DNA from: Planctomycetia bacterium
GTDB lineage: Bacteria; Planctomycetota; Planctomycetia; Pirellulales; JALHLM01
Reading direction: 5' to 3'
Assembly: GCA_034440135.1 (NCBI GenBank)
Contig: JAWXBP010000473.1
Location: forward strand, 1 to 32,613
Length of the DNA: 32,613 nucleotides
Shown here: in pieces, positions 1 through 32,613 of the stretch
Layout: every line of letters starts with the position of its first letter
How positions within the stretch are numbered: position 1 is the first letter of the stretch
Notes under the pieces: generated by a model
The model's database searches: none
What the model was told of the DNA's origin: nothing
What the model saw: the letters and a program-made list of their open reading frames with translations, nothing else
Made by a program: the position numbers and the translations under genes

Positions 1-3000
1 ATCAGCGCCTTGCCCGGTGAGCAACGCAAACGTATTCGCGCCGGAGTTCAGCACGAGCAAATCGGGCAGCGCGTCGCCGTCGAAGTTGCCGAAGGTGAAC
101 GACGACGTGCCTTCAAACGAGCGAAGCATTTGCGAGGTCGTGTCAGACAACGCTCGCAACGAAGCGGCGGACGCGGCCGCAGTGAATTCATAGGGTCCGC
201 GACCGGTGCGATACACCAACGGCGGGAGAAATGTACCATTGCCGGCGCTGCGATAGAGCTGAACTGTGCCGGCGAAACCGTCGGCGAGCACCAGGTCGGC
301 GCTGCCGTTGCTATCCGCGTCGAAGATTGCCATCTCTGCCGGCGAAGCGACGCCAGTATCGATTGCGGTGCTTTGCCAGATGCCCGACGAGGTCGCCGTG
401 TATAACGCGATCGAACCGACTTGCGCTACGGCGAGATCGCTCAGCCCGTCGCCGTTGATGTCGCCCGCGACCAATCGCAGCGACGTCGCGTCCAACGCGA
501 TTTCGCTCGCCAAGGTCCAAACGCCACCGACCGTGAAGCGGTAGATCGACAGCGTGTCCGACATGCGGTCGAGCGTGGCGATAGCCGCACCGTCGCTCGT
601 CGCGATTGCCACTGCCGATAGTGCGGGCCGCGCCGCGGGATTGATCGCCAACGGCGCGTCAAACACGCCAGGCGTTTCCGGTCGACCGTAACGCAACAAC
701 ACTTCGCCCGATTGACGCACGACGAGGGCGTCAAGCGTGCCGTCCGCATTCACATCCGCGAACGCCGGCGTGGCCTGCGTCAACTCGCGGTTGGAATCGC
801 TGGGTGATTGAAACGCATTGCCGCCAGCAGCAAACAGCAGCGTCAGATCGTGCGTGAAGGCGTTTAGCGCCGCCAAATCGTCGCGACCGTCTTGATTCAA
901 ATCCGCCGTCGCGAGCGCGATCGGCGTGTCGCCGGTGGCGTATTCACTCGCAGGGAGCCACTGGCGTGCAGCCGTCCGTTCCATGATCACGACGCGGCCC
1001 TGATCCTCGAGCGTCACGGCCAGCCGCGGTGCGCTACCGCCTGGCGCGGCCAAGAACACCAGGCCTCGCGGACTCCCGTCCAATGCGACCGTTTGCGCCG
1101 AAAACGCTCCGCCCGGTTCTTGATAGAGCGTCGTGAGGCTATTGCCCGTGCGATTGGCGCTGACCTGGTCCACGCGTCCATCGCCGTCGAGGTCGACCGC
1201 CAGGATGTCGATCGGCGCGTCGCCGACGTTCACGTCGACGCGGCGAGTGAATTGCCCGTTGCCGGCGCCGTGCCAGATGGTGACGTTGTCCGACAATTCA
1301 TTCGCGACGATCAGATCGAATTGGCCATCGCGATCGACATCAGCCGAGGTGATGGCAATCGGCTGTGCGCCGGCGGCCAGCGTCGCGGCGGAGGTAAAGG
1401 TTCCATCCCCTGCGCCGAGCAATACGCTGACGTCGTTCGACAGGCCGTTCGCCGTGGCGAGATCGGCAATGCCATCGCTGTTGAAATCGCCGGCGACGAG
1501 ATCGAGCGGCAATTCGCCGACCGTGTAAAACACCGCATCACGAAAATTTCCGTCGCCGAGGCCGAGCCAAACGCCGACGCGGCGATCGACTTCTGAATTC
1601 GCGCCGCGGAAAGGAAACGTGGCCGCGAGGTCTGGCCGGCCGTCGCGATTGAAGTCGCCAGCGACGACCGCCTGCGGCTGATCGGCCGCGAACCGACGTT
1701 CCGCAAGAAAAGCACCGTCCCCCGCGCCGAGTTGAATCGACATGCCGGCGAAACTCGTTGTCACCAGGTCGAGCCGGCCATCGCTGTTAAAATCGGCCGT
1801 GGCGAGGGCATGCGGATCGCTGCCGACCGCGAGCCGCGCGAAGTACTGAAAGGAACCGTTGCCGCGACCGAGTCGCACGGCCAACCCGTGCGCTTCGCCG
1901 TCATCGTTAGCGGCCAACAGGTCGAGCCGGCCGTCGCCGTTTAGATCGGCGGCGTCGAGTGCGACGATGGCTCGACTTACTAGAGTGCGCGACGTCGTGA
2001 AGAATTGTCCTGCCGCGTCCATCGACAAAATCGCGACTTCGTCGGCGAACGTCTGGCCTACGGCCAAGTCCAGCCGGCCGTCGCCATTGAAGTCCCCGGC
2101 ATGGACGACGGCACGCAACGCCGTGCCAGCCGTGGCCACGGCGCGGTCTAACTCGACGACGACGCTTTCGGCGACGAACGCGGCGTTCCCCGCGTTACGC
2201 AGCAACGTCACGTTGCCGTCGCTGGCGAGTCCCGCAGCGAGGTCCAAATCGCCGTCGCCGTCGAAATCACCCGCCGCGATGTCGCTCGGTTCATCGCCAA
2301 CCGCGATCGTGCTCGAAGTAAATCCGCTGCTCGCGTTTTGTACGAGGATTGCGACTTGATCGAGCCCGCGCAAACTCGCGGCGATATCCAGGCGGCCGTC
2401 GTGATTGAAATCACCGGTCGCCAGCGCGCTCGCCGCTTCAGCGAGTTGAATGGCGGTGACCGATGGATCGGTTGACGTTTGCAATCCGCTGACGATCACT
2501 ACGGAACGCGTCGCGCCGACCGCGGCGGCGAGATCGGTGACGCCGTCGCCGTTGAAATCCGCGACCGCGAGCGCGTTCACGCCGGCGCCGACGATGACTT
2601 CGCGCGCGCTGTCAAACCAGCCGCTCGCGCCGCCGAGGAACAACGTCATGCGGTCGCTGTCGCGCCGCCCGACGGCCAGGTCCAATCGTCCGTCGCCGTT
2701 AAAATCCGCCACGGCCAAGGCCGACGGCGCGTCGGCCAGCGTGAACGGCGTTTGCGGCGTAAACGTGCCATCGCCGAGACCGACCAAAAACAAGAGCGTG
2801 TCTTCGAGCCCATTCGCCAACACGGCGTCGATCAAGCCATCTCCCGTGAAATCTCCAGTCGCCAGCGCGCTCACTCCCTCTGCGCTGACGTAATCCGCCA
2901 GCACTGACGTGGCGGGCGTCAGTCGCGTAATGAGTTGATAGTCCAAGGGCAACGCGGCTACTGCGCCCGCTCGTACCGAGAGCAGGTAGTTACCCGGTGC

Positions 3001-4548
3001 GAGATGCTGCGACAACATGGCGTCGCCCGGCGCACTGACCAGGATCGTGTTGCCGACTTCGTCGCTCAGTGTGAGCGATACGCCCGCTGGCGTTCCGCTC
3101 GCAATCATCGCGCGGGCATCCAAGCGGCTCGGCGCAGTCACCGTGAGCGGAAGCGCGTCGACTTCTTCGCGTGACGCCAATTGTTCGCCAGTGACGGTCT
3201 CCGCGGGCAGCACCGGCCGCGGCGGCGTAATGGGCGTTTGCTCGTCGGGCGGCAATTCGCCATCGCCAGGACCGGCCACCGTGATGCGCGCCAGCAACGA
3301 ATAGCTGCCGAACGATTGCCCGGCGAGGCCGTTTACCGACGTCGGATCGCAAGCCGCGTTGCCGACGGCGGAGACGCCCACGTAGAACGTGCCGCCAACG
3401 GCATTGCCGAAGCGCAAGGGCGGATTCTCACTCCCGGCGTCGATTGCCGCGAGGTTATCCTTCACCGGGCGGCCTGTCGCGTCGAATACACGCAACACGC
3501 TGTTCAAGATGCTGGCAGAGCCCGTCTGTACGGTCGCTTCGATTGCCTCACCGGCGGCCAGGTCGACGCGGAACAAGTCGACATTGCTGGGCGTCGCGAT
3601 TTCTCCAGCAACCGTCAACTCGCGCGGCAACGTGTCGGTCGCATAGCAAAGCTGGCGCGCCGTCGCCAACGTGTCTCCGTCGCCGAACGGAGCCCTTGTC
3701 TCGCGCGCTAACGTGAGTTGATAGTCGCCGACAGCGCCCGGTGAGCCGCTGTTGGCCACGCGCGGATCGTAGGTCGAATTGCCGGCGCCGGAGACGGCAA
3801 CGTAGTGTAGTCCAGCACGCTGCGCGGTGATCGCCGTTTCGCCGGGCCCGGCTTGCAAGCAGGGATCGTAGCTCAGTTCCTGACCATCGACATCGAACAA
3901 ACGCACGGTTGCGTTTCCCGAGTCAAGCTTCGCGCGCAGCACGTCGCCCGCGGCAAGTTGCACCGCGACGATATCGACGTCTAGCGCAGGATTGATCTGT
4001 GCCGAGACGGTCTGCGTGCCGCCGGCTGCGAGTTCCATTTCCTGCGCGCCGGCGAGCGTGTCGTCCGGAGTTTCAACCGTGCCAGCGGTTACGGTGAATT
4101 CAAGGCGGTAATCGCCAGTAAACGGCGGCCCTTGTTCCGCGAATTGGTCAGGGTCGTACTGATCGTTGCCGAACCCGGAAACGCCGGCGTGCAAGGCGCC
4201 ATTGGCCGAGGCGGTAAATGAGAGCTGGTGATCTTCCGGCTGGTCGATGCCCTCCGCTTCGCCAAATAGCCGTAGCAGACCAAAGAACGGGAATTCGCCG
4301 GTCGAGGTGGATTCCAGCCGCAGGTCGACACGGTCCCCGGCCTGGAGGTCGAGCCGGAACACGTCGACGTCGCCTGGCTGGCCGACTTCGTCGGCAAAAG
4401 TGCCCGCCAGGCCGTAGGTGTAGGCTAGCGGCACGGACAACGCCCGGGTGTCGCCGACGTCATCGCCGGGACCGATGAGGAGCAGCCTGGGTTCCAGCGG
4501 TTCGAGCCGTCGGTTGCTGAATCGAATTGGCCGGCGCCGCCGCTGCAT
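1..4548 (-). CDS. Giant LEPR-XLL / FG-GAP (VCBS) repeat surface protein, 3' end missing
   Basis: One open frame runs on the minus strand from an ATG at 4548 off the left edge (at least 1516 codons, no stop in the window). The N-terminus is Arg-rich and carries RRLEPLEPRLLL, the LEPR-XLL motif typical of very large extracellular proteins of planctomycetes; there is no classical Sec signal. Next come roughly three beta-rich PPC-like domains (for example DVDVFRLDLQAGD near residue 65). From about residue 545 onward I count about 17 FG-GAP/VCBS repeats with Ca-loop cores such as FNGDGRLDL and FDGDGDLDL, typical of beta-propeller, integrin-alpha-like folds. The likely role is a secreted or cell-surface adhesion or matrix protein; the ligand is unknown. 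The same frame was checked near 4548, 2242 and 61, and no frameshift was seen. It lies downstream of an ECF sigma gene. Family is confident, function is inference. Confidence 0.9.
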   Translation of the reverse strand, partial: MQRRRRPIRFSNRRLEPLEPRLLLIGPGDDVGDTRALSVPLAYTYGLAGTFADEVGQPGDVDVFRLDLQAGDRVDLRLESTSTGEFPFFGLLRLFGEAEGIDQPEDHQLSFTASANGALHAGVSGFGNDQYDPDQFAEQGPPFTGDYRLEFTVTAGTVETPDDTLAGAQEMELAAGGTQTVSAQINPALDVDIVAVQLAAGDVLRAKLDSGNATVRLFDVDGQELSYDPCLQAGPGETAITAQRAGLHYVAVSGAGNSTYDPRVANSGSPGAVGDYQLTLARETRAPFGDGDTLATARQLCYATDTLPRELTVAGEIATPSNVDLFRVDLAAGEAIEATVQTGSASILNSVLRVFDATGRPVKDNLAAIDAGSENPPLRFGNAVGGTFYVGVSAVGNAACDPTSVNGLAGQSFGSYSLLARITVAGPGDGELPPDEQTPITPPRPVLPAETVTGEQLASREEVDALPLTVTAPSRLDARAMIASGTPAGVSLTLSDEVGNTILVSAPGDAMLSQHLAPGNYLLSVRAGAVAALPLDYQLITRLTPATSVLADYVSAEGVSALATGDFTGDGLIDAVLANGLEDTLLFLVGLGDGTFTPQTPFTLADAPSALAVADFNGDGRLDLAVGRRDSDRMTLFLGGASGWFDSAREVIVGAGVNALAVADFNGDGVTDLAAAVGATRSVVIVSGLQTSTDPSVTAIQLAEAASALATGDFNHDGRLDIAASLRGLDQVAILVQNASSGFTSSTIAVGDEPSDIAAGDFDGDGDLDLAAGLASDGNVTLLRNAGNAAFVAESVVVELDRAVATAGTALRAVVHAGDFNGDGRLDLAVGQTFADEVAILSMDAAGQFFTTSRTLVSRAIVALDAADLNGDGRLDLLAANDDGEAHGLAVRLGRGNGSFQYFARLAVGSDPHALATADFNSDGRLDLVTTSFAGMSIQLGAGDGAFLAERRFAADQPQAVVAGDFNRDGRPDLAATFPFRGANSEVDRRVGVWLGLGDGNFRDAVFYTVGELPLDLVAGDFNSDGIADLATANGLSNDVSVLLGAGDGTFTSAATLAAGAQPIAITSADVDRDGQFDLIVANELSDNVTIWHGAGNGQFTRRVDVNVGDAPIDILAVDLDGDGRVDQVSANRTGNSLTTLYQEPGGAFSAQTVALDGSPRGLVFLAAPGGSAPRLAVTLEDQGRVVIMERTAARQWLPASEYATGDTPIALATADLNQDGRDDLAALNAFTHDLTLLFAAGGNAFQSPSDSNRELTQATPAFADVNADGTLDALVVRQSGEVLLRYGRPETPGVFDAPLAINPAARPALSAVAIATSDGAAIATLDRMSDTLSIYRFTVGGVWTLASEIALDATSLRLVAGDINGDGLSDLAVAQVGSIALYTATSSGIWQSTAIDTGVASPAEMAIFDADSNGSADLVLADGFAGTVQLYRSAGNGTFLPPLVYRTGRGPYEFTAAASAASLRALSDTTSQMLRSFEGTSSFTFGNFDGDALPDLLVLNSGANTFALLTGQGAD

Positions 4549-4604
4549 GTCCGCTGCCCCACGCGTGTTACCATGGCGGGGCGATATTGCTGAGAAGAAC
4601 CTTC

Positions 4605-4632
4605 ATTATCGCATTCGGGCCGATTGCCGCAA
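4605..4632 (-). promoter_or_regulatory. Candidate promoter for the LEPR-XLL gene
   Basis: On the minus strand a -35-like TTGCGG (4627-4632) and a -10-like GATAAT (4605-4610) are separated by 16 nt, 57 nt before the ATG at 4548. The -10 matches the sigma70 consensus well, the -35 only partly. It suggests that the giant gene can be transcribed separately from the sigma factor gene upstream. Confidence 0.35.
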
Positions 4633-4738
4633 CCTAAATTGGGGGTGCTGGTTACGCAATCGACTGCCGATTCCCACCGATAATGAGAGCAATAGCAACG
4701 ACCGGAATCGGAAGGGCGGCCGAGATGAGGGGGCCGAA

Positions 4739-5317
4739 TCAGCCTTCGCCAGCGGTGACCAACTGTTCCAGGATCTTGGCGGCCGCCATTCGGGTGTTGT
4801 AGACCGTCCGTTCCGTCGTTCCGACCAGCGCGGCGATCTCCCCCACGCCGTGCCCTTCCAGCAGCAGCTCGATGATCTTCCGCCGCCGCTCCGGGAACGG
4901 CTCCAGGAGTTGCTGGATCAGCTCAGTCAGCATCGCCGCGTCCTGGGGCAATGGCTCACTCTCCAGCGGGTCGTTGTGCTCCGCCAGCGTCACCTGCCGG
5001 GTGCGATCCCGGCGATCCCGCTGCCAGAACTTGGCGCGGTTGCGGATTTTGTTGAGCGTGATGGTCACCAGTAACGGCCAAAGGCCGTCCTCCGGGCCAA
5101 ACCGCATCTGGTCCTCGCGCGCCCGGCCGAAAAAGCTCCGCATCACGCTTTGCGCGATGTCGGTCGAGCCTTCGACCTCCTTCAACCGCCAGCCCAGCTG
5201 CCGGCGAATCAGTTCGATCAACCGCGCGTAATACCGCTCGAACAACCGGCGCGCGGCCTCTTCGTCCCCGGACCGGTATTCGTTGATCAAAGCTTGATCG
5301 GGCAGCGGATCGCTCAC
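4739..5317 (-). CDS. ECF-type RNA polymerase sigma factor (planctomycete group)
   Basis: This 192-aa protein has the sigma70 region 2 and region 4 architecture of extracytoplasmic-function sigma factors. Region 2 spans about residues 10-95 (STDIAQSVMRSFF; LLVTITLNKIRNRAKFW). Region 4 spans about 130-190, with the helix-turn-helix GVGEIAALVGTTERTVYNTR. Both segments resemble the ECF groups expanded in planctomycetes. It would direct RNA polymerase to a specific promoter set. The start is a GTG at 5317, with no clear Shine-Dalgarno. No anti-sigma factor or protein kinase gene adjoins it; the next gene downstream, 190 nt away, encodes the giant LEPR-XLL protein, which may be a target (inference). 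Family assignment is confident, regulon unknown. Confidence 0.9.
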   Translation of the reverse strand: MSDPLPDQALINEYRSGDEEAARRLFERYYARLIELIRRQLGWRLKEVEGSTDIAQSVMRSFFGRAREDQMRFGPEDGLWPLLVTITLNKIRNRAKFWQRDRRDRTRQVTLAEHNDPLESEPLPQDAAMLTELIQQLLEPFPERRRKIIELLLEGHGVGEIAALVGTTERTVYNTRMAAAKILEQLVTAGEG

Positions 5318-5495
5318 GAATCCAGAATACCGCTGTGAGGTCGAATTGTCACGCGAGGCGACGCGGGCGCGCTAGCTGAGATCGCAATCTTCCCTACCCT
5401 GCCCAGGGGCGACGGGGTAAACTTCCCTCCGTGCAATGACCGCCGCGATCGGAAGCGCCGCGGGGATTTCGAAGCGAATTAGCGACTGGCGAACT

Positions 5496-6155
5496 ATGAG
5501 ACGATTGGATCAGGAGATTTCGGGACTGACGCGGCGCCTGGTCGAGATGGGGGACCTGGCCGAGTCGATGATCGACATGGCCGTCAAAGGGCTCATTAAG
5601 CTCGACCACAACGTGCTGAACGACGTGCTGGTCAAAGAAGACGCCCTCGATCGGATGCAAGTGGAGATCGACGACGAAGTGGTGCGCATCCTGGCGCTCT
5701 ATGGCCCGTTGGCGATCGACCTGCGGTTCGTGCTGATGGTCTCCAAGGTCAACACCGAGTTGGAGCGGATCGGCGACCAAGCGGTCAACATCGGCGAGTA
5801 CGTTCAACTGCTGAACGCGCATCCGGATTCCGCTTCGTTGCGCGACTACCCGCAAATGGCCAAGCTGGCGCGGATGATGTTGCGCGACGCCCTGCAGGCG
5901 TTCTACGAGCGCGACGCTCTCAAGGCCAAGGAAGTCATGGCCAACGACGACCTGGTCGACGCGCTCAACGACACCATCCTCCGCGAACGCCTGGCCGAGG
6001 AGCCGGACGACCTGGCGAATTCCATCGCACTCATTCTCATCGCCCGCTCGCTGGAACGCGTGGCCGACCAGGCCACGAACATCTGCGAAGAGGTCATCTA
6101 CATGGTCGAAGGCCGAGACATCCGCCACACCGGCTTCGGGCACGATCTGGGCTAA
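5496..6155 (+). CDS. phoU: PhoU phosphate-signalling protein
   Basis: PhoU is the cytoplasmic adaptor between the Pst phosphate importer and the PhoR/PhoB two-component system; it represses the Pho regulon when phosphate is ample. The product (219 aa from ATG 5496) has two helical-bundle repeats, each with the family signature: DLRFVLMVSKVNTELERIGDQ around residues 70-90, and ANSIALILIARSLERVADQA in the second half. Both carry the E/D-rich metal-binding helix (ELERIGDQA, SLERVADQA). An in-frame ATG at 5436 would add 20 residues; I prefer 5496 because PhoU proteins usually start just before the first helix, but neither start has a clear ribosome-binding site. No pst or phoR genes are visible nearby. 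It ends 24 nt before the convergent hydrolase gene. Confidence 0.92.
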   Translation: MRRLDQEISGLTRRLVEMGDLAESMIDMAVKGLIKLDHNVLNDVLVKEDALDRMQVEIDDEVVRILALYGPLAIDLRFVLMVSKVNTELERIGDQAVNIGEYVQLLNAHPDSASLRDYPQMAKLARMMLRDALQAFYERDALKAKEVMANDDLVDALNDTILRERLAEEPDDLANSIALILIARSLERVADQATNICEEVIYMVEGRDIRHTGFGHDLG

Positions 6156-6179
6156 CTCCGTGGTGCATTCTCGGAATGA

Positions 6180-8564
6180 CTACCGCGCCGGCCGCACCGC
6201 ATTGCGTGCCTCTGCTTTCCCTTGCTCTTCCACGACCGTGCGCTTCGGCACGCGCGCCCAGAACGGGTGTTGGCGGTCGCCGCGGGAGCGGACGTCTTCC
6301 AATAGCGTTTCCACCTTCGGCTGCAGTTCCTCGCCGGTGTATTTCTGGCGATTGATCGTCACCGTGCCGCGACGGGTGAAGTCGATCAGCTCCGGCGTGA
6401 GCCAGACCGTGGCGGTCGAACTGCCGGGGGCGGTGACGTGGACGCCGTTGTTGGCGAGGCGCTTGGCCTCGATGACGGCCGGCTGAAAGTTGCGGGGCGG
6501 CGGCCAGTTCGCCGGGTCAACCAGCGTGGCCGGCGGCAAGTCGTCGACTTCCACCCACCAGAAGAAATTGTCCTCGGGCCGCATTGCTTTCGCCTTGAAG
6601 TTCTGCGGGAAGAAGTCGCGGCGTTTGCGCCCCATCCAGTCGAAGAGATTCAAGATTTCATCATAGAAATGCTCATGGCCGCGCCCGCGGAACTCGGCGA
6701 CGGTAACGTCGAAGCCAACGTAGCGCATGTAGCGATCCCATTCCTTCGCGTTGCGGAACATCTTGTCGCCGTCCAGTTCGCCAGCCACGTAGTACGCCGG
6801 CAGGCCACGACCGTTTTCCAGGTAGTGTCCGACGTATTTGTCGGCCAGCGCGGCAATTGGAATGATGCCGGCCCACAGGTCAGGGTGCGATAGACCGATG
6901 TCCCAAGCGGCGTCGCCACCGATGGAATGCCCGGAGAGGAACACGCGATCGACGTCGATTGAAAACCGTCGGCAAGCGTCGCGCAGCGAGTTCAACACCG
7001 CGGCGTGTTCCTTGGCGGTGTATTCGTACTTGGTTTGATGCGGGATGGACCATTCCGGCGAAATGATGATGTAGCCGTTGCGCCCGGCCTGGCCGGAGCG
7101 TTGGCCGTTCTCGTTGGCTTCGCCTGCCCACCAATCGATGTTCTGTTCGGCGCTGATGCCGGCCGCGTGCAGCGTGACGACCGCCGGATAGCGGCGCAAC
7201 GGGTCGTATTCGGGCGGCAGTTGCACGTAGTAGTTCAAGGGCGGCTCTTCCGGCAGCCCGTCGATCTGCATCGAGTAGTAACCCGGAATGCCGGCGTCTT
7301 GCTCCGGCGGTTCGATGGGTGGCGCAAGATTCGCCACGATCCGCGCGACGGTTTCCACCGAAGCCCCTTCTTCGGATTCCAGCGGCCGCAACAATCGCAC
7401 GCGATTCAATTTGACGGGCTCGCGCAGGTATTCGAGCACAACCTCGCGGATGCGAAGCGCGGAGATGGACAACGAAATCTGCCGCGTCGCCCCGCTCTGC
7501 CCGAGCAACCAGCCGCTGAACGCCAAGGCGAGCTTTTCCTGGGCGGTCACGTCCGGATCGTTGACGAATTGCTCGAACGGCGCCATACGGTCGAGCGTGT
7601 TGAGATTCAGTTGCGCCACGATTTCGTCGTGGATCGGCTTCACCTGGTTGCGCAACGCTTCGTCGTTCAATTCCACTAGCATTTTATCCAACTGCTCAAG
7701 CACCGCTTTGCCGCGGTCGTAGCGGGCGTGATAGTCGTCCAACAGTTCGCGGACTTCCTGTAACAACTCGCCAGCGACGCCGTCGGCGGGGAATTTTTCC
7801 AGCATCGCCGTGGCCAACTCATGTTGACCGGCGCCGCTGCGGAGCTTGGCTTCGTTGAGAATCCGCCGCGCCGTTTGTTGCGTCAGCTCCTGCATGGCCG
7901 GCTGCAGTTCTTTCGCAACGTCGGGATGCTTGGCGAGAATATCCTCCAACTCCTTCTTGGCCTCCGCCTCGCGATTCGCCTGCAAGAGGAAACGCACCAG
8001 CCGCAATCGCTCGTGCGGTTTGCTCTGATCGATCTGCGCGGCGAGCAATTGCTGCAACGTCTCGCGCGGCAGCGAACTGGTCGCCACCCGCATGTCCCAG
8101 ACGTACGTCCGCAACGCTTCGATCTTGGTAAACTTAGGCGTGATGAGGGTGATGCCTTGGATGACGGGCGCGGGCCCTCCGCCCGTGGTCATTTGGTAAG
8201 TGCGCCGTCCCCATGGATCGAACGGCTCTGCCTCGACCAGCACGCCCACGCCCGCCACTCTCCGGCCGCCGTCAGGAATCTGTTGCGGGATGATAAACTG
8301 CTCCGGCGCTTCGGCGCCGCTGGCCCGGGCATCCTGGACCAATTTCTTCGGAATATAAAAGCGGTGCAGGCCGTCGTCGATGACCAGAATTGGCGTCAGC
8401 ACGCCGGGGGCCGGGGGCGCATCCTGGGCCACGCTGGTGAACTCGACGGAACGCCCTTCGTAGATGCGTCCGTCCTTGAGGACATACGTGGCCGCTGTCG
8501 CCCAGTGCGCAAAGTAAGCCGATAGTGCGACAGCGATCGCCGCCGCGCGCGAAAAATGCCTCAT
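6180..8564 (-). CDS. Large secreted alpha/beta-hydrolase (prolyl-oligopeptidase / esterase-like)
   Basis: A 794-aa exported protein. The ATG at 8564 is chosen because GGAGGGCGGGCGG lies directly upstream and the frame then begins with a signal peptide (MRHFSRAAAIAVALSAYFAH, cleavage near ATAATY). Residues 50-150 form a Planctomycete-type N-domain, and about 170-430 a mainly helical region. The C-terminal half is an alpha/beta-hydrolase: strand and oxyanion region RYPAVVTLHAAG, nucleophile elbow GHSIGG with Ser547, probable acid GELDGD (Asp598 or Asp600) and a His in GRGHEHFY (His630 or His632). This pattern fits secreted esterases and peptidases of the S9/PHB-depolymerase type. Substrate is unknown. 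It stands alone and converges on phoU. Confidence 0.85.
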   Translation of the reverse strand: MRHFSRAAAIAVALSAYFAHWATAATYVLKDGRIYEGRSVEFTSVAQDAPPAPGVLTPILVIDDGLHRFYIPKKLVQDARASGAEAPEQFIIPQQIPDGGRRVAGVGVLVEAEPFDPWGRRTYQMTTGGGPAPVIQGITLITPKFTKIEALRTYVWDMRVATSSLPRETLQQLLAAQIDQSKPHERLRLVRFLLQANREAEAKKELEDILAKHPDVAKELQPAMQELTQQTARRILNEAKLRSGAGQHELATAMLEKFPADGVAGELLQEVRELLDDYHARYDRGKAVLEQLDKMLVELNDEALRNQVKPIHDEIVAQLNLNTLDRMAPFEQFVNDPDVTAQEKLALAFSGWLLGQSGATRQISLSISALRIREVVLEYLREPVKLNRVRLLRPLESEEGASVETVARIVANLAPPIEPPEQDAGIPGYYSMQIDGLPEEPPLNYYVQLPPEYDPLRRYPAVVTLHAAGISAEQNIDWWAGEANENGQRSGQAGRNGYIIISPEWSIPHQTKYEYTAKEHAAVLNSLRDACRRFSIDVDRVFLSGHSIGGDAAWDIGLSHPDLWAGIIPIAALADKYVGHYLENGRGLPAYYVAGELDGDKMFRNAKEWDRYMRYVGFDVTVAEFRGRGHEHFYDEILNLFDWMGRKRRDFFPQNFKAKAMRPEDNFFWWVEVDDLPPATLVDPANWPPPRNFQPAVIEAKRLANNGVHVTAPGSSTATVWLTPELIDFTRRGTVTINRQKYTGEELQPKVETLLEDVRSRGDRQHPFWARVPKRTVVEEQGKAEARNAVRPAR

Positions 8565-8684
8565 CCGCCCGCCCTCCATTCCTAAAGGCCGCCAGGGGAT
8601 CGAGTCAGCGATTCGTTCCGGAAGCTTCATTCTGACCGAGAATGTGGCCCGGTCAATTAGTTGGGCCGCGCGAACCCTAGTTAG

Positions 8685-8712
8685 TTGACATGCGTACAGT
8701 ATTCGGTAGAAT
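8685..8712 (+). promoter_or_regulatory. Consensus-like sigma70 promoter
   Basis: TTGACA (8685-8690) and TAGAAT (8707-8712) are spaced by 16 nt on the plus strand. This is one of the best housekeeping-type promoter matches in the window. It lies between two minus-strand genes and points at the small ORF starting at 8760, so it either drives that ORF or makes a transcript antisense to the end of the alkaline phosphatase gene. Confidence 0.5.
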
Positions 8713-8759
8713 CGTAAAAGTCGAGGCCACCGCTACCTGGAAATACGCGGAGAAACAGC

Positions 8760-8969
8760 ATGCAGCCCAATTATCGGCAGCCAGCGGCCGAGTATCGTGC
8801 GGACGCCCCGCGGTCCGATCGCGCCACATCGATCGGCGAGGCGATGGAAGAAGTATTGGGCGCGTTTGCCGCCCGGCAAGGCGCGCGGCCGTCATCCCGG
8901 CCGGCTTACTCGCCGGTCTTCGTGGCGGTCGGCTCGATGAGCGACTGCGGATCGGTGATGACCAGGTAG
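8760..8969 (+). CDS. Small protein of unknown function (doubtful)
   Basis: A 69-codon ORF beginning ATG CAG CCC. It has a GGAG ribosome-binding site 8 nt upstream and the strong promoter at 8685-8712. The first 48 codons have the GC-rich third positions usual for this region and read MQPNYRQPAAEYRADAP...IGEAMEEVLGAF. The last 21 codons overlap the 3' end of the alkaline phosphatase gene in antisense, which argues either for a short real protein or for a gene whose original 3' part has been lost. The segment IGEAMEEVLGAFAARQG faintly recalls the start of DciA/DUF721 proteins, but this is too short to assign. Function unknown. Confidence 0.35.
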   Translation: MQPNYRQPAAEYRADAPRSDRATSIGEAMEEVLGAFAARQGARPSSRPAYSPVFVAVGSMSDCGSVMTR

Positions 8970-10537
8970 TGGCCGTGATCGGCAGTAAGAATCACCGCCG
9001 TGTCCTCCCAGTGATTGCCGGCCTCGGCCCATTCGGCGATGGCGCGGAAAGCGGCGTCGCCGGATTTCACGGCGCCGATCGAGTTATCGATGTTGTCATC
9101 GTGGTTGGCCCAGTCGACGTCCCCGGATTCCACCATCAACCAGAACTTGTCGGAACGCGCGTCCAACACCTCAAGTGCGGCCCGCGTCATGTCAGCGAGT
9201 TTCGGATTCTCGCTGACGTCCGCTTCGCTGTACTTTTCGACGACGCCTTTGGCGCCAATCGTGGGTCGGTAGTCGCCATCCGCGGTTTGAAACGGCAGAT
9301 GTCCGCCGCGTGTGCCGAAATAGCCGAAGAACCGCGATTGCCGCTCTTTGGCCTGGCGGACACCTTCGGTCAAAACGTCCGTGCCGGCGCGGCCTGACGT
9401 GCGTTGAGCAATCGTATAGCGCCCCCCGTTCGTGGCGTCGCTCGCCGCTAGATCGTCGGCGGTAACGTATCGATTGCCCGGGACCAGGTTTTTGCCTTGC
9501 CCGCTATCTTCGACGACATCTTCGCCCCAGCCGGCGCCGATCAGCACGTCGACGCCTGGCAGCGGCTCATTGCGATGGGCGATCGAACGCAGCCCCAGCA
9601 GGTCGCGCGTCAGGTCCTGAAAATCGTCGCGCGAGACGTTGTGCGAATACGCGGCCGCCGGCGTAGCGTGACTGATCGGCACGCTGGTGACGACGCCCAC
9701 CGCATAGCCTTCGCGCTGCAGTTGATGGGCGATCGTCTCGACCTGCGATCCATCGACCTTCACGTTAATCGACGCATTGAACGTCTTGATGCCCGAGGTC
9801 ATCGAGGTCGCCGAAGATGCCGAGTCGGTCACGGCATGCGGCCGCGCGCGGCATTGCGCGATGACGTAACCCGGATCGGTCCCGAGACTCCACGGCGTGT
9901 CGCCGGCGATCGTGGGATCGTACCCACCGCCAAGTTTTCCGTCGGGATCGAGAATGGTCTGCGCGTCGACGTCCTCGCCGAGGCCTTGATTCCACGGCGA
10001 GGTGACGAAGTAACCGAAATCAGTCTGCGTACCCGCGTAGTCCTGCCAGAACAAACCCGTCCCGCGCCCTTCGGAGTAGCCCACGCGTCCCGCGTTGTTC
10101 ACGGAGGCTGCCCAGGTCGTCCACCAATCCATGCCGTCGAAGACGACCAAAATCACGTGTTTCTTGCCCGAGGCGGCCGCCAGTTTTTGCAGGCGATAAA
10201 CATCCGTTTGATCGCAGTAGTCGGCGGTGGAGTTCACCGTGCCGTCGGGAATCCGCCCGTAGAGCTGCTTGATCTGATCCGGCTGGCGATACGCGCTCTT
10301 CTCGCCGTCGAAGGCGTCGAGCGTGATCCCGAACGTGTAGACCGGGATCAAGCGGTTCGAGTGCGACGTCCAGTCGGAATAAACCTCCGGAAGCCGGCCC
10401 CAATGGCCCCATTCGGCCTGCTTGTTCTTGACCGCGGTTTCCTGCAGGTCCCGGACATGATCGGCCTGAGCAGGCGCGACGATCGCGAGCAACAACAGGC
10501 AACCGAAGCGCACCTCAAAGCGAGCGGGAAGACGCAC
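8906..10537 (-). CDS. Secreted alkaline phosphatase (PhoA superfamily)
   Basis: A 543-aa phosphomonoesterase of the alkaline phosphatase superfamily, which hydrolyses phosphate esters outside the cytoplasmic membrane. The start is a GTG at 10537 with GGAGG 5 nt upstream, followed by a signal peptide ending near PAQADH. The catalytic motif TDSASSATSMTSG contains the nucleophile Ser239. Metal ligands are expected in VVFDGMDW (about residue 130), HATPAAAYSHN, VESGDVDWANHDDN and LTADHGH. The order of motifs matches PhoA-type enzymes. It is transcribed away from mqnD and follows a YjfB-like small gene by 96 nt. A link to PhoU 3 kb away through phosphate starvation is plausible, but no Pho box was identified. 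Confidence 0.92.
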   Translation of the reverse strand: MRLPARFEVRFGCLLLLAIVAPAQADHVRDLQETAVKNKQAEWGHWGRLPEVYSDWTSHSNRLIPVYTFGITLDAFDGEKSAYRQPDQIKQLYGRIPDGTVNSTADYCDQTDVYRLQKLAAASGKKHVILVVFDGMDWWTTWAASVNNAGRVGYSEGRGTGLFWQDYAGTQTDFGYFVTSPWNQGLGEDVDAQTILDPDGKLGGGYDPTIAGDTPWSLGTDPGYVIAQCRARPHAVTDSASSATSMTSGIKTFNASINVKVDGSQVETIAHQLQREGYAVGVVTSVPISHATPAAAYSHNVSRDDFQDLTRDLLGLRSIAHRNEPLPGVDVLIGAGWGEDVVEDSGQGKNLVPGNRYVTADDLAASDATNGGRYTIAQRTSGRAGTDVLTEGVRQAKERQSRFFGYFGTRGGHLPFQTADGDYRPTIGAKGVVEKYSEADVSENPKLADMTRAALEVLDARSDKFWLMVESGDVDWANHDDNIDNSIGAVKSGDAAFRAIAEWAEAGNHWEDTAVILTADHGHYLVITDPQSLIEPTATKTGE

Positions 10538-10633
10538 AGAAACCTCCGCAGTCCGGCAGGCAACGCATGGTGGGAAACGACTTCCCTAGCGTAGTTGTCG
10601 CCGAATCGGGATGGTAGCCCCGCCTGCGAGGGC

Positions 10634-10828
10634 TCAGGCCGTGACGTCCAGTTGCGTGGCGCGATCGCTAGGCGGCGAGCCGGCGGCGGCTTGCAGCAAT
10701 TCGACGATGGCCTGGCCCTGGAGTTTCATGGCATCCTGCTGCTTCTTCGCGACGGCCACCTGCACCTGGATGTGCAAAGACTCCGCTTGGGCCGCCGAAA
10801 CGGAAGAGGTCGCGCATCCGCAGTCCAT
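10634..10828 (-). CDS. YjfB-family small protein (putative motility protein)
   Basis: A 64-aa protein with the features of the YjfB family: a short N-terminal region, a helix with alternating small residues and AVAKKQQDAMKLQGQ, then AIVELLQAAAG, a Pro-rich turn and a C-terminus ending LDVTA (family members commonly end with a similar hydrophobic-D-V-x-A). The family is annotated as putative motility or flagellum-associated, but the biochemical role is not established. The start at 10828 has only a weak ribosome-binding site. Codon choice matches its neighbours and the family match is better than expected for a random 64-codon frame. No flagellar genes are nearby. Confidence 0.65.
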   Translation of the reverse strand: MDCGCATSSVSAAQAESLHIQVQVAVAKKQQDAMKLQGQAIVELLQAAAGSPPSDRATQLDVTA

Positions 10829-11120
10829 GGCTCGATTCCAGTCGCCAGGTGTAAATGAAGGCTCCTCGTCGATATATCGGCCGCCCAGGCCGCTGAGGAT
10901 TTCGCGTTTTGGCGCTCCTTCACCGTAGAGGCCACTAAACGGCGGGAGATTTGCCGGCTGGGAGGTCTGGATCGTCGCCGCGCCGGTTAACTGGAGGGCG
11001 TAACCGCCGGTTCACGCGATGGAGCCCAGGTCGGTGTCGGCCAGGGTCGGGGGTTTATGCCGATTGGCTGGCCCCCTAAGATGGGATTGGTTTTGCCTTG
11101 GCTCGGGAGCAAGTCACACG

Positions 11121-11984
11121 ATGTCCACGGTCGCGTCACAACTCATTCGCGTGGGGCACAGTCCGGATCCGGACGACGCCTTCATGTTTCATGCGCTCGC
11201 CAACGATAAGCTCGATACCGGACCGTACCGCTTCGAGCACGAGCTAGTGGACATCGAGATGCTCAATCGCCGCGCGCACAACGCCGATCTCGAGCTCACG
11301 GCGGTCAGCCTGCATGGCTACGCTTACCTCACCGACAAGTACATCCTCTGCACCTGCGGCGCAAGCATGGGGGACCAATACGGTCCGATGCTGATTGCCC
11401 GCGAGGCGAAGCCGCTCGTTTCTTTCGAGGAAAAATCGATCGCCGTACCAGGCACGCGCACGACTGCTTACCTCGCGCTGCGGATGTGCCTGGGAAAGAA
11501 ATTCAAAGAAGTCATCGTACCCTTCGATGAGATCATCGAGGCCGTGGTGGCCGGCAGCTACGCCGGGCAACCGATCGACGCGGGGTTGATCATCCACGAA
11601 GGACAACTCACCTACGGGCGGCAGAATCTGCATCTGATTGTCGATACCGGCAAATGGTGGTTCGAGGAAACCGGGTTGCCGTTGCCGCTGGGCGCGAACG
11701 CGATTCGCAAGGACCTCGGCCCGGAAGTGATTCGCGACGTGCATCGCCTGCTGCTGGAAAGCATCAAGTACGGGCTCGACCACCGCGGCGAGGCGCTCAA
11801 TCACGCTTTGCAATACGGCCGCGACTTGGATCGCGCCGAAGCGGATCAATTCGTCGGCATGTACGTGAACGACTGGACGCTCGATTTCGGCCCGCGCGGC
11901 CGCGAGGCGGTGGCGACGTTGTTGCGCCGCGGCTACGAGACCGGCGTGATCCCGCACCTGGTCGTGCCGGAATTCGTGGCATGA
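11121..11984 (+). CDS. mqnD: 1,4-dihydroxy-6-naphthoate synthase MqnD (futalosine menaquinone pathway)
   Basis: MqnD converts cyclic dehypoxanthinyl futalosine into 1,4-dihydroxy-6-naphthoate, a late step of the alternative (futalosine) route to menaquinone. The 287-aa product has the periplasmic-binding-protein-like fold. It carries the signature GHSPDPDDAFMF near residue 12, AVSLHGYAYL (about 60), a GTRTTAYLALRM segment (about 115), DAGLIIHEGQLTY (about 150) and LPLPLGANAIRKDLG (about 180). I start it at ATG 11121, with GGGAG upstream at a long spacing; the frame is open 34 codons further upstream, but that extension does not look like protein. Its stop overlaps the start of the next gene (ATGA). 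No other mqn genes are in the window, which is usual where the pathway genes are scattered. Confidence 0.95.
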   Translation: MSTVASQLIRVGHSPDPDDAFMFHALANDKLDTGPYRFEHELVDIEMLNRRAHNADLELTAVSLHGYAYLTDKYILCTCGASMGDQYGPMLIAREAKPLVSFEEKSIAVPGTRTTAYLALRMCLGKKFKEVIVPFDEIIEAVVAGSYAGQPIDAGLIIHEGQLTYGRQNLHLIVDTGKWWFEETGLPLPLGANAIRKDLGPEVIRDVHRLLLESIKYGLDHRGEALNHALQYGRDLDRAEADQFVGMYVNDWTLDFGPRGREAVATLLRRGYETGVIPHLVVPEFVA

Positions 11985-12265
11985 GCTTGACGCCCCCGGC
12001 ACCCGGCGACACAGGCGGCGGTCCGGTCGGGAGTTCGTTTCTCCCGCTGATGTTCTTGGGCGTGGTGGCGATGGGCATCGGCGGCGTGCTGCTGGTCTTC
12101 GCGCCCGGCTGGCTAATCGTGTTCGGCGTGCTATTCGCATCCGTCGTACTCCAGTATTTCATCTGGGGCCGCTGGCTGCGCAACGCGATCCTGGCCGAGG
12201 AGGAAGCTGAGTCGGAACTCGGCGCCAAGGCCGCGAGCGATGAACGAAACGGTTCGTCGCAGTAG
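11981..12265 (+). CDS. Small two-TM membrane protein coupled to mqnD
   Basis: A 94-aa protein whose ATG at 11981 overlaps the mqnD stop in an ATGA junction, indicating translational coupling. After a Pro/Gly-rich N-terminus (about 20 residues) come two hydrophobic segments, FLPLMFLGVVAMGIGGVLLV and WLIVFGVLFASVVLQYFIW, and an acidic, charged C-terminus with EEEAESE. I do not recognise the family. Coupling to mqnD may mean a role linked to menaquinone or respiration, or simply a shared transcript. It is followed by a large nested inverted repeat. Confidence 0.75.
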   Translation: MSLTPPAPGDTGGGPVGSSFLPLMFLGVVAMGIGGVLLVFAPGWLIVFGVLFASVVLQYFIWGRWLRNAILAEEEAESELGAKAASDERNGSSQ

Positions 12266-12281
12266 TGCGCCGACTGACGAT

Positions 12282-12427
12282 GGGTGCCTGGGGCTGGGGC
12301 ACTCGATCGGAAAGTCGCTAAGTCAACAAAGCTGGGGCATCGTTACTTCACTTCGGAGCAATCGAACGAAGCCCCAGCGCGATGGACTTCGAACTCGATG
12401 TTACGTTCGCCCCTGCCCCAGGCACCC
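12282..12427. repeat. Nested inverted repeat between convergent genes
   Basis: The outer arms 12282-12300 and 12409-12427 match at 18 of 19 positions (core GGTGCCTGGGGC / GCCCCAGGCACC). The inner arms 12331-12344 and 12365-12378 match at 13 of 14 (core GCTGGGGC / GCCCCAGC) around a 20-nt loop. The two outer-inner spacers are 30 nt each, so the element is nearly symmetrical and 146 bp long. It fills the gap between the mqnD operon (ending 12265) and the convergent Nramp-like gene (ending 12431). It could act as a bidirectional terminator or be a MITE/REP-like dispersed element; there is no T-tract beside the hairpins. Confidence 0.75.
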
Positions 12428-12430
12428 GCG

Positions 12431-13906
12431 TCATTGGGTCGACATCCAGGCCGAAATCTCTTCCGCCGTTTTGATGCCCCACTGCCCGAGCGCATAGGCC
12501 GCTACGATGCTGATCGACCAAAACGCGAACCAGGTCAAGGAGTCGGACCAGAGGGACGGCATCAGGCGGGCGTCGGTGCGGCGATAGCGCAGGTAAATCG
12601 CGCAGGCCGCCAGCAGCGGCAGCGTCGCGGCCTGTACGAAGCCGCCCATGACGACCATGAGCTTGGGGTCGCCGAGCCAAAAATAGAGCGCCAGCCCAAA
12701 CAGCGGGTAAAAGACGCAAAAACGCCGCGTCCAGCCGTCGCGCTGGTCGTGATCGCGATAACGGACGATGCCGGCGAGTCCGAGAAAGTCCGCTGAGAGC
12801 CGACTGTTCGACGCCGAGGCAACGTACAGCGTCTTGAAGAGCACAGCCCAGACGCCAATCAGGAAGAAAATCTTCGTCCACTCGCCGAATGACGGCACGT
12901 ACATCTGCGAGAGCGTGGCGATCATCTGGCTTTTTTCGGGATGCAGATCCTGCCGATACAGGACCGTCGCCCCCAGGATGTAGAAGGCCACGGTCGCGAT
13001 CGTGAACACGATCATGCTCACCCAGGCGTCGAGATACATCACGCGGAGCCAGCCCCGGGCGCGTTGTTCCCAGGCCGGGTCGTCGCTGCGCGGGCCGGTG
13101 AACCTGGCATAACCTTTTTCCAAGCACCAGTACGGGTAGGCGTACAATTCGCTCGCGCCGACGCCCGTGATGCCGAACGCGGCGAACGCCTGCGTGATCG
13201 CCGCGCCGCCCAACCCGAAAACGCCGAGCGAAAATGCTTGATCGAAATCGGCCTGGCGAATTGGAAAGCCTGCGCCTGGCAACATGCCGACGCAGATCAC
13301 GGTGACGAGCGTCACTCCGGCCACGAGCGCCGTGGTGATGCGTTCGATCCGCCGATATCCGCCGCTTAACAGAAGCAACACCGCGCCAATGGCGGCCAAC
13401 AGCGCCCAGGGAAAGTCCGGACGCTTGGCAATGACCGCCGACATGCCCGGCCAAACGTCGGCCAGCCACGCGGCGAGTCCGGTGGCGACCTTCGGAAACA
13501 CCAGGTGCAGCGCCTGCCCAACGCCGCCGGCCATCGCGCCCAATTGTGCAACGGTGACCATCAACATGAAGAACCACCACCAGACGAGCCAATGCGCGCC
13601 GAGGCGCGGCCCCGGCAATTCGTTGAACGCGGCCAGCGTCGGTTTACCAGACGAGATGGCGTAGCGTCCCAACTCAATCTGGACGAAGACCTTGATGACG
13701 CAACTAAACAGAATCAACCACAAGAAAACAAAACCGTACTGCGCGCCAAGCGCCGTGGTCAGCAGCAACTCGCCGGAGCCGATGATGCTGCCGGCGAGGA
13801 TAATGCCGGGACCGATCTTGCGGAGCGCCGCCCAAAGACTGCGCGGCGGCGCTTGAATGGTGAGATCGGTGAGGGCGTAAGGATCGAATGTCGCGGAATC
13901 GCTCAT
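12431..13906 (-). CDS. Nramp-like transporter lacking canonical metal-site motifs
   Basis: A 491-aa integral membrane protein with about 11 hydrophobic segments and the overall Nramp (SLC11/MntH) layout. The first TM opens with KIGPGIILAGSIIGSGELL and is followed by GAQYGFVFLW, matching the family's TM1-TM2 region. However, the usual DPGN is replaced by GSGE. The TM6 region (FAAFGITGVGASELYAYPYW) has no MPHN or equivalent. These motifs coordinate Mn/Fe in classical Nramps, so the substrate cannot be assumed: it could be another cation such as Mg, or a non-metal solute as in other LeuT-fold branches. The start at 13906 (ATG AGC GAT) is followed by a short cytoplasmic N-terminus. It diverges from the K+ channel gene. 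Confidence 0.8.
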   Translation of the reverse strand: MSDSATFDPYALTDLTIQAPPRSLWAALRKIGPGIILAGSIIGSGELLLTTALGAQYGFVFLWLILFSCVIKVFVQIELGRYAISSGKPTLAAFNELPGPRLGAHWLVWWWFFMLMVTVAQLGAMAGGVGQALHLVFPKVATGLAAWLADVWPGMSAVIAKRPDFPWALLAAIGAVLLLLSGGYRRIERITTALVAGVTLVTVICVGMLPGAGFPIRQADFDQAFSLGVFGLGGAAITQAFAAFGITGVGASELYAYPYWCLEKGYARFTGPRSDDPAWEQRARGWLRVMYLDAWVSMIVFTIATVAFYILGATVLYRQDLHPEKSQMIATLSQMYVPSFGEWTKIFFLIGVWAVLFKTLYVASASNSRLSADFLGLAGIVRYRDHDQRDGWTRRFCVFYPLFGLALYFWLGDPKLMVVMGGFVQAATLPLLAACAIYLRYRRTDARLMPSLWSDSLTWFAFWSISIVAAYALGQWGIKTAEEISAWMSTQ

Positions 13907-14089
13907 GTCGGAGGCGCGGACGTGTGGGCTGACGGCGCGGATGAGAACCGCATTGTTCTAGCACGGCAACCGCGCGGACGCCATCATGCAGGCGACCGGG
14001 CGAGGTCGCACATCTTTGCTCCGCGGCCGCGACAAGGTATTCTCCGTCTTCCAACGCAGCACAAGGATCGAGCGGGACCGCTGGCGAAT

Positions 14090-15121
14090 ATGGTGATTAC
14101 ACCACCGCTAAATAGGCTGCGTCGCGGCCTGATCATCCTGGGCGCGACGATCGTCGTAGCCGTCTGCGCGCATAAGTGGCTGTCCGGCGGCACCTGGCTC
14201 GACGCCCTGTACATGGTGGTGATCACCGTCTCCAGCGTCGGCTACACCGAGACGAGTCAGCTCTCGCCGGGACTGCAACTATTCTTTATTCTGTTGATCC
14301 TGATCGGCATGTCGGCCGTCGGATACACGTTGGGCGGCTTGCTGCAATTGATCACCGCGGGCGAGATTCAGCGCGCCTTGGAGCTACGACGCATGAGCCG
14401 CAACATCTCACAACTCTCCGGACACATGATCTTGTGCGGCTACGGCCGAATGGGCCAAATCCTCGCGTCGGAGTTGGCCCGACAACAGCAACCCCTGGTC
14501 GTGTTGGAACGGGATCACGGGCGCGCGGCCGAATGCGAAGCGGCCGGGTTTCTGACGATCAACGGCGACGCGACGGAAGAGTCGCAACTCGTCGAGGCCG
14601 GCATCGAACGGGCCAAGAGCCTGGTTGCCGCGCTGCCGAGCGACGCCGACTGCGTGTTCATCACGCTCACTGCGCGTAATCTCAATTCTCGGCTGCAAAT
14701 CATCTCTCGGGCGGAGCATCGCTCCTCGCAAAAGAAACTCGTGCAAGCCGGCGCCGACCGCGTGGTGATGCCGGCGTCGATCGGCGCGCAGCGCATCGCC
14801 ACGATGCTGACGCGACCTTCGACGGTGGAACTGTTCGAACTGGTGATTGACCGCACGCAATTGGAAGTGGAAGTCGACGAGCTGACCTTGTCCCCGAACA
14901 GTCAACTCGTCGGCAGCAATGCCAAGGAGCTTGATGCGCGGCGCAGGACGGGTTTGTTGATCGTGGCCATTAAGTTGTCGGGCGAGGCGCGCGCCGAACA
15001 GCCCGCGAAGATGATGTTCAATCCTGATCCGGAATATCGCTTCGCCGCGGGGGACACGCTGATCGTGATGGGAGCGGTTCAGGATATTGCCCGGTTCCGC
15101 GAGCAGTACGGATTGCGCTGA
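14090..15121 (+). CDS. Two-TM potassium channel with RCK (TrkA-N/TrkA-C) domain
   Basis: A 343-aa channel subunit of the MthK/Kch type. It has TM1 at about residues 12-30, a pore helix and filter ITVSSVGYTE at 45-54, and TM2 at about 62-88. An RCK domain follows, with a Rossmann nucleotide-binding motif GYGRMG (117-122) and the acidic VLERD, and then a TrkA-C-like segment (about 260-340: LVGSNAKELDARRRTG, AAGDTLIVMG). It probably conducts K+ across the inner membrane under ligand control. The filter reads SVGYT where TVGYG is canonical. The frame is open far upstream of ATG 14090, but that part is antisense to the transporter gene and does not resemble protein. It stands alone and converges on the LRR gene. 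Confidence 0.9.
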   Translation: MVITPPLNRLRRGLIILGATIVVAVCAHKWLSGGTWLDALYMVVITVSSVGYTETSQLSPGLQLFFILLILIGMSAVGYTLGGLLQLITAGEIQRALELRRMSRNISQLSGHMILCGYGRMGQILASELARQQQPLVVLERDHGRAAECEAAGFLTINGDATEESQLVEAGIERAKSLVAALPSDADCVFITLTARNLNSRLQIISRAEHRSSQKKLVQAGADRVVMPASIGAQRIATMLTRPSTVELFELVIDRTQLEVEVDELTLSPNSQLVGSNAKELDARRRTGLLIVAIKLSGEARAEQPAKMMFNPDPEYRFAAGDTLIVMGAVQDIARFREQYGLR

Positions 15122-15183
15122 CTACGAGCTCGCGGCAGCAACGACAAGGCCTGTACAACGAGAACGACAGTCGAGTCCCACCA

Positions 15184-16032
15184 TTAATGAATAATGCGGC
15201 ACTTTGGCAGCGCCCGCTGAAATTCGTCGACTTGCTCCTGCGAAACTGACAGGTCGTCGAAGTCGACTTGCCGAAGGCCTTGCGATTTGAATAGAGGTGA
15301 CAAATCGCTAACAAGAGTGCTGGAGAAGCCGAGGCGCCGTAGATTGGGCAATTCCACAAGTGGCGACACATCGCGGACAGGGGTGCGGCGAATCCAAAGA
15401 TCTTCCAAACTCGGCAGATTGCCGAGTGGTGTGACATCCACAATGCTGGTATCGGAGAGTCCCAGCACCTTTAGTTTCGTGAGCCCTGCTAGTGGCGTCA
15501 CATCGTCGACGGGACATCCGCCCGCCTGAATTTCAACCAGGTTGCGAAGCCCCGCGACGGGCGTCAGATCACGGACTTGAGAATTGTGGAAGCTGATGCA
15601 TTGAAGGTTTGTTAAGCCGGATATCGGGGTCAAGTCCTGAACCCGAGTGTCCTGGACAGACAACGATCTCAGGCTGGTGAATTCCGCGAATTCGGACAGG
15701 TCGGAAAACGAGCCGTATTCGACGTCGGGTCCATAAAAGCCCGCATCTGCCGCCCTTGGGCCTCGAACCCAATTCAATGCCCTTCGCCACCAGACTTGCT
15801 GGCCATTTGAAATCGTCGAGTCGTCGTAGAGGCCGGCATATGTCACGCTAAGTCCCGGCGTCGATTCCTCGAGCCGCATCGCCAATTGAGTTTCGTGTCG
15901 CGACTGCATTTGCTCGCGCACCACCCAGGCCATCCCGATGGCGAAGACTGTAACGAGGATCCAGAGCGAGCGCAAGCTATACGAAAACCGAAGTCGCCGT
16001 CGTTGCGCCACGGTTACGTTGGATGTATTCAT
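15184..16032 (-). CDS. Membrane-anchored leucine-rich repeat protein
   Basis: A 282-aa protein. Near the N-terminus, after a basic patch, is one TM helix in the context FSYSLRSLWILVTVFAIGMAW, a form common in planctomycete LRR proteins. Residues about 110-265 hold six or so 22-residue internalin-type LRRs with the pattern LxxLxxLxVxxTxVxDLTPLxxL (for example LTPISGLTNLQ, VTPLAGLTKLK, VSPLVELPNLR). Such repeats make a solenoid for protein binding, here probably on the outer face of a membrane; the partner is unknown. It starts 8 nt after the DUF58 stop, with AAGG overlapping that stop, so the two genes form an operon. Confidence 0.85.
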   Translation of the reverse strand: MNTSNVTVAQRRRLRFSYSLRSLWILVTVFAIGMAWVVREQMQSRHETQLAMRLEESTPGLSVTYAGLYDDSTISNGQQVWWRRALNWVRGPRAADAGFYGPDVEYGSFSDLSEFAEFTSLRSLSVQDTRVQDLTPISGLTNLQCISFHNSQVRDLTPVAGLRNLVEIQAGGCPVDDVTPLAGLTKLKVLGLSDTSIVDVTPLGNLPSLEDLWIRRTPVRDVSPLVELPNLRRLGFSSTLVSDLSPLFKSQGLRQVDFDDLSVSQEQVDEFQRALPKCRIIH

Positions 16033-16040
16033 CGCGCGCC

Positions 16041-17477
16041 TTATAAGAGATGCCTCGCCTTGATCTCCAAATACCGATTCACCAGCGGCGCCGTCAAGTC
16101 CTCCGGAAACACGTCCAGCGACAGCACGCCTTTGCGGTTGAGGTCGGCCAGTACCTGGGCACGCCAGCTCAGAATGTCGGCCGCGGCGGCCGCGCGGTAG
16201 AGCAGGATGTCGTTCGGATACTCCGAGTCGGCGGCCTCGAAGACTGCGCGATCGCGGAGCAGCACGCCGAGCGTCAGGTGCCGCCCCGCGGCGGCGGTGA
16301 GATAGCGTTCGATCTGGTGCGAGTTCACTTCGTCGATCACATTCGTGACCAGCACGACCATCGAGCGCTTGTGAACCTGTTGCGCCAGATGCATGAAGGC
16401 CAGATCGTAACGGGATTCGACAAGCCTCGGGAAGCGATCGTAGGCGGTGTGCAGTAGCCGGTTCATTTGTTGCATGCCGCTACGGGGCGGCACGAAGCTG
16501 TGGATCTCGTCCGAAAAGCAAAGTAGCCCGACCGAATCGCCGTGCGAGAGCGCCACGTAGCTGAGCATCAACATGGCGTTCAGGCCGTGATCCAACAGGC
16601 TGAGCCCAGCGGCCTCGTTCGTCATCATGCGGCCGCAATCGAGCATGAAGAGTAGGCGCTGACTTTGATTGCTTTGGAAATCCTTGACGGTCAGCTTGTT
16701 TCGACGCGACGTGGCTCGCCAATCGATGTGCTTGAAATTGTCGTCGGGGGAATAGTCCCTGAGCCGCTCAAATTCGTTGTCCTGGCCGATCTTCCGCGTA
16801 CGGCGCAGGCCCATCAGGCTCAGTCGATTGGTGCGGGCGAGGATGGCATACTCGCTGAGCTGTCGCATGTCCGGGTAGACATGCAGTTCCGTCCGCGCCG
16901 GCAGTTGCAGCAACCTTTGCCAGAACTTCCAGCGGCTGCGGGCGCGAACGTGGACTTCGTTCAACGTGAACGCGCCGCGTCGCTTGCTCTCCAGACGATA
17001 TTCGACCGTCATCCGGCTCAAAGGTTCGAGCAACAGTTCGAATTCCTCCGGAGTGCCGGTAAGCTCCACCGGCAAGCCGTCGCGCACCGTGGCTTCGCAG
17101 GCGCGGCGCGTGGGATTGGTGATCGTCAGATGCACTTGCTGCGGTTTGCGCAGCGACGCCGTGCGCGGGGTCTCCCGCTCGGCGGTGAAACTACTCTGTT
17201 TGGGCAGCGTACAAAGATCGATCACGGCGAACAGCACCAGCGCGGCATCGACGGCGATGATCGGCCAGTACAGCACCGTCGTCACCAGCAGCAGCCAGGA
17301 GACGAAGGCCGGCAGCAGAAAGCCCGCCAGCAGCATGCCCGTCGGGTAGATCTGCCGACGCCAGGCCAGCCACCCCAGGGGCAAGCCGTAGATCGACAAC
17401 AACAGCGCGAACCAAGCGAAGGCGCTCAGGTATTGGTCAACGCCCAGCGAGCGGTAAAGGTCGTTCACAGTCGGCAC
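16041..17477 (-). CDS. DUF58 / vWA-like membrane protein
   Basis: A 478-aa protein of the DUF58 family. The N-terminal 100 residues contain three hydrophobic segments (about 18-38, 45-70, 70-88), then an Ig-like beta region (about 110-200). Next is the DUF58 core, EFERLRDYSPDDNFKHIDWRA around residue 235, followed by a von Willebrand A-type domain starting LLFMLDCGRMM with Asp280. The MIDAS motif is degenerate: DCGRM in place of DxSxS. DUF58 proteins usually act with MoxR AAA+ ATPases and BatA-like proteins in envelope assembly or stress complexes; no moxR lies in the window. The start is GTG 17477. Downstream is the LRR gene in the same operon. Confidence 0.9.
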   Translation of the reverse strand: MPTVNDLYRSLGVDQYLSAFAWFALLLSIYGLPLGWLAWRRQIYPTGMLLAGFLLPAFVSWLLLVTTVLYWPIIAVDAALVLFAVIDLCTLPKQSSFTAERETPRTASLRKPQQVHLTITNPTRRACEATVRDGLPVELTGTPEEFELLLEPLSRMTVEYRLESKRRGAFTLNEVHVRARSRWKFWQRLLQLPARTELHVYPDMRQLSEYAILARTNRLSLMGLRRTRKIGQDNEFERLRDYSPDDNFKHIDWRATSRRNKLTVKDFQSNQSQRLLFMLDCGRMMTNEAAGLSLLDHGLNAMLMLSYVALSHGDSVGLLCFSDEIHSFVPPRSGMQQMNRLLHTAYDRFPRLVESRYDLAFMHLAQQVHKRSMVVLVTNVIDEVNSHQIERYLTAAAGRHLTLGVLLRDRAVFEAADSEYPNDILLYRAAAAADILSWRAQVLADLNRKGVLSLDVFPEDLTAPLVNRYLEIKARHLL

Positions 17478-17569
17478 ACGTGACGGGGAGACGTCCGAAG
17501 CAAGCGGCTAGTTTATCACGCCCAATCACCGGGGGATATTCGACGGGGGCTGCTGCTACTCCGCTATTG

Positions 17570-17599
17570 TTGACCCATCTTCCGCGCTTGGGCTAGAAT
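17570..17599 (+). promoter_or_regulatory. Promoter of the cysteine synthase gene
   Basis: TTGACC (17570-17575) and TAGAAT (17594-17599) are 18 nt apart, 87 nt upstream of the cysK start. Both boxes are close to the sigma70 consensus. Transcription would begin at about 17606 and give a leader of about 80 nt. Confidence 0.55.
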
Positions 17600-17605
17600 C
17601 CGGGG

Positions 17606-17680
17606 CATTCCCCAGCGGGGTGATCTGGCGACAAAGCAAGCCCCTGGCAAGCAACCGGGCTTTTTTACTCGTAAAGGACA
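17606..17680 (+). promoter_or_regulatory. Structured cysK leader with terminator-like hairpin (possible attenuator)
   Basis: The untranslated leader contains a CCCC-AGC-GGGG hairpin (about 17610-17620). A second stem, AAGCCC (17638-17643) with GGGCTT (17657-17662), has an inner GG/CC pair and is followed at once by six T (17661-17666). The second hairpin plus U-run resembles an intrinsic terminator placed before the gene, which would allow attenuation. The first hairpin's G-run could pair with the CCCC of the second stem and serve as an anti-terminator. The AAAGGA ribosome-binding site follows at 17673-17678. No known riboswitch consensus was confirmed. Confidence 0.35.
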
Positions 17681-17685
17681 GGCGC

Positions 17686-18639
<954 letters not shown>

Positions 18640-18663
18640 TTTGCTCGCCTAATTAGGATTGAG

Positions 18664-18861
18664 CCCGCGAAACACGCGAAACACACGAAAAAAGTACACC
18701 GGCGGGAGCTGTCCACGCAGTACATGGAAGGACACGGAAACGGCTGCAGGCAGTGAGCGCTAACGATCTCGACCGCCAAGAGCTCTTCCGTGTAATTCCG
18801 TGTCTTCCGTGGACAATTCCTCATCCTGTCCTTTTTTCGTGTGTTTCGCGTGTTTCGCGGG
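18664..18861. repeat. 198-bp composite inverted-repeat element (MITE-like)
   Basis: The 31-bp ends 18664-18694 and 18831-18861 are perfect inverted repeats (core CGCGAAACACGCGAAACAC). Inside them a second pair, 18711-18739 and 18786-18814, is inverted with 23 of 29 matches (core GTCCACG and GGACACGGAA). The whole can fold into a long hairpin. It lies between cysK and the OYE gene. Its 16-bp end GCCCGCGAAACACGCG recurs at 26983-26998. No target-site duplication is clear. Confidence 0.85.
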
Positions 18862-18894
18862 CACATCCGAAATTAGCGATTCTCAGTTTTGCCG

Positions 18895-20343
18895 ATGGCC
18901 GGATTTCCTAAGATTGCGCAGTTGCGTAGCGCCGAGGCGTTGCGCGCGCGGCTGGCGGAACTTGGCATCTCGTTGCCGGTGGATGATGCGATTCTGACTG
19001 CCGCCCAAGGATCTCCGTTGGCGGCGCCCTGGCAATTTGGCCCGCGCACCGTGGGGAATCGCTGGTGCATTCATCCCATGGAGGGCTGGGACGCCGAGCC
19101 GGACGGGCTGCCCTCGGAGTTGACGCTAAGACGCTGGCGTCGGTTCGGCGAGAGCGGGGCTAAGTTGATCTGGGGCGGCGAAGCGGCCGCCGTGCGCGCG
19201 GATGGCCGAGCCAATCCGCGACAGTTGCTCGCCACGCCAGTGCATGAAGCAGGGCTCGTTCAACTTCGCGAATCCTTGCTCGCTGCGCATCGGGCGCGCT
19301 ATGGCGCGACGGACGGGCTGGTCGTCGGCTTGCAACTGACGCACTCCGGACGTTTTTCACGGCCGACCACCGCGGGTCCAGCGCCGCGGATTGCTTATCA
19401 CCATCCGCTCTTGGACGCCAAGTTCGGCATTGCGGCCAACAACGACGCGGTGGTTTGGACCGACGCTGAGTTGGAAAGACTGATCGACGACTACGTGATC
19501 GCCGCGGGAGTCGCCGCGCGGGCGGGCTTCGATTTTGTCGACGTCAAAGCCTGCCACGGCTATTGCTTACATGAGTTTTTGAGTGCGCGGCGACGCCCCG
19601 GCCGGTTCGGCGGCGATCTCGAGGGCCGCACGCGTTTACTTCGCACGATCATCGAACAGGTTCAGGCGGAACAGCGTGAATTGCTCGTCGGCGTGCGATT
19701 GAGCGCGTTCGACATCGTGCCTTATGAGCGCGGCGAAGACGTCGGGCGGCCGATGGCGCATGAGGACCAGTTGCCGTATCAAGACGCCTTCGGCGTGAAT
19801 GCCGCGCGGCCGACCGAATTCGAATTGACGGAAACCATCGAGTTGCTGCGAATGTTGCAGCGGCTCGGTGTGGCGGCAGTGAATCTTTCGGCTGGCAGTC
19901 CGTACTACAATCCGCACATTCAACGCCCCGCGGCGTTTCCACCCTCGGACGGCTATTTGCCGCCGGAAGACCCACTCCTCGGCGTGTGGCGCCAAATGGA
20001 AGCGTCACGGCAATGCCGCGCCGCGGTTGCCGAGTTGCCGATGATTGGAACCGGCTATTCCTATTTACAAGATTTTCTCCCGCAGGTGGCTCAAGCGGCG
20101 GTGCGCGAAGGCTGGATCGACGTGGTCGGCCTGGGCCGCATGGTGCTGAGCTATCCCACGCTGCCGGACGATGTGCTGCAGCGCGGACAGTTGGAACGCA
20201 AGCTAGTATGCCGCACGTTCAGCGATTGCACGACTGCGCCGAGGCACGGCATCGTCTCGGGGTGCTATCCGCTCGACGCGTTCTACAAGCAACTCCCCGA
20301 AGCGGCCAAGGTTGCGGACGCGAAGCGCAACCACTCGCAATAA
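18895..20343 (+). CDS. NADH:flavin oxidoreductase (Old Yellow Enzyme family)
   Basis: A 482-aa FMN-dependent TIM-barrel protein of the OYE/2,4-dienoyl-CoA reductase N-domain family. Visible motifs are FGPRTVGNRWCIHPMEG (about 45-62), GLQLTHSGRFSRP (about 145-157; FMN/substrate His), DFVDVKACHGYCLHEFLSA (about 215-233), GRTRLLRTIIEQV, a strand AAVNLSAGSPYY, and VVGLGRMVLSYP near the end (phosphate-binding Arg). A Cys-containing tail (CRTFSDCTTAPRHG...GCYPLD) follows, possibly a remnant of the Fe-S site seen in longer relatives; the C-terminal FAD/NAD domain of those is absent. It reduces activated C=C bonds or similar substrates; the true substrate is unknown. A TTG at 18889 is an alternative start. 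It begins 33 nt after the repeat element. Confidence 0.9.
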   Translation: MAGFPKIAQLRSAEALRARLAELGISLPVDDAILTAAQGSPLAAPWQFGPRTVGNRWCIHPMEGWDAEPDGLPSELTLRRWRRFGESGAKLIWGGEAAAVRADGRANPRQLLATPVHEAGLVQLRESLLAAHRARYGATDGLVVGLQLTHSGRFSRPTTAGPAPRIAYHHPLLDAKFGIAANNDAVVWTDAELERLIDDYVIAAGVAARAGFDFVDVKACHGYCLHEFLSARRRPGRFGGDLEGRTRLLRTIIEQVQAEQRELLVGVRLSAFDIVPYERGEDVGRPMAHEDQLPYQDAFGVNAARPTEFELTETIELLRMLQRLGVAAVNLSAGSPYYNPHIQRPAAFPPSDGYLPPEDPLLGVWRQMEASRQCRAAVAELPMIGTGYSYLQDFLPQVAQAAVREGWIDVVGLGRMVLSYPTLPDDVLQRGQLERKLVCRTFSDCTTAPRHGIVSGCYPLDAFYKQLPEAAKVADAKRNHSQ

Positions 20344-20368
20344 GTGAGCCGTGTGCCTCGGCCCGCCG

Positions 20369-21064
20369 TCAATGCTCGATCACGGCTTCCGGCAACGCGC
20401 GGCGCAGACGCCAGCGCCCCCACCAGTTGATTTGCGTGCCTCGGATGCCGATCCAGCGCAATGCCGCGAACCTCGCCAGCCACGGGACGCTGGCGTTGGT
20501 AATCCCGGTCTGCGAGAGATCCAGTTTTCTTAATCCGCTGAGGCGCGTAAGTTGGCTCACGCCGCGGTCGGTCAACTGGCTGCGGGAAAAATCGAGGTTC
20601 GCGAGCGCCAGCAGATCCTCCGCGGTCGAGGCGAAGCGGGAGGCGTGGAGATCGCCGAACTGAGCGCCCGAGAGCTTGATCGCCACGACGCGTTCCGCGA
20701 CTTGCGCGAAATCGTCGCCGAAGGAATGGCGCAGCCAGTCGATCCGTTCGGTATCGATTTCCGCGCCGGCGGCGCGCAGCTCTGCGATCAACTGTTCCTG
20801 CCGTGCATAGCGCTCCACCTGCGCGCCGAGCCAGCGGAGCCGGCTGGCCTTGAACTCGGCGAATTCGGTCGCGCGCTCGAACGCTTCCTGCAATCGTTTG
20901 AAATCGGCCGGGTTGCCGCCGCGATCCGGATGCGCCGACCGGGCTTTTTGCAGGTAGGCTTGCTTGACCGTCTCCACGTCATAGGGAGGCGTCAGGCCCA
21001 GCAGCACCATGAAATCGGGCCGGTCGTCCGGCGCGGTGAACCGGTGATGGAGGTGACTGCTCAT
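20369..21064 (-). CDS. J-domain (DnaJ-like) protein fused to leucine-rich repeats
   Basis: A 231-aa protein. Residues about 15-70 form a J domain (DFMVLLGLTPPYDVETVKQAYLQ) with the Hsp70-stimulating HPD at 45-47 and a Gly/Asn-rich turn after it. Residues about 75-135 are a charged helical linker. Residues about 135-225 show LRR-like repeats (LLALANLDFSRSQLTDRG, LSGLRKLDLSQTGITNAS, FAALRWIGIRGTQI). There are no zinc-finger or CTD substrate domains as in DnaJ, so it is a co-chaperone-like protein in which LRRs may select the client (inference). I start at ATG 21064; upstream in-frame codons add sequence unlike the J domain. It converges on the OYE gene with a 25-nt gap. Confidence 0.8.
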   Translation of the reverse strand: MSSHLHHRFTAPDDRPDFMVLLGLTPPYDVETVKQAYLQKARSAHPDRGGNPADFKRLQEAFERATEFAEFKASRLRWLGAQVERYARQEQLIAELRAAGAEIDTERIDWLRHSFGDDFAQVAERVVAIKLSGAQFGDLHASRFASTAEDLLALANLDFSRSQLTDRGVSQLTRLSGLRKLDLSQTGITNASVPWLARFAALRWIGIRGTQINWWGRWRLRRALPEAVIEH

Positions 21065-21240
21065 GGCTGCCTGTGGCGTGATTCGTGTGCTACCCATCAC
21101 ACTAACCCGCGGCACGAGCCAGCGGGAGGGGCACAACGGAATTCACGTCTACAGCACGTTTGAACAACAGTTGTCTGGACAATCGTTTGCAGGTTCGGTA
21201 GCCTGGAGTCGCGAATACTCTCCGGAAGACATGCCCCCAA

Positions 21241-22662
21241 ATGCAAACCACTTCGCACACCGCCGCTCCCGGGCGCGTCTTTGGCGCTAGCACGGCATAT
21301 GGGCTGATGATCGGCCTGGCGGCGCTGGGATTTTTGTTGGTGCGCTGGCTCGGGGGTGATTTAACGGCGTCGGAAATGGATCTCGTGCGCGACGCGGCGC
21401 CGGGCCCTGCGGCGTTGAGCAACAATGCGATACTGCATGTCTTCGTGGCGCTCACCGCTGTAATTCTGACCGGCCGCGCGCTGGGCTGGCTCTTCGCGCG
21501 ACTGCGCCAGCCGCCGGTGATTGGCGAAGTGATGGCCGGCATTCTGCTAGGGCCGTCACTCCTCGGGCGCGAGGTCTCCGGTTGGCTGTTGCCAGCGTCG
21601 GTCGCGCCGTACTTGGAGATCGTCGCCCAGTTGGGCGTCGTGCTGTACATGTTCCTGATCGGCCTGGAATTGAACGGCGAATTACTGCGCCGCCGTGCGA
21701 CGACCACGTTGGCAATCTCGCATGCCAGCATTGTCGCGCCGTTCTTGCTCGGCGCGGGGCTATCGCTGCTGTTGTATCCCGTGCTGTCGCATCGCGGGGT
21801 TTCGTTCACGAGCTTTTCGCTGTTCATGGGCGTGGCGATGTCGATCACCGCGTTCCCCGTGCTGGCACGGATTTTGACCGATTTGCGCTGGCAGCAAACG
21901 GAATTGGGCGTGATCGCGCTTGGCGCCGCCGCGATCGGCGACGCCACGGCCTGGTGCTTGTTGGCCGTCGCAGTCGCCGTGGTGCAGTCACAAGTCGGCG
22001 CGGCCGCGCAAACCTGCGCATTGGCCTTCGCGTTCATCGTCGGGATGCTCGTCGTGATTCGACCCTTGGCCGAACGATGGGCCCGGCGGATGGAATCGCG
22101 ATCGCTCGGCGTCGCCGCGTTAGCGGGATTGCTGGCCGCGGTGTTGGCCGCGGCGGCACTCACCGAAGCCATTGGCATCCATGCGATCTTCGGGGCGTTC
22201 TTGGTAGGGGCGATCATTCCCCACGATAGCCGCATCGCGCGCGAAGCGACCGAACGATTGCATGACATCGTGACCGTCCTGTTGTTACCGGCGTTCTTCG
22301 CCCTGACGGGCATGCGAACCGAGATCGGTCTGGTCAGCGGCTGGCAGGATTGGATGTTGTGCGGTTTGATCATTCTGGCCGCCACCGCTGGAAAATTCGG
22401 CGGCGCGATTGGCGCGGCGCGCTATACCGGCATGCCCTGGCGCGACGCCTGGACGCTCGGGGCCCTCATGAACACGCGCGGGCTGATGGAATTGATCGTG
22501 CTGAACGTCGGCCTCGACCTCGGCGTCATCTCGCCGACGCTGTTCGCCATGATGGTACTGATGGCGCTCGTGACGACGCTCATGACGACGCCGATTGTGC
22601 TGGGGATTCAGCACGGAAGCAGAGCGGGAATGCCGAATGTCGAAATCCGAATGACGAACTAA
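21241..22662 (+). CDS. CPA2-family Na+(K+)/H+ antiporter
   Basis: A 473-aa cation/proton antiporter of the monovalent cation:proton antiporter-2 family (KefB/NapA-like, without the C-terminal RCK domain). Around 12-13 TM segments are visible. Characteristic stretches are QPPVIGEVMAGILLGPSLLG (about 97-116), GVVLYMFLIGLELN (about 137-150), AMSITAFPVLARIL (about 198-211) and AAIGDATAWCLLA (about 228-240, with the ion-binding Asp). Later come GAFLVGAIIPHD and MNTRGLMELIVLNVG. It exchanges Na+ or K+ for H+ at the inner membrane for pH and ion control. The last 11 residues ([11 protein letters not shown]) are encoded by the left arm of the inverted repeat at 22629-22732, so the natural C-terminus was altered by the repeat. 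Confidence 0.92.
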   Translation: MQTTSHTAAPGRVFGASTAYGLMIGLAALGFLLVRWLGGDLTASEMDLVRDAAPGPAALSNNAILHVFVALTAVILTGRALGWLFARLRQPPVIGEVMAGILLGPSLLGREVSGWLLPASVAPYLEIVAQLGVVLYMFLIGLELNGELLRRRATTTLAISHASIVAPFLLGAGLSLLLYPVLSHRGVSFTSFSLFMGVAMSITAFPVLARILTDLRWQQTELGVIALGAAAIGDATAWCLLAVAVAVVQSQVGAAAQTCALAFAFIVGMLVVIRPLAERWARRMESRSLGVAALAGLLAAVLAAAALTEAIGIHAIFGAFLVGAIIPHDSRIAREATERLHDIVTVLLLPAFFALTGMRTEIGLVSGWQDWMLCGLIILAATAGKFGGAIGAARYTGMPWRDAWTLGALMNTRGLMELIVLNVGLDLGVISPTLFAMMVLMALVTTLMTTPIVLGIQHGSRAGMPNVEIRMTN

Positions 22663-22732
22663 ATGACGAAGCTCGAATGTCGAATAGTCACTTTCCGACG
22701 CGTTCGTCATTCGGATTTCGACATTCGGCATT
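22629..22732. repeat. Inverted repeat overlapping the antiporter 3' end
   Basis: The 31-bp arms 22629-22659 and 22702-22732 are perfect inverted repeats (core GCCGAATGTCGAAATCC) around a 42-nt loop that holds a further partial copy (ATGACGAAGCTCGAATGTCG). The left arm is translated as the end of the antiporter, and the stop codon TAA directly follows it. A degenerate relative occurs at about 30217-30252. It could also form a strong transcript-end hairpin, protecting or terminating the antiporter mRNA. Confidence 0.9.
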
Positions 22733-22801
22733 TCGCCACCGCCCTCTGTTCCCGGCTATACTGGGACAGGTTTTCATGGCCTTTGTGAATTGGGTGGCGG
22801 C

Positions 22802-24751
22802 ATGCAATTTGTTCGGCGATTCACGGCCTGGTTGGTGATCGCGGCTTATTTGGCGGCCCCTGCGATTAGCGTTGAAGCCGAGCCGGCGCACGGGGATCGG
22901 CCGGCGAATCGACTGGCCAAGGAGACGAGTCCTTACCTGCTGTTGCATGCGCACAATCCCGTCGATTGGTATCCCTGGGGCGAAGAGGCGCTCGCGCGGG
23001 CGAAGCGGGAGAACAAGCCGATTTTTTTGTCCGTCGGCTATAGCAGTTGTTACTGGTGCCATGTGATGGAACGCGAGTCGTTCCTGGACGCCGAGATTGC
23101 AGCGTTTCTGAATGAGCATTTCGTCTGCATCAAGGTCGATCGCGAAGAGCGCCCGGACATCGATGAAATCTACATGACCTCGGTGCAGGTCTATCATCAA
23201 CTCGCCGGTGCGCCGGCTGGCGGCGGCTGGCCGATGTCGGTGTTCCTGACGCCCGAGGCGCTGCCGTTCTTCGGCGGTTCCTACTTTCCGCCCCGCGACC
23301 AGGAGGGCCGCACCGGTTTTTTGACCGTGTTGCGGCGCGTGGAAGAACTGTGGAAGGCTTCGCCGGAGCGGATTCAGGACAGCGCCAAACAGATTGCCGA
23401 ATTAGTGTCGGCCACACTCAGCAAGCGGGCCGCGCCCGGCACGATGCCCACGGCGCAAGAAGCGAGCGACGCGCCGCAAGCGGCGCTGGCCGAGCAGTTC
23501 GACGCGCAGCACGGCGGCTTCGGTTTCAGCGAAGTGGAACCGAACCGGCCCAAGTTTCCGGAACCGGCGAATCTGGAGTTCCTGTTGGCGCGAGCCGCCG
23601 CGGGAAACGTGGACGCCAAGAATATGGTGCGCGTCACGCTCGACCACATGGCGCGCGGCGGACTGCGCGATCATCTGGGAGGCGGCTTCCATCGCTACAG
23701 TACCGATCGCGCCTGGGCGATCCCGCATTTCGAGAAGATGCTTTACGACAACGCGCAGCTAATTAGCGTGTATAGCGCCGCCTTCGAACTGAGTGCGGAT
23801 GCGAATGACCGGGAAACAGTCGCCGAGGCCATCGGATTCGTGCTACGCGAGATGACCTCGCCCGAGGGAGGTTTTTATAGCGCGCTCGATGCGGAGACCG
23901 CGGCCGAAGAGGGCGCCTACTACGCCTGGACGAAAGACGAGATCGAAGCCCTGTTGACGCTGGCGGAAGCGAAATTGCTGGCCACGGCGTACGGTCTGAA
24001 CGATCCGCCAAACTTTGAAGGGCGTTATGTGCTCCTGTTACCGCGCGGTTGGGAAGAACTCGCCGCGGACGCAAAATCGACCCCCGAACAACTTCGGGCG
24101 GAACTCGCGCCAATCCGCGCCAAGTTGCTCGACGCGCGCAACATGCGACCACGACCGTTATGCGACACCAAGATTATCGCTGGCTGGAATGGGTTGATGA
24201 TCGCGGGTCTCGCCGATGCGGGTCGGGTGTTTCAAAACGAAGAGTACCTGAACGCCGCACGGCGGGCGGCCGATTTCGCGCTCATGCGACTCCGCCAAGA
24301 AGACGGCAGGTTATGGCACGTCTATGCGGGCGGCGAAGCCAAACTCAATGCCTATGCCGATGACTACGCCTACCTGGCCGCAGGGTTATTGGCGCTGCAC
24401 CGCGCGACCGGTGAGGATCGCTGGCTACAAGCAGCTGAAGCCTTGGCGATCAAGCAGCACGAAATGTTCTGGGATGCTCAAGGCGGCGGATACTTCTACA
24501 CGTCGCACGATCACGAGCAATTGTTTGCGCGCAGTAAGGATCCGATGGACGGCGTATTGCCGTCGACCAATGCCGTGAGCGCGCAGAATTGGATAGCCCT
24601 CGCTGCGGCGCGCTCCAACGGAGAATATCTGACCCGCGCCGAAGACACGATCGAGGCCTTTGGCGGCTATTTGCGGCAGTTTCCCGCCGGCATGCCGAGG
24701 ATGGCGCTCGCGCTCGATGCACTGCGCAAGGCGCAGGCGGTGGCCAGGTAG
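22802..24751 (+). CDS. Exported DUF255 thioredoxin-domain protein (YyaL / SPATA20-like)
   Basis: A 649-aa protein. Residues 1-27 are a signal peptide ([17 protein letters not shown]). The DUF255 thioredoxin-like domain covers about 35-200, with [20 protein letters not shown] and the CxxC pair Cys83/Cys86 in [14 protein letters not shown], then [13 protein letters not shown] and [12 protein letters not shown]. The rest (about 230-640) is an (alpha/alpha)6 six-hairpin glycosidase-like domain with [25 protein letters not shown] and [11 protein letters not shown], as in YyaL and human SPATA20. The biochemical role of the family is uncertain (redox, or sugar epimerase/hydrolase-like). Export is notable, since many relatives lack a signal sequence. 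A TTG at 22790 is an alternative start. Confidence 0.92.
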
Positions 24752-24766
24752 AGGGGCGTCGTCGAC

Positions 24767-26794
24767 TCAGTTGGCGGATTCGCTCGGCGTTCGGCGGCTG
24801 AAAAAGCGTTCATCGATTTGCTGAGCGCCGCGCTCAATGTAGTAGCGCACTAACGCCTCGCGCAGTTCGCGCGGCGAGAGTTCCGCTTGTTCCCAGGCGC
24901 GCGAGAGTTGCGGATGGCGGCGGCGGAGCGCGTCGATTTCCTGAATCTTCTCTCTCGGCACTCGTGCAGCGCGGAGTTCCCGATTGCTGCCCGCGCGGAT
25001 GGCGTCGCGGGCGTCGACAAAACTACCGGCGGAAGCGTCAGCGACTTCATCCAGCGACTCGACCACGGCGGCCGCTTTGGCCGCGGCGACGAGATCGAGG
25101 TCCGCGCTGACTTGATTCGCCTGGGCTAAGGCCGCGGCGAGAAGTTGGTTGTCGCGGGCCATTTCCGCCAAACGGATGCGCAGCGCCTGTTGCACATTGG
25201 GGGCGCTGGTCAACGTCTTCGTGGCCAGCGACTCGGCGAAATGATCGTACAAGGCTTCGCGGATTTCACGGCCGGGTTCGTACATCGGCTCGCGCCGCGC
25301 GACGAGCATCAGCGAGGGCGAGAACAACGGGCCGGTGGGCGAAATGAAATCGTCCTTCACGCTCAAGCCCAGCGTAGCCAGATTCCGCTCGGTGTGTCCT
25401 GGAGCGACGGTTTCGGCGATGGGAAAGAACGCCTCGCGTGGCAGCGATGTTTCCTGAGCACAGAGCAATAGCAAGCCAGCGCAATAGGTTTTTACTTTGA
25501 CGCCGGCGGTGATTTTCCCGCGAAGCTCGTTGACGCGCGACGTATCGAAGTTCAGATCAAACTCCGTCGGGCAGTCAATGAGCGTGCGCGCAACGTCGGC
25601 CATCCGCGCCGCAACGACCGGGTCCGGATGTCGCAGCACAACATAGTGCAGCGTGCGGAGGATAAACGTGTCGAAGTTCGTGGCTGGCATGCGATCGCCG
25701 CGCTCGGGCAGATCAACGACCACGATGCGGCGTTTGCCGTCCGGGCCGATCTCATCGGTGATCACGCCGACGTGTGTGAACAGACCTGGCGAGAGACTGG
25801 TGAAATGATTGTACGGTGAAGGGTTCCGCATCAGCAGCCAATCGCCCGGTTGCACCGCGACGTTGCCGTGCCGATAACTCGGCTCCGTGACTCCGTGCGC
25901 CATGCGCTCGTCCAGCGCGGCGATGATCTGCTCGCGACGTTGTCGCTCTTCAGATTTCAGTTGCGCGGCGTCGATCGATTCCGTGAGTCGCTTCAACTCC
26001 TCGGCGAGGATCGCCGGTTGATACGCTTCTTTGCCATCTTGCGGACGCGGATCTTGCGGCAATCCCAGTTCGTGAATCGCGGCGACGGCGCGCAGGCGTT
26101 GCGGCGGCGTCAAGCGGCGCTGCCGGGCGTAGTTCGCGAGCGACGCGAGTAGCGATGCATCATTCAACGCGGAGTACAAGTCCAGCACGGCGTTAGCCGA
26201 TAGCGTCGCGGGAACATCGACGCCCGGTGCGACTGGCGCGAGTGCCACGCCCCACGCCGTGGCCGCGGCCAACGAGCGTGATTCGACCGCGGCGCGCACG
26301 AGATCGCGCTGCCACGCGGCGTCTTCCAAGGCCACGGCGGCGGCCGCGTCAAAGGCGTCGTATTGCACGTAACGCAGGCGGCCGGAGAGATCGATCAATC
26401 GCGACACCGCGCGCAGATAGGCCCTAAGTGCAGCATCGCGCGCGCTATCGGCCGGCCAGGCGGCAAAGTCGCCGCGCAGCGCGAGCAACGCGTCGAGCGC
26501 CGCATCGGTGCGCCGTTTGGCCTCCAACAGAACTTGACAGGCCGCCACCGGCGATCGCCCCGGCGCGATCTGCGATTCGGATAAATCGGCGCAGGCCGCT
26601 TCAATCTGTCGCGCGGCTTGATCGAGCGGCGCGGAATCGAATCCGCGAAAGCCTGCATCGTCCGTTGGTAGCAGCCGTTCCAGTTGCTCCAGCGCGGCAA
26701 CAACGTCGTCCGGTTGCTGCGCAGCGAGTCGCGCTGGAATCGCCAGCACGGTCAATGCAATAGCGACGACGGCAAAGGTGCGAAGCGGAGACAT
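24767..26794 (-). CDS. Large secreted protein with permuted papain-like (YiiX/NlpC-P60-type) domain
   Basis: A 675-aa protein with a signal peptide (SPLRTFAVVAIALTVLAIPARLAAQ). The N-terminal half (about 25-310) is Ala-rich and helical. At about 320-480 is a domain resembling the permuted NlpC/P60-papain fold: the strand GDWLLMRNPSPYNHF, then FTHVGVI with His341, and a downstream TYCAGLLLL with Cys438. The His-before-Cys order is the YiiX/LRAT-type circular permutation. The C-terminal 170 residues are again helical and charged. Such domains act as amidases, acyltransferases or peptidases on peptidoglycan or lipids; the substrate here is unknown. ATG 26794 is chosen because the signal peptide follows directly; an in-frame TTG lies 24 nt upstream. 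It converges on the DUF255 gene with a 15-nt gap. Confidence 0.75.
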   Translation of the reverse strand: MSPLRTFAVVAIALTVLAIPARLAAQQPDDVVAALEQLERLLPTDDAGFRGFDSAPLDQAARQIEAACADLSESQIAPGRSPVAACQVLLEAKRRTDAALDALLALRGDFAAWPADSARDAALRAYLRAVSRLIDLSGRLRYVQYDAFDAAAAVALEDAAWQRDLVRAAVESRSLAAATAWGVALAPVAPGVDVPATLSANAVLDLYSALNDASLLASLANYARQRRLTPPQRLRAVAAIHELGLPQDPRPQDGKEAYQPAILAEELKRLTESIDAAQLKSEERQRREQIIAALDERMAHGVTEPSYRHGNVAVQPGDWLLMRNPSPYNHFTSLSPGLFTHVGVITDEIGPDGKRRIVVVDLPERGDRMPATNFDTFILRTLHYVVLRHPDPVVAARMADVARTLIDCPTEFDLNFDTSRVNELRGKITAGVKVKTYCAGLLLLCAQETSLPREAFFPIAETVAPGHTERNLATLGLSVKDDFISPTGPLFSPSLMLVARREPMYEPGREIREALYDHFAESLATKTLTSAPNVQQALRIRLAEMARDNQLLAAALAQANQVSADLDLVAAAKAAAVVESLDEVADASAGSFVDARDAIRAGSNRELRAARVPREKIQEIDALRRRHPQLSRAWEQAELSPRELREALVRYYIERGAQQIDERFFSRRTPSESAN

Positions 26795-27043
26795 CGTGGG
26801 TTGCGCGCGATGAACCAACAGGCGGAAAATGCCCGGCGCGCGGTGGGAATTCCCCTCGAGCGCCGCTTATTCCTATACCTTGCCGGTGTGACGAATGCCA
26901 CCAAGAAATGCCGAATGCGCGTGATTGCGCGGTCGCAAGACCTGGAGGCATTCCCGCGAAAGTTCCTGCGCCCTTCGGAGTTGCCCGCGAAACACGCGCA
27001 GCACGCGAAAAGGAGAGGGGAGAAAGGCTTCGACTGAATCAGG

Positions 27044-27077
27044 CGATGCATGTTGTGGCACGATGCATGTTGTGGCA
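27044..27077. repeat. 17-bp perfect tandem duplication
   Basis: CGATGCATGTTGTGGCA occurs twice head to tail (27044-27060 and 27061-27077). The second copy runs into the palindromic repeat at 27069, so the duplication looks like a slippage or insertion footprint at the edge of that repeat. Confidence 0.85.
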
Positions 27078-27097
27078 CGGTCTCCCGACCGTGTCAC
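27069..27097. repeat. GGTCTCCCGACC palindromic repeat, copy 1
   Basis: GTTGTGGCACGGTCTCCCGACCGTGTCAC-type repeat in plus orientation: CACGGTC and GACCGTG form a hairpin around TCCC. It is one of three copies in the window. Confidence 0.85.
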
Positions 27098-27142
27098 AGC
27101 ACGTCTGGACACGCGCGGAATTGGAGACCTTCGGTCGGACGG

Positions 27143-27171
27143 GTGGCACGGTCGGGAGACCGTACCACAAC
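27143..27171. repeat. GGTCTCCCGACC palindromic repeat, copy 2 (inverted)
   Basis: The same repeat family in the opposite orientation to copy 1 (GGCACGGTCGGGAGACCGTA), 45 nt further on. Together copies 1 and 2 make a larger inverted repeat across 27069-27171. Confidence 0.85.
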
Positions 27172-27196
27172 CGCGCACAGGCGTGCTTCTCACGTC

Positions 27197-28780
27197 CTAC
27201 TTTTCTCTCCTCCCCATTCCGTGTTCTCCGTGGTGAATCCTCGGCCAGAGCACGGCCATCACCAGACCGGTTTGCATCAGCACGACTGCCAGGCAAATGC
27301 CGGCGACTTCCTTCTCCGCGCCGTAGTGCAACTGATTGAAGACCTGAATCGGTAGCGTCACGACGCCCGGCGGCGCGACCAGTACGCTGGCGGGGAGTTC
27401 ACCGATCGCGATGGTGAACGCAACAGTCCATGCCGCGGCGAGTGCTCCGCGATGTTGCGCCAGTCCGATGCGCCCGAAGCGCGAATAGGCGCCGAGACCG
27501 TCTAGCATCGCCACGTCCAGTTGAGCCTCGGGCACGGTTCGTAAGGCGAACCAAAGAATTCCGAGCGCCCAGGGAAATGCGCGCCACCATTGCACCAGCA
27601 CCAGACAACTCAACGGTTGATCGCGCAGCCAGAGCAATCCACTCGCATCTGGTTGCGACAATGTACGAATCAGTCCCATCGCCAGCAAGGATCCTGGCGT
27701 AGCCAACATCGCCACGGCGGCGACGCCCGTCGCCCAGCCACGCCAACCGCCGCGCCGCGCGATCCATGCGAGAGGCGCGGCGCACGCCACGGCGGCGCAG
27801 GCCGCGATAGTAGCGGCCGCGCACGACCAGCCGAGTTCCTCGCGGAAGCGGTAGACGCTGCGCCATGTGGTCACCGCGGCGCCCGTGGCCGACCAGTGGC
27901 GCACACGCATAGCGCCTTGCATTTCGACGATGAGTCCTGCTTTGAATGCCAGGCATGCGACTGGCGCGCCGACCGCGAATAGCAAGACGACGGTAACGAC
28001 GAGCCAACTGGGCCATCGAAAGCGTCCCAGTGAAAACACGCGTGATGAGTTGGGTCGCCGAGCGCGCACAACCGTCGCCAGTGCCGCGCCGATGACAAGC
28101 GCCAACATGACGAGCCAGGTGATCGCCACGAGGCTCGCAAGGACGACCGTGCGAAGCCCGCGATCATCGCCGAGCTGTTGCATCGTGAACAGTTCCTCGG
28201 CAAACGTCCGCACGCGAAATAAATCGGTTACCGTTGTCTCAGTGGCCGTAGTCAACACGATTCCCACGAGCGCCAACCCGATCGCCGGCGCCGCCCTTCG
28301 CAGCGACACGCGCAGCGCCACCTGCCAGGCGGGCATTTCGAGCAGCGCCTGTTCCTCCAATTCACGCTCGACGCCGCTCACGCCGAGCGCCACGCACAGC
28401 GCCGCCCAGGGCATCGCCGCGAGGGCATGAATCCAGATCACGGCCGGCATGCCGTTGAGCCAGACTTCGCCTCCCAGGAATTGCCGGGTCAACGAGCCTT
28501 GCAGGCCGAAGCCGGCGTCCCAGGCCGCCGCCTGGACATAGAGGGGCAAGAACAGGAGCGCGGCGAGCAGCGCGAAAGTCGTGCGACGTCCCGGTAGGTC
28601 AGTCCGCGCCACGAGCCAACCGAGCGCCACGCCGACCGGCAACGCCACGAGCGCCACGCCGCCGGAAAGCTGCAGCGTGTTCCGGAGCAAAGCAGCGATC
28701 CGCGCATCGGCGGCCCCCAGCCAGGCCAGCGCCGCGGCGGCTGCCAAGAGCATTCCTCCGCAGAATAGCGACCCGCGCAT
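27197..28780 (-). CDS. Fe(III)-type ABC transporter permease, two-domain fusion
   Basis: A 527-aa membrane protein with about 12 TM segments and two copies of the binding-protein-dependent permease domain, as in FbpB/SfuB iron permeases. Each half has an EAA-like loop for contact with the ATPase: EEQALLEMPAWQVALRVSLRRAAP at about 137-160 and LDVAMLDGLGAYSRFGRI at about 435-452. It would import ferric iron or a related substrate through the inner membrane, but no ATPase or binding-protein gene adjoins it. Start ATG 28780. The last 12-14 residues (HHGEHGMGRREK) come from a dispersed repeat of the CACGGAGAACACGG type, not from permease sequence. Substrate is inferred from the fused-domain format only. 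Confidence 0.85.
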   Translation of the reverse strand: MRGSLFCGGMLLAAAAALAWLGAADARIAALLRNTLQLSGGVALVALPVGVALGWLVARTDLPGRRTTFALLAALLFLPLYVQAAAWDAGFGLQGSLTRQFLGGEVWLNGMPAVIWIHALAAMPWAALCVALGVSGVERELEEQALLEMPAWQVALRVSLRRAAPAIGLALVGIVLTTATETTVTDLFRVRTFAEELFTMQQLGDDRGLRTVVLASLVAITWLVMLALVIGAALATVVRARRPNSSRVFSLGRFRWPSWLVVTVVLLFAVGAPVACLAFKAGLIVEMQGAMRVRHWSATGAAVTTWRSVYRFREELGWSCAAATIAACAAVACAAPLAWIARRGGWRGWATGVAAVAMLATPGSLLAMGLIRTLSQPDASGLLWLRDQPLSCLVLVQWWRAFPWALGILWFALRTVPEAQLDVAMLDGLGAYSRFGRIGLAQHRGALAAAWTVAFTIAIGELPASVLVAPPGVVTLPIQVFNQLHYGAEKEVAGICLAVVLMQTGLVMAVLWPRIHHGEHGMGRREK

Positions 28781-28879
28781 GGTCGACCTGTTGGCTGAGT
28801 CTTCGCCGGTTTAACGGAACCAATCCCTCCGGCTATCATACCTTCGTTCCGCCCGTGAACTCATGGCATAGAATCTGGC

Positions 28880-29602
28880 GTGTACTTACTCGATCACACC
28901 ATGCCGACGGTCGCCGAAGACCTGGCGCTCGACGAGGCGCTGCTCGAAGCGGCCGAAGCCAATCCGACGCCTATCGAGTGCCTGCGCTGGTGGGAGCCGA
29001 CGTCGTTGGCCGTGGTCGTAGGGCGTTCGTCCCGGTTGTCGGCCGAGGTGAGCCTCGCTAACTGCCAGGCGGACGGCGTGCCTGTCGTGCGTCGCACCAG
29101 CGGCGGAGCGGCGATCGTCGCCGGGCCTGGCTGCCTGATGTACAGCCTGGTCTTGAGCATCGAATCGCGTCCGGAACTGCGCGACGTTTCGTTTGCCCAT
29201 CGCTTCGTCCTGGACCACATGATCGCTTCGATCGCCCGGTTGGTTCCAGGCGTGAAGTGCCGCGGAACGAGCGACCTGGTGATTGGCGACAAGAAAATCT
29301 CCGGCAACAGCCTGCGTCAGCGCCGCCGGAATCTGCTTTATCACGGGACGCTGCTCTACGACTTCCCGCTTGAAACGATTAGTCGATACCTGATCATGCC
29401 GCCGCGCATGCCGGACTATCGAGCTGCGCGGTCGCACGGCGAATTTGTCGCCAATCTTCCGCTGAAGGGCGCCGCACTTCGCGCCGCGCTGGCCGTGACC
29501 TGGGCCGCTGATGTGACATATCCAGACCCGCCACTGGCTGTCGCGAAACAGCTCGCGCAGGAAAAATACGCGACCGCCGCTTGGAACGAGCAATTGAAGT
29601 AG
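28880..29602 (+). CDS. Lipoate-protein ligase A / LipB-like family protein
   Basis: A 240-aa protein of the BPL/LplA/LipB acyl- and biotinyl-transferase fold. Visible features are LALDEALLEAA (about 15-25), RWWEPTSLAVVVGRSS (about 37-52), the family signature VVRRTSGGAAIV (about 73-84) and DLVIGDKKISGNSLRQRR (about 135-152) with the ligand-binding Lys. LYHGTLLYD (about 157-165) completes the set. It attaches lipoate (or octanoate) to carrier domains of 2-oxoacid dehydrogenases or GcvH. The C-terminal accessory domain of E. coli LplA is absent, as in LipM/LplJ-core relatives. The start is GTG 28880, with ATG 28901 an alternative. It diverges from the ABC permease and converges on the PTPMT1-like gene with a 15-nt gap. 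Confidence 0.88.
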   Translation: MYLLDHTMPTVAEDLALDEALLEAAEANPTPIECLRWWEPTSLAVVVGRSSRLSAEVSLANCQADGVPVVRRTSGGAAIVAGPGCLMYSLVLSIESRPELRDVSFAHRFVLDHMIASIARLVPGVKCRGTSDLVIGDKKISGNSLRQRRRNLLYHGTLLYDFPLETISRYLIMPPRMPDYRAARSHGEFVANLPLKGAALRAALAVTWAADVTYPDPPLAVAKQLAQEKYATAAWNEQLK

Positions 29603-29617
29603 CGCAGGAATCGCACT

Positions 29618-30133
29618 TCAGACTTCGCGCTCAAAGTCTCGCACGACCGTGCGGCGTTCCAGTTCTTTCACGATGTGGGGCCGGACTTGTCTTAGCCGTG
29701 TCACCGCTTCGTTCGCACTGATGCGATACCGGTACATCAACCAGCAGGCCACGACCGTTGCGCTCCGCGCGCGGCCAGCCTTGCAGTGAACGTAGACCGT
29801 TTCACCGCGATCGGCCTTCGAGGCGATAAACGCCACAGCGCGGCGGACGTCCGTCAAACGCGGCGGCGTGAAATCCGTCGTCGGCATCCGCATTTGCTCG
29901 ATGCCCAACCGCGCGTATTCCTCGACCGGCCCGGCGTACTCCTCGCACGTGTTCACCACGGCCCGCACGCCGGCGTCGTAGAGCGGTTGCACATCCTTGG
30001 CGAATGGCAGCGCACCGAGGATCACGTTCCCATCGACGCGATCCCACCACCGCCGGGTCGCCGTCAGCCGGTTGAGCAACAGGTTCCAGCCCAACGTCGG
30101 ATAAAACAGCGCTCGGGCAATCAATCGACGCAT
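29618..30133 (-). CDS. PTPMT1-like dual-specificity phosphatase (probable phosphatidylglycerophosphatase)
   Basis: A 171-aa Cys-based phosphatase. The active-site loop is HCKAGRARS with Cys117 and Arg123 (CX5R), and the general acid is probably Asp87 in TTDFT. The whole chain resembles eukaryotic mitochondrial PTPMT1: FYPTLGWNLLLNR (10-22), RRWWDRVDGNVILGALPF (27-44), the EEY segment at 64-66, GIEQMRMPTTD (77-87) and VRPHI near the end. PTPMT1 dephosphorylates phosphatidylglycerophosphate to phosphatidylglycerol on the way to cardiolipin. That is the likely role here, at the inner membrane. ATG 30133 is preferred; the in-frame extension upstream is encoded by repeats. It probably follows the thioredoxin/YHS gene on one transcript. 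Confidence 0.88.
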   Translation of the reverse strand: MRRLIARALFYPTLGWNLLLNRLTATRRWWDRVDGNVILGALPFAKDVQPLYDAGVRAVVNTCEEYAGPVEEYARLGIEQMRMPTTDFTPPRLTDVRRAVAFIASKADRGETVYVHCKAGRARSATVVACWLMYRYRISANEAVTRLRQVRPHIVKELERRTVVRDFEREV

Positions 30134-30163
30134 ATGCAATGATTGGAAAGGGAAAGCAGCGTC

Positions 30164-30195
30164 GTTGTAGCACGGTCTCCCGACCGTGGCACAAC
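30164..30195. repeat. GGTCTCCCGACC palindromic repeat, copy 3
   Basis: GTTGTAGCACGGTCTCCCGAC and onward to CACAAC: the same hairpin-forming family as 27069-27097, here just upstream of the PTPMT1-like start. Outer GTTGT/ACAAC arms extend the palindrome. Confidence 0.85.
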
Positions 30196-30216
30196 AGTCC
30201 TTGCCTACAGGATATC

Positions 30217-30252
30217 GCGCATTCGCCATTCGGGTTTAGGCATTCGAACTTC
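30217..30252. repeat. Degenerate relative of the 22629-22732 repeat
   Basis: CATTCGGGTTTAGGCATTCG resembles the right arm CATTCGGATTTCGACATTCG of the repeat after the antiporter. It lies directly after the stop of the thioredoxin/YHS-like gene (which ends at 30259 on the minus strand). Confidence 0.5.
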
Positions 30253-30258
30253 CGCCTC

Positions 30259-31572
30259 TTACCGCAGCGTGCGATTCACGCTTTGCACGTAGCGTTCGCG
30301 GTTGCGTTCGAATTGGGCCAGCGATTCTTCGCTGACGAAGAGGTAAATGCGGCCGTTCACGAAGAGGCCGTGTTCACGGCGGCCGGCCAGCATCTGGCCG
30401 TGGTCCGTGGCGAGCACCGGGTCGTTCCCGGCCATTACCGGGCTGAAGCGATTGGGTTGCTGCCAAAACTTGTCGCGCTCCGCGGCGCTGGTAAATAGGT
30501 ACGTGCGACCTTCGTGCGAGACACCCCAGCGGACGTCGCCCAGTACCCAGCGTTGCTGTTCGATGAGCGTAACCGGGCAATGGCCGTCCATCGCTAACGG
30601 CGCGGCGCCGGGCGGCAGTTGATCTTGCGTGATGCCGCCGCGTGCCGGCGGCGCTGCCGATGGCCCTTGAACGTAGGGGTTGGCCGCCACAGCACCAGGT
30701 GCCATCGCCGCGGCGGACGGGCCCATCGTTTGTGCCGACGGGGCCATGACCTGTTGTTGCAGCGGTGCGTAGTTGGGCGTCATCTGCGGTGCGACGGCGG
30801 TCGCTTGCTGCGAGGCGTAGCGATCCGCGTAACGGTCATTCATTGCCGGAGCGGCAGGCGCTGTCGGCACGGCTGTTTCTACTTGATAGTTGCTATAGCG
30901 ATCCGGCTGCACGGCGGACGGCGCTTGCTCTTGCGGCGGGCGATTGTAGTAGTCGGCATAGCGATCCTCCGCCTGTGGCGGCGCTACGTTGGCCGTGACG
31001 GGCGGCGCGACTGGAGACGTGTAACGCTGTGGCGGTGATTGTTGAGCCACGGGCGTGACGGGCGCCGTCGGTTGTTGCACAGGAGCGGTGGAGCGCACCT
31101 CGCCATAGGAGACCACAGGGCGCTGCTGAGGCGCCGCGGCCACGGCCGTTTGATGACCGAAGTCCGAAGCGATTTGCGCCATGGTCGCGGTGTAGCCGGC
31201 CATCGTTTGCGGACTGATGAGTCGGTCGACGACTTCACCGTCCGGCGTGATGATCACGTCCGTGGGCCAGGATTCGACGCGGAACTTGCGTGCAGTCGCC
31301 GGATACAGGCTGGCGTTGATCTTAACGCCGACATATTTCGAGGCGAGCGACTGGCCAAAGTTCGGTTGCGAAAAGACCTGCTTTTCGAGGCGTTCGCAGT
31401 GCACGCAATCGTTCCCGCCAAAATGCACCAGCACGAGTCGGTTGGACTCGGCGGCCAGGGTGCGGGCCTCTTCCAGGTTCCGCGCCCAACGCCAGCCTTC
31501 CTCGGCTTGCGCATGAGCCACGGAGGCGACAATAACGACGGCAAAAACAGTGACTTGGTGAAACTGGCGCAT
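30259..31572 (-). CDS. Secreted thioredoxin-fold protein with Pro/Gln/Ala-rich linker and YHS-like C-terminus
   Basis: A 437-aa protein. Signal peptide 1-23 (ends VAHAQAEE). A thioredoxin-like domain follows at about 27-140, with CVHC (Cys56, Cys59) in FGGNDCVHCERL, a VGVKINA strand and the cis-Pro region VESWPTDVIITPDG. From about 145 to 330 is a low-complexity linker rich in Pro, Gln, Ala, with repeated DRYADYY/DRYSNY/DRYADRY motifs. The C-terminal 100 residues look like two YHS-type modules (LAMDGHCPVTL, GRTYLFTSAAERDKFW; GRIYLFVSEESLAQFE). YHS modules are linked to metal binding. The suggested role is thiol or metal handling in the envelope. ATG 31572. PTPMT1-like gene downstream on the same strand. 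Confidence 0.82.
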   Translation of the reverse strand: MRQFHQVTVFAVVIVASVAHAQAEEGWRWARNLEEARTLAAESNRLVLVHFGGNDCVHCERLEKQVFSQPNFGQSLASKYVGVKINASLYPATARKFRVESWPTDVIITPDGEVVDRLISPQTMAGYTATMAQIASDFGHQTAVAAAPQQRPVVSYGEVRSTAPVQQPTAPVTPVAQQSPPQRYTSPVAPPVTANVAPPQAEDRYADYYNRPPQEQAPSAVQPDRYSNYQVETAVPTAPAAPAMNDRYADRYASQQATAVAPQMTPNYAPLQQQVMAPSAQTMGPSAAAMAPGAVAANPYVQGPSAAPPARGGITQDQLPPGAAPLAMDGHCPVTLIEQQRWVLGDVRWGVSHEGRTYLFTSAAERDKFWQQPNRFSPVMAGNDPVLATDHGQMLAGRREHGLFVNGRIYLFVSEESLAQFERNRERYVQSVNRTLR

Positions 31573-31758
31573 GGCCGTGCCATCCTGCTTGCGGGAAGCA
31601 ATCTGCGCGACCCGCCGGCGCGGCGAGCCTTAAAAGTTCTTATCGGCCGCCCACGTGTAGGGATTGTGTCAAAATTCGCCGTTCTGCCACGAACGCGGAA
31701 GTTGCGGGGGTTGCGGGCTTCCGGCTTTACGAGTTCGGAAAAACCGTGCGCGTTGCGC

Positions 31759-31786
31759 TTGACACCGGGGTTAGGAAGATTAAGAT
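31759..31786 (+). promoter_or_regulatory. Consensus-like sigma70 promoter in non-coding region
   Basis: TTGACA (31759-31764) and TAAGAT (31781-31786) are 16 nt apart. Transcription would start around 31793, about 760 nt before the next plausible start codon, and a terminator follows within 120 nt. Confidence 0.5.
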
Positions 31787-31792
31787 TCTCGA

Positions 31793-31911
31793 TAGCTTGA
31801 GTTCTACCTGACGGCGTTGGCCGTTTCGGATCTGTGACCGGGAGATTCGTCGAACCCGGTCGGATTCGCCCTGAAAGCGTTTTGTTTCGGGGCACTGCAA
31901 CGCTTCTTTTT
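31793..31911 (+). ncRNA. Candidate small RNA (about 119 nt)
   Basis: This lies between a good promoter and an intrinsic terminator. It has three stems: ACGGC/GCCGT at 31811-31824 with a GTTG loop, GACCGGG/CCCGGTC at 31836-31861, and the terminator stem at 31875-31905 followed by T5. There is no start codon with a ribosome-binding site and a credible frame. It could be a trans-acting sRNA or a prematurely ended leader of the downstream gene. No known RNA family recognised. Confidence 0.35.
31874..31911 (+). terminator. Intrinsic terminator
   Basis: AAGCGTT (31875-31881) pairs perfectly with AACGCTT (31899-31905) over a 17-nt loop, and TTTTT follows at 31907-31911. Confidence 0.55.
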
Positions 31912-32505
31912 CCCGCTTGGGTGAGACCCGCAGTCGGGGAAGTTAACCGAAGCGAAGCGGCTTCAGTTGTCGGGTTTTTCTGGGCACGGCAGGCCCTATT
32001 TTGGCTGCGTCGTGCGCAGTAGCATTGGCCGGAAGTGACGCGTAGTTCGCCACGGTCGCTTGAAGCGAAAGTGGTGCGGCCTGGCTGGTTTTTGTACCCT
32101 AACCTCCTTGGCCGGCGACGCGCGGTTTTGGCCGCTCGGTTCATAATGTTTGCCATCCGCGGCCTTGCGCTCGGCGGATGCGCACTTGTGGAGGACGTTC
32201 GCTAGCGACGCGTTCCGGAGTGGCACGGAAGTGGCTCCAGGAATTGCGACTGAGTCCTGGTCAATGCTTGGCAATCCATTGGATTGCGCGCCCATTCAGC
32301 CAGTACGCCTTGACGCGGATGCGTTTCCACGACGAGTTGGGCAGTGTTTTCGCGCTTCCGTGCGGCTATGTGCATAGTCGCACGGTTTGGTGACCGTCTC
32401 TCGAGGAGGCGGCGAATCCGCGTTTCGCATCCCTGCGCGGTGCGCAGTGATTTCGCGCGCGGCAGGTGCGCAATTCGCTCCATGAAATGTTTGACGTGTT
32501 CCCGG

Positions 32506-32523
32506 CGATCCCGCGCGGGATCG
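32506..32523. promoter_or_regulatory. 18-bp perfect palindrome upstream of the last gene
   Basis: CGATCCCGCGCGGGATCG is a perfect palindrome 29 nt before the ATG at 32553. It could be an operator, or in RNA a hairpin with a GCGC loop close to the ribosome-binding site. Confidence 0.4.
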
Positions 32524-32552
32524 TTCTGTGTGATTTGAGTTCCAGGTGAGGC

Positions 32553-32613
32553 ATGGCAAAGAAACGAATGGGCCGTAGTCGAGGACGAGGGCCAGGCGGG
32601 CCGAGCGGGCCAG
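32553..32613 (+). CDS. Start of a basic Gly/Arg-rich protein, cut by the window edge
   Basis: ATG 32553 is preceded by AGGTGAGG ending two nt before it, a good ribosome-binding site. The 20 visible codons start MAKKRMGRSRGRG and continue Gly/Pro/Ser-rich. Such basic, disordered N-termini occur on planctomycete Rho factors, RNA-binding proteins and others; identity cannot be decided from this piece. The long upstream region may be its leader. Confidence 0.55.
   Translation, partial: MAKKRMGRSRGRGPGGPSGP

Follow-up and report, generated by a model that had tools for sequence, protein, structure and literature searches.

The Pseudomon-Rho RNA (Rfam RF01720) is linked to leaders of rho, the gene for transcription termination factor Rho. 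The motif is listed as a conserved RNA structure for Pseudomonas (PMC2864571), and the same paper lists Rhodopirellula-1, a structured RNA candidate, for Proteobacteria and Planctomycetes, the latter being the phylum studied here. In E. coli and other bacteria, rho expression is autoregulated by attenuation at the gene's own leader (review, PMC6582626), which in E. coli is known as rhoL (PMC6582626, PMC9765468). According to the same review, the rho leader of Salmonella is a target of SraL (PMC6582626, citing Silva et al. 2019). In the open-licence papers searched, no description of a structured planctomycete rho leader was found.

The window analysed here is one entire contig, of 32,613 nt, from a bacterium of the order Pirellulales. 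An earlier note, made by eye, had placed a small RNA gene at 31759-31911, in what it described as a gene-free region. This description is misleading. An ATG at 32552 (+ strand) opens a rho frame, which is interrupted by the end of the contig. Since rho starts there, on the same strand, the supposed unit is the beginning of a roughly 760-nt rho leader, which continues past 31911 to the gene. The reading of 31759-32551 as the rho promoter followed by an untranslated mRNA leader is well supported by comparison with related genomes. The features are as follows.

31759-31764, + strand: TTGACA, serving as −35 box for rho; exact TTGACA in 84 of 88 rho upstream regions.
31781-31786, + strand: −10 box TAAGAT, after a 16-nt spacer; TTGACA-16-TA[AT]GAT in 38 of the 88.
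31787-32551, + strand: whole rho 5′ leader, with no conserved open reading frame.
31793-31798, + strand: conserved TAGYTT, at the probable start of the transcript; in 22 of 44 leaders against 2.4 in shuffles.
31810-31825, + strand: hairpin 1, GACGGC/GCCGTT (31810-31815 / 31820-31825), loop of 4; relatives have TGCCT..AGGCG at roughly the same place.
31835-31862, + strand: hairpin 2, TGACCGGG/CCCGGTCG (31835-31842 / 31855-31862), loop of 12; counterpart of the GGCCC..GGGCC hairpins of other families.
31868-31893, + strand: hairpin 3, GCCCTGAAA/TTTCGGGGC (31868-31876 / 31885-31893), 9 bp, loop of 8; overlaps and excludes the terminator stem drawn in the earlier note.
31900-31908, + strand: conserved ACGCTTCTT box, core CGCTTCTT; read in the earlier note as 3′ arm plus T-run of that terminator.
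32552-32613, + strand: start of rho (MAKKRMGRSRGRG...), the remainder lying on G000:C437:15922-17142 (− strand).

The rho gene of this organism (window contig G000:C473) is thus split over two contigs, the break falling within the Gly-rich N-terminal part of the protein. The same frame is complete in a genome of the same genus (L009; JALHLM010000093.1, Pirellulales bacterium), where it encodes a protein of 451 aa that is identified as Rho by NCBIfam NF006886 (488 bits, against a cut-off of 315). The gene is present in 144 of 146 Pirellulales genomes. Nearly all genomes of the order carry two Rho homologues. One is near the query, the other is at about 50% identity, and NCBIfam includes a model named paralog_Rho2. 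The upstream neighbour in the window (30259-31572, − strand) is divergent, and its thioredoxin-like product matches YHS at a borderline level.

Compared with the described systems, the planctomycete leader resembles rhoL in lying directly upstream of rho. It differs in having no conserved leader peptide: neither a conserved reading frame nor an upstream peptide was found in the rho leaders. It is also G-rich, rather than C-rich and G-poor as in E. coli, and attenuation is here a proposal. The SraL-targeted leader of Salmonella is likewise a rho leader, acting as a regulatory target, whereas the planctomycete leader has no identified partner sRNA. Searches against Rfam gave no match in the window leader even at an E value of 5, nor in the leaders of other families, which is consistent with the suggestion in the earlier note of a structured non-coding RNA outside known families. 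In particular, no covariance-model match to Pseudomon-Rho was obtained in any of these leaders. There was also no Rfam match to Rhodopirellula-1 in the window or related leaders, although that family is possibly absent from the copy of Rfam used.

The promoter at 31759-31786, as read in the earlier note, is real. Three promoter-like sites occur in window 28000-32613, against 0.6 expected from shuffles. The 88 rho upstream regions behind the promoter counts were gathered from genomes of the order Pirellulales, and in contrast to the 84 with exact TTGACA on the rho strand, only 15 have it on the reverse strand. The difference is sharper when a −10-like hexamer is required 16-18 nt downstream (83 regions on the rho strand, none on the reverse), and the strict form TTGACA-16-TA[AT]GAT did not occur in any of 30 shuffled sets. 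The distance from TTGACA to the inferred rho start ranges from 310 to 1,133 nt, with a median of 645 (77 leaders), and rho genes in a neighbouring family of the same class are also preceded by a TTGACA promoter-like site, about 1.4 kb ahead of the part of rho that was matched. The exact sequence TTGACA-16-TAAGAT is found at only three sites in the 7.3-Mb genome of the window organism. One of the other two (G000:C505:19878-19905, L135) precedes by about 430 nt an ORF resembling ThiC by eye, in a region with no Rfam family at threshold, and the other (G000:C240:14828-14855, L134) lies within 100 nt of a downstream ORF whose start resembles a signal peptide.

The two sister genomes differ at only two positions within the 119 nt of the putative small RNA. 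In the two-genome alignment there are 3 substitutions in 225 nt from 31774, a clustering that on its own is not significant (P about 0.08). The stretch at 32034-32088 is substitution-rich (11 in 55 nt between two same-genus genomes), within an otherwise well conserved leader. When the element was searched directly as DNA against up to 146 Pirellulales genomes, only the same-genus copy and chance-level pieces were returned, because the sequence alone is too diverged for further homologues to be found in this way. Three of the matches were inspected and looked unrelated. Five genomes of family f8 (L019, L021, L029, L026, L033) gave weak DNA matches, all around window 31870-31903.

Leaders were compared between families by aligning them at the −10 box; widening the f14 and f19 sets added no genomes. 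The first 120 nt or so show a common order of parts, namely TAGYTT, hairpin 1, a GC-rich hairpin 2, hairpin 3 and often the ACGCTTCTT box. This architecture is shared by about ten families (f1, f2, f3, f5, f9, f14, f16, f17, f18, f19 and others), and the 5′ ends of leaders also match between families by BLAST (f14/f17, E 8e-6; f14/f9, E 1e-3). The CGCTTCTT core occurs in 10 of 44 leaders, from 6 families, against 0.36 in shuffles, and is present in only part of the leaders with the three-hairpin arrangement. Families f7, f8 and part of f15 share the promoter and the long leader, with the three-hairpin layout unrecognisable. In f5, f14 and f19 (for example L047, L057, L051), a second conserved block, ACGATTTTCGTC...GACGRAAATTGACTTCT, is present further along, within the downstream half; no counterpart of it was identified in the window. 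Taken as ACGATTTTCGTC..GACGRAAATTGACTTCTGG, the block again has CTTCT after a possible hairpin.

The 119-nt segment folds better than its shuffles (z −2.56), and the two short stems of the earlier note exist, at 31810-31825 and 31835-31862; in longer transcripts, the model suggests that the hairpin 1 segment may re-pair with downstream sequence. A fixed-range search for three consecutive hairpins placed 43% of 44 leaders among the top 3 of 60 shuffles, where about 6.6% would be expected. The effect in this control is moderate (mean z −0.85), and the control is less biased than the covariation count given below. For the first 100 nt of the leaders the mean fold z is −1.1, against −0.4 to −1.0 further down, again moderate on average.

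Automatic alignment of the 5′ domain with MAFFT misregisters the helices, and the helix arms were therefore extracted and aligned with neutral spacers, in place of a covariance model. For hairpins 2 and 3, in 11 leaders from nine families, 99.2% of cells are paired, a value reached by 0 of 500 shuffles. All 11 pairs tested show two-sided changes, such that sequences differ between families while pairing is kept. Because the arms were picked by complementarity, the test leans towards structure, and the count is better taken as a description of helix variation than as proof of the helices. One example is independent of the difficult alignment: in two f9 genomes, hairpin 3 reads CTTCGCC/GGCGAAG in one and CTCCGCC/GGCGGAG in the other, an exchange of U-A for C-G.

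The earlier note had ended its unit at an intrinsic terminator. The letters are indeed there, as AAGCGTT/AACGCTT (31875-31881 / 31899-31905) followed by T5 (31907-31911), but they do not form a terminator. The stem, at −5.1 kcal/mol, competes with the far stronger hairpin 3, at −11.0 kcal/mol for 8 of its 9 pairs. Its pairing probability is 0.000 in transcripts ending at 31911, 31990 or 32100. The sister genome has G-to-A at 31879, which puts an uncompensated A-C mismatch into the terminator stem; in hairpin 3 the same position belongs to the loop. The region holds 5 terminator-like sites, where 5.7 are expected by chance, and T5 runs at the corresponding position in relatives are not enriched (13 of 44, against 14.0 in shuffles). 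A conserved terminator hairpin directly followed by a T-run, as would mark a stand-alone small RNA, was thus not found. Conservation of the stems in related genomes had been set as a test, which hairpins 1-3 pass and the terminator stem fails. It is concluded that the terminator is a misreading, in which the ACGCTTCTT box was taken for a 3′ arm and T-run.

Our main reading, which we hold with a probability of roughly 0.7, takes the element as the promoter, with the 5′ domain behind it, of a rho leader that is about 760 nt long, structured and probably cis-regulatory. Sequence comparison provides for it the site upstream of rho, the conserved promoter, the long leader throughout the order, the three-hairpin layout, the compensatory changes and the ACGCTTCTT box. 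The RNA lies between promoter and start codon on the same strand, and conserved structure and sequence occur at the same place in relatives, as is characteristic of a cis-acting leader. By comparison, it is very improbable that an independent small RNA gene of about 119 nt, with its own promoter and intrinsic terminator, lies upstream of rho by chance. In its favour are the promoter, the fold z of −2.56 and, in the window, T5 after a perfect 7-bp stem. Against it, the sister genome breaks the terminator stem, which the computed fold never adopts, T-runs in relatives are unenriched, and many families have the same promoter and 5′ domain ahead of rho, the interval containing no conserved reading frame.

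Two further explanations keep the leader and change its role, and we regard both as unlikely. A stable short RNA comprising hairpins 1-3 could be released from the leader by processing or premature termination, and may also act in trans. The 5′ domain is compact, well folded and conserved, and a fragment of this kind would also be a by-product of Rho-dependent attenuation; however, nothing supports a 3′ end near 31911, where the proposed end is occupied by the ACGCTTCTT box, and other families have conserved blocks further down the leader. Alternatively, the promoter could be real and the leader passive, its length set by genome architecture and its hairpins giving stability to the mRNA 5′ end and nothing more. 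Downstream of the 5′ domain, sequence conservation between families is poor and fold z-scores are weaker, as would be expected of a passive leader, but such a leader does not account for the conserved box, the two-sided changes in the hairpins or the second conserved block of f5, f14 and f19.

For the structured cis-acting leader, we infer regulation of rho, and a mechanism for it, as follows. Transcription would begin near 31793 and pass the pseudo-terminator to reach rho, and the leader, once folded, would determine in cis the amount of rho mRNA that is finished or translated. When abundant, Rho could load on the untranslated leader and terminate before the rho start codon, with the hairpins and the box shaping where Rho or a helper protein binds. 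Such autogenous attenuation is the single most likely mechanism, though at slightly less than even odds, and it is favoured because of the analogy with known attenuation at rho leaders in E. coli and other bacteria. The main alternative for the leader, somewhat less probable, is that another RNA-binding factor recognises the box and controls stability or translation. Using an approximate rule like that of RhoTermPredict, no rut-like, C-rich and G-poor stretch was found in the G-rich window leader (planctomycete Rho may prefer otherwise), and in other leaders such stretches are as frequent as in shuffles. Composition therefore gives no support for Rho loading. It is possible, if rather doubtful, that this is a lineage-specific regulatory RNA of planctomycetes, in which hairpins 2 and 3 and the ACGCTTCTT box serve to sense Rho or another factor by a mechanism that differs from the rut-based attenuation of E. 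coli.

The rho leader of the Pirellulales is best read as a new structured RNA, probably cis-regulatory. It indicates that a promoter, stems and a T-run, which by eye make up a small RNA gene, can be part of an mRNA leader. Rho terminates transcription genome-wide, so that control of its level matters, and the planctomycete rho leader is a testable site for such control outside the model bacteria.
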